Below, piece after piece: positions 1 to 64,000 of a DNA stretch of 64,000 nt. Both the position numbers and the translations under genes were made by a program. Every line of letters begins with the position of its first letter. Positions within the stretch are counted from its first letter, which is position 1. The DNA lies in NCBI GenBank assembly GCA_021199475.1, contig JAJQHZ010000022.1:1-64000 (forward strand), written 5' to 3'. The notes under the pieces are model-generated. The model saw nothing but the letters and a program-made list of their open reading frames with translations. It was not told the DNA's origin and made no database searches. This stretch comes from Lachnospiraceae bacterium (GTDB lineage: Bacteria > Bacillota > Clostridia > Lachnospirales > Lachnospiraceae).

Positions 1-80
1 TATGAAAATTCATCCTGCGTCTAAAGTCGAGCTATTTGGAAGACGATGTACTAGTAGGGAGACTTGTCCCCTGTGCATAG

Positions 81-124
81 AAAAACGGTATTTTCTATAA
101 TCAAAGATAGAAAATACCGTTTTA
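81..124 (-). terminator. Rho-independent terminator-like hairpin downstream of rpsA (bidirectional)
   Basis: AAAACGGTATTTTCTAT...ATAGAAAATACCGTTTT, 14+ bp stem with T-runs on both sides. Confidence 0.8.
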
Positions 125-219
125 TTCTTTTGGCCTATGGTTCGCTGGCTCACCGGAATAAACAGCCCGGATCACCGTGTTGTGCTAAGTAATGCTTCCC
201 CATCAATCACAGCAGTCTC

Positions 220-1365
220 TTATTCCTCATCGCCTGCCGGCACTTCTGCCTCAGCAGGAGCCTCTTCCGCTTCCGGCTCCTCATCTACCTCAGGAATGTC
301 TCTGACCGGAGTCCGATTCTCAATCGCCTTCATGCTGAGGCTGATCTTGTGGTCCTCACCATTGAAATCGACAACCTTCGCTTCGATCATCTGACCAACC
401 TTGAGAATATCCGACGGCTTGTCTACATGTGTACGGGAAATCTGCGATACATGAAGCAGCGCATCAATCCCCGGCTCCAGCTCGATAAATGCACCAAAGT
501 CCGTCATTCTCGCAACACGGCCTTCTACGATGCTGTCCTTCGCATACTTCTCTTCTGCGTTAATCCACGGATTCTGATCCGCAAACTTCAGGCTCAGGGC
601 AATCTTGCTGCCATTGATATCCTTGATCAGGACGGTCAGCTTCTGGCCTACCTTGAATACCTTCTTCGGGTTCTCTACATGCCCCCAGGACATCTCAGAA
701 ATATGAAGCAGTCCGTCAGCGCCGCCGAGATCAACAAACGCGCCAAAGTCAGTCACGTTCTTTACAACGCCGTCCACGACATCGCCCGGCTGAATGCGCT
801 CAAAGAGCTCCTTCTGCATCTGAGCCTTTCTCGCGACAAGAATCTGCTTGCGGTCGCCGATGATGCGTCTTCTTCTCGGATTGAACTCTGTGATGACAAA
901 CTCAATCTCCTGTCCGTTGTACTTCTCAAGATTCTTCTCATAAGTATCGGAAACCAGGCTGGCCGGGATGAAGACACGCGTCCCTTCCACAACCGCGCTC
1001 AGTCCGCCCTTCAGCACCTGCACCACCGGAGCGGTAAGTATTTCCTGAGAGTTGAACGCTTCCTCAAGTCTCTTGTTCCCCTTCTCTGCCGCAAGACGCT
1101 TGTAGGTAAGAACTACCTGACCGTCTCCGTCATTCACCTTCAGAACCTTCGCATCCATTTTGTCATTCACATGGACCAGTTCACGAAGGTCTACGCCAGA
1201 GTCATTTGTATATTCGCTTCTGGTGATAATGCCGTCAGCTTTATATCCGATGTTAAGGATAATTTCGTCTTCCTTGACGTCAATAACAGTCCCTTCGACT
1301 ACCTCCCCATTATGAATTGTCTTGAATGATTCATCCAGCATTTGTTCAAAACTTAAATCTGACAT
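220..1365 (-). CDS. rpsA: S1 RNA-binding domain protein (30S ribosomal protein S1-like)
   Basis: Repeated S1 motifs (GDVVDGVVKNVTDFGAFVDLGGADGLLHISEMSW; EGRVARMTDFGAFIELEPGIDALLHVSQIS); start MSDLSFEQM. Confidence 0.9.
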   Translation of the reverse strand: MSDLSFEQMLDESFKTIHNGEVVEGTVIDVKEDEIILNIGYKADGIITRSEYTNDSGVDLRELVHVNDKMDAKVLKVNDGDGQVVLTYKRLAAEKGNKRLEEAFNSQEILTAPVVQVLKGGLSAVVEGTRVFIPASLVSDTYEKNLEKYNGQEIEFVITEFNPRRRRIIGDRKQILVARKAQMQKELFERIQPGDVVDGVVKNVTDFGAFVDLGGADGLLHISEMSWGHVENPKKVFKVGQKLTVLIKDINGSKIALSLKFADQNPWINAEEKYAKDSIVEGRVARMTDFGAFIELEPGIDALLHVSQISRTHVDKPSDILKVGQMIEAKVVDFNGEDHKISLSMKAIENRTPVRDIPEVDEEPEAEEAPAEAEVPAGDEE

Positions 1366-2200
1366 GTTTTGAAACCTCCTCAATCAATTTATTTGGGGTC
1401 GATGCCCCTGCTGTAATGCCTACGCAGCCCCTGGATGGCAATAGTCGAATATCCAAATCTTTTATTGTTTGTATATAGTAAGTATTTGCACATTCTGTTC
1501 TGCATATCTCAAACAGCTTGCGCGTGTTCGAGCTGTGGGTGCCTCCAATCACGATCATGCAGTCAGCCTTGCGGGCAATCTCCCGGGCTTCCGACTGGCG
1601 TTCCTCCGTCGCACTGCAAATCGTGCATATGACATCTATAGCATCATAACGCATTTTCAAAATAATTTCAACTAATTTATCAAATTTCTTGTAATTAAAT
1701 GTCGTTTGCGAAACGATAGTGATGGGCTGCCCCGTCTTTGGAACAAACTGCTCCGCCTCTTCTTCAGAGCTGATAACGGTCACCGGACCGCTGGACAATC
1801 CTTTGATTCCCTCTACCTCCGGATGTCCGTCGTTTCCGATAATCACGATCTCCTGCCCCGCCTGGCTTCGCTCCTCCACGATCCGATGAATCTTTTTGAC
1901 AAACGGGCAGGTGGCATCTACCATGTGCAGCCCATTTTCCTCGATCAGACTGTAAATGCGTCTGGGTACTCCGTGAGAACGAATGACTACGGTCCCTTTC
2001 TTTATCTGGGAAAGCTCTTCTTCACTCGAAATGACACGGACTCCTTTTTCCTCCAGCTCCTTCACCACCTCTTCATTGTGAATGATCGGACCGTAGGTGT
2101 AGATAGGCTTTACGCCCTCTTCGATCTGGCGGTAGACCTGATCGACCGCACGCCGGACACCGAAGCAGAAGCCGGCGGTTTTTGCGATGAGTACGTCCAT
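1346..2200 (-). CDS. ispH: 4-hydroxy-3-methylbut-2-enyl diphosphate reductase
   Basis: MDVLIAKTAGFCFGVRRAVD, IRSHGVPR, VDATCPFVKKIH, GGTHSSNTRKL, ITAGASTP motifs. Confidence 0.95.
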   Translation of the reverse strand: MDVLIAKTAGFCFGVRRAVDQVYRQIEEGVKPIYTYGPIIHNEEVVKELEEKGVRVISSEEELSQIKKGTVVIRSHGVPRRIYSLIEENGLHMVDATCPFVKKIHRIVEERSQAGQEIVIIGNDGHPEVEGIKGLSSGPVTVISSEEEAEQFVPKTGQPITIVSQTTFNYKKFDKLVEIILKMRYDAIDVICTICSATEERQSEAREIARKADCMIVIGGTHSSNTRKLFEICRTECANTYYIQTIKDLDIRLLPSRGCVGITAGASTPNKLIEEVSKHVRFKF

Positions 2201-2217
2201 ATGCATTTAACCTCGCA

Positions 2218-2883
2218 TTACATTCTGGCACGAGCCAGTTTGATAATTTCAGATACGACGTCTTCAATCCCCATGTCGGAGGAGTCGATCAAAATAGCAT
2301 CTTCGGCCTGACGAAGCGGAGCCGTCTCCCGGTGCATGTCACGGTAATCCCGCTCGCGGATGTCCTCTGTGATCTCTTCCAGTGTACACGCGGCTCCTTT
2401 TTCTGTCTGTTCCAGATAACGGCGGCGGGCACGGGTCTCAACGCTGGCGGTCAGATAGATTTTAAGGTCGGCGCCAGGCAAAATCTCTGTGCCGATGTCT
2501 CTGCCGTCCATCAGGACGTTTTCCCGCGCAGCGAGATCCCGCTGCAGCCGGGTCAGCTTCGCACGCACCCGCGGCTTCGCAGACGAACGGCTGGTCATGT
2601 CGCTGACCTGTTCGGTGCGGATCAGCGGAGATACGTCTTCTCCATTCAGGTAGACGAGCTGCTCTCCTTCTTCATAACGGATGCCGACTTCGATCGTATC
2701 CAGTGCCGACTGGAGTTCTTCTTCGTTTTCGATGTCCGTGTGTCTGCGAAGCAGTCCGAGTGCAATGGCGCGGTACATGGCGCCTGTATCCACATAAATA
2801 AAGGACAGCTTTTTCGCGGCCAGCCTGGCGATGGTGCTTTTGCCCGCACCAGCCGGGCCGTCGATGGCTATATTAAAACTCAT
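2218..2883 (-). CDS. cmk: Cytidylate kinase
   Basis: IAIDGPAGAGKSTIARLAAKKL, YVDTGAMYRAIAL, MDGRDIGTEILP. Confidence 0.95.
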   Translation of the reverse strand: MSFNIAIDGPAGAGKSTIARLAAKKLSFIYVDTGAMYRAIALGLLRRHTDIENEEELQSALDTIEVGIRYEEGEQLVYLNGEDVSPLIRTEQVSDMTSRSSAKPRVRAKLTRLQRDLAARENVLMDGRDIGTEILPGADLKIYLTASVETRARRRYLEQTEKGAACTLEEITEDIRERDYRDMHRETAPLRQAEDAILIDSSDMGIEDVVSEIIKLARARM

Positions 2884-2970
2884 AAATTTCCTCCAAGAAT
2901 CATGATTACCGTTTATTATCATCACGAGTTTCCGACATTCCTGCTTCCAAAGCTTTATCTGTCATTGTAC

Positions 2971-4329
2971 TTAAACAAATGGAATGGATGAACCGGCCGC
3001 ATATCCGGTGGACCAGGCTATCTGCAGGTTGAATCCGCCGGTGACCGCGTCTACATCGAGCACCTCTCCGGCAAAGCAGAGTCCCTTTACCTTTTTTGAC
3101 TCCATGGTTGTTGGATTGATCTCCTTTACGCTAACACCGCCCCGCGTGATGATTGCCTCATTATAATCTCTGAGGCGAACCAATGTCAATGGAAAATGTT
3201 TTGTAGCCTGAATCAGATTTTTTCGCTCCTCGCGTGTGATTTCATGGACCGGCCGCTCTCCCGGGATACCGCAGATATGAATCATCACCGGTATCATTTT
3301 AGATGGGAACAGGGTGCCGAGGACATTTTTAAACTGCTTATTTTTTGCCATGTCAAATTCGCGCAGAATCCGCCGGTCAAGCTGTTCTTCGGTCAGAGCC
3401 GGCTTGCAGTCAATAAACATGGAAAGCGGATGCTCCTTCAGACGCTTCTGTATGACACTGCTGGCTGTCAGAACCAGCGGACCGGTCACGCCAAAATGGG
3501 TGAACATCATCTCGCCAAATTCCCGAAATAACTCCTTTTTCCCGTCATAAATCGATACCTCCACATTGCGCAGGGAAAGCCCCTGCATCTGCTGCGCTTC
3601 CGTTCCTTCTGTCTCCATCGGCACGAGAGACGGTGAGCGCTCGCTCAGCCGATGTCCCGTTTTTTCTGCAAACCGATACCCATCGCCGGTCGAACCGGTG
3701 CCCGGGTAGGAAAGCCCGCCGGTAGCGACAATTACAGCATCCGCAGCCACCTGTTGACCGTTCGTAAGCTGCAGGCCGACGATATGCGTGGCAGTACCTG
3801 ATTTCCCCGACTGCCGGGCGCAATTCTTTTGTGCGGAATCCTTTTGTTCTGAATTCCTTTGCTCTGAAATACCCGAATCGGCTGCATCCACACCTGAACC
3901 AGCATCGCCATCTTCCTCCGTCAGGATGCGCTTCACCTCATGGTTCAGATAAATTGCCACCCCGGATTGATGCAGCTTTCGGGTCAGTGCCGCGATCACA
4001 TCGGAGGAATGGTCGGAGACCGGAAACACCCGCTGGCCGCGCTCGGTCTTTACCTGCATTCCCTCCTCTTCAAAGAATCGAATCGTGCTCTGGCTGTCAA
4101 AACCATAAAAAGCGCTGTAGAGGAACCTGGCGTTCACACATACCGCCTGAAGAAGCTCCTCTACACCGCAGTTATTTGTCAGATTGCACCGGCCCTTGCC
4201 GGTAATAAAAAGCTTTTTCCCCAGCTTTTCATTTTTCTCGTAAAGAGAAACGGTGTGCCCGTTCTGCGCGGCGGCGATGGCGGCCATCATACCGGCCGCA
4301 CCGCCGCCAATCACTGCTACTCTGCTCAT
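2971..4329 (-). CDS. HI0933/YhiN-type NAD(P)/FAD-dependent oxidoreductase
   Basis: MSRVAVIGGGAAGMMAAIAAAQNGH, GKKLFITGKGRCNLTNN, CFAGEVLDVDAVTGGFNLQIAWSTGYAAG. Confidence 0.9.
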   Translation of the reverse strand: MSRVAVIGGGAAGMMAAIAAAQNGHTVSLYEKNEKLGKKLFITGKGRCNLTNNCGVEELLQAVCVNARFLYSAFYGFDSQSTIRFFEEEGMQVKTERGQRVFPVSDHSSDVIAALTRKLHQSGVAIYLNHEVKRILTEEDGDAGSGVDAADSGISEQRNSEQKDSAQKNCARQSGKSGTATHIVGLQLTNGQQVAADAVIVATGGLSYPGTGSTGDGYRFAEKTGHRLSERSPSLVPMETEGTEAQQMQGLSLRNVEVSIYDGKKELFREFGEMMFTHFGVTGPLVLTASSVIQKRLKEHPLSMFIDCKPALTEEQLDRRILREFDMAKNKQFKNVLGTLFPSKMIPVMIHICGIPGERPVHEITREERKNLIQATKHFPLTLVRLRDYNEAIITRGGVSVKEINPTTMESKKVKGLCFAGEVLDVDAVTGGFNLQIAWSTGYAAGSSIPFV

Positions 4330-4451
4330 TTTCCTCTTGTCTCCATAGGTCTGAATTTTTGTATCTCTCCCACAGCAGGGCATCCTGTGTATTATGACAT
4401 GGTTCGCGGTACCATCTGGTCAGGAGCAATGCTGATTATTATCCCACAATC

Positions 4452-6059
4452 TCAGCCCGGTCTCCACTCTCCGTCGCAGACATCCTCATCCGCATCCGTC
4501 ACAGGAAGCACCGCGTCGGAGGAACTCTTTTTTTGTTCCGCCGCCGGATCGGAACCATGACGCGCGACATCTCCGTATTGCAGCTCAAACCAGAACGCTA
4601 CGCCATTCTCGCGATTTTCCACCCCGTAGCCCTGATGGAACGATTCCATAATCGCTTTCACGATCGACAGCCCGACTCCGCTGCCTCCATAAGCGCGGGT
4701 TCTTGCCTTGTCCACCTTATAAAACTTATCCCAGATCTGCCCGATATCCTTTTCCGGAATCGGGTCGCCGGTGTTAAATACCGTCACACGAACCTTCTGA
4801 TCCTCCGGCTTTGCCCCCTGGTGAATCAGAGCGGTTACTTCAATGTTTCCCTCGCCGCTCACATGATTGAGTGCATTGCTCAGATAGTTCGTGATGACCT
4901 CCTCTACCTTGAATTCATCTCCCCAGGCAAAGATCGAATCGTCGCCGTAATACGCAATCTTTGCTTCCTTTTGCTGCGCGAGAATAGTCACTGCCTGAAT
5001 TTTATTCTGGATGAGAAGTGCCAGATCAAACCGCTCCATCGTCACTTCATCCTTACCGAACTCCAGCTGGTTCAGCGTGAGAAGCTTCTGCACAAGGGTA
5101 TTCATCTTCGAAGCCTCGTCCATAATAACGTCACAGTAAAACTCACGGCTCTCCGCGTCGTCATTGATGCATTCCTGCAGCCCCTCCGCATAGCCCTGAA
5201 TCAGCGCGATCGGCGTCTTCAGCTCATGCGACACATTGGAGAGAAACTCCTTGCGCATATCGTCAATCTGCTCTTTTTTCTCAATATCCCGCTGCAGCTC
5301 GTTGTTCGCGGTCATCAGCTGTGCGTAAGCCTGCTCCAGCTTCTCTGACATCTCATTGAAATATTCACCGAGCTGGCCGATCTCATCCGTGCCTCCGCTC
5401 GTATATTTGACATTAAAATCCAGATCTGCCATCCGCTTCGACAGCTCCGTCAGCTCGTTCAGAGGCTGCGTCACCCGCTTTGTCACAAACCAGACTATAA
5501 TTGCCGTGAGAACAACGCCCAGGATGCAAATGTATTTCATAAACTCATTTGAGATGCGCACGCTGTCCCGGATGCCTTCAATGTTGATGCGCATGATAAA
5601 ATAAAATCCCGCATCCAGGCTTCCCCACATTTCCAGATAATTCAGTCCGATCTCCGAGTCATATTTTTTCTGTACGGTATAGCTTTCATTCGAATCCAGG
5701 ACCGTGACATCTTCTTTGTCTACGCCAATGCCGTAACCGTTCAGCCGCCCCTTCATAATGCTGGCATAAAAGTTCGACTGCGAGCCGAGGACCTCATTGT
5801 AGCTCAGATCGGTCACCAGATAAGAAATCCCGTTTTCGTTGCTTAAGTCATCCAGCTCCTCCTGCACATCATCCCCCAGATTCCCCAGAGAGTCAATGTT
5901 CCCATTCAGAAGCCGGTAAGCCTCGACAAGCACCTCCTGTTTCTTCGTATAATAGAAGCTCTCCAGAAAAAAAGTATTGATCAGGAAGTTTGCCACGAGC
6001 ATGGCCGCCATCAGTGCGCCAAAGATAACGGTCAGCTGCCTTCTCAAAGAATGCTTCAT
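4452..6059 (-). CDS. Membrane sensor histidine kinase (HAMP, HisKA, HATPase)
   Basis: Two N-terminal TM stretches, FLSNVSHELKTPIALIQGYAEGL H-box, YGGSGVGLSIVKAIME G-box. Confidence 0.95.
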   Translation of the reverse strand: MKHSLRRQLTVIFGALMAAMLVANFLINTFFLESFYYTKKQEVLVEAYRLLNGNIDSLGNLGDDVQEELDDLSNENGISYLVTDLSYNEVLGSQSNFYASIMKGRLNGYGIGVDKEDVTVLDSNESYTVQKKYDSEIGLNYLEMWGSLDAGFYFIMRINIEGIRDSVRISNEFMKYICILGVVLTAIIVWFVTKRVTQPLNELTELSKRMADLDFNVKYTSGGTDEIGQLGEYFNEMSEKLEQAYAQLMTANNELQRDIEKKEQIDDMRKEFLSNVSHELKTPIALIQGYAEGLQECINDDAESREFYCDVIMDEASKMNTLVQKLLTLNQLEFGKDEVTMERFDLALLIQNKIQAVTILAQQKEAKIAYYGDDSIFAWGDEFKVEEVITNYLSNALNHVSGEGNIEVTALIHQGAKPEDQKVRVTVFNTGDPIPEKDIGQIWDKFYKVDKARTRAYGGSGVGLSIVKAIMESFHQGYGVENRENGVAFWFELQYGDVARHGSDPAAEQKKSSSDAVLPVTDADEDVCDGEWRPG

Positions 6060-6062
6060 CTG

Positions 6063-6740
6063 TTATTCCACCTCAAACTTATAACCCATTCCCCAGATGG
6101 TACGGATGTAATCCCCCTTGTCGCCGAGCTTGCTGCGCAGTTTCTTCACATGGGTGTCGATCGTTCTCGCATCGCCAAAATAATCGTAATTCCAGACACT
6201 GTTCAAAATCTTCTCTCTGGAAAGCGCAATGCCCTGATTTTCCACAAAATAGGTCAGCAGTTCAAACTCCTTAAAGGAAAGCTCCACGCTCTTGCCATCA
6301 ATGGTGACCTCATGCGCAGCCTTATTGATCTCAATGCTGCCTGCGCGGAGAATGTCGTCCGCCGAGAAATTACTCGTTCTGCGCAGGATCGCCTCTACGC
6401 GCGCCACCAGAATCTTCGGACTGAACGGCTTGGAAATATATTCATCCACGCCGAGGTCAAATCCGAGCAGCTCGTCCCGCTCATCTCCCTTTGCCGTCAG
6501 CATAATAATCGGCACGTTCGAGTACGCGCGGATCTCGCGGCATACCTGCCAGCCGTCCATCTTCGGCATCATCACGTCCAGAATAACCAGTGCAATGTCT
6601 TTTTGCTCAAAAAAGATATCGATGGCCTGTGCACCGTCCTCCGCCTCAACCACGTCAAACTCTTTCTTCACAAGGAAATCACGAACCAGCTTGCGCATCC
6701 TGCTCTCATCATCCACCACCAGTATTTTTAAGCGTTCCAT
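6063..6740 (-). CDS. OmpR-family DNA-binding response regulator
   Basis: LKILVVDDESRMRKLVRDFL, LVILDVMMPKMDGW, wHTH C-terminus RTIDTHVKKLRSKLGDKGDYIRTIWGMGYKFE. Confidence 0.95.
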   Translation of the reverse strand: MERLKILVVDDESRMRKLVRDFLVKKEFDVVEAEDGAQAIDIFFEQKDIALVILDVMMPKMDGWQVCREIRAYSNVPIIMLTAKGDERDELLGFDLGVDEYISKPFSPKILVARVEAILRRTSNFSADDILRAGSIEINKAAHEVTIDGKSVELSFKEFELLTYFVENQGIALSREKILNSVWNYDYFGDARTIDTHVKKLRSKLGDKGDYIRTIWGMGYKFEVE

Positions 6741-6951
6741 AAAGATTCTCCTTTCTCCCGTACCACATCTGACACATCCCGCTGTCAGACAGGCGCATCA
6801 CTTACATTTTTATAGCGATAGTAACATCAAAATATGATAATCCTGTGAATGCACCCATCTTAAAATATGTATTTTTTGTGTAATCGCAGGGAACCGCATC
6901 GAACGGAATGCAGACCCGTTTCCAGCTGTTTTCGGATCGATATTTTTGTGT

Positions 6952-6989
6952 AAAAAAAACGCCGCTTCAACAAGAGTGAAACCGCGTTT
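6952..6989 (-). terminator. Rho-independent terminator downstream of tmRNA
   Basis: Minus strand AAACGCGGTTTCA-CTCTTGT-TGAAGCGGCGTTTTTTTT. Confidence 0.8.
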
Positions 6990-6992
6990 GGA

Positions 6993-7329
6993 TGGAGCAG
7001 ACGGGAATCGAACCCGTGTCCGAAAGCCGATCCACTGTACTTCTACTATCATAGTCAGTTATTTGACATTCCCTCCGGCAGGCGACAGCTGACAGCCTTC
7101 TGCTTTCAGTAGCTTCATGATACGCCCATATGTGCAAAGCTTAGCATATGTCGTTTCCCGCATAGTCGATGCCTGGGTCACAAGGTACGGGTGCCCTGTG
7201 TCAGACAGCTGCCGTCAGGCAGCGTATGCTAAATTATCTTCAGCGTTTAATTTTAATTTTGTGATTTGACGCATCACCTGCGGATAGCTTCTCCAGATTC
7301 ACAGCCCCCGTCGAAACCTTTACTACCCC
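6993..7329 (-). ncRNA. ssrA: Transfer-messenger RNA (tmRNA)
   Basis: Minus-strand 5' GGGGTAG pairs with 3' CTGCTCC; GGTTTCGACGGGGG; T-arm ACGGGTTCGATTCCCGT; tag ORF GCTGAAGATAATTTAGCATACGCTGCCTGA (AEDNLAYAA*) at 7215-7244. Confidence 0.93.
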
Positions 7330-7474
7330 GGGGTTATCGCACTCCAGATTCTTCTGCGTACCGTATACAAAAAACGGATCACAGGAAATAAGAAATGCGA
7401 ACTTTGTGCGTATATATTAATCTGCAAACAATCATTTGTCAATAGGTCTGTGAAAAAAATTTTAAACACAGACT

Positions 7475-8602
7475 CTAAAATACAACCTGATTGCGGCCCC
7501 GCTCTTTCCCGATGTACAGCTTCTCATCCGCCTTTTTGATCAATGCGTCCATTTCCGAGTGAAAATCATATTCCTCCACGCCAAAGGTCATCGAAACCGG
7601 GATCATCTCTTCCCTCCAGCAAAACGGGCTGCGCTCCAGTTCAAGAAGGAACACCATGAGAAGCTGCTGTGTCTCATCCCCGTTCATTTTCGGAAAATAC
7701 ATCAGGAACTCCTCGCCGCCCCACCGGCAGATCTGTCCTTTTCCCTCCACCCTGCTTTTCATACGCTCCGAGAGCCATTTCAGCACAGCATCGCCGCAAT
7801 CGTGCCCATAGGTGTCATTGACGTGTTTAAAAAGATCAATATCCCCCATGCAGATGGAAAACGCCATTTTGGGGTCCTGTTCCCTGTTCGAATTCAGGTA
7901 GATCCGCATCGTGCGCCGGTTCCAGAGGCCGGTCAGCGGGTCGGTAGATGCCTGCTCCCGAAGGCGCTGGTTGTAAAGCACAAGCTTTTTGTCCGCAGAT
8001 TCAATATTGGAACTGAAAAATCCGCAGATAATCCCCATCAGTGTGAAAAAGGACATGGAACTCCAGACCTGCAGAACCAGCGAAAGCGTATCCGGAAGGC
8101 GGGAAAATGGATCATGCTGCTTCGTATACGCGAACAGAGCAAAGCGAAACAGAAACAGCAGGACCGTAAAGGCAGCCTTTTGCAAAAGCGCATCGTAAAA
8201 AGAAAAATAAACAAGCACCAGAAGCACAAACATAATCTGCTGTGCCCCGCACTCCCAGCCAAACAGATAGACAAAGCCTGCCAGCCAAAGAAGCTCAGCT
8301 GCCACATACAGCTTCAGATTTGTGCTGATCCGCTGGCGGTAGGAGAGCCAGAACAGAGCAAACGTGCAGATCTCAGAGATAATGGCCACCCATGAAATAT
8401 AAAAGCTCTGCTCGTACATCCGGCAATAAATTCCCAGTGCGAAGAAAAAAAAGATATAATATCCCATCAGTACCAGATACACGCACCGCAGCAAAACGAC
8501 CGTTCGCTGTGATTCGTTGTCAAATGGCGGCTGCTGATTGATTTTCGCCCAGATTCTGTTCCATATCCGCACGGTTCTGTTCCCTAAAGACCGGATGGCC
8601 AC
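7475..8602 (-). CDS. Membrane diguanylate cyclase (GGDEF domain)
   Basis: Multiple TM helices then DPLTGLWNRRTM ... RWGGEEFLMYFP ... ADEKLYIGKERGRNQV. Confidence 0.93.
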   Translation of the reverse strand: MAIRSLGNRTVRIWNRIWAKINQQPPFDNESQRTVVLLRCVYLVLMGYYIFFFFALGIYCRMYEQSFYISWVAIISEICTFALFWLSYRQRISTNLKLYVAAELLWLAGFVYLFGWECGAQQIMFVLLVLVYFSFYDALLQKAAFTVLLFLFRFALFAYTKQHDPFSRLPDTLSLVLQVWSSMSFFTLMGIICGFFSSNIESADKKLVLYNQRLREQASTDPLTGLWNRRTMRIYLNSNREQDPKMAFSICMGDIDLFKHVNDTYGHDCGDAVLKWLSERMKSRVEGKGQICRWGGEEFLMYFPKMNGDETQQLLMVFLLELERSPFCWREEMIPVSMTFGVEEYDFHSEMDALIKKADEKLYIGKERGRNQVVF

Positions 8603-8711
8603 CCTTCTGCTTAGTATGGATACAGTATATCGTTTTTTTACAAAATTCTCAACTATATTTTAGAAATATTTCACAGACATAATCCTCTGTAATTCTTCCA
8701 AACTTACGAAG

Positions 8712-8927
8712 TCATCCTTCCTTCCTGCCGGTGTCCGCCCGCTCCCGATTCATCAGCTCCTCAAGTGCCTCATCGCTCTCACTGATCCAGATGTCCTCCT
8801 CCTCCGCCGTCAGTCCAAGATACTCCCGCAGCGTGCACTCCTCATCACTGAAGTTCCACTCATCGGTCCGATCAAAGATCTCTTCAAAATCAGCCTCGCC
8901 ATTCATAAACCGCTCCCGAAATTTCAT
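8712..8927 (-). CDS. Small acidic protein of unknown function
   Basis: 71 aa from MKFRERF with upstream AGGAG (GGAAGGAGATTCTATATG); no recognised domain. Confidence 0.6.
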   Translation of the reverse strand: MKFRERFMNGEADFEEIFDRTDEWNFSDEECTLREYLGLTAEEEDIWISESDEALEELMNRERADTGRKEG

Positions 8928-8967
8928 ATAGAATCTCCTTCCGTCCATAAAGGGCTCCTGCCCTTTG

Positions 8968-9011
8968 CATTCAATTTACATTCGATTTGCATTCGATTTG
9001 CATTCGATTGG
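8968..9011. repeat. Four tandem 11-bp units (CATTCRATTTR)
   Basis: cattcaattta cattcgatttg cattcgatttg cattcgattgg. Confidence 0.85.
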
Positions 9012-9160
9012 ATAACATGGTCTTTCGTATCATCACCTTACAACTTTGAACGGATAATGTCAACTGAAACGAAGGAACTGTCGTGAAATAACTTACCCGT
9101 ACTGCCCACATGAATGCCTGCAGTGATATCCGCAGCGATGCCCGCGGCGAACATTCTCAA

Positions 9161-9189
9161 TTGACATTATTCCTGTTAAATAGTAGAAT
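9161..9189 (+). promoter_or_regulatory. Sigma-A type promoter upstream of tyrA
   Basis: TTGACA - 17 nt - TAGAAT, about 60 nt upstream of the tyrA start. Confidence 0.7.
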
Positions 9190-9246
9190 GATAGCGATTC
9201 AGAGCATCACACTTACTATTCCAATGGATTCGGAAAGGACCTGTTT

Positions 9247-10347
9247 ATGGAGCTTCGTACATTTGGATTTATCGGGCTGGGCCTGATAGGCGGATCGCTC
9301 GCCAAAGCGCTTCGGCGCGCGGATCCCGGCTGCCGGATTATGGCTTATACACGCACGGCAAAGACCGTGCAGGACGCACTTGCGCAGGGAACGATTGATC
9401 AGATCTGTTCCTCCCCTTCGGATACACAGTTTTCCGAATGTGACTGTATTTTTTTATGCGCTCCGGTTGGCAGCAATGTCACCGCCCTCGAACAGTTAAA
9501 GGACATTGCCCGCGCCGACTGCATTCTCACAGATGTGGGCAGTGTAAAGACTGACATTCATGAGGCCGTAGAACATATGGGGCTGAATGGCCGTTTTATC
9601 GGCGGACATCCCATGACCGGTTCGGAAAAGTCCGGGCTGGCCTATTCGCAGGCGCATCTGTTTGAAAATTCGTATTATATTCTTACTCCCTCGCCGGGGA
9701 CGCCCGAAGAATGGGTGGAAAGCTACCGGTCTCTGGCGGCATCCACCGGGGCACTTCCGATCGTGCTCGATTACCGTCAGCATGATTTTGCGACCGCCGC
9801 GGTCAGTCACCTGCCGCACCTGATTGCAGCTTCCCTCGTGAACACGGTGCATGACCTGGATTCCCGTGATGAGCTGATGAAAATGCTCGCGGCAGGCGGT
9901 TTTAAGGACATTACACGCATCGCTTCGTCCTCCCCGGAAATGTGGGAGCAGATCTGTATGACCAACAGCGATAATATTATTTCCGTCATGGATACCTTTA
10001 TTCAGCTGCTGACGGATTCACGCGAGGCCATGTGCTGCGGCGATGGGCAGGCGATCTACCGGGCCTTCGAAAAATCCCGCGATTACCGGGATTCATTCCC
10101 ATCGAGCGGACTTGGCAGCATCAAAAAAACATACCGGCTTTTCTGCGATATCATCGACGAATCCGGCGCGATTTCTACGATCGCCACGGTGCTCGCCGAG
10201 CACGGGATCAGCATCAAAAATATCGGCATCGTACATAACCGGGAGTTTGAAGAGGGCGTCCTGCAGATTGAATTTTATGAGGAAGCTCCGTCAAAGGCCG
10301 CTGCGAACCTGCTGAGAGAAAAACAGTATCAGATCTGGGAGCGGTAG
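9247..10347 (+). CDS. tyrA: Prephenate dehydrogenase with C-terminal ACT-like domain
   Basis: FGFIGLGLIGGSLAKALRR, DVGSVKTDIHEAVEHM, GGHPMTGSEKSGLAYS; C-term GAISTIATVLAEHGISIKNIGIVHNRE. Confidence 0.92.
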   Translation: MELRTFGFIGLGLIGGSLAKALRRADPGCRIMAYTRTAKTVQDALAQGTIDQICSSPSDTQFSECDCIFLCAPVGSNVTALEQLKDIARADCILTDVGSVKTDIHEAVEHMGLNGRFIGGHPMTGSEKSGLAYSQAHLFENSYYILTPSPGTPEEWVESYRSLAASTGALPIVLDYRQHDFATAAVSHLPHLIAASLVNTVHDLDSRDELMKMLAAGGFKDITRIASSSPEMWEQICMTNSDNIISVMDTFIQLLTDSREAMCCGDGQAIYRAFEKSRDYRDSFPSSGLGSIKKTYRLFCDIIDESGAISTIATVLAEHGISIKNIGIVHNREFEEGVLQIEFYEEAPSKAAANLLREKQYQIWER

Positions 10348-10422
10348 TCAAATCAGAGCTTCACTTAATCAGGCCGCCGCTCATTTGATTTTTGAGTGTG
10401 CCGGAAAGGAACATAAACCATC

Positions 10423-11808
10423 ATGAAGATCAAATATACCGCTCCCCTGCGCGGGGATCTTTCGATACCGGGAGATAAGTCCATTTCGCACCGCAGTGTC
10501 ATGTTTGGCGCCCTTGCGGAGGGCACCACGGAGGTCACGAACTTCCTGACCGGCGCGGATTGTCTCTCGACCATCGCCTGTTTCCGCCGGATGGGAATCG
10601 ACATTTCCCTGAAAATGGATGCTGCAGAAACCGTTTCCGGATCTGCAAATTCTCATGCAGCCAACAGACAGACGGGCGGACACGTAAGAATCCACGGAAA
10701 AGGGCTGCATGGACTCTCTGCCCCGGCGGAGCAGCTTGATGCCGGCAACAGCGGCACGACCGTCCGGCTGCTCTCCGGCATCCTGGCCGGGCAGACCTTT
10801 GACTCCTGCCTGACCGGAGATGCATCGATTCAGAAGCGCCCAATGAAGCGCATCATGACTCCGTTGGAAGCCATGGGCGCAGATATCGTTTCCATGCGCG
10901 GCAATGGCTGCGCCCCTCTGGCCATTCACGGGAAGCAGCTGCACGGCGCACATTATGATTCTCCAGTAGCCTCCGCTCAGGTAAAATCCTGTATCCTGCT
11001 TGCCGGTCTTTACGCGGACGGCATAACCAGCGTCTCAGAGCCGGCGCTTTCCAGAAACCATTCCGAGCTGATGCTGCGCTACTTCGGAGCGGACGTGCGG
11101 ACCGATTCGGACGATTTATCAGCGGACGGCGCTATACCGTGGAAGAAATCTCCTACTGTTTATATTGCTCCGGAGCCGACGCTCACGGCCCGATCGATCC
11201 ATGTACCCGGGGATATCTCTTCGGCCGCCTATTTTATCGCCGCCGCGCTGCTTGTGCCCGGTTCCGAGCTTCTGCTCAGAAATGTCGGCATCAATCCGAC
11301 CCGCGACGGAATGCTGCGCGTCTGCCGCGCGATGGGCGCGGATCTCACACTTCTCAATAAAGATTACAGCGGCCCGGAGCCGTGCGCGGATCTGCTCGTG
11401 CGCAGCAGCGCACTCAAAGCCGTGGAGATTGGCGGCGATCTGATCCCAACCCTGATTGACGAGCTTCCCATTCTGGCCGTTCTGGCTGCATTTGCGGATG
11501 GTACGACCGTAATCCGGGATGCTGCTGAGCTGCGTGTCAAGGAGTCTGACCGCATCGCTGTCATGACAGAGAACCTCTCCCGCATTGGCTGCGCAGTCGA
11601 AGCCACGCCGGACGGCATGATCATCACAGGCACAGGCGGCCGCCCGCTGCACGGAGCCGTGATCGACCCGCACAAGGATCACCGCGTCGCCATGAGCTTT
11701 GCCGTGGCCGCGCTCGCAAGCGAAGGGGAAACGGAGATTCAGGATGCTGACTGTGTAACGATCAGTTACCCGGGATTTTTTAAAGACTTAAATGAAGTAT
11801 GCAGATAA
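10423..11808 (+). CDS. aroA: 3-phosphoshikimate 1-carboxyvinyltransferase (EPSP synthase)
   Basis: GDKSISHRSVMFGALAEGTT, LDAGNSGTTVRLLSGIL, DHRVAMSFAVAAL. Confidence 0.95.
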   Translation: MKIKYTAPLRGDLSIPGDKSISHRSVMFGALAEGTTEVTNFLTGADCLSTIACFRRMGIDISLKMDAAETVSGSANSHAANRQTGGHVRIHGKGLHGLSAPAEQLDAGNSGTTVRLLSGILAGQTFDSCLTGDASIQKRPMKRIMTPLEAMGADIVSMRGNGCAPLAIHGKQLHGAHYDSPVASAQVKSCILLAGLYADGITSVSEPALSRNHSELMLRYFGADVRTDSDDLSADGAIPWKKSPTVYIAPEPTLTARSIHVPGDISSAAYFIAAALLVPGSELLLRNVGINPTRDGMLRVCRAMGADLTLLNKDYSGPEPCADLLVRSSALKAVEIGGDLIPTLIDELPILAVLAAFADGTTVIRDAAELRVKESDRIAVMTENLSRIGCAVEATPDGMIITGTGGRPLHGAVIDPHKDHRVAMSFAVAALASEGETEIQDADCVTISYPGFFKDLNEVCR

Positions 11809-11927
11809 TGCCCGTACCATTCAAATTTCATATTGTGTGCGCTTTTACTGCAGCATGTATCGGATGGCAAAGCTTTTGTTATCATGACCGGTTATGTTCA
11901 GCTGCAGCCATCAGCTCTTATCCAATT

Positions 11928-11958
11928 GGCGAAGTGAATAGAAGGCTTCGCCTTTTTT
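11928..11958 (+). terminator. Rho-independent terminator downstream of aroA
   Basis: GGCGAAG-tgaatagaagg-CTTCGCCTTTTTT. Confidence 0.75.
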
Positions 11959-12129
11959 GACTCCGATTATCGTTCCTCCATGTACGGCACAGAGCGGCTC
12001 ACTTTTCAAGGCAAGCTTCTTGTAAAAGCCGATTTTCATTTCTTTTAATATCTGGTACACATCCTGAACATATTTGCTTTGTAATATTTTTACCATGATT
12101 TTAAACCAGGCAGGGAGAAATTATAACAA

Positions 12130-12729
12130 ATGACCAGTGAAGAATATTATGAATTGATATTGCCTTATCAGGATGCTATGAATCTTCTGCTGTCCAGACT
12201 TGATGTTCTGAACCATTCCATCTATCAAAACGCTTCCTGTAAACCGGTTCACACCGTATATTCCAGAATCAAAAAGCACAAGAGCCTGGACGGAAAGCTC
12301 AACCGTCTGAATCGTGATCCAACTCCGGCAAATGCCCGGGAATACCTGCAGGATATTGCGGGAGTACGTGTTATCTGTTATTTTGAACAGGATGCCTACC
12401 AGATGATTGATGCGCTGAAACGTCAGAACGACCTGATTGTAGTAAATGAGAAGGACTATATCCTTCATCCAAAGCCAAATGGTTACCGCAGCTATCATAT
12501 CATCCTCGGGATTCCCGTTCGGTATATGGATGTCACCGAATATTATCCGGTCGAAATCCAGGTCCGCACGCTCAGCATGGACTTCTGGGCCAGTATGGAG
12601 CATCGCATCAATTATAAGCAAAACCGTCCGGACAAGGAACAGATACAGGCTCAATTGCTCAAATACGCGGATATCCTTAAAGATATGGAACAAAGCTTCG
12701 AGACATATAATGAAAACCGGCCCAAATAA
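12130..12729 (+). CDS. RelA/SpoT-domain (p)ppGpp synthetase, small alarmone synthetase type
   Basis: HTVYSRIKKHKSLDGKLNR, DIAGVRVICYFEQDAYQM, PKPNGYRSYHIILGIPV, VEIQVRTLSMDFWASMEHRINYK; no HD or TGS domain. Confidence 0.9.
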   Translation: MTSEEYYELILPYQDAMNLLLSRLDVLNHSIYQNASCKPVHTVYSRIKKHKSLDGKLNRLNRDPTPANAREYLQDIAGVRVICYFEQDAYQMIDALKRQNDLIVVNEKDYILHPKPNGYRSYHIILGIPVRYMDVTEYYPVEIQVRTLSMDFWASMEHRINYKQNRPDKEQIQAQLLKYADILKDMEQSFETYNENRPK

Positions 12730-12742
12730 ACAGGCCGGTTTT
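12715..12742 (+). terminator. Rho-independent terminator
   Basis: AACCGGCCcaaataaacaGGCCGGTTTTT. Confidence 0.75.
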
Positions 12743-12751
12743 TAACGGATA

Positions 12752-13420
12752 TTATTTTAAATATTTTTTACGGTTCGCAGCCGTATTTTTCCGGAATTTC
12801 GGCGTAGTCAGCTTTTTCGACCCAATGAGCGATTTGAGCTGGCTGTTAAAAGCAGATTTTGAAATCACAGTTCCGGTAGAATCGGTGGCATCCGCAAAGC
12901 GTTTATATACCAACGAATATTCTCCATCTCCATTGATATCGTAGTAGCTAACGGTCTCATCCGTTACCGAAAACCTTCGCACAGCAGTGGCGGATGAAAA
13001 AGTATAATAGTAACCATTCCACCTGTGACTGGTCAGATACACACCCTTTTTCTTATAGTAGGAAAAGCTTTCCCAGGCTCTGGCAACAAAGGTCACTCTT
13101 CCGTTTTTATAAGTATAAATCAGATAAGAACCGTCCGAGCCATCAACGGAATTGCTCCCCGCATACAGAATCAGCTCCGGCACTGAATTTTTATCCAGAT
13201 AGACAACTGCAAATCTGCATTTGGAAAGCGTTACCGTTGTCGAGCTGCCTTCTCCCCAGGTCATTGTAGATTGAGCAAGAAATTTTTTATAAGCTTTTAG
13301 TGCTTTCGTTTTGGAGGACGCTGCTTCTGCCCTGACGGGCAAAAAAAGCAGCAACGCACAGAAAAGCACGCACAGTGTACCGAATCTCAGAATTCCTGTT
13401 CTTGTATTATTTCTGCTCAT
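12752..13420 (-). CDS. Secreted protein of unknown function
   Basis: N-terminal signal peptide (LCVLFCALLLFLPVRAEAA); Tyr/Ser-rich mature region; no recognised domain. Confidence 0.7.
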   Translation of the reverse strand: MSRNNTRTGILRFGTLCVLFCALLLFLPVRAEAASSKTKALKAYKKFLAQSTMTWGEGSSTTVTLSKCRFAVVYLDKNSVPELILYAGSNSVDGSDGSYLIYTYKNGRVTFVARAWESFSYYKKKGVYLTSHRWNGYYYTFSSATAVRRFSVTDETVSYYDINGDGEYSLVYKRFADATDSTGTVISKSAFNSQLKSLIGSKKLTTPKFRKNTAANRKKYLK

Positions 13421-13442
13421 TCATAACCTCCCCGGGATTCCC

Positions 13443-15533
13443 TTATCTCTGCTTTACATCCTTCATGCTGAAGCTCATGCGGCCCATCTTGTCCTTGCCG
13501 AGGCAAACGACCTTCACCTTGTCGCCCAATGTCAGGACATCCTCCACACGGTTGATGCGGTGCTTTGCGATCCGGGAAATGTGTACCATTCCCTCTTTAC
13601 CCGGAGCGAACTCCACGAAGCAGCCGAAGTCTTTGATGCTGACTACGACGCCATCGAATACCTGACCGGCCTCAAAGTCAGTCACGATGATGCGGATCAT
13701 CTCAGCCGCCTTGTCCATCATTGCCTGATCTGTGCCGCAGATGGATACGAAGCCATCCTCATTGATGTCGATCTTCACGCCGGTGCGCTCAATGATGGTA
13801 TTGATGGTCTTACCTCTCTGACCGACCACATCGCCGATCTTCTGCGGGTCAATGCTCATCTGCATGATCTTCGGCGCATATTCGTTTACCGTAGGTCTCG
13901 GCTCGGCGATGCACGGCATCATAATCTCTTTGAGAATATACTCTCTCGCCTGATGCGTACGGGAAATCGCTTCCTCTACGATCGGACGGGTCAGACCGTG
14001 AATCTTGATATCCATCTGGATCGCGGTGATACCATCCAGCGTACCTGCCACCTTGAAATCCATATCTCCGAAGAAATCCTCAAGTCCCTGGATATCCGTC
14101 AGAACAATGTAATCATCATCGGTCTCTCCGGTCACCAGACCGCAGGAGATTCCGGCTACCGGCTTTTTAATCGGAACACCGGCTGCCATCAGAGACATCG
14201 TAGACGCGCAGACACTCGCCTGTGAGGTCGAACCGTTGGACTCAAAGGTCTCGGAAACCGTGCGGATTGCGTACGGGAACTCTTCCTCAGACGGGAGCAC
14301 AGGCATCAGAGCCTTTTCCGCCAGAGCGCCATGACCGATCTCGCGGCGTCCCGGTCCTCTGCTGACCTTCGTCTCGCCCACCGAGTAGGACGGGAAATTG
14401 TAATGGTGCATATAGCGTTTGCAATTAATATTTTCGTCAAGGCCATCGATTTTCTGTACTTCAGAGAGCGGCGCAAGGGTCGTCACCGTACAGATCTGTG
14501 TCTGGCCGCGCGTGAACATTGCAGAGCCGTGCACTCTCGGAATGATATCGACCTCTGCAGCAAGCGGACGGATCTGCGTGATCGCACGGCCGTCCGGACG
14601 CTTGTGATCCTTCAGGATCATCTTGCGCACGGTCTTCTTCTGATACTGATAAACTGCCTCCGAGAGAACAGCAAGCCACTCCTCATTGTCCGCAAACGCT
14701 TCTTCCAGCTTCGCGGTAATCTCGCGGATATTTGCCTCACGCACCTGCTTCACGTCGGTAAATACCGCCTTCTCCATCTCCTCCGGCGGAACGATTTTCT
14801 TAATCGCCTCGAACAGCTCTTCCGGAACCGCGCAGCTCTCATACGCATGCTTCGGCTTGCCAACCTCCGCTACGATCTTATCGATGAAAGCAATGAGTTC
14901 CAGGTTCACTGCATGGCATTTATAGATGGCGTCGATCATCACATCGTCCTTCACCTCATTGGCTCCGGCCTCGATCATGATGACCTTCTCTCTCGTAGAA
15001 GCTACGGTCAGCTGCAGATCTCCATTATCCCACTGCGACTGGGACGGATTTACAATCAGCTCCCCGTCAACAAGTCCCATCTGTGTCATCGCACACGGAC
15101 CGTCAAATGGGATATCAGAAATGCAGGTCGCGATCGCGGTACCGATCATCGCGGTCAGCTCCGGACGGCACTCAGGATCCACCGACATCACCATATTGTC
15201 AAGGGTCACGTCATTGCGGTAATCCTTCGGAAATAGCGGGCGCATCGGACGGTCAATCACACGGTCCGTCAGCACCGCGTTCTCAGACGCCTTGCCCTCT
15301 CTTTTGTTAAAACCACCCGGAATCTTTCCTACTGCGTAATACTTCTCTTCGTATTCTACGCTGAGCGGGAAGAAGTCAATCCCGTCCCTCGGCTTCTCAG
15401 AAGCCGTCGCCGTGCAGAGCACAGTCGTATCACCATAATGCATAAACGCACAGCCGTTTGCCTGAGCACCCACACGTCCGATATCTACGGTAAGCGTTCT
15501 GCCGGCCAGTTCCATTGAATAACTCTTGTACAT
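13443..15533 (-). CDS. pnp: Polyribonucleotide nucleotidyltransferase (PNPase)
   Basis: MYKSYSMELAGRTLTVDIGRVGAQANG, FFPLSVEYEEKYYAVGKIPGGFNKREGKASENAVLTDRVIDRP; C-term KH and S1 domains. Confidence 0.97.
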   Translation of the reverse strand: MYKSYSMELAGRTLTVDIGRVGAQANGCAFMHYGDTTVLCTATASEKPRDGIDFFPLSVEYEEKYYAVGKIPGGFNKREGKASENAVLTDRVIDRPMRPLFPKDYRNDVTLDNMVMSVDPECRPELTAMIGTAIATCISDIPFDGPCAMTQMGLVDGELIVNPSQSQWDNGDLQLTVASTREKVIMIEAGANEVKDDVMIDAIYKCHAVNLELIAFIDKIVAEVGKPKHAYESCAVPEELFEAIKKIVPPEEMEKAVFTDVKQVREANIREITAKLEEAFADNEEWLAVLSEAVYQYQKKTVRKMILKDHKRPDGRAITQIRPLAAEVDIIPRVHGSAMFTRGQTQICTVTTLAPLSEVQKIDGLDENINCKRYMHHYNFPSYSVGETKVSRGPGRREIGHGALAEKALMPVLPSEEEFPYAIRTVSETFESNGSTSQASVCASTMSLMAAGVPIKKPVAGISCGLVTGETDDDYIVLTDIQGLEDFFGDMDFKVAGTLDGITAIQMDIKIHGLTRPIVEEAISRTHQAREYILKEIMMPCIAEPRPTVNEYAPKIMQMSIDPQKIGDVVGQRGKTINTIIERTGVKIDINEDGFVSICGTDQAMMDKAAEMIRIIVTDFEAGQVFDGVVVSIKDFGCFVEFAPGKEGMVHISRIAKHRINRVEDVLTLGDKVKVVCLGKDKMGRMSFSMKDVKQR

Positions 15534-15743
15534 GTCTTTCTCCTTTATTGTAGTAAAATGATTTTCAGGAGCATCCTCCGCGACTCCAGAAATGCGGGAA
15601 CGCCCTGATTCATGCACAATGGGAATCCTTCATGAGCAAGAGCTCCGAAACTACTGAAAAACAGACATCCGAAAGCTTCCGGTTTCCATTATCTGCTTTT
15701 CAGTGGTCTCGGCTGCCGCCGCATAAAAGATTATATTGTGCAG

Positions 15744-15774
15744 AAAAAGGACGGATATGATAGTCCGCCCTTTC
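15744..15774 (-). terminator. Terminator-like hairpin between rpsO and pnp
   Basis: Minus strand AAAGGGCGGActatcatatCCGTCCTTTTT. Confidence 0.75.
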
Positions 15775-15781
15775 TGAATCA

Positions 15782-16048
15782 TTATTTACGAATGCCAAGC
15801 TTCGCAATCAGAGCACGGTATCCCTCCAGATCCGTCTTCTTCAGATAAGCGAGCAGTCCACGTCTCTTACCAACCATCTTCAGAAGTCCTCTTCTGGAAT
15901 GATGATCCTTCGGATTCGCCTGCAGATGTGCGGTCAGCTCCTGAATCCGCTCAGTAAGAATCGCGATCTGAACCTCCGGTGAGCCTGTGTCCCCCGGCGT
16001 TCTCGCATATTCATTGATAATCGCTGTCTTTTTTTCCTTTGAAATCAT
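15782..16048 (-). CDS. rpsO: 30S ribosomal protein S15
   Basis: [53 protein letters not shown]. Confidence 0.97.
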
Positions 16049-16243
16049 TGGTATCTCCTCCTGATAAATATTTTCCGGATGATTAAAGCAATCCCGGACT
16101 CCGACTTTTCCAGATTATAGAAAAATCGGAACTATGACCGCCAGATACCAGGAAACCGGCTGGAGTCTCCGCGAACCCGGGCATCGGCTGCAAATCACAC
16201 TCGACTACTATAGCACAAGATAAAAACCTCGTCAATCAAAAAT

Positions 16244-17140
16244 TCAAGATTTCAGAGCAAGAAATCCTGCCAGATTTCCGCGCTTCCCATGCGACGCCCT
16301 GTGTGAAAAGAAAATGGTCGGATTGCAGCAGGTACACAGATCCGTTACCACAATATTCTTTTCCGGTACACCCGCTCTTAGAAGATTCTGCCGGCAGGCC
16401 TCCCATAAATTCAGCTGGTATTTCTTTCCTGACTTCCCCGGCTCATCCCCTGCCCCAGGCCCTGTCTGACCGGTGGTTTTAGGTGTAAACAGCACAGACC
16501 AGACACTCTCCGGATAATGGGCACGGAACTGGTCGATCACGTCCTCGCTGACCTCATAGCAGTCCTGACAGATGGATGGACCAACAGCGGCAAGCAAATC
16601 CGATGGAACGGTTCCAAACGCCTGCTGCATGCTGCGCACGGTAACTCTCGCAATGTCATTCACCGTGCCGCGCCACCCGGAGTGCGACAGGCCAATCGCC
16701 CGGCGCACCGGATCGACAAAATAGAGCGGTACACAGTCCGCATAAAACGTGCCAAGAACCACGCCCGGCTCATTCGTGATCAGACCATCCACGTCCTGAT
16801 AGTCGCGCCTGCGAAGATATCCCTTGCCGCAGTCTTCCCTGGTAACGACCCGTACATTCGTTGTGTGCGTCTGATGAGAAAAAACCATATCTTCATACGG
16901 AAAGCCGACAGCCGCCGCGATCCGGTGAAAATTCTCATCCACACGCTCCGGCTTATCTCCACGCGTAAAGCTCAGATTCATGCTGGAAAATTCGTTCTCA
17001 CTGACTCCGCCGAGCCGGCTGCTGAACCCGTGGATGAGAAATGGCATCGCATCCAATGCCGGAAACGTAAAATAAAGCACACCATCCTTCTGGTGCGCAC
17101 ACATATGTTCCATCCTGTTTTTCCGCAGCAATGACTCCAT
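16244..17140 (-). CDS. pgeF: Multicopper polyphenol oxidase / purine nucleosidase family (YfiH/PgeF)
   Basis: HGFSSRLGGVSENEFSSMNLS, QTHTTNVRVV, DVDGLITNEPGVVLGTFYADCVPLYFVDPVRRAIGLSHSGWRGT. Confidence 0.9.
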   Translation of the reverse strand: MESLLRKNRMEHMCAHQKDGVLYFTFPALDAMPFLIHGFSSRLGGVSENEFSSMNLSFTRGDKPERVDENFHRIAAAVGFPYEDMVFSHQTHTTNVRVVTREDCGKGYLRRRDYQDVDGLITNEPGVVLGTFYADCVPLYFVDPVRRAIGLSHSGWRGTVNDIARVTVRSMQQAFGTVPSDLLAAVGPSICQDCYEVSEDVIDQFRAHYPESVWSVLFTPKTTGQTGPGAGDEPGKSGKKYQLNLWEACRQNLLRAGVPEKNIVVTDLCTCCNPTIFFSHRASHGKRGNLAGFLALKS

Positions 17141-17188
17141 TCTTCCATCTCCTGTTCTAGTAACCCGGAAGCATCTGATTCACCGATT

Positions 17189-17536
17189 TCATAACCAGAA
17201 TGCATCCCGCACCAGATGAACATTTGCTCCGTCAATCGCTACCACATCAAAGCGAACCGGCTGATTCTCCGGGACATGATGCTCCATCAGATACCACCTT
17301 GCCACGCGGATAATCCGCTGCTGTTTTCTGCCATCTACTGCCTCCAGTGCGCTGCCGCTGCTTTCACCGCTGCGGAATTTTACCTCCACAAAAACCAGAT
17401 ACCCCTGCTCTCTGGCAACCAGATCAATCTCGCCCATCCGGCAGCGATAATTGCGGCAGACGATAGAAAAGCCTTCCTTTTCCAGATACGAGGCAGCAAG
17501 TCCCTCATACTCCGTGCCGACTGCGCGTTTATTCAA
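17189..17536 (-). CDS. YraN/UPF0102 family protein
   Basis: GTEYEGLAASYLEKEGFSIVCRNYRCRMGEIDLVAREQGYLVFVEVKFR. Confidence 0.92.
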   Translation of the reverse strand: MNKRAVGTEYEGLAASYLEKEGFSIVCRNYRCRMGEIDLVAREQGYLVFVEVKFRSGESSGSALEAVDGRKQQRIIRVARWYLMEHHVPENQPVRFDVVAIDGANVHLVRDAFWL

Positions 17537-17647
17537 CCGATGCCCCTCCGTGTATACAAATTCCTGCCCGACAGGGACGTTCGAAGAGCCGTTCGAAGAA
17601 CCTTCCCGCTCGGATAAAAATCACTCTGTCATCCTGATAAAACGGTC

Positions 17648-18403
17648 TCACACAAAATGTCCGATAAACGTTTTTCTGTGAATTGGCGACGGACCATATG
17701 TTTTCAAAGCCTCTATGTGTGCGGCTGACCCGTAGCCTTTGTGCGACGCGAATCCATACTCCGGAAAAGCTTTATCATATTCCAGCATCAGATGATCCCT
17801 GGTCACTTTTGCGAGCACACTCGCTGCCGCAATGGACAGGCTTTTCCCATCTCCTCCGATAATCGGCACCTGTCGGATGGAAACCTCCGGAATCCTGACC
17901 GCGTCATTTAAAAGCACCTGCGGCTGCGGATTCAGCTGTGAGATGGCATCCCGCATCGCCTCATAGGTAGCCTGGAGGATATTAATCTCATCAATCCGCT
18001 CCGGGGACGCCATCCCGATCCCATACGCAATCGCCGTTTCTCTGATCTCACTAAACAGTTCTTCTCTCCTGGCAGGAGTCAGCTTTTTGGAATCATTCAG
18101 GTATAAAATCTCACAGTCCTTCGGCAGAATGACCGCACCGGCGACAACAGGACCGGCAAGAGGACCACGCCCCGCCTCATCAATCCCGCAGACCAGACCC
18201 AGATCCTCATATTTATGCTCGTATATCCGCATGCGCTCCAGACGCTGCCGTTCCAGCTCCAGGCGCTCCAGCTTTTTTCGATACTGTGTGATCAATCCCT
18301 GCACTCCGCTCCGGCTGTCATTTTCATACTCTGCAAACAGCTGCGGAAGGTCGGATTGGGAAGCCCCGGCAAATTCCTGTTTTATCTCGCTGATTTTTTT
18401 CAT
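17648..18403 (-). CDS. rnhB: Ribonuclease HII
   Basis: CGIDEAGRGPLAGPVVAGAVILP, LNDSKKLTPARREEL, SIAAASVLAKVTRDHLM, YGFASHKGYGSAAH; start trimmed to MKKISEIKQEF. Confidence 0.95.
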   Translation of the reverse strand: MKKISEIKQEFAGASQSDLPQLFAEYENDSRSGVQGLITQYRKKLERLELERQRLERMRIYEHKYEDLGLVCGIDEAGRGPLAGPVVAGAVILPKDCEILYLNDSKKLTPARREELFSEIRETAIAYGIGMASPERIDEINILQATYEAMRDAISQLNPQPQVLLNDAVRIPEVSIRQVPIIGGDGKSLSIAAASVLAKVTRDHLMLEYDKAFPEYGFASHKGYGSAAHIEALKTYGPSPIHRKTFIGHFV

Positions 18404-18473
18404 ATCACTCCTGCTTTTATCTATCTGACTAACACATAAAATTTTGTGTGCATGAAAACACGGTCTTCCGATC

Positions 18474-19028
18474 TCATTGAATGAATCCGACTGCGTCAAA
18501 CGGCCAGACCCGAAACACTGCCTTGCCAATAATCTGCTCACGTGAGATATTGCCCACGCTCGGCTCTCTGCTGTCGGTACTGTCATTGCGGTTATCGCCG
18601 AGCACGAAATATTCCTGCTCACCGAGGGTGATACCCGCAGACGCAAGGCCGGGATTTTTGATCTCCTCATAGCCGTAAGATTCTTCGAGCACCTCTCCGT
18701 TGATATAAATCACTCCGTCTTCAATCTGAACCGTCTCGCCCGGAAGGCCAATAATCCGCTTAATATAGTAGGTATCCTCCTGATACTGGAACGGAAAGAC
18801 AATCACATCAAAACGCTTCGGATCCGAAAACTGGTAGGAAATCATATCGATAATCAGCTGGTCTCCATCATTTAAGGCCGGATACATCGAATCACCGCGA
18901 ACCTCTGTGCTCTCGCCGACATAGTTCACCACGAAATAAACCAGTCCGAAAATAAGCGCAACATACACAATCCAGCTCAGAGCCTCGCGGATAATGCTCT
19001 TTTTCTTTTTTTCACCCTTTTTCAACAA
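18474..19028 (-). CDS. lepB: Signal peptidase I (paralog 1)
   Basis: N-term TM; RGDSMYPALNDGD; YYIKRIIGLPGETVQI; YFVLGDNRNDSTDSR. Confidence 0.95.
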   Translation of the reverse strand: MLKKGEKKKKSIIREALSWIVYVALIFGLVYFVVNYVGESTEVRGDSMYPALNDGDQLIIDMISYQFSDPKRFDVIVFPFQYQEDTYYIKRIIGLPGETVQIEDGVIYINGEVLEESYGYEEIKNPGLASAGITLGEQEYFVLGDNRNDSTDSREPSVGNISREQIIGKAVFRVWPFDAVGFIQ

Positions 19029-19128
19029 TTTTTCCCTTCAAATACACCTTCGCACGCATCCTGCCAGCCAGGCAATCTGCGTCTCCCCCAATTTACAAAA
19101 GGCTGATTTCTAAATAGTCGGACGTACC

Positions 19129-19713
19129 TTATTGATGCGTTAAAAATCCGATACTCGAAAGCGGCCAGATACGAACCCAGGCCTTGCCGACAATCGAGCT
19201 GCGGCTCACATTGCCCACCTTTTCCGTGCGGCTGTCTGTGCTGTTATTGCGGTTGTCGCCCAGCACAAAATACTCGTCCTCACCAAGTGTGATTTCCTCA
19301 GATGCCCGCCCGGGGTTCTGGATCGTTTCCTTCCCGTAATCCTCCTCCAACAACTCCCCATTGATATAAATGTTTCCATCCTCATCAATACGAACAGTCT
19401 CACCCGGCAGACCGATAATCCGTTTGATGTAGTACTCGTTGGAATCCTCATAAGGGCGGAACACAATAATATCGAATCGCTGCGGGTCTCCAAACCGATA
19501 GGACAGCTTTTCCACAATCAGGTTGTCGCCGTCAATCAGCGTATTATTCATGGAACTGCCGTCTACAACCGTCCGCTGTCCGACAAAATGGAGAATCAGC
19601 CATGTCGCCACAATCACAAACGCAATGTAAAAAATCCAGCTGAGTATTTCCTTCTTCGGATCCACCTTATTCTCCTCGTTTTCCATCGTCCCCTGTTCCT
19701 TTTCCCTGCTCAT
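19129..19713 (-). CDS. lepB: Signal peptidase I (paralog 2)
   Basis: DGSSMNNTLIDGDN; YYIKRIIGLPGETVRI; YFVLGDNRNNSTDSR. Confidence 0.95.
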   Translation of the reverse strand: MSREKEQGTMENEENKVDPKKEILSWIFYIAFVIVATWLILHFVGQRTVVDGSSMNNTLIDGDNLIVEKLSYRFGDPQRFDIIVFRPYEDSNEYYIKRIIGLPGETVRIDEDGNIYINGELLEEDYGKETIQNPGRASEEITLGEDEYFVLGDNRNNSTDSRTEKVGNVSRSSIVGKAWVRIWPLSSIGFLTHQ

Positions 19714-19828
19714 TTTTGTTCATCTTCTTTCTTCTAAATACACTGCGCAGATTCCTCACAGCCGCCAAACTGCTGCAAGCAGTTTCACAATGATTCTAAC
19801 AGGCTTTTCCCATGCGTGCCGTCTTCCG

Positions 19829-20692
19829 TCAACGGCCTGTCACTGGCTCGTCCGATACGCATTCCAGCGTAATCCGGCCAATCCGACCGCTTCGGAAATC
19901 GTCCAGGACAATCGCGGCCGCCTTCTCATAATCCGGCTCACCGCCCGTTTTCAGGCATCCTCTGACAAACGCAATATCACCCAGCAGAGCGGCCGCCTTC
20001 TGCTCCTCTGAGACCTGGTACCGCGCGGCCAGAAGCCCCGGATACTGTTTCTCTATATACTCCAGCAGCCAGATAGAAAGCTCCTCTGCCTGTATGATCT
20101 CGTCGCGAATCGACCCCAGAGCCGCAAGTCTGCGCCCGACCAGCGGATCGCCGATCTTCGGCCAGAGAATCCCGGGAGTATCCAGAAGCTCCACATTTTT
20201 GTTCAGCCGGATCCACTGCTTCCCGCGTGTCACACCGGGCTTATTTCCGGTCTTCGCACAGGCTTTTCCGGCAAACGAATTGATAAATGTGGATTTCCCG
20301 ACATTCGGGATCCCGGCAACCATCGCCCGAACCGGGCGGCTCAGAATGCCTCTTCTGCGGTCCCGCTCGATCTTTTCCCGGCATGCTGCCATGATCACGT
20401 TCTGAATCTGCTTCATGCCCGCGCCGGTTCTGGAATTCACAGCCACGGTTTGAAACTTCCGTTCGCGAAAGTATGCCTCCCACCCGCGATTCTGATTCTC
20501 ATCCGCCAGATCCGCCTTATTCAGCAAAATCACGCGAGCCTTGTTTTTCCCAAGCTCATCAATATCCGGATTGCGGCTGGACATCGGCGCTCTTGCATCC
20601 GTCAGCTCAATCACCAGGTCGACCAGCTTAATGTCTTCCTGCATCATGCGCTTCGCCTTCGTCATATGTCCCGGATACCATTGGTAATCCAT
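19829..20692 (-). CDS. rbgA: Ribosome biogenesis GTPase YlqF/RbgA
   Basis: WYPGHMTKAKRMMQEDIKLVDLVIELTDARAPMSSRNPDID; LLNKADLAD; GIPNVGKSTFIN; GVTRGKQWIRL. Confidence 0.95.
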   Translation of the reverse strand: MDYQWYPGHMTKAKRMMQEDIKLVDLVIELTDARAPMSSRNPDIDELGKNKARVILLNKADLADENQNRGWEAYFRERKFQTVAVNSRTGAGMKQIQNVIMAACREKIERDRRRGILSRPVRAMVAGIPNVGKSTFINSFAGKACAKTGNKPGVTRGKQWIRLNKNVELLDTPGILWPKIGDPLVGRRLAALGSIRDEIIQAEELSIWLLEYIEKQYPGLLAARYQVSEEQKAAALLGDIAFVRGCLKTGGEPDYEKAAAIVLDDFRSGRIGRITLECVSDEPVTGR

Positions 20693-20705
20693 TCATTACC
20701 TCCTG

Positions 20706-21251
20706 TTACTCCACAAATCCTCTATGCTCCGAAGGAGATATCACAAACCAGACCTTTCCCTCAATCGAATCGCCCGTCACGACCCCGACATCAGCAAACC
20801 GGCTGTCTTCACTGTTATTCCGATTATCCCCCAGCACAAAATACTCTCTGTCCCCCAGAGTCACACCCTCCTCGGCCATACCTCCGTTCGTCATCGCCGG
20901 GTAGCTTTGCTCCTCCAGGTAGACCTCCCCGTCAATGTAAATCATGCCATCCTTAATCTGAATGGTCTCGCCCGGAAGGCCGATCACCCGCTTAATGCTT
21001 GTATATGCGGTGCTGCTGCCGTTCGGCTTAAACGCGATCACATCGCCGCGCTGCGGAGTACCAAACTGGTAGGCAAGTGTGTTCAGAAGAACCGTATCCC
21101 CTCCTGAAAGGGTCGTATCCATTGACTGACCGATATTCGTCCTGGTCTGACCGAAATAATAGACCACCACATAGGCGAACAAAATGACAACCAGAAGCTC
21201 AAATATCCATAATAACGTTTTCCGAAATATGGAACTTATCTTTGTATGCAT
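20706..21251 (-). CDS. lepB: Signal peptidase I (paralog 3)
   Basis: IGQSMDTTLSGGD; SIKRVIGLPGETIQI; YFVLGDNRNNSEDSR; start trimmed to MHTKISSIFRK with GGAG RBS. Confidence 0.93.
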   Translation of the reverse strand: MHTKISSIFRKTLLWIFELLVVILFAYVVVYYFGQTRTNIGQSMDTTLSGGDTVLLNTLAYQFGTPQRGDVIAFKPNGSSTAYTSIKRVIGLPGETIQIKDGMIYIDGEVYLEEQSYPAMTNGGMAEEGVTLGDREYFVLGDNRNNSEDSRFADVGVVTGDSIEGKVWFVISPSEHRGFVE

Positions 21252-21281
21252 TCGGAAATCTCCGTCTTTCTGTCTTGCTAT

Positions 21282-21447
21282 CAGTTCCACACAGCAGGCC
21301 GCAGACCGCCTGCCTTGCAGGCTATATGCCGCTTCGCGTCATATGTCTGCGGCTGTATGGGCGTTCCGCCCATCGCAAAATAGAAATACTGACGATTGCG
21401 GATAAATCCGCATCGTCCGTCTTTCTATTTCGCTGCTGTGTGAACTG
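21282..21447. other. Multibranched inverted-repeat element (structured RNA or MITE-like) between rplS and lepB
   Basis: Outer CAGTTCCACACAGCAG / CTGCTGTGTGAACTG; inner GCCGCAGAC..GTCTGCGGC, GCCTGCcttGCAGGC, ATGGGCGttcCGCCCAT, GACGATtGCGGATaaATCCGCATCGTC within AAATAGAAA..TTTCTATTT. Confidence 0.75.
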
Positions 21448-21495
21448 GTGTTGCAAAAAAGGGAGAATACATAATGTAATCTCCCTGATTCGTCC

Positions 21496-21843
21496 TTATT
21501 TCACCAGTTCTTTGACTTTGGCTCTCTTTCCTACGCGTCCTCTCAGGTAATTCAGCTTCGCGCGTCTCACTTTACCACGGCGAACCACTTCCACCTTCTC
21601 AACAGCCGGTGAATGTAGCGGCCAGGTCTTCTCGACTCCTACGCCATTTGAATTCTTGCGAACCGTAAAGGTAGCTCTGACGCTGCCGCCCTGCTTCTTC
21701 ATCACGATTCCCTCGAACACCTGAATTCTCTCGCGGTTGCCCTCTTTGATTTTCCCGTATACACGAACGGTATCGCCTACGGAAAACTGCGGAACCTCAG
21801 CCTTCAGCTGGGCATCCTCAATGTTTTTGATAATGTCGTTCAT
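21496..21843 (-). CDS. rplS: 50S ribosomal protein L19
   Basis: [60 protein letters not shown]. Confidence 0.97.
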
Positions 21844-22142
21844 TGTGTGCCTCCTTCATCTATTGGACGTTCGTAATACGCGCGCCTTTCTGTTATCTGA
21901 ACCACGTCCGGCTAGTCAGAAGCTACACAGCTGTAACCCATCCATCCCTTTACGTACTCATAATACTCATCCGGTCTCTTTGAAACCGGAAAACAGCGCC
22001 CATCGTAACAGAGGACCGTCTCTTTCTCACAACGCAAATGAGTGTAGCATGATTCCCCCCAAAATGCAAGAGGTTTTTTGTTTTAAACGCTTAAGTTCCC
22101 GATGCCTGTGTCTTTTAGAACTGCATCCTGTGTGACGCGGTC

Positions 22143-23075
22143 TTACAACAGAGCTTCCACGAGCGTTCGCTGGGCATCTGTCAGCTCATATTCCGTATCT
22201 CCTTCAAGCACCTTACGCAGAAATTTCCGGTCCGCCTTATCCAGAATGACATCGTCCAGAAGATCCGGACGGCTCTTCAGTGTCCGCATCAGCGACTGAT
22301 CGCGCCGCCAGCGGTCCACATTCCCATGATGACCGGACAAAAGGACCGGGGGCACCGGCTGTCCTCTCCAGATCTCCGGACGGCTGTACTGCGGATACTC
22401 CAGAAGATGATCGGAAAAACTCTCTGACTGTCCGGATTCCGCGTTGCTGAGCACCCCTGGTACCATACGGGAAATCGCGTCCATCATCACCATCGCAGGC
22501 AGCTCCCCGCCGGTCAGCACATAGTCCCCGATAGACACCTGATCTGTGACGATGGTATCAAGCACGCGCTCATCCACGCCCTCGTAATGGCCGCAGAGAA
22601 AAATCAGGTTCTCCTCCTGTGCGAATTCCTGTGCCATTTCCTGATGAAAAACACGGCCCTGCGGTGTCAGGTAAATAACGCGGACTTTTTGGGAGATGCT
22701 GCCTGAATCATCCGTCTGAATACCATTTGCGGCTTCCGTATCACCGGGCGTCTGCAAAGGAAACTGGTCCATCGACTGCTCTGTCATCGGTCTCTCACTG
22801 GCTTCAGGTTCCGTTTCCATTCGTGGCTTTTGCCTCTGTGAAATTCGCTCCGCCAGTGCCTCGTATGCCCGGCAGACCGGTTCTGCCTGCATCACCATTC
22901 CGGCGCCGCCACCATAAGGATAGTCATCGATCCGTCCATTCCCGGTGACGGAATAGTCACGGATATTGACCGTTTCCAGGGAAATCAGTCCTTTCGCGAT
23001 CGCGCGTCCGGTGATACTCGTATTCATCCCCTGCTCAATCATTTCCGGGAACAGCGTCATTACATAAAAATTCAT
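22143..23075 (-). CDS. trmD: tRNA (guanine-N1)-methyltransferase with internal hydrophilic insertion
   Basis: MNFYVMTLFPEMIEQGMNTSITGRAI, DDYPYGGGAGMVMQAEP, VIYLTPQGRVF, LIFLCGHYEGVDERVL, SIGDYVLTGGELPAMVMMDAISRMVPGVL. Confidence 0.96.
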   Translation of the reverse strand: MNFYVMTLFPEMIEQGMNTSITGRAIAKGLISLETVNIRDYSVTGNGRIDDYPYGGGAGMVMQAEPVCRAYEALAERISQRQKPRMETEPEASERPMTEQSMDQFPLQTPGDTEAANGIQTDDSGSISQKVRVIYLTPQGRVFHQEMAQEFAQEENLIFLCGHYEGVDERVLDTIVTDQVSIGDYVLTGGELPAMVMMDAISRMVPGVLSNAESGQSESFSDHLLEYPQYSRPEIWRGQPVPPVLLSGHHGNVDRWRRDQSLMRTLKSRPDLLDDVILDKADRKFLRKVLEGDTEYELTDAQRTLVEALL

Positions 23076-23740
23076 TCCAGCAGCCCCTCCAGTAAATGCA
23101 CGTGCATGGTGCCTTTCTCTATATCAACGTCCAGAATGCACTGTTTGATTGCGGGAATCAGTACCTTGCGCCCATCACTCAGGGACACTTCATATACATC
23201 ATTCGCGCCGGTCTGGAGTACATCCGTGAGAATACCGAGGAAGACCCGCTCTTCGCCGACCGTTCTCCCATCTTCCGTTCGGTCTTCTTTTGGATCTGGA
23301 TTGTTTCCATTATCTTCCGGTTTTCTATCCGCTGATGATTCCCACGGCTCGTCCGTGTATACATTCAAATCAATCAGATCTGCGATAAAATACTCGCCCT
23401 CTTCCAGCTTTACCGCATTCGCGCGGGTTACATACAGCGGGCAGCCCTTCATCCCCTCGACATCCTCAATCCGATCGAGACCGCGAAACTTTACAATCAC
23501 AAGATTCTTAAAAAACCGTACCCGTTCCACCTCAAGCTCCCGCATGGAAGCCGCGTCACCGTCAGCTGACGAATCCTTTTGGTTGTCTCTATTTTTAACG
23601 GAGCCGGTGTTTCCGGCCCCCAGCAGCACCGATTTCAGCTTCTTAAATCTTGCCGGGTCATCCGTGGTCGGAAAGACCTTGACCTCACCGCCAAGTCCGT
23701 GTGTAGACGTCACAGCACCTACCTGCAATAGTTCCTGCAT
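23072..23740 (-). CDS. rimM: Ribosome maturation factor RimM with two hydrophilic insertions
   Basis: LLQVGAVTSTHGLGGEVKVFPTTDDPARF, GCPLYVTRANAVKLEEGEYFIADLI, DVLQTGANDVYEV, LIPAIKQCILDVDIEKGTMHVHLLEGLL. Confidence 0.93.
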   Translation of the reverse strand: MQELLQVGAVTSTHGLGGEVKVFPTTDDPARFKKLKSVLLGAGNTGSVKNRDNQKDSSADGDAASMRELEVERVRFFKNLVIVKFRGLDRIEDVEGMKGCPLYVTRANAVKLEEGEYFIADLIDLNVYTDEPWESSADRKPEDNGNNPDPKEDRTEDGRTVGEERVFLGILTDVLQTGANDVYEVSLSDGRKVLIPAIKQCILDVDIEKGTMHVHLLEGLLE

Positions 23741-23834
23741 ATTAATTTTCTCCTGATGATAGAAAACAAGGAGCTGTTTGCAATCCCAACAGCTCCTCTT
23801 CCTTCCAATGTTGTGAAAAATCCATATTGCGCTT

Positions 23835-24065
23835 TTACTGCAAAATGTCGACAACGACCTTTTTGTCTTCCTTGGTCGCGGCGGCTTTTACAACCGAGCG
23901 GATGGCCTTCGCAATCCTGCCCTGCTTTCCAATCACCTTTCCCATATCGGAAGCGGCAACCTTCAGCTCCAGCACAAGTGTTTTCCCTCTTTCCTTTTCC
24001 GTAACCTCTACCTCGTCCGGATGCTCAACCAGAGATTTCGCAATGATTTCCAATAATTCTTTCAT
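23835..24065 (-). CDS. khpA: KH-domain RNA-binding protein (YlqC/KhpA)
   Basis: ELLEIIAKSLVEHPDEVEV...DMGKVIGKQGRIAKAIRSVVKAAA. Confidence 0.93.
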   Translation of the reverse strand: MKELLEIIAKSLVEHPDEVEVTEKERGKTLVLELKVAASDMGKVIGKQGRIAKAIRSVVKAAATKEDKKVVVDILQ

Positions 24066-24084
24066 ATCTGCTCACCTCTTAGTC

Positions 24085-24330
24085 CTATTTCTCAATGCCG
24101 GCCAGCTTGAAAAGCTTTCCAACCGTCTCAGTCGGCTGCGCACCGCTCTCAAGCCACTTCTTCGCCAGCTCCTCGTCAATCTTGAACTCGCTCGGGTTCG
24201 CGTTCGGATTGTAAGTGCCGATTTCCTCGATGCATCTGCCATCTCTCGGAGATCTTGCATCTGCCACGACGATTCTATAGAAAGGATTCTTCTTCTTACC
24301 CATTCTTCTTAATCTGATTTTTACTGCCAT
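24085..24330 (-). CDS. rpsP: 30S ribosomal protein S16
   Basis: [42 protein letters not shown]. Confidence 0.97.
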
Positions 24331-24440
24331 CTCATTCCCCTCCTGTGTCAAAATAATATATGATCGGACCAGGGGATTCCCTTTGTCCGGGCGCGCACCG
24401 CAGGCCGCATCAGCTGCTCACCTTTTGCCGTGCTGCTCCT

Positions 24441-25790
24441 CTAAAAAGGTAATTTAAATTTACCTCTTTTAGCACCTTTGCCTCCGAGCATTCCGGAGTA
24501 CTGCTTCATCATCTTGCGGCTCTGATCAAACTGCTTCACCAGACGGTTTACCTCGCTGATATCGACGCCCGCGCCCGCCGCAATCCTGCGCTTGCGCGAC
24601 ATATTCAGAATGTCCGGATTCGAGCGCTCCTTCGGCGTCATGGAAAGAATAATCGCCTCGGTCTGCGCCATCTTCTTCTCATCGACCGCATCCTCAAGCT
24701 GCTTCATCTGCGCTCCGCCGATGCCCGGCATCATTCCCAGCACGCTGGAAATGCCGCCCATATTCTTCATCTGGTTCATGCTCTCAAGGTAATCGTCAAA
24801 CCCAAACTGTGCCTTTCGCAGGCGCTGTTCCATGGATCTGGCTTTTTCCTCGTCGATGTTCTCCTGCGCCTTCTCAATCAGTGAAAGCACATCGCCCATA
24901 CCAAGAATCCGGGATGCCATACGATCCGGGTAAAACTGCTCCAGATCAGAGAGCTTCTCTCCCATACCCGCATAGAGAATTGGCTTCCCGCAGGTTGCTT
25001 TGATGGAAAGTGCCGCGCCGCCTCTTGTATCGCCATCCAGCTTTGTGACAATCACACCGTCAATACCGATTTTCTCCTCGAACATCGAGGCAACATTCAC
25101 AGCATCCTGACCGGTCATCGCATCCACGACCAGGATGGTCTGATCAACCGAAATCGTATTCTTGATCTGTTGCAGCTCGCGCATCATATCCTCATCGATG
25201 TGAAGCCGGCCCGCCGTGTCCAGAAAGACAAGGTTCAGATTGTGCTCCTTCGCGTAGCGGACAGATTCCTCCGCGATATGCACCGGATTCTCCTTGTCAC
25301 CAAGTGAAAACACCTCAACGCCTTGCTTCTCGCCATTGATCTGAAGCTGTTTAATCGCAGCCGGACGATACACATCGCATGCCACCAGCAGAGGTCTGCG
25401 GCCTTTGGACTTGAACTTGCCTGCCAGCTTCGCGGCTGTCGTTGTTTTACCGGCGCCCTGAAGACCGGCCATCATGATGACCGTTACCTCATTCGCAGGA
25501 CGCAGCGCAATCTCCGTGGTTTCTGAACCCATCAGAGCGGTCAGCTCGTCATTGACGATCTTGATCACCATCTGCCCCGGATTCAGACCATTCATAACAT
25601 CCTGCCCGATGGCCTTCGCCTCGACAGACTTAATAAATTGTTTAACCACCTTAAAGCTGACGTCCGCCTCCAGCAGAGCCATCTTGACCTCTTTGAGCGC
25701 GGTCTTGACATCCGCCTCCGTCAGCCGACCCTTGCCGCGCAGGTTCTTAAACACATTCTGCAGCTTCTCTGATAAGCTCTCAAAAGCCAT
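24441..25790 (-). CDS. ffh: Signal recognition particle protein Ffh
   Basis: GLQGAGKTTTAAKLAGKFK, LVACDVYRPAAIKQL, DTAGRLHIDEDMM, TKLDGDTRGGAALS; Met-rich M domain. Confidence 0.97.
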   Translation of the reverse strand: MAFESLSEKLQNVFKNLRGKGRLTEADVKTALKEVKMALLEADVSFKVVKQFIKSVEAKAIGQDVMNGLNPGQMVIKIVNDELTALMGSETTEIALRPANEVTVIMMAGLQGAGKTTTAAKLAGKFKSKGRRPLLVACDVYRPAAIKQLQINGEKQGVEVFSLGDKENPVHIAEESVRYAKEHNLNLVFLDTAGRLHIDEDMMRELQQIKNTISVDQTILVVDAMTGQDAVNVASMFEEKIGIDGVIVTKLDGDTRGGAALSIKATCGKPILYAGMGEKLSDLEQFYPDRMASRILGMGDVLSLIEKAQENIDEEKARSMEQRLRKAQFGFDDYLESMNQMKNMGGISSVLGMMPGIGGAQMKQLEDAVDEKKMAQTEAIILSMTPKERSNPDILNMSRKRRIAAGAGVDISEVNRLVKQFDQSRKMMKQYSGMLGGKGAKRGKFKLPF

Positions 25791-25983
25791 TCAAAAACTC
25801 CTCTAATCCCAAAAAACGTCCAGACAAAAGCAGTTCCAAGATAAAAACCGACGAATCCAGCGCAGCAAACCTGCCGCATAACTGGTTCGGCAGACACTCA
25901 CCAGTCCAATCCTACAGTTCTTCCAGAATTTGCCCGGAAAGCTCTGCAACCTGTTCGGCAAATACTTCCCTGTCTATCTCTTC

Positions 25984-26265
25984 TCAGTGATGGGATAACT
26001 CCTGGATCTGCTCCACCTTCGCGCGAATATTCAGAAAACGCTCCACCAGATGCAGCTTCGACTCATACTGCTCCAGACTCTTCTCACAACGCTTCACCAG
26101 ATCATGCACACCCTGCCGGCTGACACCAAATTCCTCAGCCGCCTCCGAATACGAAAGGTCATTCTGAACAACCGCCTCGTATACTTCACGCTGATGCGCA
26201 GTGAGCAGCTCTCCATAAAAGTCATAAAGGAACGCGCGTCGCAATACCTCGTCCATATCCATCAC
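25984..26265 (-). CDS. YlxM/p13-like sigma-70 region 4-type DNA-binding protein
   Basis: [49 protein letters not shown]. Confidence 0.9.
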
Positions 26266-26398
26266 CGTTTTCTATCATACACAGAAACCGCCGGGCTGTC
26301 AAGTATTTTTTCTTTACAGTCAGAAATTTATTTATACGGTTAATTTTTTCAGACAATTTTTTTCAGATAAGGATTTATTTTTCCTTACAGATTGAAAA

Positions 26399-27214
26399 TC
26401 ATTTTATCCTCAGCGTTTTCAGATACGCCTTTTGCTCCGGTGTGATCCGGTAGCTCTCCACCGCTTTCTGGATTGTTTTATTGTGTATCCACGGATCCAG
26501 CCGGTTCTCTTCTATAAAAGGAAGAATCCGGTCATACTGCTTCGCCAGTGCGGTGGCAAAATACCAGGCAATCATCATACGGATATAGTAAGGACAGCCA
26601 TCCGCCACAGGCTCTTCGACATACACTTGATCTGTTGTTTCCGTTGGTACAGACGTTAACGGCACGGGCGATTGCTTCTTGTCGGAAGGCGCAGGCAAGG
26701 TCCTGCAGCAAAAATACGCTCTGTCAGCCGGAATAGAGGCTACTTTTTCCGCGTAAGTCATATCAAATGCATCATCCAGGAAATACCGCATCAGCATTCC
26801 AATCCCAAATCGCACGGTATAAATATGAGAAGAGGCAAGCCAGCGTTCGATATAGGGAAGCAGCATTTTTGAATTGTTTTTAAAAACCCCGGGAGAAAGC
26901 TGATCGCAGGTCGCCCAGTTGTCGATATAAGGCAGAAATCGCTCCAGCTGTTCCATACATACCGAAAAATCCTTCTCGCCGGAAATCAGAAATGCATGCA
27001 GCTGGTTTTCCTCAAAATAAGAATGTGGAAGCTCACTCATAAAAGCGGAGATGTCATCAAATGTTCCCGCAAGCATTTCCTTTGCGAGCCTGCGAAGCTC
27101 CGGCGTCCGCACTCCGATGAACCGTTCCCGGGAAAGAGTCGGTGTCAGACCGCTCTGAAAATCCGCGTATTTTGTGTCCTGCAGTTCTAACAGCCGCTCC
27201 AGTATCGCCTTCAT
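26399..27214 (-). CDS. DNA alkylation repair (AlkD-like HEAT repeat) protein
   Basis: GVRTPELRRLAKEML, FEENQLHAFLISGEKDFSVCMEQLERFLPYIDNWATCDQLSP. Confidence 0.85.
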   Translation of the reverse strand: MKAILERLLELQDTKYADFQSGLTPTLSRERFIGVRTPELRRLAKEMLAGTFDDISAFMSELPHSYFEENQLHAFLISGEKDFSVCMEQLERFLPYIDNWATCDQLSPGVFKNNSKMLLPYIERWLASSHIYTVRFGIGMLMRYFLDDAFDMTYAEKVASIPADRAYFCCRTLPAPSDKKQSPVPLTSVPTETTDQVYVEEPVADGCPYYIRMMIAWYFATALAKQYDRILPFIEENRLDPWIHNKTIQKAVESYRITPEQKAYLKTLRIK

Positions 27215-27354
27215 ACTTCACTCCCTGTCCTCTGTCTGTATTCCTCTCTCTTTCCTTCCATCTGAAGTGGAACAAAAGAGTATTTTCTCTCATCATACAT
27301 ACAAGTCAAAGACCCCGATGCATGCATACGAGGCATCAAATGATTGTAAACAGT

Positions 27355-27392
27355 AAGAAACCGCAATTCCCTGCTTTCACAGGAAATTGCGG
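27355..27392 (-). terminator. Terminator downstream of tuf
   Basis: CCGCAATTtCCTG...CAGGgAATTGCGGTTTCTT on minus strand. Confidence 0.7.
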
Positions 27393-27431
27393 TACCTTTA
27401 TTAAGCTAACTATTCAAATCTGCCTGCTTGA

Positions 27432-28625
27432 TTACTCGATAATCGTAGCAACACGACCTGATCCTACTGTACGGCCACCCTCACGGATAGCGAATGTAAG
27501 ACCCTGCTCCATAGCGATCGGATGGATCAGCTCGATGGTCATCTCTACATTGTCACCAGGCATGCACATCTCAGTGCCTTCCGGAAGGTTGATAACGCCG
27601 GTAACGTCAGTTGTTCTGAAATAGAATTGCGGACGATAGTTGTTGAAGAACGGCGTATGACGGCCACCCTCGTCCTTGGTCAGAACGTATACCTGAGCGG
27701 TAAATTTGGTGTGGCACTTGATGGTGCCCGGCTTTACCAGAACCTGACCACGCTCGATGTCTGTTCTTCTGATACCACGAAGAAGAGCACCGATGTTATC
27801 GCCTGCCTGTGCATAGTCAAGCAACTTACGGAACATCTCGATACCAGTAACGGTCGTCTTCTGGATCTCTTCCTTGATACCAACGATCTCAACTTCCTCG
27901 TTCAGCTTCAGAGTACCACGCTCTACACGACCGGTAGCAACGGTACCACGGCCTGTGATGGTGAATACGTCCTCAACCGGCATCAGGAACGGCTGATCAG
28001 TCGCACGCTGCGGATCCGGAACCCAGCTGTCAACAGCATCCATGAGCTCCATAACCTTGTCGCCCCACTCTCCGTCCGGATCTTCCAGAGCCTTCAGAGC
28101 GGAACCCTGAATAATCGGTGTGTCATCGCCCGGGAACTCATACTCGTTCAGCAGCTCACGGATCTCCATGTCTACCAGCTCAAGCAGTTCCTCGTCGTCT
28201 ACCATATCGCACTTGTTCATGAACACTACGATATACGGAACGCCTACCTGACGGGACAGAAGGATGTGCTCCTTTGTCTGCGCCATAACACCATCCGTAG
28301 CAGCTACTACAAGGATCGCGCCATCCATCTGAGCAGCACCGGTGATCATGTTCTTTACATAGTCTGCGTGACCTGGGCAGTCAACGTGAGCATAGTGTCT
28401 TTTCTCTGTCTCATACTCAACATGAGCAGTAGAAATCGTGATACCACGCTCTCTCTCTTCCGGAGCCTTGTCGATGTTATCAAAGCTTGTCTCTACGTTT
28501 CCTGCTACTCTGTGGGAAAGAACCTTCGTGATTGCCGCAGTCAGAGTGGTCTTGCCATGGTCTACGTGACCGATGGTACCGATATTACAATGCGGTTTCG
28601 TTCTTTCAAATTTAGCCTTTGCCAT
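27432..28625 (-). CDS. tuf: Elongation factor Tu
   Basis: [36 protein letters not shown] ... full EF-Tu. Confidence 0.98.
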
Positions 28626-28829
28626 TGTGATTTTCCTCCTTCAATTCAATGAATCCTTTTGAATACAGGCTGTCATGATTATATTTCAAAACGAGCCAGT
28701 TTTCAAGCACTTTTTTGCCCAATATCGGACAAAATGAATTTTATAGCTTCTGTTTCACCTGTCCGCGCCAAAACCTTTGTCTTTCTGACCAGAAGCACGG
28801 ACAGGAAATACCTCTTCAAATACGACTAC

Positions 28830-30947
28830 TTATTTAGATTTCGCGCTCAGTACCTTCTCCTGCACAGACTTCGGAACCTGCTCATAGCGTTCAAAGAACA
28901 TCGAGTAGTTGCCGCGGCCCTGTGTCTTCGAACGAAGGTCTGTGGAATAACCAAACATCTCCGCGAGCGGTACATAGCCTCTGACGATCTTACCTCCGCC
29001 GAGGTCATCCATACCCTCAATACGTCCGCGGCGGGAGTTTATGTCGCCGATGACATCGCCCATATACTCCTCCGGCATCGTGACCTCGACCTTCATGATC
29101 GGCTCAAGCAGTACCGGATTGCCCTGCTTCATCGCATCCTTGAATGCCAGGGAACCCGCGATGTGGAACGCCATCTCACTGGAGTCTACCTCATGGTAGG
29201 AACCGTCATATACGTTCGCATGAACGCCCAGTACCGGGAATCCGCCAAGAACGCCTGCCTTTGCTGCCTCCTCGATACCTTCGCCGACTGCCGGGATATA
29301 TTCCTTCGGAATCGCACCGCCGACAACCGTAGATTCGAACTGGAAGGTCTCCTCGCCATTCGGATCCATCGGCGTGAAGATAACCTTGCAGTGTCCATAC
29401 TGTCCACGTCCACCGGACTGCTTCGCGTATTTGCTGTCAACCGTAACCTCTTTGGTGAAGGTCTCTTTGTAAGCAACCTGCGGTGCACCTACATTTGCCT
29501 CTACCTTGAACTCACGGAGCAGACGGTCAACTATGATTTCCAGATGCAGCTCGCCCATACCGGCAATGATGGTCTGGCCGGTCTCCGGATCCGTGTGTGC
29601 ACGGAAGGTCGGATCCTCTTCTGCCAGCTTCGCCAGTGCCTCGCCCATCTTACCCTGACCAGCCTTCGTCTTCGGCTCGATCGCCAACTCAATAACCGGC
29701 TCCGGGAACTCCATGGACTCCAGGATCACCGGATGCTGCTCATCGCAGATCGTGTCACCGGTCGTTGTCAGCTTAAAACCAACCGCAGCCGCAATATCTC
29801 CGGAATATACCTTCGTCAGCTCTGCTCTCTTGTTTGCATGCATCTGCAGGATACGTCCGACACGCTCCTTCTTGCCCTTCGTCGCATTTAATACATACGA
29901 ACCGGCGTTCATAGTGCCAGAGTAAACGCGGAAGAAGGCAAGCTTTCCTACAAACGGGTCAGCCATAATCTTGAACGCCAGCGCAGCGAACGGTTCATCA
30001 TCCGATGAGTGCCGCTCTACTTCATTGCCGTCCAGATCCGTGCCCTTGATGGACGGGATATCGGTCGGCGCCGGCATATACTCAATCACAGCGTCCAGCA
30101 TCTTCTGAACGCCCTTGTTGCGATAGGCACTGCCGCAGCACACCGGAACCGCGGTGCACTCGCAGGTAGCCTTTCTAAGTGCGGCTTTCATCTGCTCAAC
30201 GGACGGCTCCTCGCCCTCCAGGTACATCATCGTGAGATCATCATCCAGCTCGCAGACCTTCTCAACCAGCTCCATGCGGTACAAATCTGCGTCTTCCTTC
30301 ATCTCATCCGGAATATCTGTGATTGAAATGTCCTCGCCCTTATCGTCATTGTAGATGTAAGCCTTCATCTCAAACAGGTCAATAATGCCTTTGAAATCAT
30401 CCTCCTTGCCGATCGGCAGCTGAAGAATAATCGCATTCTTGCCAAGTCTGTTGCGGATCTGGTCCACAGCACCGTAGAAATCCGCACCCATGATATCCAT
30501 CTTATTAATAAATGCCATACGAGGAACATTGTAGGTGTCCGCCTGCCGCCATACATTCTCAGACTGCGGCTCTACACCGCCCTTCGCACAGAAAACGCCG
30601 ACAGCGCCGTCCAGTACGCGAAGAGAACGCTCTACCTCCACGGTAAAATCCACATGACCCGGAGTATCAATGATATTGATACGGTGCTCGAGAGCCCCCG
30701 GCTTCGGTCTGCAGTTCTCCTGCAGAGTCCAGTGGCAAGTGGTCGCGGCGGAAGTAATCGTAATGCCTCTTTCCTGTTCCTGCTCCATCCAGTCCATCGT
30801 AGCGGTACCTTCGTGCGTATCACCAATCTTGTAGTTCACGCCGGTATAGTACAGGATACGCTCTGTCAACGTGGTCTTACCCGCATCGATATGCGCCATG
30901 ATACCGATATTTCTGGTTCTCTCTAATGGATATTCTCTCCCAGCCAA
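28830..30947 (-). CDS. fusA: Elongation factor G
   Basis: [33 protein letters not shown] ... full EF-G. Confidence 0.98.
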
Positions 30948-30998
30948 AATTTTTTCCTCCTCATCAGACAGACTGCACCTTCTTCGCAGCCATCTGTT

Positions 30999-31493
<495 letters not shown>

Positions 31494-31680
31494 TTAAATC
31501 ACAGGTACTCACGATTGTTTCTCTCCGTGTTCATGCTTGGACTTCTATATTAACCTGCAACCACCTGGTAATACGAACTCCGCATAAGGTGAAACAACTA
31601 TCTGTTTTCATGTGATACTCAGGATACGCTTCCTTAAGCCGCAGAACTCAATCTGCTGATTCTAAAAAGCTTCCGTCCTG

Positions 31681-32103
31681 TTATTTCTTTGCTTCCTTCG
31701 GTCTCTTGGCTCCGTACTTGGAACGTGCCTGACGTCTCTTGGCAACACCGGCGGTATCCAGTGTTCCTCTGACGATGTGATATCTGGTACCCGGAAGGTC
31801 CTTGACTCTTCCTCCACGGATCAGCACCACGCTGTGCTCCTGAAGGTTGTGTCCCTCGCCCGGAATGTAGCTCGTTACCTCGATCCCATTGGACAGACGT
31901 ACTCTGGCAATCTTACGAAGCGCCGAGTTCGGCTTCTTCGGCGTAGCGGTCTTCACTGCTGTGCACACGCCTCTCTTCTGCGGGGACGAAGCGTCCGTCT
32001 GCTTCTTATGAAGAGAATTGTATCCTTTCTGGAGTGCCGGTGCAGTCGATTTCTTGACTGAAGTCTGTCTGCCTTTTCTTACTAACTGGTTGAATGTTGG
32101 CAT
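31681..32103 (-). CDS. rpsL: 30S ribosomal protein S12
   Basis: [13 protein letters not shown]...[50 protein letters not shown]. Confidence 0.98.
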
Positions 32104-32388
32104 TCTTCTTTCACCTCCTGATAGTATTGAGTTCTTACCTTGGTTGCCTGAAAATATGCGCAAAAAAACAATATGCATTCACGCACTTGTCCATTATACG
32201 GAAGTGATATTTTCTTGTCAAGCAATTTTTTTGAGTTTGAAGACGATTTTCGATAAATTTGCCCGGGATTTGGATGAAAATTACTATGTTTTTACTCTGG
32301 ACGATTTAAGGTCAGTATAAAAAATATGCATCAGACACTCATACAGCCCCGGCATGAAAAAGGACTGCCGGAGCTGTATTATACTTGT

Positions 32389-33060
32389 TTACTTATGTGA
32401 TTTTCCCTGCAAAAACGGCTGTGCCACCCTTCGATTGAAAAAGTCAATCAGCGGCCCCATGAAAAAGGCCGTGATGATCGTGCCCACACCTGCCACTGCC
32501 CCAATCCCGGAGAGGCTCCCTCCGGATAGTAAATACAGGGAAATGCCGGCCAGCACACAGACCAGATCCGTCACGATGCGCACCCAGCGGAACTGTCCTC
32601 TGTGCCAGGTGCCGGTGATGATCAGAGCCACCGCGTCGTAAGTAGATACCCCGAGATCCGCGGTAAAATAAAAGGAGGACGCCAGGCACATGATCACAAT
32701 GGCGATCAGCAGGCAAAGGATTCTGCCCGGCATGCCGATGTCGGGAAGCAGCCAGCGCAGAACGCGGTGAGAGTAATCTACGATATAGCCCACCAGAAAC
32801 AGATTCACTACCGTAGCCAGACCAATGTAATGCCGGTCCGCCACCAGGGCAAACAGCAGAAGAATCACGTTCGCAATTACATACAGCGTGCCAAACGGGA
32901 TCGGGATAACTGAGCTCAGGCCCGCCATAAACGCCTGAAACGGATCCACACCAAACGCAGCCATTTTGAAAAAGCCGACGCTGACGGCACAGATAACCAC
33001 GCCCAGCACACACATCAGCAGGCGCTTCTGAAAATTATCAATTTCCGTGATTTTCTGCAT
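32389..33060 (-). CDS. YczE/YyaS/YitT-like integral membrane protein
   Basis: Multi-TM; GFFKMAAFGVDPFQAFMAGLSS, ADLGVSTYDAVALIITG. Confidence 0.8.
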   Translation of the reverse strand: MQKITEIDNFQKRLLMCVLGVVICAVSVGFFKMAAFGVDPFQAFMAGLSSVIPIPFGTLYVIANVILLLFALVADRHYIGLATVVNLFLVGYIVDYSHRVLRWLLPDIGMPGRILCLLIAIVIMCLASSFYFTADLGVSTYDAVALIITGTWHRGQFRWVRIVTDLVCVLAGISLYLLSGGSLSGIGAVAGVGTIITAFFMGPLIDFFNRRVAQPFLQGKSHK

Positions 33061-33061
33061 C

Positions 33062-34330
33062 CTACCACACCATATCCTTCAGGATGTCACTGAAATCAAA
33101 GGTCGCAAAATAATCCCGCGGGGTCTCTGCCCGGCGGATCAGCTTCGCGGTGCCGTCGGACTGAAGCAGCACCTCTGCGGAGCGCAGCCGTCCATTGTAA
33201 TTATATCCCATGGAAAAGCCGTGCGCACCAGTATCGTGAATCACCAGCAGGTCGCCCATATCGATTTTCGGCAGCTTGCGGTCAATCGCAAATTTATCAT
33301 TGTTCTCACACAAGGAACCGGTCACATCATAAATATGGTCGCAGGGCTCATTTTCCTTGCCCATCACCGTGATATGGTGATATGCACCGTACATGGCCGG
33401 GCGCATCAGGTTCGCCGCGCAGGCATCCACACCGATGTATTCCTTGTGCGTGTGCTTCTCATTGATGGCGCGCGTCACCAGCACGCCGTACGGTCCGAGC
33501 ATGTAACGGCCGAGCTCAGTATAAAGCGCCACATCTCCCATACCGGCCGGAACCAGTACTTCCTCATAAACCTTTTTCACACCGCGCGCGATTTTATAAA
33601 TATCATTTTTCTCCTGATCCGGGCGGTAAGGGATGCCAATACCGCCGGAGAGGTTGATGAATGTGATTTTCGCCCCTGTTTTTTCGTGCAGCTTCACAGC
33701 CAGCTCAAACAGCACCTTCGCCAGAAGCGGATAATAATCATTGGTCACAGTATTGCTCGCAAGGAACGCGTGAATGCCAAACTCCTCCACACCCTTGCTT
33801 TTCAGGATCCGGAACGCCTCTTCGATCTGCTCTGTTGTCATCCCATACTTCGCGTCCCCGGGGTTGTCCATAATATCGTTGCTGATCTTAAACAGCCCGC
33901 CCGGATTGTACCGGCAGCACATCGTCTTCGGAAGTGTCCCGACCGCCTGCTCCACCTTCTCAATGTGCGTGATGTCATCCAGATTGATGATCCCGCCCAG
34001 ATCCGCCGCTTTTTTAAACTCATCCAGCGGCGTATCATTAGAAGAAAACATAATGTCATGCCCTTTTATGCCGATCGCCTCGGAAAGCATCAGCTCGGTC
34101 ATAGAAGAGCAGTCTGTCCCGCAGCCATATTCGTGCAGAATGTTGATCAGGTACGGATTCGGTGTCGCCTTGACCGCGAAAAACTCCTTATAGCCTTTGT
34201 TCCAGGAAAACGCATCGTAAAGCTCCTTTACATTTTCCCGGATGCCCGCCTCGTCATAAAGGTGAAACGGGGTCGGAAACTGTTGTGTAATCTCCTCCAG
34301 CTGTTCTTTGGTCACAAATGTTTTTTTCAT
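33062..34330 (-). CDS. lysA: Diaminopimelate decarboxylase-like PLP enzyme
   Basis: TPFHLYDEAGIRENVKEL, EFFAVKATPNPYLINILHEYGCGTDCSSMTEL, NLSGGIGIPYRPDQ, HDTGAHGFSMGYNYNGRLRSAEVLL. Confidence 0.85.
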   Translation of the reverse strand: MKKTFVTKEQLEEITQQFPTPFHLYDEAGIRENVKELYDAFSWNKGYKEFFAVKATPNPYLINILHEYGCGTDCSSMTELMLSEAIGIKGHDIMFSSNDTPLDEFKKAADLGGIINLDDITHIEKVEQAVGTLPKTMCCRYNPGGLFKISNDIMDNPGDAKYGMTTEQIEEAFRILKSKGVEEFGIHAFLASNTVTNDYYPLLAKVLFELAVKLHEKTGAKITFINLSGGIGIPYRPDQEKNDIYKIARGVKKVYEEVLVPAGMGDVALYTELGRYMLGPYGVLVTRAINEKHTHKEYIGVDACAANLMRPAMYGAYHHITVMGKENEPCDHIYDVTGSLCENNDKFAIDRKLPKIDMGDLLVIHDTGAHGFSMGYNYNGRLRSAEVLLQSDGTAKLIRRAETPRDYFATFDFSDILKDMVW

Positions 34331-34426
34331 AACAGTTTTCTCCTCTTGTATGTGTATTTTTATGCTTTCAGCGGCAAAAGCCGAATCCAGATCACGAACG
34401 ACCTTATGGCGCCGCACCTGCGCCGA

Positions 34427-36574
34427 TCAGCTCAGCCCGAAAAACCAGTTCAGCCGATTCTTCGTATCAATCAGATGGTTGTACGCCAACATCTGGTATT
34501 CATTCAGAATATCAGAATAGGTATCATCCGTATCCCATGCGTAAAACGTTCCGCTGCTGTCGCGGTATGCGTTCGCGTTGATGATCGGCAGCGTCTCCAT
34601 CAGTTCGCTTAAATAGGTCTGATAATCCGTCAGTGGTACACCGGCCGCCTCGAGCAGAATGCTGCTCAGATAGTTTACGCTGATGCCTTCGTAATACGCC
34701 GAATCTATGTCAAAGTTCGCCCAGATCACAAATGGCACGCGGTATCCCTGCTGAAGCTCCTCCACTGTCTCCGCCTCATCAACCCCGCAGATCCTCTGAA
34801 TCTGGTTCGTAATATAATCAGAAGGCTGATGATCCCCGAGGAACAGAATGATGGTCGGCTCCTCCTCCTGCTCATAGTATTCCACCAGAGACTGCAGCGC
34901 CTGATCTGTCTCATTCATGAGCGTCAGGTATTTCTCAACCGCAAGCACCTGTGTCGTCTTATTTGTCACATCGGTCAGCTCTATATACGCATTGAACCCA
35001 GGATAATCCTTGCTGTAGCCGCTGTGATTCTGCATAGTCACTTCAAATATGAAAAGTCTGTCATCCTCCTCTTTAGCCTCATACTGCTCAATAATCTTGT
35101 CAAACGCCGACTGGTCGCTGATGTAGCTTCGGATATAGGTTGGATTCACGAAATCTGTCTTATCCAGGAACTCATCAAATCCAAAATACGTATATACGTC
35201 ATCCCTGTCCCAGCCGGAAGCATTATAAGGATGAATGGCCAGTGTCCCATATCCGAGCGTCTTTAAATAAGAAGCAAGTGACGGCGTCTCGCTTTTTATG
35301 TACTGCTGATAGGGAACGCTGCCCGCCGGCAAAAATCCCATCGTGTCGCCGGTCAGAAGCTCAAACTCCGTATTCGCAGTGTTGCCGCCCTTCACAGACA
35401 CATAAACCTCACCGCCGATGGCTTCCTCCTGAAGGGATTTGAAAAACGGCATCACTTCCTCGCTTGTCTCAAAATCTCCCCAGACAGACAAATCCGAGAA
35501 GGCTTCGTCCAGAATCACAATGATATTCGGATACTGCGTGACATCATCACTGTCTGTCGAAACCACATCCGTAACTGCCGAAGCTTCGTCATCGTCTTCG
35601 TCCGCTCCTGCTCCTGTTTCACTCTCGTCCGCTTCCGCCTCCGCCGTCGATTCCACGGCCTCTGAGGCTTCCTCTGCGGAATCCTCCGTCTCATCCCCGC
35701 CTGAACTGCCCGAATAATTCTCCGCGATCTCCTCCACGGCGCTCACAGAGTAGCCATCCGGCTCCTCCACATTCAGGAAACGCAGATTCCCAAGGAATGC
35801 CGCCGCGATTCCATTGTTCCGGTAAAAGACATTGATCGTAAACAGCGTCGTATCCATTCCAAAAAAGCTCTGGAAGCTGCTGTTCTGGATGCCTGAAACG
35901 TACAGCACCATGCAGGCCACAAAAGCTGCCGCCAGCGGAATACGCACGGCCTTTCTTTCAAAACGCACCCGGGACTTTGAGGCGATCAAAATCATCCACA
36001 CAAACGTAAGAACGGAAAAACAGCTTTTCCATGTCAGTGTAAAAGAAAAATTGTTCGCAACCGACGCCGCCGTTCCGACAGACAGGAAATCCCAGGGCAC
36101 GATCGGAGTCCCGCGGAAATTTACCACAAAATAATTCGCCAGGCCGAAGATCATCGGAATCAGCGTGGCAACAATAAATCCGCGCTTCACACTCCCCAGC
36201 ACGAACGTCATCATCCCGTACAGCGCATAGAAAAACATCAGATTCAGGATAAAAATCAATACCGACAGATCCGAAATCACATGCGTATAGTTCTCAAGAG
36301 CCACCAGCGTCACAATCGGCATCGCCACGCCAAAAACTGCACTGACAACCCGTCCATAGCTGATATCCATCAGCACAAACACAACCGCCAGCGCACACAG
36401 TCCGATGCAAAGAGCTACGTACGCGGTATTGACACCGGATTCCTGGATGGCGAGCACCATCGCGGTCAGAATCACAATTGCAGCGAAAATGGCAGCGATG
36501 ATTTTTCCTTTTCTCAGGTCAAAAATTTTCTTTGGAGCACTTCCATTCATATTTGTATGTTTTTTCTTGCCCAT
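34427..36574 (-). CDS. LTA synthase-family membrane sulfatase/phosphoglycerol transferase
   Basis: N-terminal TM bundle; PNIIVILDEAFSDL, KGGNTANTEFELLTGDTMGFLP, IHPYNASGWDRDDVYTYFGFDEFL, LFLGDHQPSDY. Confidence 0.92.
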   Translation of the reverse strand: MGKKKHTNMNGSAPKKIFDLRKGKIIAAIFAAIVILTAMVLAIQESGVNTAYVALCIGLCALAVVFVLMDISYGRVVSAVFGVAMPIVTLVALENYTHVISDLSVLIFILNLMFFYALYGMMTFVLGSVKRGFIVATLIPMIFGLANYFVVNFRGTPIVPWDFLSVGTAASVANNFSFTLTWKSCFSVLTFVWMILIASKSRVRFERKAVRIPLAAAFVACMVLYVSGIQNSSFQSFFGMDTTLFTINVFYRNNGIAAAFLGNLRFLNVEEPDGYSVSAVEEIAENYSGSSGGDETEDSAEEASEAVESTAEAEADESETGAGADEDDDEASAVTDVVSTDSDDVTQYPNIIVILDEAFSDLSVWGDFETSEEVMPFFKSLQEEAIGGEVYVSVKGGNTANTEFELLTGDTMGFLPAGSVPYQQYIKSETPSLASYLKTLGYGTLAIHPYNASGWDRDDVYTYFGFDEFLDKTDFVNPTYIRSYISDQSAFDKIIEQYEAKEEDDRLFIFEVTMQNHSGYSKDYPGFNAYIELTDVTNKTTQVLAVEKYLTLMNETDQALQSLVEYYEQEEEPTIILFLGDHQPSDYITNQIQRICGVDEAETVEELQQGYRVPFVIWANFDIDSAYYEGISVNYLSSILLEAAGVPLTDYQTYLSELMETLPIINANAYRDSSGTFYAWDTDDTYSDILNEYQMLAYNHLIDTKNRLNWFFGLS

Positions 36575-36704
36575 GTTTCATAATCCCTGATTTCTTCTAT
36601 ACTACATAATCAACACGATATCATTCTGTTTGTAAAAGACACCTGCGGCATATTTTTGCTTCCGTACAGTCAGCTCTCCAGACAAACTCCAGACTTCTTT
36701 GCAC

Positions 36705-37532
36705 TCATAGCTTCTTTCTGTGCTGGTGCGTGAACAGATGGTCCTGACAATATTCATAATTGCCCTCGCACTTGGAGCAGTAGCGGAACTCCAGATGATC
36801 GCCGTCCTTCTCTGTCCGTCCGCAGATAGCACACTTGTGGCGGGTATCTCCCCTGCCCGGCTGCACCTTTTTCACCTGACGCTTAAACTCACTGCGGCGG
36901 TGAACCTCATGCGGCGTGTAACGTTTTATATTCCGTGTCATCAGGAAGTAAATGATAAAGTTCAGCATAGACGCAAAAATTACAATGCGTGTCGCCCAGC
37001 TTCCGGTAATCGCAGAAACCACCAGCAGAGCCCCATACACGATCCCCAGCCACTTCATCTTTATGGGGATAATAAACATCAAAAGCACCTGCATATCCGG
37101 ATAAGTCACCGCAAATGCGAGGAAAATGGACATGCAGACATAATACGTACTAAAATAATAATAGCCGTCAATCCCGCCAATAAAATAAAGCAGAAACGCC
37201 CCGATGACAGTAAATAAAATACCGGAAAAGATATATACATTAAACTGGAATGATCCCCAGGTCTGCTCCAGCGTCCGGCCGATGGAAAAGTAAAAATACA
37301 GCGTAATGATGGTAAAAACATCCAGACTGTAGGGCGGAATGATGATCCAGGTGATCAGTCTCCAGATCTGCCCCCTCAGTATCATCGTGGGAGAAAGATA
37401 CAGATACCATACCAGCGATGGACACAGATACTCAATCAGATAACCCGCGACATAAAGCGCGATAATAATGGCCGGCAGATTGCGTATCGCATACCTCCCA
37501 TATTTTTGCTCCCATTTATTTAGAAAATTCAT
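36705..37532 (-). CDS. Rhomboid-like membrane protein with C-terminal zinc-ribbon-like motif
   Basis: Rhomboid-like GRTLEQTWGSFQFNVYIFSGILFTVIG; C-term CAICGRTEKDGDHLEFRYCSKCEGNYEYCQDHLFTHQH. Confidence 0.65.
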   Translation of the reverse strand: MNFLNKWEQKYGRYAIRNLPAIIIALYVAGYLIEYLCPSLVWYLYLSPTMILRGQIWRLITWIIIPPYSLDVFTIITLYFYFSIGRTLEQTWGSFQFNVYIFSGILFTVIGAFLLYFIGGIDGYYYFSTYYVCMSIFLAFAVTYPDMQVLLMFIIPIKMKWLGIVYGALLVVSAITGSWATRIVIFASMLNFIIYFLMTRNIKRYTPHEVHRRSEFKRQVKKVQPGRGDTRHKCAICGRTEKDGDHLEFRYCSKCEGNYEYCQDHLFTHQHRKKL

Positions 37533-37622
37533 AAATCATCCTCTTCTCCGTGATAGGATCCTGCCGGACTCGCTTATCGTCACAACAAATCCTGTGCCAA
37601 TCAATTACCTCTGCCATTACAT

Positions 37623-37693
37623 GTCTGTACTCGCGAAGCGGGTATAGACGAAGGCCGCGCCAATCGCTAAACGATTTTCTATTGCGCGGCTTC
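37623..37693. other. Two tandem hairpins in leuS/membrane-protein intergenic region
   Basis: GTCTGTACTCGCgaaGCGGGTATAGAC and GGCCGCGCCAATCG..CGATTTTCTATTGCGCGGCTT. Confidence 0.6.
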
Positions 37694-37777
37694 CATTATA
37701 GAATTGCAAATTTCGTTTGTCAATCAGGCGAGGCTTTCTTTTTATTTTTTAATATTTTTTTCACAGTTCAAAATAGC

Positions 37778-37817
37778 AAAAAAAACAGGGCAGCAAGGAT
37801 TTCTCCCTGCCGCCCTG
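37778..37817 (-). terminator. Rho-independent terminator downstream of leuS
   Basis: CAGGGCGGCA...TGCTGCCCTGTTTTTTTT on minus strand. Confidence 0.8.
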
Positions 37818-37897
37818 CAGACGTATTTGTATAAATTATAGATGTATGCACCTGTGAATCCACGGATGCCATACCACCATTCATCCGTTCGTTATCA

Positions 37898-40315
37898 TCA
37901 CGGCTTCACGACAATGTTCACAATTTTCTTCGGGACGTAGATTTCCTTTACGACCGTACCGGCCAGCTTCGCGCCGAGCGCTTCCTTGCCCTGCGCAATC
38001 GCGTCTTCCTTCGCGATGTCCACCGGAATGGAAATAACGGCCTTCGTCTTTCCATTGATCTGTACCGGAATCTCAATTTCATCGTCTTTCATCGCTTCCG
38101 CATCCGCTTCCGGCCATGTGGTGTGGAAGACGGAATCAGTATGGCCATACATCTCCCAGAGTTCCTCAGAGATATGAGGAGCAAACGGAGCCAGCAGCGT
38201 GATAAAGGTCTCAATCGTCTCGCGGTCCACGCCACCCGATTTCCGGGAAATCTCGATCAGACGGTTGTTGTACTCCATGAATCCGGAGATAACCGTATTC
38301 AGGCTGAAGCTTTCCAGACGCTGGGTAATGTCATAAACCAGCTTATGGCGAACCTTTACCATCTCTTTCGTCTCAGCGACATTTGCCTCCAGGCTGTCGC
38401 ACGCAAGCTTCCAGAACCGGTTCAGGAAGCGGTAGACACCGTCAATGCCGCGGTCATCCCATTCCGCATCCAGTTCAGGAGGACCTACGAACAATTCATA
38501 CATACGCAGAGAGTCGCAGCCATAGTCGCGCACCAGGTCGTCTGGTGAAACAACATTCCCCTTGGACTTACTCATTTTGATCCCGTTTTTGCCGGTGATC
38601 ATGCCCTGATTAAACAGCTTCTGGAACGGCTCGTCAAAATCAATCACGCCGATGTCGCACAGGAACTTTGTGTAGAAGCGGGAATACAGGAGGTGCAGCA
38701 CCGCGTGCTCCACTCCGCCGATGTACATATCGACCGGAAGGTATTTGTCCGCTTTCTCTCTGGAAACCAGCTCTTTGTCATTTTTATTATCTACATAGCG
38801 CAGGAAGTACCACGAAGAGCCTGCCCACTGCGGCATCGTATTGGTCTCGCGCTTTGCATCCGCACCGCAGACCGGGCACTTGCAGTTCACCCACTCATCG
38901 ATCGCCGCCAGCGGAGATTCGCCTGTGCCGGTCGGCTCATAGGACTCCACCTCCGGCAGGCGCAGCGGCAGCTCCTCCTCCGGCACCGGAACATTCCCGC
39001 AGTGCGGGCAGTGAATGATCGGAATCGGCTCGCCCCAGTAGCGCTGACGGGAAAATACCCAGTCACGCAGCTTGTAGTTTACCGTCGCACGGCCAATGCC
39101 CATTTTTTCGATAATATGGGGAGCCTCTTTCTTCAGCACAGCAGACTCCATGCCATTCCACTCACCGGAGTTGATCATCGTACCGGAAGCAGCCGTGTAG
39201 GCCTCGGTCATATCCTCGATCTCCTGGCCGTCCTTCGCGATGACCTGAATGATCGGGATATCAAACTTCTTCGCAAACTCAAAGTCGCGGTCGTCATGCG
39301 CCGGTACGCACATGATCGCGCCGGTACCATAGTCGGCCAGTACATAATCCGAAAGCCAGATCGGAATCTTCTTGCCATTCAGCGGATTAACCGCATAAGA
39401 GCCGGTAAATACGCCAGTCTTCTCTTTGTCCTGCATCCGGTCTACATTTGAGCGCATGGAAGAATCAAAGATATACTGCTCCACCGCGTCTCTGGTCTCA
39501 TCCGTCGCCAGGGAAGCCGCCAGCTGATGCTCCGGAGCGAGCACCATAAAGGTCGCGCCGTGCAGCGTATCCGGGCGGGTCGTATAGACTGTAATCTTTT
39601 CATCCCTGCCATCGACCGGAAATTCCACTTCCGCACCGTAGGACTTTCCAATCCAGTCGGTCTGCATCTTCTTTACCTTCTCCGGCCAGTCCAGCTTGTC
39701 CAGGTCGTTCAGGAGACGGTCCGCGTATTTCGTAATGCGCAGCATCCACTGGCGCATATTCTTCTTCGTCACCGGAGAACCGCAGCGCTCGCAGCAGCCA
39801 TTCACGACCTCTTCATTCGCCAGTCCGGTCTTGCAGGACGGGCACCAGTTGATCGGGAATTCCTTCTCATACGCAAGCCCTTCCTTGAACATCTTTACAA
39901 AGATCCACTGTGTCCACTTATAGAATTCCGGATCGGTCGTGTTGACCTCACGGTCCCAGTCATAGATTGCGGAGATATCATTGATCTGCTTCTTGATATT
40001 CTTCACATTCTCCGCAGTGGAAATCGCCGGATGGATGTGCTTTTTAATCGCGTAATTCTCTGCCGGCAGGCCAAACGCGTCCCATCCCATCGGATGGATC
40101 AGATAGTATCCCTGCATCAGCTTGTATCTGCTCCAGACATCAGAAATCACATACCCTCTCCAGTGGCCCACGTGAAGACCATTTCCGGACGGATAAGGAA
40201 ACATATCCAGACAATAATATTTCGGCTTCTTGCCATCATCCACATTCACCGGGTGCTCTTCCCAGTGTGCTCTCCATTTCTGCTCGATGGCTCTGTGATT
40301 GTATGGTGCTGCCAT
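37898..40315 (-). CDS. leuS: Leucyl-tRNA synthetase
   Basis: YCLDMFPYPSGNGLHVGHWRGYVISDV, GWDAFGLPAENYA, KMSKSKGNVVSPDDLV; start trimmed to MAAPYNHR. Confidence 0.97.
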   Translation of the reverse strand: MAAPYNHRAIEQKWRAHWEEHPVNVDDGKKPKYYCLDMFPYPSGNGLHVGHWRGYVISDVWSRYKLMQGYYLIHPMGWDAFGLPAENYAIKKHIHPAISTAENVKNIKKQINDISAIYDWDREVNTTDPEFYKWTQWIFVKMFKEGLAYEKEFPINWCPSCKTGLANEEVVNGCCERCGSPVTKKNMRQWMLRITKYADRLLNDLDKLDWPEKVKKMQTDWIGKSYGAEVEFPVDGRDEKITVYTTRPDTLHGATFMVLAPEHQLAASLATDETRDAVEQYIFDSSMRSNVDRMQDKEKTGVFTGSYAVNPLNGKKIPIWLSDYVLADYGTGAIMCVPAHDDRDFEFAKKFDIPIIQVIAKDGQEIEDMTEAYTAASGTMINSGEWNGMESAVLKKEAPHIIEKMGIGRATVNYKLRDWVFSRQRYWGEPIPIIHCPHCGNVPVPEEELPLRLPEVESYEPTGTGESPLAAIDEWVNCKCPVCGADAKRETNTMPQWAGSSWYFLRYVDNKNDKELVSREKADKYLPVDMYIGGVEHAVLHLLYSRFYTKFLCDIGVIDFDEPFQKLFNQGMITGKNGIKMSKSKGNVVSPDDLVRDYGCDSLRMYELFVGPPELDAEWDDRGIDGVYRFLNRFWKLACDSLEANVAETKEMVKVRHKLVYDITQRLESFSLNTVISGFMEYNNRLIEISRKSGGVDRETIETFITLLAPFAPHISEELWEMYGHTDSVFHTTWPEADAEAMKDDEIEIPVQINGKTKAVISIPVDIAKEDAIAQGKEALGAKLAGTVVKEIYVPKKIVNIVVKP

Positions 40316-40448
40316 TTTTTCAGTCCCTCCTCTATTTGCCCGTGTCCGGTGCCAATCTCCTATACAGGACACAGACCTTGTTCCAATTCCAAAGGGAATC
40401 CGGAACACTGCCGCGCTGCTGCGCAGCTTTCTATTTCACTCAAACGCT

Positions 40449-40478
40449 ATTCTATGCCAGAGACACTGGCTTTGTCAA
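40449..40478 (-). promoter_or_regulatory. Sigma-A type promoter upstream of leuS
   Basis: Minus strand TTGACA - 18 nt - TAGAAT. Confidence 0.65.
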
Positions 40479-40484
40479 GAAATT

Positions 40485-42434
40485 CTACCGATAATTCTTT
40501 ATAATAATCTGCAGAGACCGTCTCCCCATGTACTCATTGATGGACGGATAATAGGTAAAATCCATCTTGACGCGGTTGCTACGTCCCCAGAACAGATTCT
40601 GAACCTCTGTTTCGCCATATTTTTCAATCAGATAATTCTTTAGCGGCTCCGGATCTCCAAAATAAAGAGCGTCGATGCCGTATCCCTGCCGGTTCTGCGC
40701 CCGCATTTTTACAACATTTTTATTCCTCCCGATCACACGGGCGGACACCACAAACAGAGAGGTATCCGCGAACAGCGGTTTTTCATTCCCCTTCCCGAAC
40801 GGTTCCAGCAAGGAGATCTCCTCCACGACCTTTCCGGATATGTAATTGATCGGCATGGGCACATCAATGCTGACTTTCTCGGACAGCTGATCCTCTGTCA
40901 GCGTACAATTTTCATTCAGACGGCGGCGCATTTCCGGAATACGCTCCTTTTCAAGCGAAAAACCGGCGGCCATCGGATGTCCGCCAAATTTCGTGAAGAG
41001 ATCCTGAACCTTCACCATCTCCTCGAACATCGAATATGCCTCAATCGACCGGCCGGAGCCCTTTGCCATAGGCGACTCACAGATGCCGTCCGCACAATCG
41101 GTCAAAGCTGCTTCCCTGCATGCATCCTCATCCGCACAGGCCTCCTTTTCCGCAAACGAATCTCCGGAATGATTCTGCGGCTTTGCATTCGTTATCACAA
41201 ACGTCGGCTTATAATATCGCTCCCGCAGCCGACCCGCCACGATTCCCGCTATACTCTCATGACAATTGGGCAGGTACAGAACCAGTACCCGGTCCTCCTG
41301 ATAGCTTTCCTCCGCCTCGATCAAAGCGCAGGCTTCCTTTTCCGCCTGCTCAGTGAGCATTTTCCGCTCATCGTTCAGCTCCTTCAGCTTCGCAGCAATC
41401 TCCTCCGCCTCTTCTCTCGTTTTCGAAAGCAGAAGACGCAGGGAGCGCTTGGCCGTATCCAGACGGCCGCTCGCGTTGATGCAGGGACCCAGAACGAACC
41501 CGATGTGATAGGAGGTGATGGAAGCTGGTTCCAGATTGTTTGCCCGAATCAGAGCCGCCATCCCCTCATTTTTCGTCTTTCGAAGACGCGCAAGTCCCTC
41601 TTTGACCAGTATCCGGTTCTCACCGTCCAGGTCCATCACATCACCGACCGTCGCGAACCCGGCAAACGCCAGCAGCTCATCGACGGTCGCTGCAAACCCA
41701 TCCGGGGTCTGTTTATTCACACGGCCGAGTTCGCTGACCACCTTCCATGCGACAGCGGCTCCGCAAAGCTTTTTGTAAGGATAGAGGCAGCCCGGCTGAT
41801 GCGGATTGACAATGATGTCCGCCGGAGGCAGACGATAGATACGGTTCTCTCCCGGTGTGGAAATCCGTACCGCCGGGTCCGCTGCGGCTTCTTCTCCCTC
41901 ATCCGTAAAAAGAGGTTCATGGTGATCCGTCACAATCACGGTCATGCCTTTTTCTTTCGCGAACGCGATTTCGTCGATCGCAGCGATTCCATTATCACAG
42001 GTAAGAATGGTATCGACCTGCTCCTGGTAAGCGAGCTCAATCAGATGCAGATTCAGCCCATAGCCATCCTTCATCCGGTCCGGAATCTCATAATCCACAC
42101 ATCCGCCGCACTCGCTGATGGAGCGATACAGAATATAGGTCGCGCAGACCCCGTCAATGTCATAATCGCCAATGATGCGGATTTTCTTCTTTTCATGTAT
42201 CTTTTGCAGAATCAGCTCCGCCGCCTCCCGGCAGCCCTTCATCAAGCTGGGATCATAAAGATTGTTCAATCCGCCGTGCAGGTAGTTCTCAATCGCCTCC
42301 ATGCCGATGATCCCGCGGTTCCGTATCAGACGCGCGGTCACCTGATCAATTCCAAAGCCAGCCGCAATCGAGGCAAAATCCGCCTTCTTCGCGGCTACAT
42401 ACCATTTTTCCTTCTTGTTCTTCCCTGATGCCAT
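40485..42434 (-). CDS. recJ: Single-stranded-DNA-specific exonuclease RecJ
   Basis: IIGDYDIDGVCATYIL, TCDNGI, VTDHHEPL, GPCINASGRLDTA, HESIAGIVAGRL, FGGHPMAAGFSL. Confidence 0.95.
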   Translation of the reverse strand: MASGKNKKEKWYVAAKKADFASIAAGFGIDQVTARLIRNRGIIGMEAIENYLHGGLNNLYDPSLMKGCREAAELILQKIHEKKKIRIIGDYDIDGVCATYILYRSISECGGCVDYEIPDRMKDGYGLNLHLIELAYQEQVDTILTCDNGIAAIDEIAFAKEKGMTVIVTDHHEPLFTDEGEEAAADPAVRISTPGENRIYRLPPADIIVNPHQPGCLYPYKKLCGAAVAWKVVSELGRVNKQTPDGFAATVDELLAFAGFATVGDVMDLDGENRILVKEGLARLRKTKNEGMAALIRANNLEPASITSYHIGFVLGPCINASGRLDTAKRSLRLLLSKTREEAEEIAAKLKELNDERKMLTEQAEKEACALIEAEESYQEDRVLVLYLPNCHESIAGIVAGRLRERYYKPTFVITNAKPQNHSGDSFAEKEACADEDACREAALTDCADGICESPMAKGSGRSIEAYSMFEEMVKVQDLFTKFGGHPMAAGFSLEKERIPEMRRRLNENCTLTEDQLSEKVSIDVPMPINYISGKVVEEISLLEPFGKGNEKPLFADTSLFVVSARVIGRNKNVVKMRAQNRQGYGIDALYFGDPEPLKNYLIEKYGETEVQNLFWGRSNRVKMDFTYYPSINEYMGRRSLQIIIKNYR

Positions 42435-42487
42435 TTTTTCCCCTTTTCCCGAACCAGATAAACCGAAACCGTTCTTATATTATTATG

Positions 42488-42522
42488 TAAAAACCAGCCG
42501 GAAGAGTTTCTCTCCCGGCTGG
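42488..42522 (-). terminator. Terminator between secDF and recJ
   Basis: CCAGCCGGGAGAGaaaCTCTTCCGGCTGGTTTTT on minus strand. Confidence 0.85.
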
Positions 42523-42538
42523 CAGCTATCCTTGCAGA

Positions 42539-44854
42539 TTATCTCTTCTTCTTTTTCTTCTTTCCCGTGCTCTTCGGGGAGCCGGAAGCCTTCTGCTTTG
42601 CGGATGTCCCCTGCGCATTGGAAGCAGAAGTGGAATCAGAAGCCTGTGACTGAACTGCCGCTGCGCCTTTCGCTTCTGCATTACCAGCAGCAGGAGCCGT
42701 ACCTTCTGCCGTCGCACTGGCCGCAGCATGGGATTTCATCACATACCAGAGAGAACCGGTCACGCACACGGACGAGTAAGCGCCCGCAACCACGCCGACC
42801 ATCAGCGGCAGTGCGAATTCCTTAATCGTCGCCACACCAATCACGTACAGCATAAAGATCGTGATAAAGGTAGTAAACGATGTATAGATGCTTCGAGTCA
42901 GTGTCTGTGTCACACTCTCATTCACAATTTCCGCCAGCGGAGCACCTGCCATTACCTTCTGATTCTCGCGGATACGGTCAAAGATGACGATCGTGGCATT
43001 AATGGAATAACCGACAATGGTCAGCATGCAGGCGATGAAGGTACTGCCAATCGCAATCCGTACAATCGCATAGCAGGCAAATACCACAAGCACGTCATGC
43101 AGCAGTGCCAGAACCGCACTTCCCGCGAAACGCACATCATGGAAACGAATCGTAATATAAATCAGCATGCAGAGTGCAGCTACGATTACAGCAACCACAG
43201 CGTCCTGACGCATTTCATTGCTGACGGTCGCGGAGATGGATTCATAGGTAATCGCCGTCGCATCCAGATCATAGGCCTCCTGCAATGCCTCTGACACCTC
43301 TTCGCGCTGATCCAGGTCCAGCACGTTGGTCTTAATATAGACGTCCGAAGAACCCTGCACCGTCTGGAACTGTACCTCAGCATCTCCGGTCACTTCTGTG
43401 AAAATCGGCTTCACATCCGCTTCCAGCTCGTCCAGCGTCATTTCTTCATTAAATGTAACCGTCGTAGACGTACCGCCCTTGAAATCCAGACTCAGGTTCA
43501 GCACACCGTTCCCCATCGCTGCATTGATCCCCATGAATGCCGGGCCAAGCAGAATCAGAACCAGAGAAATCGCGAAAAACGTGCGGCGGTGTCCAACGAA
43601 ATCAAATGTCTTGAAGGTTCTTGCCTTCCCATAATACTTCTCATCCCGGAAGCCAATCTGATACAGGGCATTGATAATCAGTCTGGCAATAATCAGCGCG
43701 GTAATCATAGAAAGCACAATACCAAGCGCCAGAGTCTGGGCAAAACCCTTCACACTTCCGGTTCCAAGCATATTCAGGACAAAAGCAGCAATCAGTGTCG
43801 TCACGTTGCCGTCCAGAATCGCGCTGAACGCTTTTTTAAATCCGGTATCAATCGCACCCTTTACGGACTTCCCGGCGGATATCTCTTCACGGATACGCGC
43901 GTAAATGATTACGTTGGCGTCGACCGCCATACCAATCGTCAGGATGATACCGGCGATACCCGGAAGCGTCAGGGTCAGGTCAAACCCATTGATGCAGATC
44001 AGGAACATACAGATGTAAAGCAGCAGACAGAAGGCTGCTACAACACCGGGCAGAGCGTACACAACAATCATGAAAATCATCACAATCGCAATACCAATCC
44101 CACCGGCGATCAGGCTGGTCTTGATCGCATTCTGGCCAAGCTGCGCTCCGACCACCTTTGAACTGAGCTCTTCAAGCTCCAGGGAAAGTGCACCGATGCG
44201 GATGGATGATGCAAGGCTCTGCGCCTCTTCTACACCGCTCATACCGGAGATAATCGCTGTACCGCCCGTGATCGCCTCATTCACGACCGGAGCACTGATG
44301 ATTTCATCATTATAAACGATATAAATATAATTCCCTACATTTTCCGACGTAGCAGTAGCAAATGCTTCTTTTCCGGAACTGGTCAGTTCCAGCTGCACGA
44401 CATATTCGGTATTCCCGAGATCATCCTGCTGCGTCGCGGCGGAAGCCGTATCAATGTCCGACCCGGTCAGGACCACCGTGCCGTCTTCCAGCTGGAATTC
44501 CAGAGAACCGGGCTGTCCCAGCTCCTCGAGAACCGCATTAACATCCGACACACCCGGAATCTCAATGTTGATCCGGTCAGAGCCTTCCTGATATACGTTC
44601 GCCTCTGTGCTGTAGGTATCCGCACGCTGCTGCAGCTTGTATACCGTGTCGCTCATCTCTTCCGCGGTCGGATTTTCATCCACGACCTGATACGTCACGC
44701 TGACACCGCCGGACAGATCCAGCCCCAGGATGATGTTTTTTGCCGAGCCCTTACTCTGCGGTCCGAGACCGACCACAGTGACAACGGCAAAAAAGACCAG
44801 CAGCACCGCCATCAGAATGAGCGTGACCCTCGCGCTCTTCTTATTCATTTTCAT
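42539..44854 (-). CDS. secDF: Fused SecD-SecF protein translocase subunit
   Basis: GLDLSGGVSVTYQVV, MAVDANVIIYARIREE (SecD) plus SLDFKGGTSTTVTF, INATIVIFDRIREN (SecF) in one ORF. Confidence 0.95.
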   Translation of the reverse strand: MKMNKKSARVTLILMAVLLVFFAVVTVVGLGPQSKGSAKNIILGLDLSGGVSVTYQVVDENPTAEEMSDTVYKLQQRADTYSTEANVYQEGSDRINIEIPGVSDVNAVLEELGQPGSLEFQLEDGTVVLTGSDIDTASAATQQDDLGNTEYVVQLELTSSGKEAFATATSENVGNYIYIVYNDEIISAPVVNEAITGGTAIISGMSGVEEAQSLASSIRIGALSLELEELSSKVVGAQLGQNAIKTSLIAGGIGIAIVMIFMIVVYALPGVVAAFCLLLYICMFLICINGFDLTLTLPGIAGIILTIGMAVDANVIIYARIREEISAGKSVKGAIDTGFKKAFSAILDGNVTTLIAAFVLNMLGTGSVKGFAQTLALGIVLSMITALIIARLIINALYQIGFRDEKYYGKARTFKTFDFVGHRRTFFAISLVLILLGPAFMGINAAMGNGVLNLSLDFKGGTSTTVTFNEEMTLDELEADVKPIFTEVTGDAEVQFQTVQGSSDVYIKTNVLDLDQREEVSEALQEAYDLDATAITYESISATVSNEMRQDAVVAVIVAALCMLIYITIRFHDVRFAGSAVLALLHDVLVVFACYAIVRIAIGSTFIACMLTIVGYSINATIVIFDRIRENQKVMAGAPLAEIVNESVTQTLTRSIYTSFTTFITIFMLYVIGVATIKEFALPLMVGVVAGAYSSVCVTGSLWYVMKSHAAASATAEGTAPAAGNAEAKGAAAVQSQASDSTSASNAQGTSAKQKASGSPKSTGKKKKKKR

Positions 44855-44878
44855 AATCGTCTTCCTCCTCACTAGGTA

Positions 44879-46486
44879 TTACAGTTCCGCCTGCGCGGCT
44901 TTCATCATGATTGCGCACTCGACGCGCTTGCGCTGAAGCTCACAGCCGATGTCATAGGTATCCTGAATGGTTCCATGAAAATTGTAAGAATTCGCCGCGC
45001 AGCCGCCGCTGCAATAGAACTTCGCGAAGCAATTCCGGCATTTTTCTTTCGTATAGACATTGCAGCCCCTGAACTGATCCACAATATCCGGGCGTGTCAC
45101 GCCCTCGTCTACATTCCCCATCAAATACTCTTCATGTCCGACAAACTGGTGGCATGGATACAAATCCCCCCATGGAGTCACAGCAAGATATTCCGTGCCG
45201 GATCCGCAGCCCGACAACCGCTTATAAACGCACGGTCCACCAGTTAAATCTATCATAAAATGGAAAAAAGTAAAGCCCTTTCCTTCTTTTTCCCGTTTTA
45301 CCATTTCCGCGGCCAGCCGGTCATATTCCGAAAAAATCTGCGGAATGTCTTCCGGACGAATCGCATATTCCTCTGTCTCATCCGCCACAACCGGTTCTAC
45401 CGATATACGGTCAAACCCTTCATCCGCCAGATGCAGCACGTCGCTGCAAAAGTCCAGATTGTGGCGCGTGAATGTTCCGCGCACATACCAGGTTTTTTCA
45501 TCGGAAACCCTCTTCTCCGACCGAAGCTCCACAAAATGTTTGAATTTCGGCATAATCAGATCATAGCTGCCCTTTCCGCTCCGGAACGGACGCATATAGT
45601 CATGCACCTGCGGACGGCCGTCAATGCTGAGGACAACGTTTGCCATCTCCTGATTCAGAAATTCCATAATCTCGTCATTTAAAAGCACGCCGTTTGTCGT
45701 CATCGTAAAGCGGAAATTTTTATTATGTATCTTTTCCTGCTCCCTGCCGTACCGGACCAGATCTTTCACGACCTGCCAGTTCATCAGGGGCTCCCCGCCG
45801 AAGAAGTCTACCTCCAGATTGCGCCGCGAACCGGAATTCGCAATCAGAAAATCCAGAGCCTTTTTCCCGACCTCATAGCTCATCAGCGCCCGTCTGCCGT
45901 GGTACTCACCTTCCTCTGCAAAGCAATAGCGGCAGGCCAGGTTGCAGTCATGCGCAATGTGCAGGCAGAGCGCCTTGACGACCGTCTTTCGTGCCTTGTA
46001 ATCCATGATCGAGTTTTCATAAATGTCTTCGGTAAACAGTACGCCCATACGGGCCAGCTGCCCGCATTCATCCAGAGACTCCCGAAGCTCCTTCGCGGTA
46101 TAACGCCCGGAAAGCGCATTCAAGACCGCATTCTCGATTTCCGGCGTCCATACCCGGTTCGTCTCCTCTCTGCTCCCGCCCCCATCCGGCAGCTCCCGGC
46201 ATTCCTCTTTCGAAGAAGTCAGAGCCTCGCAAGCAATATGCTCCTCCCCGGCATCTATGGTCTCTTCATTCAAGACCGGTTCTGCATCTGCGCAGTCCGC
46301 GCACTCCGTCTGCGTGCAAGTAAAAGCAGCATGCGCGCTGCCTTGAACGGACTCTTTCTCCCTGCATGACAGATTCGCGTCCAGCTGGGCTATCACATCA
46401 TAAGTCACATCATCAACGACATGGACCGCGCCGCTGTTGACATCCAGTACTATATTGTAACCATTGTTCCGATACTGGTGAATCAC
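44879..46486 (-). CDS. scfB: SCIFF thioether maturase (radical SAM, SPASM/twitch; ScfB/CteB-like)
   Basis: LHIAHDCNLACRYCFAEEGEYHG, DFFGGEPLMNW, CGSGTEYLAVTPWGDLYPCHQFVG, CRNCFAKFYCSGGCAANSYNF; adjacent SCIFF peptide. Confidence 0.93.
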   Translation of the reverse strand: MIHQYRNNGYNIVLDVNSGAVHVVDDVTYDVIAQLDANLSCREKESVQGSAHAAFTCTQTECADCADAEPVLNEETIDAGEEHIACEALTSSKEECRELPDGGGSREETNRVWTPEIENAVLNALSGRYTAKELRESLDECGQLARMGVLFTEDIYENSIMDYKARKTVVKALCLHIAHDCNLACRYCFAEEGEYHGRRALMSYEVGKKALDFLIANSGSRRNLEVDFFGGEPLMNWQVVKDLVRYGREQEKIHNKNFRFTMTTNGVLLNDEIMEFLNQEMANVVLSIDGRPQVHDYMRPFRSGKGSYDLIMPKFKHFVELRSEKRVSDEKTWYVRGTFTRHNLDFCSDVLHLADEGFDRISVEPVVADETEEYAIRPEDIPQIFSEYDRLAAEMVKREKEGKGFTFFHFMIDLTGGPCVYKRLSGCGSGTEYLAVTPWGDLYPCHQFVGHEEYLMGNVDEGVTRPDIVDQFRGCNVYTKEKCRNCFAKFYCSGGCAANSYNFHGTIQDTYDIGCELQRKRVECAIMMKAAQAEL

Positions 46487-46614
46487 AGGTTTCTACCTCG
46501 CTCATATTCATAATTAAGTACATGCTGTTATTCTCTGTAACATAAAAACACGAAACAAAACCGTGCAGCACTGGAATCCGCGCGGCACGGTTCGGTTCTG
46601 ATTTTTCCATGGAT

Positions 46615-46758
46615 TTATTTATTGCTCTCGCAGGTCTGATTGCCTACCGTGCAGCTGGTCTTGCATGCTGACTGGCAGGAAGTCTGGCATTCGCCGCAGC
46701 CGCCCTTTTTGAGCGTGCTCTGCAAAGATCTGGTGTTTAATGTCTTGATATGCTTCAT
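46615..46758 (-). CDS. scfA: SCIFF six-cysteine ranthipeptide precursor
   Basis: MKHIKTLNTRSLQSTLKKGGCGECQTSCQSACKTSCTVGNQTCESNK (six Cys). Confidence 0.95.
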   Translation of the reverse strand: MKHIKTLNTRSLQSTLKKGGCGECQTSCQSACKTSCTVGNQTCESNK

Positions 46759-46811
46759 CGTCTGAATCCTCCTTGTATGTAATATCAGTGGCACAATGGC
46801 CACCTGGCCAC

Positions 46812-46914
46812 GTTATGCGAAGAAAAGCACTTCGCATAACACTCCAGAATCTGGCGATTCTGTCGTTGGCTTATCAAGAAAAGTCCGCAAGCGCACTTTT
46901 CTTCTGATAAGCCA
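46812..46914 (-). other. Three consecutive hairpins upstream of scfA
   Basis: GTTATGCGAAG/CTTCGCATAAC (11 bp), CAGAATC/GATTCTG (7 bp), GGCTTATCA-AGAAAAGT/ACTTTTCT-TC-TGATAAGCC (17 bp). Confidence 0.75.
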
Positions 46915-46960
46915 TGTTACCACAGAAACCGGGAAAATAAAAGCTTATTTTTAAAAACTT

Positions 46961-47659
46961 TTATTCTTTTTGCTTCTCCGGCTCCCAGGCCGCCCCCAAG
47001 CGATACTGGCTGGGTGTCTGCCCGGTCCGGCGTTTAAATAGCCTGCTAAAATATTGTACGTCCGAAATACCGGCTTTTTTTGCGATGGTCTTGATTGGCT
47101 GCGCGGTTGTCAGCAGCAGGTCCGCTGCGTAGGAGATCCGCTGTGCCGTGACATATTCGGTCAGCGGCATACCGACCTCCTTGCTGAACAGGTGCGACAG
47201 GTAGGAGCTGTTTACATTCAGCATCCTTGCAAAATACGTAAGCGTCAGCGGCTGGCTCAGATCCTGATCAATCGTCCGGAGCATCGTCTGCACAAGCATG
47301 GAATAGCTTCGGATCTCTTTCAGGGAATTCATGCGGCAGAGACGGACAGACAGTTCCTCAAACAATCCCTGACAGCTGTCTGTATCGGCTCCCTCAAAAA
47401 TCTTTGCGGTAAATTCCGCGCGTGTCTCTTCCAGAGAAAGCTCGGGAACCCCAATCTCGCGAAGGCTCTGTATCATAAGGGCCATCATCTGAATCAGATG
47501 GTATTTCCACTCTGTCAGGCGATCCGTTATCCGTCCCTGCACGCCCAAATCCATCCACTCCCGCACTGCTTTTTTGGTCTGGTATTCATTTCCCACGCAG
47601 ACGCTGTAACAGATGCGATCCTGTAATTCATATCGCTTCAGTGTTTTTTCTTCATTCAT
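46961..47659 (-). CDS. AraC-family transcriptional regulator
   Basis: C-term double HTH: LTLTYFARMLNVNSSYLSHLFSKEVGMPLTEYVTAQRISYAADLL...IKTIAKKAGISDVQYFSRLFKRRTGQTPSQYR. Confidence 0.92.
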   Translation of the reverse strand: MNEEKTLKRYELQDRICYSVCVGNEYQTKKAVREWMDLGVQGRITDRLTEWKYHLIQMMALMIQSLREIGVPELSLEETRAEFTAKIFEGADTDSCQGLFEELSVRLCRMNSLKEIRSYSMLVQTMLRTIDQDLSQPLTLTYFARMLNVNSSYLSHLFSKEVGMPLTEYVTAQRISYAADLLLTTAQPIKTIAKKAGISDVQYFSRLFKRRTGQTPSQYRLGAAWEPEKQKE

Positions 47660-47770
47660 GCCCTATGCTTATGTCCTCAACTGTTTCCGCCTTTCAGGAA
47701 CTGTTCCGGCATCGACCCTGATCCCCTTTTGGAGAATCCGCTGCAAAACCAATCCCCCGCAGCCCGTGGA

Positions 47771-49846
47771 TTACTCCTGCGAAGCTGCATGCTTCCCGGC
47801 AATCATACCAAACGTATAGCAGCGTCCCAGCGACAATCCGGTCTGGTGGAACGGATAATCATTGCCGCCGTAGAACGGTCCGCCAAGGTTGCCCACACAA
47901 TAGAGTCCCTCGATCACCTCGCCGTCCGCATTCAGTGCCTGACCGTTTTCATTGATCATAACGCCGGAGCAGACCGCAGACACACGGATATGCTTGCGCA
48001 CACCCCAGAATGGAGCAGTCTTGATCGGGTGCATATACTTCGCCGGCTTTCCGAAGTCCACGTCGTCCCCCGTCTCGCAGAGCTCATTGTAGCGGTCTAC
48101 ACTCGCCTGCAAGGCATCATACGGAATGCCAAGATTCTCTGCCAGCTCCTCAAGCGTATCGCAGCAATAGCTGTCAATCAGATAATCAAACACACCCTCC
48201 GGGTTCTCCACCGCGCCCGGGATGTACTTCTGCATCGCCGCAGCCGGAACCATTGAGCTAACGAACTCATCCGACGGCCAGTTCTCATAATCGCTGTCGT
48301 AAATCGTGCAGTACCAGCCCTTTGAGCCGTCCGGATGGTTGGAATCTACATTGTTTCCATTATAACGCCCCTGGAACTTCAGGATATTGCCCATGTAAAC
48401 AAATCCAGTGTATTCATTCGTGAAACGCTCACCGTCCATATTCACATAAAGGAACGGCTCCTCATACATCAGTCCGGAGTCAAAGTCATGCATCATCTTT
48501 GTGTGGCCGAGCGGTTCCATCTTTCCGCCCGCGCTGAGTGCGAGTACATAGCCGTCGCCGGTCTTATGATACTGTTTCTTGTCAAAATCAGCAATATCCG
48601 GGCACCAGCGGTTTACCATCGCATCATTATTCATATAGTCGCCGGTCGCCAGGATCACGCCCTTCGACGCATTGTACTGTATGTACCTGCCGTCCGAATC
48701 CTTCCCGATCACACCGGTCACCTTATCGCCGTCCATCACGAGCTGCACCGCCGGCGTATTGTAGAATACTTCCAGATTCGAATTTGCTTCCGCGACATTA
48801 TCAAGAACAATCTGCAGCACCGTGCCGACATTCTGCGGCTTCGGTCCGATCCACGGAGCCATAAAATAGCAGTGGTCGTCGCCGTATGCGTAGCTGTCCA
48901 GGCGGTCGCTCCAGACACCGGTCAGATCCTGACTCGTGCTCATATAAGCATACAGACCGTCTCCGTTGTTCAGAAGCTCAGCACAGTTCGTATTGTCATC
49001 CACCTTTGTGCCGTCGCCGTACTCCGTCTCAGACGTCAGTCCCGCGCGGTTCAGATACCACATCAGAGCCTCCTCCGAATTGTCCGCGTAGGCCTGCAGA
49101 AGCTTCGTGTCAGCTCTCCAGTCGTCCAGTGCATTCGTGTGGTGAATCCACTTCTGAATTCCGGCTTCCGTTGATTTGGACTTAATGATCGCGGAGCCGC
49201 AGTTTCCCTGTGATACAACGCTCGCTTCCTTCTGAAGCAGCGCTACGGAAACGCCTGCCTCCGCCGCAAAGCCGGCCGCCACGACACCGGCCGCGCCCGC
49301 ACCGACTACAACCACGTCAAAGTCCTTCGTCTCATCCGGCGTCACTTCCCCAAGCTCACAGGCGGAAGCCTCCACCTCTTCCGCGGTCAGCGAATCCGGA
49401 ACTTCATAATCGGAAGAAGCCGCGTTCGAGGAAATCTCGACCGTCTCTCCCTTCGCCTGCGCGATGCAGGCAGCTGCCGCTTTTGCCGCCGCCGTAGAAG
49501 TCGTCGTCGCACCGCTGACACCGTCGATCTCTGAATTCTGCGCATCCATAATCTGCTGCGCCAGCTCTTCTCCGTACAAAGCGCCGATGGTTTCCGTCTC
49601 CTCCGATACATCGACCACGACATCCGTGATGCTCTCCGCGTCAAAGGTCATCGTCACCGTCACTGTGCCAATGCCCTGAGCAGTCGCGCTGTAGGTACCC
49701 GGCGTGTACGTCCCTGCCTCCTCCGCAAATGCCGTCATACCGGTGCCAAGAATCCCTGCCGCCGCCGCGCCAAGCGCGCCCGCAGCCGTCCCCTTCAAAA
49801 AGTCGCGGCGCGATAAGGTGCTGTGCTGCTTTTTTTCTCTTTCCAT
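47771..49846 (-). CDS. Tat-exported FMN-binding domain plus FAD-dependent fumarate/urocanate-reductase-like flavoprotein
   Basis: SRRDFLKGTAAGALGAAAAGILGTGMTAFA Tat signal; FMN-binding domain DGVSGATTTS; VVVVGAGAAGVVAAGFAAEAGVSVALLQK FAD Rossmann; C-term VIEGLYCVGNLGG. Confidence 0.93.
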   Translation of the reverse strand: MEREKKQHSTLSRRDFLKGTAAGALGAAAAGILGTGMTAFAEEAGTYTPGTYSATAQGIGTVTVTMTFDAESITDVVVDVSEETETIGALYGEELAQQIMDAQNSEIDGVSGATTTSTAAAKAAAACIAQAKGETVEISSNAASSDYEVPDSLTAEEVEASACELGEVTPDETKDFDVVVVGAGAAGVVAAGFAAEAGVSVALLQKEASVVSQGNCGSAIIKSKSTEAGIQKWIHHTNALDDWRADTKLLQAYADNSEEALMWYLNRAGLTSETEYGDGTKVDDNTNCAELLNNGDGLYAYMSTSQDLTGVWSDRLDSYAYGDDHCYFMAPWIGPKPQNVGTVLQIVLDNVAEANSNLEVFYNTPAVQLVMDGDKVTGVIGKDSDGRYIQYNASKGVILATGDYMNNDAMVNRWCPDIADFDKKQYHKTGDGYVLALSAGGKMEPLGHTKMMHDFDSGLMYEEPFLYVNMDGERFTNEYTGFVYMGNILKFQGRYNGNNVDSNHPDGSKGWYCTIYDSDYENWPSDEFVSSMVPAAAMQKYIPGAVENPEGVFDYLIDSYCCDTLEELAENLGIPYDALQASVDRYNELCETGDDVDFGKPAKYMHPIKTAPFWGVRKHIRVSAVCSGVMINENGQALNADGEVIEGLYCVGNLGGPFYGGNDYPFHQTGLSLGRCYTFGMIAGKHAASQE

Positions 49847-50127
49847 TAATTTGTTCCTCCTTTTGCAAAAAAATACACAAATTTGAATCAATTCCAAATT
49901 AGTATATCATAGGTATTTCACGACGTCCAGACTGATTTGAATTTTCTTTTTGTAATTTTTCACATTCTTTGGTATTTCTGTAAATTTTATATAGCTAAAT
50001 TTAATCCAAAAAAAACTAAAAATTGTCCGCTGAAAGATTAGCAAAAAACTGGTATTCTTAAGCAGTAGTTTTATGCAATTTTTTATTCGTATATTTTGTT
50101 ATCTTAGAAAAGAAGGGAGGCGAATAC

Positions 50128-50595
50128 ATGAAAATCGGCATGACAGAGATTTTACTTATTTTAGTTGTCGCTCTGTTTGTCGCCGGACCCGACAAGCTTC
50201 CCTATTATGCGAAAAAATTCGGAGAATCTTTGCGCTCCATCCGGGATATCTCGTCAGAGGCCACAAAGGAAATCCGCGAAAATGTCGTGGAGCCGCTCAA
50301 TGAAGCCCAAAAGCCTCTTCGAGAAGCGATGGAACCGGTCACAGAGATGACAAAAGAGGTCAACGATAATGTAAGAGAAATCAAAAAGTCTTTTACCGAT
50401 CTCAGTAAGCCAACCAAATCGGAGCCGGTCAAAGCGAAAACGGATGACTTTGCGGATGCGCAGCCATCCGTTCCGGCAGCCGAGCGAAATGCAGGCGCGC
50501 CGACAGCCAACAATTCCGCGGAAGTATCCCCGGGCGTTCCGGCTGCAGATACCGAAAGCGCGGCGGAAGCAGATGCTTCTGCCCTGGCGGTGTAA
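50128..50595 (+). CDS. TatA/TatB-like twin-arginine translocase subunit with long variable C-terminus
   Basis: MTEILLILVVALFVAGPDKLPYYAKKFGESLRSIRD. Confidence 0.88.
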   Translation: MKIGMTEILLILVVALFVAGPDKLPYYAKKFGESLRSIRDISSEATKEIRENVVEPLNEAQKPLREAMEPVTEMTKEVNDNVREIKKSFTDLSKPTKSEPVKAKTDDFADAQPSVPAAERNAGAPTANNSAEVSPGVPAADTESAAEADASALAV

Positions 50596-50652
50596 TGGCT
50601 GCCGATTCGCACTATCATCCACACACTATTTTAAAACAAGGAGGCATTTTCC

Positions 50653-50829
50653 ATGAAACTGGGAACTACAGAGTTACTGATTATTCTCGCAATTGTCATT
50701 GTTCTGTTTGGGCCGAGCCAGATCCCGAAGCTGACAAAAATGTTTGGCAAAAGCGCGAAAAGCTTTCGCGAGGGAATGAATGAGGACGATGCACAGACCG
50801 ACAATAAAACAACTACGACGGAGCAGTGA
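50653..50829 (+). CDS. tatA: TatA-like subunit (58 aa; below the ORF track cutoff)
   Basis: MKLGTTELLIILAIVIVLFGPSQIPKLTKMFGKSAKSFREGMNEDDAQTDNKTTTTEQ; TGATG overlap with tatC. Confidence 0.92.
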   Translation: MKLGTTELLIILAIVIVLFGPSQIPKLTKMFGKSAKSFREGMNEDDAQTDNKTTTTEQ

Positions 50830-51590
50830 TGAAAAAGCAAAAAGAAACTGGTGGCGATATGCCGCTTTCTGGTCATCTGCGCGAGCTGCGCAATCGACTC
50901 GGCATCTGTATTGTCAGTCTGGTCGTTGCATTCCTCGTTGCTCTTTATTTTTCACAGGATATCATCACTTTTTTGACGGATATCGGCGATGTGTACGGCT
51001 ATGAATTCGTCTACATTGCTCCGCAGGAGCTGCTGTTGGAACAGTTTTCTGTTTCGCTTGTCGCGGCGGTCTGCATCGCTTCTCCGATTCTTATTTACCA
51101 TATCTGGGCGTTTATTCAGCCCGGCCTGAAGAAGAACGAGAATTCCATGTTTGCCGCCGTCCTCATATCGGGCTTAATCTGTTTTGTCATCGGCATTCTG
51201 TTTGCCTATAAAATCATGCTTCCGTTTATGCTGAAGTTTCTGATCGGCATCAGTGCAGGCAGCGGAATCACTGCTTCCATCAGTGTGGAAAAGTATGTGT
51301 CCTTTTTGCTCACCATTTTCCTGATTTTCGGGGTCATTTTCGAGCTTCCGGTCGTATCTGTACTTCTCACTCAGATCGGACTTTTGAAGGTCGAATGGAT
51401 GAAAAAGGCATTCAAACCGGCAATTATTGTCATTTTCCTGATTGCCGCCATCGTGACGCCGCCGGATATCGTATCACAGACCATGGTCGCATTCCCGATG
51501 ATCGGACTGTATGAGCTGAGTATACTCCTCTCCTCTTTTCTTCTCCGCTTTCGGCGAAAAAAGAAAGTGGACAAGGATGGGGAGCAGTAA
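50829..51590 (+). CDS. tatC: Sec-independent protein translocase TatC
   Basis: MPLSGHLRELRNRLGICIVSLVVAF, PQELLLEQFSVSLVAA, YHIWAFIQPGLKKNE, PPDIVSQTMVAFPMIGLYELSILLS. Confidence 0.95.
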   Translation: MKKQKETGGDMPLSGHLRELRNRLGICIVSLVVAFLVALYFSQDIITFLTDIGDVYGYEFVYIAPQELLLEQFSVSLVAAVCIASPILIYHIWAFIQPGLKKNENSMFAAVLISGLICFVIGILFAYKIMLPFMLKFLIGISAGSGITASISVEKYVSFLLTIFLIFGVIFELPVVSVLLTQIGLLKVEWMKKAFKPAIIVIFLIAAIVTPPDIVSQTMVAFPMIGLYELSILLSSFLLRFRRKKKVDKDGEQ

Positions 51591-51668
51591 GTAACAAATC
51601 TGCAGGTGAACGGAATCCCCGTTTCCTATAAATTTTACATTATTCTAAAGGAAAGAAAGGAATTCAGT

Positions 51669-53939
51669 ATGGGTAAAGAAATTGTTTCACGGACAACCTT
51701 CGTGAAAGGCGTGACCGCCTGCGTTGTGGTAGCCGCCAGTCTGGGAATCATAAAGATTGGCGATTATGCGGTCACCTCTTCCGAAGAAACTGCGGCCTCC
51801 ACCACGGCCACAACAGGCAGCGCTAGCTATACCCCCGGAACCTATACGGCTACTTCGGCGGGCATTTCCAGTGATGTCTCGGTAACCTGTACGTTTGATG
51901 AGAGCAGCATCACCGCAATCGAAATCGACGTATCCGGTGAGACTGCTGACATCGGCGCCGCGATCGGTGACGAAATGATCGAACAGTTTATGGCCGCACA
52001 GAGTTCTGCCGTAGACGGTGTATCCGGCGCCACTATTACCTCCGATGCGCTGAAAGCAGCGCTGGAGGATTGCATTGCACAGGCGACCGGAGGCTCTTCT
52101 GATGAGGGAGAAGAGGCGATTACCGAAGAAGAATCCGAAAAAGAAACCGCCGAAGTGACAGAAACGGAAACCGAGAGTGTAGCTGAGGCAGATGAAGAGG
52201 CGGAAACGAAAACCGAAGATTTGGCTGAAGCAGATGAAGATGCAACAGATTCTGCCGAAGCAGAAACAGCTGAGGCGGTAGCAGATGAGGATACCTCCTC
52301 TCAGACAAGCTCCTCCGCCCGCTACACACCGGGTACCTACACGGCCACCGCGGCAGGCATGGAAAGTGATGTAACCGTTACGATCACGGTCGACGAAAAC
52401 AGCATCCTTTCCGTTGGCTGCAACGTCTCTGGTGAGACCGAAGGGGTCGGCGCAGCCATCGGACCGGAAATCATCGCTCAGATTCTGGATGCGCAGTCCG
52501 CAGATGTCGATGGCGTCTCTGGCGCGACCGTTACCTCAGATGCTGTCAAAACCGCAGCGGCAGACGCACTCTCTCAGGCGGCTGGCGATGCAGCAGAACC
52601 CTCCGAAGAAGAAACTGATGATGCAGAGGCAGACACGGCCGAACCTGAAACGGATACGGATATTGAAGCGGAAGCTGTTGAAGATGAAACCGATTCCGCG
52701 GATGCCGATGCAGAAGAATCCGAAGCCGATACTGACGCAGTCGAAATGGAGACGGAATCTGCCGAAGCTGAATCCGATATGGAAACCGCCAAGACCGATC
52801 CTGCTGATGCAGAGACAGAGAGCGCAGAAGAAGATGCTGCAGCAGCCGCTTCCGGCGCGTACACACCGGGGACCTACTCTGCAAGCGCGGCCGGCATCGC
52901 CAGCGATGTAACGGTCACGATTATTGTAGACGAGGACAGTATCCTTTCTGTTGGCTACGATTTATCCGGTGAGACCGACGGCATTGGCGCCGATATCGGA
53001 CCGGAAATCAGTGCACAGATCCTTGCCGCGCAGTCAGCGGATATTGATGGAGTTTCGGGGGCGACAGTCACCTCGGATGCCGTAAAATCTGCCATCGCGG
53101 ACTGTATTGCACAGGCACAGGCCGACACTTCCGGCACAGCTGGGGAATCCGCAGCAGATACAGAGGATGACGCAGAACCCGAATCAGAGGATGAGACCGA
53201 AGCCGGAACAGACGATGCCGAAACAGAGGAGGCTGAGACAGAGCTCACCACCACCGATGCACTTGAGGCAGACTATGTCTCCTCGTTTACTCCAGGTACC
53301 TATTCTTCCACCGCAGAAGGCTATTCGGCAGAGATCACAGTGACAATGACCTTTGATGAGACCAGTATTCTTGAGATGGATGCAGATACCTCAGGTGAAA
53401 CATCTACCTATGCACTGATCGACGAAGATGTGATTGCCCAGATTCTTGAGGCACAGTCTGTCGACGTAGACGGCATTTCCGGTGCGACTGCCACGACAGA
53501 CGCGATCCTGGAAGCCGCCGCGGACTGCATCGCGCAGGCACAGAGTGATTCCGCTGCAGACATCATCGGCGGGGCGGACGGGTCAACGGCAATTTTCGTC
53601 GCAGGCAAAGAAGAAGAGACAGAAAGCGAAGAAGAGACCGGATCTGAAGATGTCTCCGCAGCTTATGTTCCGGGCAGCTATACTGCTTCTGCCGATGGTA
53701 TCAGCAGTACGATTACGGTTTCCGTTTCGTTTGATGAAAATCGTATGTACCGCATTGATTATGATCTTTCCGGTGAGACGGAGGATATCGGAGCCGCGAT
53801 CGGACCGGAGATTACCAGCAGGATTTTGGACGCGCAGTCAGCTGAGGTAGATGGCGTTACAGGTGCCACCGTTACATCCGACGCGGTAAAATCTGCGGTT
53901 GCAGATTGCATTACTCAGGCGCTCTCCGATGCCAAATAA
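51669..53939 (+). CDS. Exported/membrane-anchored protein with five FMN-binding domains
   Basis: Five repeats of (Y/F)xPGxYxAxAxG...DVDGVSGATVTSDAVKxAxxDCIAQA separated by Glu/Asp/Thr/Ala-rich linkers; N-terminal TM TFVKGVTACVVVAASLGIIKIG. Confidence 0.93.
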   Translation: MGKEIVSRTTFVKGVTACVVVAASLGIIKIGDYAVTSSEETAASTTATTGSASYTPGTYTATSAGISSDVSVTCTFDESSITAIEIDVSGETADIGAAIGDEMIEQFMAAQSSAVDGVSGATITSDALKAALEDCIAQATGGSSDEGEEAITEEESEKETAEVTETETESVAEADEEAETKTEDLAEADEDATDSAEAETAEAVADEDTSSQTSSSARYTPGTYTATAAGMESDVTVTITVDENSILSVGCNVSGETEGVGAAIGPEIIAQILDAQSADVDGVSGATVTSDAVKTAAADALSQAAGDAAEPSEEETDDAEADTAEPETDTDIEAEAVEDETDSADADAEESEADTDAVEMETESAEAESDMETAKTDPADAETESAEEDAAAAASGAYTPGTYSASAAGIASDVTVTIIVDEDSILSVGYDLSGETDGIGADIGPEISAQILAAQSADIDGVSGATVTSDAVKSAIADCIAQAQADTSGTAGESAADTEDDAEPESEDETEAGTDDAETEEAETELTTTDALEADYVSSFTPGTYSSTAEGYSAEITVTMTFDETSILEMDADTSGETSTYALIDEDVIAQILEAQSVDVDGISGATATTDAILEAAADCIAQAQSDSAADIIGGADGSTAIFVAGKEEETESEEETGSEDVSAAYVPGSYTASADGISSTITVSVSFDENRMYRIDYDLSGETEDIGAAIGPEITSRILDAQSAEVDGVTGATVTSDAVKSAVADCITQALSDAK

Positions 53940-54038
53940 TCACTTGCATCCCTGCCTGGCCAAACAGATTTTTGGCAATGCTACTATCGGGCAGGAATAT
54001 TAGCGGCAACAATAACATCCGTCAAGGAGGATTTACAT

Positions 54039-55373
54039 ATGAAGCTAAAAACATTCCGGGGTGGCATTCATCCCGAGGGATACAAGGAGCTTTCGCTTGG
54101 AGCGCCGGTTCGGCCATATCTCCCGAAGGGCGACCTTGTATTCCCTGTTAACCAGCACATTGGCAAGCCGGCAAAGCCGGTCGTGGCAAAGGGCGATCTC
54201 GTGCTGGCAGGACAGACAATTGCGGAAGCGGACGGATTCGTCTCCGCAAATATCGTCAGCTCCTGCTCCGGCAAGGTAAAGGCCATTGAAGAACGCCGCG
54301 TCGCCTCCGGCGCAAAAGCAATGTGCATTGTCATTGAAAATGACGGCAATTACACCCTCGCAGAGGGCGTCGGCAAAAAGCACCATGCCGGTACCTTTTC
54401 CAATAAGGATATTCTGGATGCGATCCAGAAGGCCGGCATCGTCGGCATGGGCGGCGCGGGATTCCCGACCCATGTAAAGCTCTCTGTTAAAAAACCGGAA
54501 GCCATCGATTTTGTCATTGCAAACGGATCCGAATGTGAACCGTATATTACCTGCGACGACCGTCTGATGCAGGATAAAAGCCGGGGCATTCTCGACGGCC
54601 TGCGGCTGGTGCTCCAGCTGTTCCCGGACGCGATGGGCGTCATTGCGATAGAGGACAACAAGCCGGAGGCCATCAAAGCCATGGAAGCAGTCTGTGCCGG
54701 TGAGAAGGGCGTCATGGTACAGCCAGTCAAGGCCAAATATCCGGAGGGCGGCGAGCGCAACCTGATTTCTGTTGTCAGCGGACGCGATCTGAAGTTCGGA
54801 CAGCTCCCGGCGGATGTCGGCTGTGTCGTCTGCAATGTCGCCACCCTTTACGCAATCTACCGTGCAACCTATTATTCTGAGCCGCTGATGAAGCGGTATT
54901 TCACCGTGTCCGGCGACGCGGTTTCCGCCCCTGCGACGTTCGAGGTTCCCATCGGTACCTCTTTCGCAGAGCTTGTGGAAGCTGCCGGAGGATTACGCCC
55001 GGAGATTACTCTGAAAAAGGCATTGAGCGGCGGACCGATGATGGGCATCGCAATGCCATCTCTCGATGCTCCGACCACCAAGGCCAGCAATGCGATGACG
55101 CTTCTCGCCGAGGATGAGGTGGAGCTTGCCCAGGCACAGCAGACCGCCTGTATCCGCTGCGGGCGCTGTTCCCGTGCATGTCCGATTCATCTGATTCCGC
55201 AGATGATGGCGGATGCGGCTGAGAAAAAAGACTACGAGCAGTATGAGAAGCGGCTGTATGGCCTCGACTGCATCGCCTGCGGATCCTGTACCTGGGTATG
55301 TCCGGCAAAGCGTCCGCTGATGCAGCTGTTCAAACAGGCTAAGGCCGAGATTCTTGCGGCTAAGAGAAAGTGA
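54039..55373 (+). CDS. rnfC: Rnf electron transport complex subunit C
   Basis: FRGGIHPEGYKELS, GMGGAGFPTHVKL, CIRCGRCSRACPIHLIP, CIACGSCTWVCPAKRPLMQ. Confidence 0.96.
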   Translation: MKLKTFRGGIHPEGYKELSLGAPVRPYLPKGDLVFPVNQHIGKPAKPVVAKGDLVLAGQTIAEADGFVSANIVSSCSGKVKAIEERRVASGAKAMCIVIENDGNYTLAEGVGKKHHAGTFSNKDILDAIQKAGIVGMGGAGFPTHVKLSVKKPEAIDFVIANGSECEPYITCDDRLMQDKSRGILDGLRLVLQLFPDAMGVIAIEDNKPEAIKAMEAVCAGEKGVMVQPVKAKYPEGGERNLISVVSGRDLKFGQLPADVGCVVCNVATLYAIYRATYYSEPLMKRYFTVSGDAVSAPATFEVPIGTSFAELVEAAGGLRPEITLKKALSGGPMMGIAMPSLDAPTTKASNAMTLLAEDEVELAQAQQTACIRCGRCSRACPIHLIPQMMADAAEKKDYEQYEKRLYGLDCIACGSCTWVCPAKRPLMQLFKQAKAEILAAKRK

Positions 55374-55383
55374 GGGATGTGAC

Positions 55384-56931
55384 ATGAATGAAAAACAGCT
55401 TTTGAATATTTCTTCCAGCCCTCATATCCGAAACAGGAAGCTTACGACCGGACAGGTGATGCTGGATGTCGTGCTGGCTCTGATGCCGGCCACCGTTTTT
55501 GGCGTTGTACGCTATGGACTGCATGCGTTTCTGGTGATTCTGCTCTCCGTCTTTACTGCCGTGCTGGCGGAATACGTGTTTGACCTCATCGCAAAGAGGC
55601 CGAACACAATAAAGGATGGCAGCGCGGTCGTGACCGGTCTGCTGCTGGCACTCTCCCTTCCGCCGGAAGCGCCGCTTTATCTGCCGGTGCTCGGCAGCCT
55701 TTTCGCAATCCTGGTCGTAAAGAGCTTCTTTGGCGGACTTGGAAAGAACTTTCTGAACCCCGCGCTCGCAGCGCGCTGCTTCCTGCTGATTTCGTTCGGC
55801 ACCGCTATGACGAATTTCAGTGTGGATGGGGTCAGCTCTGCGACTCCGCTCGCTGCGCTGAATGCCGGCGACGCGGTCAACGTTGCGAAGATTTACCTTG
55901 GCACTGCGAACGGTGTCATTGGTGGTTCCGCTCTGGCTCTTTTGATCGGCGGGTTATACCTGTGGGCCGCTGGCGGGATTACATTGGAGATTCCGGTTTC
56001 CTGCATCGTCGCCTTTACCTTATTTATGGGAATTTTCGGCGAGGGAGGCTTTGCTCCCGCCTATCTGATCGCACAGATCTGCGGCGGCGGACTTCTGATG
56101 GGTGCGTTTTTTATGGCAACTGACCCGGTCACCAGCCCGGTCACCTCGCGCGGACATATTGTCTATGGCGCGATTATCGGAATACTCGGCGGTCTGTTCC
56201 GTGTATATGGTTCCTCCGCTGATTCCTTCAGCTATGCGATTATTATCACCAATATGCTTGTTCCGTTCATTGACAAGCTTCCGATTCCGAAGCCTCTCGG
56301 CTACAAGGGCGGCGAGTATAAGGAGCGGGAATTCCCGAAGGCCGCCATCAACCTGACGGTGATCACCCTTGTCGCAGGTCTGCTCTTAAGCGGCGTTTAC
56401 GCGATGACCAAATCCAAGATTGCCGAACAGGAAATGGCAGACAGTCTCGCTTCCTACCAGGAGGTATGCCCTGACGCGGAATCCTTCCAGTATGACTCCG
56501 ATCTGGACGATGCGATTGAGGCGCTCGGCGATGACATCTATGATTCTGCTTTCGGGAAGACCTATATCAATGAAGCGGTCGTCGGCTATGACGCAAACGG
56601 CGAGATTGTCGGATACGTCATCAGCGTTACAAGCGGAGACGGCTTCGACGGCGACATCACTCTTTCCGTTGGTCTCACGACAGATGGCACAGTGGTTAAG
56701 ATTGCCTTCACAACTCTGAATGAAACGGCCGGCATGGGCATGCGTGTAGACGAGGATGCGTTCAAGGGGCAATTTGAGGGTGTCAGCACAGACGCATTTG
56801 TCCTGAATAAATCTGGCGGCTCTACTGAAGAAAATGAAATTGACACAGTATCCGGTGCTTCTACCTCTTCGGGAGCTGTAGTAAATGCCGTCAATACCGC
56901 GCTCGCATTCTTTGCCGCAAATATCGGATAA
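55384..56931 (+). CDS. rnfD: Fused RnfD-RnfG electron transport complex subunit
   Basis: RnfD: SSPHIRNRKLTTGQVMLDVVLALMPA, DGVSSATPL, FFMATDPVTSPVTSRG; then RnfG: AINLTVITLVAGLLLSGVYAMTKSKI ... NETAGMGMRVDEDAFKGQFEG ... DTVSGASTSSGAVVNAV. Confidence 0.93.
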   Translation: MNEKQLLNISSSPHIRNRKLTTGQVMLDVVLALMPATVFGVVRYGLHAFLVILLSVFTAVLAEYVFDLIAKRPNTIKDGSAVVTGLLLALSLPPEAPLYLPVLGSLFAILVVKSFFGGLGKNFLNPALAARCFLLISFGTAMTNFSVDGVSSATPLAALNAGDAVNVAKIYLGTANGVIGGSALALLIGGLYLWAAGGITLEIPVSCIVAFTLFMGIFGEGGFAPAYLIAQICGGGLLMGAFFMATDPVTSPVTSRGHIVYGAIIGILGGLFRVYGSSADSFSYAIIITNMLVPFIDKLPIPKPLGYKGGEYKEREFPKAAINLTVITLVAGLLLSGVYAMTKSKIAEQEMADSLASYQEVCPDAESFQYDSDLDDAIEALGDDIYDSAFGKTYINEAVVGYDANGEIVGYVISVTSGDGFDGDITLSVGLTTDGTVVKIAFTTLNETAGMGMRVDEDAFKGQFEGVSTDAFVLNKSGGSTEENEIDTVSGASTSSGAVVNAVNTALAFFAANIG

Positions 56932-56965
56932 ACAGTGATTTGGATATAAAAGGAGTGAATATATA

Positions 56966-57640
56966 ATGAACCAATATCTGGAACGGATTTATAATGGTGT
57001 CGTGAAGGAAAATCCGTCACTGATTCTGATGCTTGGCATGTGCCCCACCCTCGCGGTGACCACATCCGCGATCAACGGAATCGGTATGGGCATTTCCACC
57101 ATGATCGTCCTGATTTTTTCAAACCTCATTATTTCCGCGCTGCGCAATGTCATCCCGGATGAAGTGCGCCTGCCGGCCTATATCGTTATCACGGCTTCGC
57201 TCGTGACCATCGTGGATCTGCTGATGCAGGCCTACACACCGGGACTCTACGATGCGCTGGGCATTTACATTCCGCTGATCGTAGTAAACTGCATCATTCT
57301 TGGCCGCGCGGAAGCATACGCGAACAAGCACACCCCGGATCTCGCGGTGTTCGATGGCATCGGTATGGGACTTGGGTTTACCATTGCGCTGACCGTCATC
57401 GGTCTCGTGCGTGAGCTGGTTGGTGCGGGAACCGCATTCGGATTTACCATTCTGCCGGATTCTGTACCGCCCATTGCGATTTTCGTAAAAGCGCCGGGCG
57501 CATTCCTGGTGATCGCGTTCATCATCGCGATTATGAACGGCGTACATATCCACACCGAAGCAAATAAAAAGGTGGAGGGCTGCGACGGCTGCTGCGCAAC
57601 CTGTTCTGTCAGCCATGATAAGGAGGAGGCGAACGCATGA
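56966..57640 (+). CDS. rnfE: Rnf electron transport complex subunit E
   Basis: NPSLILMLGMCPTLAVTTSAINGIGMG, LVRELVGAGTAFG. Confidence 0.95.
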   Translation: MNQYLERIYNGVVKENPSLILMLGMCPTLAVTTSAINGIGMGISTMIVLIFSNLIISALRNVIPDEVRLPAYIVITASLVTIVDLLMQAYTPGLYDALGIYIPLIVVNCIILGRAEAYANKHTPDLAVFDGIGMGLGFTIALTVIGLVRELVGAGTAFGFTILPDSVPPIAIFVKAPGAFLVIAFIIAIMNGVHIHTEANKKVEGCDGCCATCSVSHDKEEANA

Positions 57641-58218
57641 ATTCTCTGTTTTTAATCATTATCACAACAGCGCTGATTGATAACGTCGTGCTGAGCCAGT
57701 TTCTTGGAATCTGCTCCTTCCTTGGCGTATCAAAGCAAATCAAAACCTCAGCCAGCCTCGGCGCGGCGGTTATCTTTGTCATTACGATTGCTTCAGCTGT
57801 AGCGAATCTGCTGTATACGTTCATCCTGGAGCCGCTGGATCTGACGTATCTGAACACCATCGTGTTTATTCTGGTCATTGCGACCCTGGTGCAGATCGTC
57901 GAAATGTTCCTGAAAAAGGTAGCTCCGCCGCTTTATCAGGCCCTCGGCATTTATCTTCCGCTGATTACCACGAACTGCGCGGTGCTCGGCGTAGCTCTGA
58001 CCAATGTGCAGGATGGCTATAATTTTGTCGAAAGCGTAGTTGCCGGATTCGGCACAGCGGTTGGATACACCATCGCGATTGTCGTGCTGGCGGGTATTCG
58101 TGAGCGTATCGACGAATCGGCCATTCCGGCTCCATTTCGCGGCGCGCCGGTTGTACTGCTCTCTGCTGCCCTGATGTCTATCGCGTTTATGGGCTTCAGC
58201 GGTCTGTCGCTTGGATGA
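57637..58218 (+). CDS. rnfA: Rnf electron transport complex subunit A
   Basis: TTALIDNVVLSQFLGICSFLGVS, LPLITTNCAVLGVAL. Confidence 0.95.
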   Translation: MNSLFLIIITTALIDNVVLSQFLGICSFLGVSKQIKTSASLGAAVIFVITIASAVANLLYTFILEPLDLTYLNTIVFILVIATLVQIVEMFLKKVAPPLYQALGIYLPLITTNCAVLGVALTNVQDGYNFVESVVAGFGTAVGYTIAIVVLAGIRERIDESAIPAPFRGAPVVLLSAALMSIAFMGFSGLSLG

Positions 58219-58253
58219 GCAAATGAGAAAAAATTCCAGCAAGGAGGTTGAAT

Positions 58254-59042
58254 ATGTATCCTGTACTGATCGCTACGGTGACTGTGGCGGTGATCGGCTT
58301 TGTGATGGGAATGCTCCTGATCACTGTCGGAAAAAAATTCAAAGTAGAAGTAGATGAAAAACAGCTCGCAGTCCGCGAATACCTGCCCGGAAACAACTGC
58401 GGCGGGTGCGGCTACGCCGGCTGTGACGCGATGGCGGCCGCTATCGCAAAGGGCGAAGCTCCTGTCAATGGCTGTCCGGTCGGCGGCGCGCCGGTGGCTG
58501 AAAAAATCAGCCAGGTGATGGGTGTCAGCGCGGATGCGCAGGAAAAACAGGTCGCATTTGTCAAATGTGCCGGTACCTGTGAACACACGTCACAGCAAAG
58601 CAATTACATTGGCATCCACGACTGCGCTGCTGCCGTTTCGAGCGGGCTTTCTCCATGGGCCTGTGATTATGGCTGCCTTGGTCTTGGCACCTGCGAAAAG
58701 GCCTGTCCGTTCGGCGCCATTCACGTTGTGAACGGGGTCGCTGTCGTCGACCGCAGTCTGTGCAAGGCCTGCGGCAAATGCGTTTCCGCCTGCCCGAAGC
58801 ATCTGATCGAGCTGATTCCGGACAAGGCTTCCTATGCAGTGCGCTGCTCCAGCAAGGACAGAGGTCCTGCTGTGAAGAAGAACTGCGACATCGGCTGCAT
58901 CGGCTGTAAGCTTTGTGTAAAGCAATGCGAGCACGAAGCCATCACTGTGGAGAATAACATCGCTCATATCGACTATGAGAAATGCGTCGGATGCGGCAAA
59001 TGTGCGGAAAAATGCCCGGCAAAGGCAATCGTGATGCGATAG
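58254..59042 (+). CDS. rnfB: Rnf electron transport complex subunit B (ferredoxin-type)
   Basis: LPGNNCGGCGYAGCDAMAAAIA; multiple CxxCxxCxxxCP clusters. Confidence 0.95.
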   Translation: MYPVLIATVTVAVIGFVMGMLLITVGKKFKVEVDEKQLAVREYLPGNNCGGCGYAGCDAMAAAIAKGEAPVNGCPVGGAPVAEKISQVMGVSADAQEKQVAFVKCAGTCEHTSQQSNYIGIHDCAAAVSSGLSPWACDYGCLGLGTCEKACPFGAIHVVNGVAVVDRSLCKACGKCVSACPKHLIELIPDKASYAVRCSSKDRGPAVKKNCDIGCIGCKLCVKQCEHEAITVENNIAHIDYEKCVGCGKCAEKCPAKAIVMR

Positions 59043-59065
59043 TTTTATAATAAAAGAATAAAAAC

Positions 59066-59094
59066 GAGCAGGAAGCAAAAACCGCTTCCTGCTC
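59066..59094 (+). terminator. Rho-independent terminator at end of rnf operon
   Basis: GAGCAGGAAGCaaaaaccGCTTCCTGCTCatttcttttt. Confidence 0.85.
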
Positions 59095-59156
59095 ATTTCT
59101 TTTTCTCAGATAATCGCGAAGGACGAATTGCCAGACAGCTAGCTATTGCGCCTCCA

Positions 59157-61238
59157 TTACTCCTCGCTCTTACGCGCCGCAATCTCGCGCTCCTGTACAT
59201 CATTCGGAGCCTGCTCATAGCGTGCGAATTCATAAGTGAAATCTCCGGAACCGCCGGTCATAGAACGCAGCTGCGTGGAATAGCCATACAGCTCAGACAT
59301 CGGCACATCCGCCTCGACAATCGTATTGCCCTTGTGATCCGGGTTCATTCCAAGTACACGGCCGCGTCTCTTGTTCAGATCGCCCATGACATCGCCGGTG
59401 AACTTATCCGGCACAATAACCTTTACGGATGCAATCGGCTCAAGCAGCACCGGACTCGCGTCCATGAAGCCCTTCTTGAACGCCTGAGAAGCCGCAGTCT
59501 TGAACGCCATCTCAGAAGAGTCTACCGGATGATAGGAGCCATCATAGAGCACGGCCTTCACACCGACTACCGGATATCCGGCAAGAGGTCCCTTCTGGCA
59601 GGAATCCGCGATCCCCTTCTCAACAGCCGGGAAATAATTCTTCGGAACCGCGCCGCCGACAACCTCCTGTGAGAACTCATACAGCTCATCCAGGGAATCC
59701 ATCGGCGAAAAACGCATCTTTACATGACCGTACTGCCCATGTCCGCCAGACTGCTTCTTATACTTGGAATCCACATCCGAGCTCTTGCGGATGGTCTCGC
59801 GGAACGCCACCTTCGGCTTCTCCAGATTCACATCTACCTTGTATTTGGTCAGAAGACGGCTCACAACGATATCCAGATGCTGGTCGCCCAGACCATACAG
59901 CAGCGTCTGACGGTTCTCGCCATCATTCACAACCTTCAGCGTCAGATCCTCCTGTGCCATCTTGTTAAGCGCCTGCACCACCTTATCTTCCTCGCCGCGC
60001 ACCTTCGGCTCATATCTCTTGTAGGTATACGGAACCGGAAGTTCAATCTTTCCATAAGCGATCGGGGCAGCCTTCGTAGAGAGCGTGTCGCCCGTCGAAG
60101 CCTCGATCTTGCCAATCGCTCCGAGATCGCCCGCGTGCAGCTCCTTCACCTCAACCGGCTTGCTGCCTTCCATCACATAGAGCTTGCCTACACGATCCTC
60201 TGTGCCCTTCGCGTCATTGTAAAGGGTGTCGTCTCCCTTGAGCACGCCGGACGCCACTTTGATAAAGGAATATTTTCCGATGAACGGATCCACAAGGGTC
60301 TTCCAGACGTAAGCGGATTTCGATTTCGAGAAATCGTAATTTGCCTCAAATACTTCCTTGGTCTTCGTGTTCACACCGGCAAATCTGCGCTTATCCGGCG
60401 ACGGCATGTAGCTCACGATATCATCAAGCAGAATCAGAATTCCCTGAAGGTTCACGCTGGCGCCCATCGTTACCGGGACAATCGAGCCATCCCCAACGTT
60501 CGTATGCAGCGCAGCCATGATCTCCGCCTCAGAAAACTCCTCGCCATTGAAATAGCGATCCATGAACTCTTCGCTCGTCTCCGCAACGGCCTCGATCAGG
60601 TTCTCACGATACTTGTCTACATATTCCTGAAGGTAATCCGGAATCGGGCACTCCACCTTCTCCTGCTTATTCACATATCTTCTGGCAGCCATCTTCACTA
60701 CATTCACATAGCCGACAAACTTCTCATTCTCACGGAATGGCACATGAATCGGCGCAATCTTCTTGCCGTAAAGCTCCGTCAGGGATTCCACAACCTTGCG
60801 ATAGCTGGCATTGTCAAAATCCATGTTCGAAACATAGAAGAAACGCGGAAGCTTAAACTTCTCGCACAAATCCCATGCCTTCTGCGTACCGACCTCAACG
60901 CCGCTCTTTCCATTTACCACGATTACGGCCGCGTCCGCTGCCGCGCACGCTTCCACTGCTTCACCTGCAAAATCAAAATAGCCCGGCGTATCGAGAATAT
61001 TGATCTTTGTATCGCCCCAGATGATCGGAACCATCGAAGTCGTAATCGAAAACTTTCTCTTAATCTCCTCTTTATCATAATCGCTGATCGTGTTCCCATC
61101 CGTTACGTTGCCAAGTCTGCTCGTGATTCCGGAAAGGTAAGCCATTGCTTCAACCAGGCTGGTCTTGCCCGAGCCGCCGTGTCCGAGAATTACGATGTTG
61201 CGAATCTTGTCAGTGGTGTAAACATTCATAATCTTCAT
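59157..61238 (-). CDS. EF-G-like translation factor GTPase (second EF-G paralog)
   Basis: TDKIRNIVILGHGGSGKTSLVEAMAYLSG, NILDTPGYFDFAGE, QSGGHGQYGHVKMRF; divergent from fusA. Confidence 0.92.
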   Translation of the reverse strand: MKIMNVYTTDKIRNIVILGHGGSGKTSLVEAMAYLSGITSRLGNVTDGNTISDYDKEEIKRKFSITTSMVPIIWGDTKINILDTPGYFDFAGEAVEACAAADAAVIVVNGKSGVEVGTQKAWDLCEKFKLPRFFYVSNMDFDNASYRKVVESLTELYGKKIAPIHVPFRENEKFVGYVNVVKMAARRYVNKQEKVECPIPDYLQEYVDKYRENLIEAVAETSEEFMDRYFNGEEFSEAEIMAALHTNVGDGSIVPVTMGASVNLQGILILLDDIVSYMPSPDKRRFAGVNTKTKEVFEANYDFSKSKSAYVWKTLVDPFIGKYSFIKVASGVLKGDDTLYNDAKGTEDRVGKLYVMEGSKPVEVKELHAGDLGAIGKIEASTGDTLSTKAAPIAYGKIELPVPYTYKRYEPKVRGEEDKVVQALNKMAQEDLTLKVVNDGENRQTLLYGLGDQHLDIVVSRLLTKYKVDVNLEKPKVAFRETIRKSSDVDSKYKKQSGGHGQYGHVKMRFSPMDSLDELYEFSQEVVGGAVPKNYFPAVEKGIADSCQKGPLAGYPVVGVKAVLYDGSYHPVDSSEMAFKTAASQAFKKGFMDASPVLLEPIASVKVIVPDKFTGDVMGDLNKRRGRVLGMNPDHKGNTIVEADVPMSELYGYSTQLRSMTGGSGDFTYEFARYEQAPNDVQEREIAARKSEE

Positions 61239-61575
61239 CCTCCAAATTTATTTGTTCACCGTACAGGCATTGTGCCGTGCGCAAAAATCCCATACGGCAA
61301 AATACCCCACATAGTTACATTCTACTAAAAATTCACAGACAATTCAAGCATTTTATTCATTTTTAACAATTTTCTTTTTCTTTCTTTTTTCTGACTTCCG
61401 GCGCCTTTCGTTCCACTCCCCGATGCTGTCAGGATGCTGCAGTTTTGAAATCATTCTGAAGTGTTTCTTATAAATTTGTGAAATTGGTGGACATTAGCGA
61501 ATTGAAATGTTACAATCCTATTGCCTTTTATATCCAGAGTATTTGCGATACCATTTATATGAAGGGAGTGTTGAT

Positions 61576-62517
61576 ATGATTGTAAAACTATTAAAGCCCC
61601 TGTCCTTTGTGCCGGCGCTTCTTCTTATGTATATGATTTATTCCTTTTCCGCGCAGGATGCCACGACCTCATCCGCGCTCAGCTATCAGGTCAGCTATAC
61701 GGTCGTCGAGACCGGTAATGTCGTGCTTGACGCGGGTCTGCAGCCCTCGGAGATTTCCAGCCTCGCTATCCGTTTTAACGGCTTCGTTCGCAAGCTTGCG
61801 CATGTAACCGAATACTTCGCACTCGCGGTTGCGGTTGCGTTTCCTCTCTATGTCTATGGGCTGCACGGATTGCCCCTGATGTTTGTCGCCGGTCTGTTCT
61901 GCGTCGCTTTTGCCTGCACGGATGAATATCATCAGTCCTTTGTGAGCGGACGCGGCTCCACCGTGCGCGACGTGCTGATTGATTCGTTTGGTATCTTCTG
62001 GGGCATCATTCTGGTCCGCATTGTCGGATGGACCGGCCGGAAGACCATCTTCCGCCCATTCGGAAAAAAGAAGAAAAAAGCCGGAAAGGAAACGGCCTCC
62101 GCAGACGAATCCTATCGGAATCAAAATGCGGATTCCATCTACCCGCCCCGTTACCCGAACAATTCGGACTGCCAGCGCCAGCAGGGACAGGCACGCCAGG
62201 GTGCCCAGACCTATCAGAACGGGCCGGGCTGGGTATACCAAAACGGGCAGCCCAGTCAGAATCCGCAGGCTCAGACGTATCAAAGCGGCCAGCCATACCC
62301 GGGAGCGCAGCATCAGGCATACCGCGGCGGGCAGGCATACCAGCAGACCTTCCAGGGAGCTCAGCCCTATCCTCCTTACGGATATGCCGGAGAGCCGGAT
62401 ACGAAGAAAAACAAGAAAAAGAAAAAAAGGCAGAACAATTCCGACCGTCTTTCTGAGGATATGTCATTAAAAAAACTGATGCGGGATCTGACCGGTAAAA
62501 ACGAGCAGGACTCCTGA
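61576..62517 (+). CDS. VanZ-like membrane protein with Gln/Tyr/Gly/Pro-rich C-terminal tail
   Basis: VRKLAHVTEYFALAVAVAF, TDEYHQSFVSGRGSTVRDVLIDSFGIFWGI; tail TYQNGPGWVYQNGQPSQNPQAQTYQSGQPYPG. Confidence 0.87.
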   Translation: MIVKLLKPLSFVPALLLMYMIYSFSAQDATTSSALSYQVSYTVVETGNVVLDAGLQPSEISSLAIRFNGFVRKLAHVTEYFALAVAVAFPLYVYGLHGLPLMFVAGLFCVAFACTDEYHQSFVSGRGSTVRDVLIDSFGIFWGIILVRIVGWTGRKTIFRPFGKKKKKAGKETASADESYRNQNADSIYPPRYPNNSDCQRQQGQARQGAQTYQNGPGWVYQNGQPSQNPQAQTYQSGQPYPGAQHQAYRGGQAYQQTFQGAQPYPPYGYAGEPDTKKNKKKKKRQNNSDRLSEDMSLKKLMRDLTGKNEQDS

Positions 62518-62557
62518 ACTAAACCGGAGCGGCAGCGGAGAGCGGAGCGTAGACGCG

Positions 62558-62673
62558 AGTGGCAATGCCACTAACTTCCTTATGCAGCCCTGCGCAATCG
62601 GATGGGGGAGTCCTCTCGCCCTATCCGCTGTGCCAGGCGCGAGCAGCAAAGCAGCTATTTTCCAATCGCGCCT
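62558..62673. other. Hairpin-rich noncoding segment between VanZ-like gene and rpoC
   Basis: AGTGGCAaTGCCACT; GGAT..ATCC; AGGCGCGA...TCGCGCCT. Confidence 0.5.
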
Positions 62674-62687
62674 GTGTACATAAAAAA

Positions 62688-62725
62688 GGAGTGCCAGACT
62701 CCAAACGTCCGGCACTCCTTTTTCT
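62688..62725. terminator. Bidirectional rho-independent terminator (VanZ-like gene / rpoC)
   Basis: GGAGTGCCaGAC...GTCcGGCACTCC with flanking A-run/T-run. Confidence 0.85.
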
Positions 62726-62766
62726 TTCTTCTTATTCGTTGCTCTTTACTCGTTACTCTTTATTCG

Positions 62767-64000
62767 CTACTCTTCATCGGAATTGTCATCTTCGCCCATG
62801 ATAGAATCGTCTTCAGCGAAGTCATCCGCCATTTCCTCAGTCGGATCAAACGACTCTTCATCTCCGAATTCATCAAATGCAGGATCATCATCCTCCGCTT
62901 CCGGCGACCCGGTCTTCTGACCTTCCAATTCCGGATTATCGAAATCCGCCTCTGCAGGCTGATCCTCCGTATTTTCCGGCTTCATTGTCTCCACAGCATC
63001 GGAAGTCACATCCTCCGTCAGCTCGCCAAACGTAAGCTCGCTGGTACCGTCAAGCGGTTCGTCGTCATCCTCTTCTTCCAGAAGCATCTGCTCATATTCA
63101 TAGTCATCGGTGCCGGAGGTATCGATGGCTACGTTGCGGTAACGCTTCATGCCAGTACCGGCCGGAATCAGCTTACCGATGATCACGTTCTCCTTCAGTC
63201 CGACCAGAGGGTCGACCTTGCCCTTGATGGCTGCCTCCGTCAGTACCTTCGTCGTTTCCTGGAAGGATGCTGCTGAGAGGAAGGAATTTGTTGCCAGAGA
63301 AGCCTTCGTGATACCAAGCATGATTCGTTTGCCTTCCGCCGGCTCTTTGCCTTCCGCAATCATCTGTGCATTCTTATCCTCGTATTCCAGAATATCAACC
63401 ATGCTGCCCGGCAGGAAATCCGTATCTCCATTGTTATCAATGCGAACCTTCTTAAGCATCTGGCGCACAATAACCTCAATGTGCTTATCATTGATTTCTA
63501 CACCCTGCAGGCGGTATACACGCTGTACTTCGCGCAGCATATAGTCCTGTACGGCATCGACACCCTTAATTTTAAGAATATCATGCGGGTTCACACTACC
63601 TTCCGTCAGCTCGTCGCCGGCCTCCAGATAAGTTCCGTCCACCGGCTTAATGCGGGAGCCATAAGGAATCAGGTAGGTCTTTGACTCTCCGGTCTCTTCA
63701 TTGGTCACCACAATCTCGCGCTTCTTCTTTGTATCGCGCAGAGACGCCATACCGGCAATTTCCGTAATAATCGCAAGGCCCTTCGGCTTTCTTGCCTCAA
63801 AAAGCTCCTCAACACGAGGAAGACCCTGTGTGATATCACCGCCGGCCACGCCGCCGGTATGGAACGTACGCATCGTCAGCTGAGTACCCGGCTCACCGAT
63901 CGACTGTGCCGCGATAATACCGACAGACTCACCGACCTGCACCGGTTCACCAGTCGCCATGTTTGCGCCATAGCACTTGGAGCAGATCCCGATGTGAGAG
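62767..64000 (-). CDS. rpoC: DNA-directed RNA polymerase subunit beta' (C-terminal part, continues beyond window)
   Basis: [69 protein letters not shown]; open to the right edge. Confidence 0.97.

Follow-up and report, generated by a model that had tools for sequence, protein, structure and literature searches.

Proteins that bear several covalently bound flavins on one chain were described as the multi-flavinylated class in 2021 (Meheust; 2081 proteins from 1530 genomes, with up to 13 sites; PMC8238504). They were proposed to resemble multi-heme cytochromes and some are encoded in RNF clusters, where a multi-flavinylated RnfG was proposed to direct electrons to alternative acceptors outside the cell (PMC8238504). 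AlphaFold models of such proteins have the appearance of beads on a string (Huang 2024, PMC11334425). The ApbE motif reads D-x-x-[ST]-G-A-[ST], and FMN is attached to its last residue (PMC12052999). CbFMN4 and SaFMN3 were purified and structures of single domains exist; covalent FMN sits on the same Thr in CbFMN4-D1 and SaFMN3-D2, and mass data show three FMNs on full-length SaFMN3, which has a single potential of −184 mV (PMC10339131). In the literature on this class we found no demonstrated partner or purpose of multi-flavinylated proteins, and the word Tat is absent from PMC8238504 and PMC11334425.

Here, we analyzed a gene for a protein with five FMN_bind domains located between tatC and rnfC of a Lachnospiraceae bacterium, in a stretch of 64,000 nucleotides, hereafter called the window. 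The nearest named relative (L037) is a Lachnospiraceae MAG (JAJQDT010000044.1) with an ortholog of 811 amino acids, 78% identical over the alignment, and the same gene order. Loci of relatives were annotated by BLAST and by domain profile.

Gene order and surroundings

The features of the locus are the following.

47771..49846, − strand: Tat-type flavin reductase (P0002) with the signal SRRDFLKG, one FMN_bind domain and FAD_binding_2
50128..50595, + strand: tatA/B-type gene (Pfam TatA_B_E, 5.2e-11)
50653..50829, + strand: tatA-type gene (Pfam TatA_B_E, 2.7e-12)
50829..51590, + strand: tatC (Pfam TatC, 2e-61)
51669..53939, + strand: multi-FMN protein (P0001), 756 amino acids, five FMN_bind domains; Pfam, and orthologs throughout the genus
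54039..55373, + strand: rnfC (Pfam Complex1_51K, 4.7e-49; RnfC_N, 3.7e-36)
55384..56931, + strand: rnfD-rnfG fusion (Pfam NQR2_RnfD_RnfE, 2.4e-98; FMN_bind, 2.2e-14)
56966..57640, + strand: rnfE, named by position and resemblance; order conserved in relatives
57637..58218, + strand: rnfA, named by position and resemblance; order conserved
58254..59042, + strand: rnfB, named by position and Cys-rich ferredoxin-like sequence; order conserved
59060..59100, bidirectional: terminator-like hairpin closing the cluster (19-pair stem on the − strand, 11-pair stem on the + strand)

The row tatA-tatA-tatC-multiFMN-rnfC-rnfDG-rnfE-rnfA-rnfB lies on one strand and is a predicted operon, judged from spacing, strand and conservation; terminator-like matches within the row were weaker than the closing hairpin and did not exceed a shuffled control. 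In the fusion protein, the RnfD part has the probable covalent-FMN motif DGVSSAT, while the RnfG part has DTVSGAS with Ser instead of Thr as acceptor. The fusion with its Ser acceptor is conserved in L037. The multi-FMN protein was also considered as the RnfG subunit itself, which was rejected because RnfG is fused to RnfD at 55384-56931.

The reductase P0002 matched FAD_binding_2 (5.8e-43) and FMN_bind (6.6e-9), with TAT_signal just under the cut-off, and among solved structures it is closest to those of flavocytochrome c fumarate reductases and of urocanate reductase. Its gene is divergent to tatA, and a copy is present at the same place in eight species, window included. P0002 is likely the terminal partner of the multi-FMN protein. 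The genome has one gene for ApbE and 11 FMN_bind domains, and it encodes five reductases with both FMN and FAD domains, three of them with twin-arginine signals.

Judged by sequence, a radical SAM maturase-like gene (44879-46486) and a fused SecD-SecF-like gene (42539-44872) flank this respiratory island, and both stay beside it in several relatives. In another genus of the same family (L096), tatA, tatA, tatC and a gene for a Tat-type flavin reductase come after rnfCDEAB, all on one strand, which indicates that the adjacency of tat and rnf genes extends beyond the genus.

Domains and linkers of the multi-FMN protein

The open reading frame has its mechanical GTG start at 51606 and ends at 53939; with the ATG at 51669 the product has 756 amino acids, and this start agrees with that of the L037 ortholog. 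The five tandem FMN-binding domains of the original prediction were recovered by the Pfam scan as five stretches of PF04205 (FMN_bind; whole-protein E = 1.8e-48), and in the search of the genome all of them individually exceeded the family cut-off (40-52 bits versus 22). With at least two FMN_bind domains in one polypeptide, the protein belongs to the multi-flavinylated class by domain count.

51828..52100, + strand: FMN domain 1 (residues 54-144), pocket I/T/I, motif DGVSGAT
52101..52322, + strand: linker 1, 74 amino acids, 41% D/E
52323..52595, + strand: FMN domain 2 (residues 219-309), pocket M/T/V, motif DGVSGAT
52596..52859, + strand: linker 2, 88 amino acids, 44% D/E
52860..53132, + strand: FMN domain 3 (residues 398-488), pocket I/T/I, motif DGVSGAT
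53133..53285, + strand: linker 3, 51 amino acids, 41% D/E
53286..53555, + strand: FMN domain 4, aromatic-sandwich variant (residues 540-629), Tyr552/Thr578/Tyr581, acceptor Thr607, motif DGISGAT
53556..53663, + strand: linker 4, 36 amino acids, 30% D/E
53664..53936, + strand: FMN domain 5 (residues 666-756), pocket I/T/I, motif DGVTGAT

The ApbE motif is intact in all five domains, within a few bases of where the flavinylation motifs had been predicted. Also as predicted, the linkers are acidic and of unequal length, the first three with more than 40% D/E, and the 720 residues after the first 36 have a net charge of −165. Pairwise identity among the domains is 47-73%, with domain 4 lowest (47-54%). 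A direct repeat of 242 nt occurs within the gene in four copies (63-76% identity to the reference copy), which shows the tandem origin of the domains and is not due to chance. FAD_binding_2 was not found in the protein, FMN_bind being the sole Pfam family above the cut-off, and the protein is therefore not a flavin reductase of the fumarate/urocanate type. AlphaFold, which had been suggested for the linker spacing, was run at full length with two sequences and gave five small alpha-beta units, but with a pLDDT of 40.8 it held no information on spacing.

N-terminus and export

51669..51767, + strand: putative N-terminal anchor MGKEIVSRTTFVKGVTACVVVAASLGIIKIGDY, resembling a Tat signal but lacking the twin arginine

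The chain had been predicted to be exported, in line with which an export or anchor segment appears to be present at its N-terminus. This N-terminus (MGKEIVSRTTFVKGVTACVVVAASLG) is similar to the signal (MEKGQISRRTFIKGIAAGAVSVAALG) of the slot reductases, i.e. the reductases encoded between tatC and rnfC in some relatives; the motif is SRTTFVKG in the multi-FMN protein and SRRTFIKG in the slot reductase. The twin arginine is present in 15/15 reductases but in none of 18 multi-FMN proteins and none of three single-domain proteins, all counts coming from related species that are not independent. The Kyte-Doolittle values of the hydrophobic core do not overlap either (1.83-2.35 in non-reductase FMN proteins, 1.43-1.79 in reductases). 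A hydrophobic N-terminal segment with a positive flank is conserved in the 18 multi-FMN proteins, and no AxA site was seen in the N-terminus of the protein studied here. Export by Tat was rejected as first choice for the multi-FMN protein, as RR is absent in all 18 proteins with a readable N-terminus. The N-terminal sequences suggest instead that it is anchored in the membrane without Tat. Possibly the FAD domain was lost (or not yet gained), whereby folded export by Tat would be unneeded and the tat genes would serve the reductases. The absence of RR exactly where the FAD domain is absent suggests a rule, namely that FAD enzymes need Tat while chains loaded by ApbE do not.

The slot between tatC and rnfC in relatives

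In the whole-protein search of genome contigs, most search patterns hit the linkers and only one near-complete ortholog was thus obtained. The search in the genus gave matches in 32/47 genomes, and the family sample gave matches at 1e-15 in 16/299 genomes, some of which are reductases or other multi-FMN proteins. In 22/22 contigs having both tatC and rnfC (window included), an FMN protein is encoded between the two genes and on their strand; as the loci were picked for matching the multi-FMN protein, this count describes gene order among carriers and not presence in the genus. The slot contains a multi-FMN protein alone in 13 contigs (five domains in seven, four in three, six in two and seven in one), a multi-FMN protein together with a single-FMN protein in three or with a flavin reductase in two, and a reductase alone in four. 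In these contigs, the multi-FMN proteins of the slot have 3-7 domains. These contents and the related N-termini indicate that multi-FMN protein and reductase share one slot. L092 and L093 are without tatC, yet a one-domain protein is kept before rnfC.

A tree of 113 domains (91 columns) was poorly resolved, but in it domain 1 clusters with its counterparts from close relatives, and recent duplicates within single proteins are seen in several species, e.g. in L071 (domains 3 and 5), L085 (domains 3 and 4) and L074 (domains 3 and 4). The number of domains is thus changing while the N-terminal unit is retained. Altered motifs (GVT, GCT, SSAT) with the acceptor Thr kept occur in domains 1-2 of L073, L074, L086 and L082, in L077 and L079, and in domain 4 of L037, which has SSAT instead of SGAT. 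Changes of Gly to Ala or Ala to Val in the motif were reported to give about 50% flavinylation (review PMC12052999), and by analogy the altered domains may be loaded only partially. In L085, domain 2 is an FMN_bind domain that has entirely lost the flavinylation motif. The weaker motifs and this loss indicate that full loading is not essential everywhere. With one to seven FMN domains, a reductase, or both near Rnf, the slot represents a natural series in which domain number can be set against flux, reach and storage.

Domain 4 and its flavin pocket

The original prediction that domain 4 lacks the segment IGAAIGPEI was incorrect: in its place domain 4 has 'Y-ALIDEDV', in which one residue is deleted, and four other species keep this replacement. 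In CbFMN4-D1 the flavin lies between Tyr11 and Leu40, Thr37 bonds N5 and Thr67 bears the FMN (PMC10339131). The aligned positions read I/T/I in domains 1, 3 and 5, M/T/V in domain 2 and Y/T/Y in domain 4, Tyr552 and Tyr581 being placed in the pocket by sequence alignment. Among 98 domains of non-reductase FMN proteins, aromatics occupy both flavin faces in seven (YY, YW, FF), which stem from only two clades and so represent about two independent events, and one face alone in none. The FMN domains of reductases have the pocket I/T/I in 15/15 cases.

An AlphaFold2 model of domain 4 (pLDDT 82; strands 4-11, 16-23 and 28-34, helices 41-56 and 69-87) had CbFMN4-D1 (8p2b) as its best fold match in the PDB (TM 0.76/0.81). 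As modeled, domain 4 fits the FMN-bind1 fold, a three-stranded sheet and two helices with the FMN-bearing Thr opening the last helix. By sequence it also scored better against CbFMN4-D1 (4.1e-9) than domain 3 did (7.2e-7). Domain 4 forms its own clade of five species (SH-aLRT 99). A decaying domain was considered as well and rejected in view of this clade with its conserved pocket.

Stacked aromatics alter flavin potentials in flavodoxins. The predicted distinct redox potential of domain 4 gains support in this respect, because both flavin-stacking positions are Tyr and not aliphatic, which is the case in domain 4 only; from the aligned residues it is a reasonable inference that the aromatic pocket probably shifts the potential. 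Domain 4 lends itself to a specific test of the idea that a single aromatic pocket creates a step in potential.

Proposed role in electron transfer

We think it rather probable that the multi-FMN protein is anchored in the membrane, is multi-flavinylated and carries electrons from the Rnf complex to exported flavin reductases. The chain would be inserted without Tat and, outside the membrane, would receive up to five FMNs from ApbE. Rnf, i.e. its ferredoxin side and the flavins of RnfD and RnfG, would reduce the FMN beads, which on their flexible acidic linkers could collide with the FMN domains of flavin reductases exported by Tat and so hand over electrons, and these reductases in turn would reduce organic acceptors. 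Rnf normally returns electrons to NAD+; here, they would be diverted outward. The number of beads (1-7) would be adjustable in evolution, and some species would have one aromatic-pocket bead, probably with a shifted potential. As to the flavin wire or electron buffer that had been predicted, the general idea agrees with the published proposal for the class (PMC8238504) and fits the context of Rnf and reductases, but a rigid wire is disfavored by flexible linkers of 36-88 amino acids. Being long and unlikely to be structured, the linkers point to transfer by collisions of tethered domains and not to a fixed wire.

The main rival is an electron buffer, in which up to ten electrons coming from Rnf would be kept on the five flavins until an acceptor becomes available, transport over distance being unneeded. 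The single potential of the three FMNs of SaFMN3 (−184 mV; PMC10339131) implies no built-in direction, four of the five pockets in the protein studied here are aliphatic and similar, and the domain number varies from 1 to 7 in an otherwise unchanged operon, all of which would suit a store. However, the single aromatic-pocket domain conserved in five species suggests more than storage and the reductases paired in the same slot suggest throughput, so that we consider pure buffering unlikely.

Another rival is a chain that spans the wall and gives its electrons directly to extracellular acceptors, soluble or solid (iron, free flavins, quinones); flavin-based extracellular electron transfer of this kind was proposed for other Gram-positive bacteria. 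Dedicated flavin reductases in or beside the operon speak against it, and beside the locus we noticed no genes for iron transport or wall binding. Such an outlet was proposed for the class (PMC8238504), and an anchor with long expanded linkers, for which a reach of tens of nanometres was estimated from the chain length, could cross a Gram-positive wall, but we give it only a small chance. An elongated accessory of RnfG inside the Rnf cycle, e.g. a shuttle between RnfD and RnfG with no outward branch, would agree with the position upstream of rnfC in every relative examined, but is highly improbable, as RnfD and RnfG are present, fused and equipped with their own motifs, and most sampled family genomes are without a match (16/299 matching).

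An OadB-like peptide in linker 4

53562..53609, + strand: OadB-like peptide IIGGADGSTAIFVAGK (residues 632-647), matching the Na+-site motif of OadB, the beta subunit of a decarboxylase that pumps Na+

The peptide in linker 4 matches residues 195-213 of OadB 6iva, and the OadB of the same genome reads IIGGADGPTSIFLAGK. Its consensus is [IV]IGGADGPT[SA]IF[LIV]AGK, and about 14 orthologs in the genus carry it within a linker or in the C-terminal tail. The 16-residue peptide, identical or nearly identical to IIGGADGPTSIFLAGK, is also found in L037 (12041-12088), L105, L140, L164, L133, L157, L174, L161, L153, L226, L255, L258 and L259; its bearers in Clostridia are unrelated and for the most part membrane or secreted proteins. 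A strict DNA pattern for the peptide was run on 120 family, 300 phylum and 47 genus genomes; a reversed-pattern control gave no match in any of the genomes listed. Most matches are OadB itself. Proteins without OadB homology elsewhere carry the peptide in at least 14 genomes of the family and at least six elsewhere in the phylum, numbers that are lower bounds because the matches examined were a chosen subset in which genomes with multiple matches were favored; the genus has further bearers.

In Clostridia the peptide is present in at least ten unrelated proteins, and the hosts include M56/BlaR1 sensors, HAAS-domain proteins, a cyclophilin-like protein, small two-helix membrane proteins and secreted proteins, the latter with the peptide just past the signal peptide or at the C-terminus. 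By eye, it is mostly located just outside a membrane helix or after a signal peptide, while no membrane segment was apparent in the hosts of L144, L159, L175, L219 and L222. The match of the hosts to Pfam OAD_beta covers 22-52 residues and stays below the cut-off; the small two-helix hosts could be fragments of OadB, the larger hosts hardly so. A 461-aa reading frame of L255 ends with two tandem copies (SVGIIGGADGPTSIFLAGKLGSNESILGGADGPTDIFLAGKQETEE). A recently mobile DNA element is unlikely, since the codons differ widely among the copies. A literature search for GGADGPT and variants gave no match. We tentatively suggest, at somewhat less than even chance, that the peptide is an undescribed tag, mostly on extracytoplasmic proteins, with the multi-FMN carrier as one bearer; a function in docking, sorting or proteolysis is a guess. 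Should it be confirmed, the surface proteins of gut Clostridia would have a motif of a new kind.

Comparison with known systems

Like other members of the multi-flavinylated class, the protein combines several FMN-bind1 domains and motifs in a single, probably extracytosolic chain, and the class is associated with electron donors in the membrane, RNF among them. It differs in being a separate protein whose gene lies between tatC and an rnf cluster that is complete, RnfG included, and by its very acidic linkers, one aromatic-pocket domain, a degenerate Tat signal and the OadB-like peptide. With CbFMN4 (Clostridiaceae bacterium, PDB 8p2b), a single anchored chain of four domains, it shares the fold and the predicted site of covalent FMN, domain 4 being 34% identical. 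However, the domains of CbFMN4 are more than 80% alike (47-73% here), its linkers are rich in small residues (here mostly more than 40% acidic), and its pocket is Tyr/Leu instead of Ile/Ile, Met/Val or Tyr/Tyr. SaFMN3 (Streptomyces azureus, PDB 8p2a), for which three covalent FMNs were shown, has an N-terminal anchor, as is probable for the protein studied here, and several FMN domains, but these are uniform and of one potential, and it belongs to a different bacterial group. UrdA and the flavocytochrome c fumarate reductases combine FMN_bind with FAD_binding_2, as do P0002 and the slot reductases, whereas the multi-FMN protein, unlike such extracytosolic flavin reductases, is without an FAD domain. 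The central idea of a multi-flavinylated chain is therefore already known; new are the operon setting, the exchange within the slot, the aromatic-pocket variant, the missing twin arginine and the peptide.
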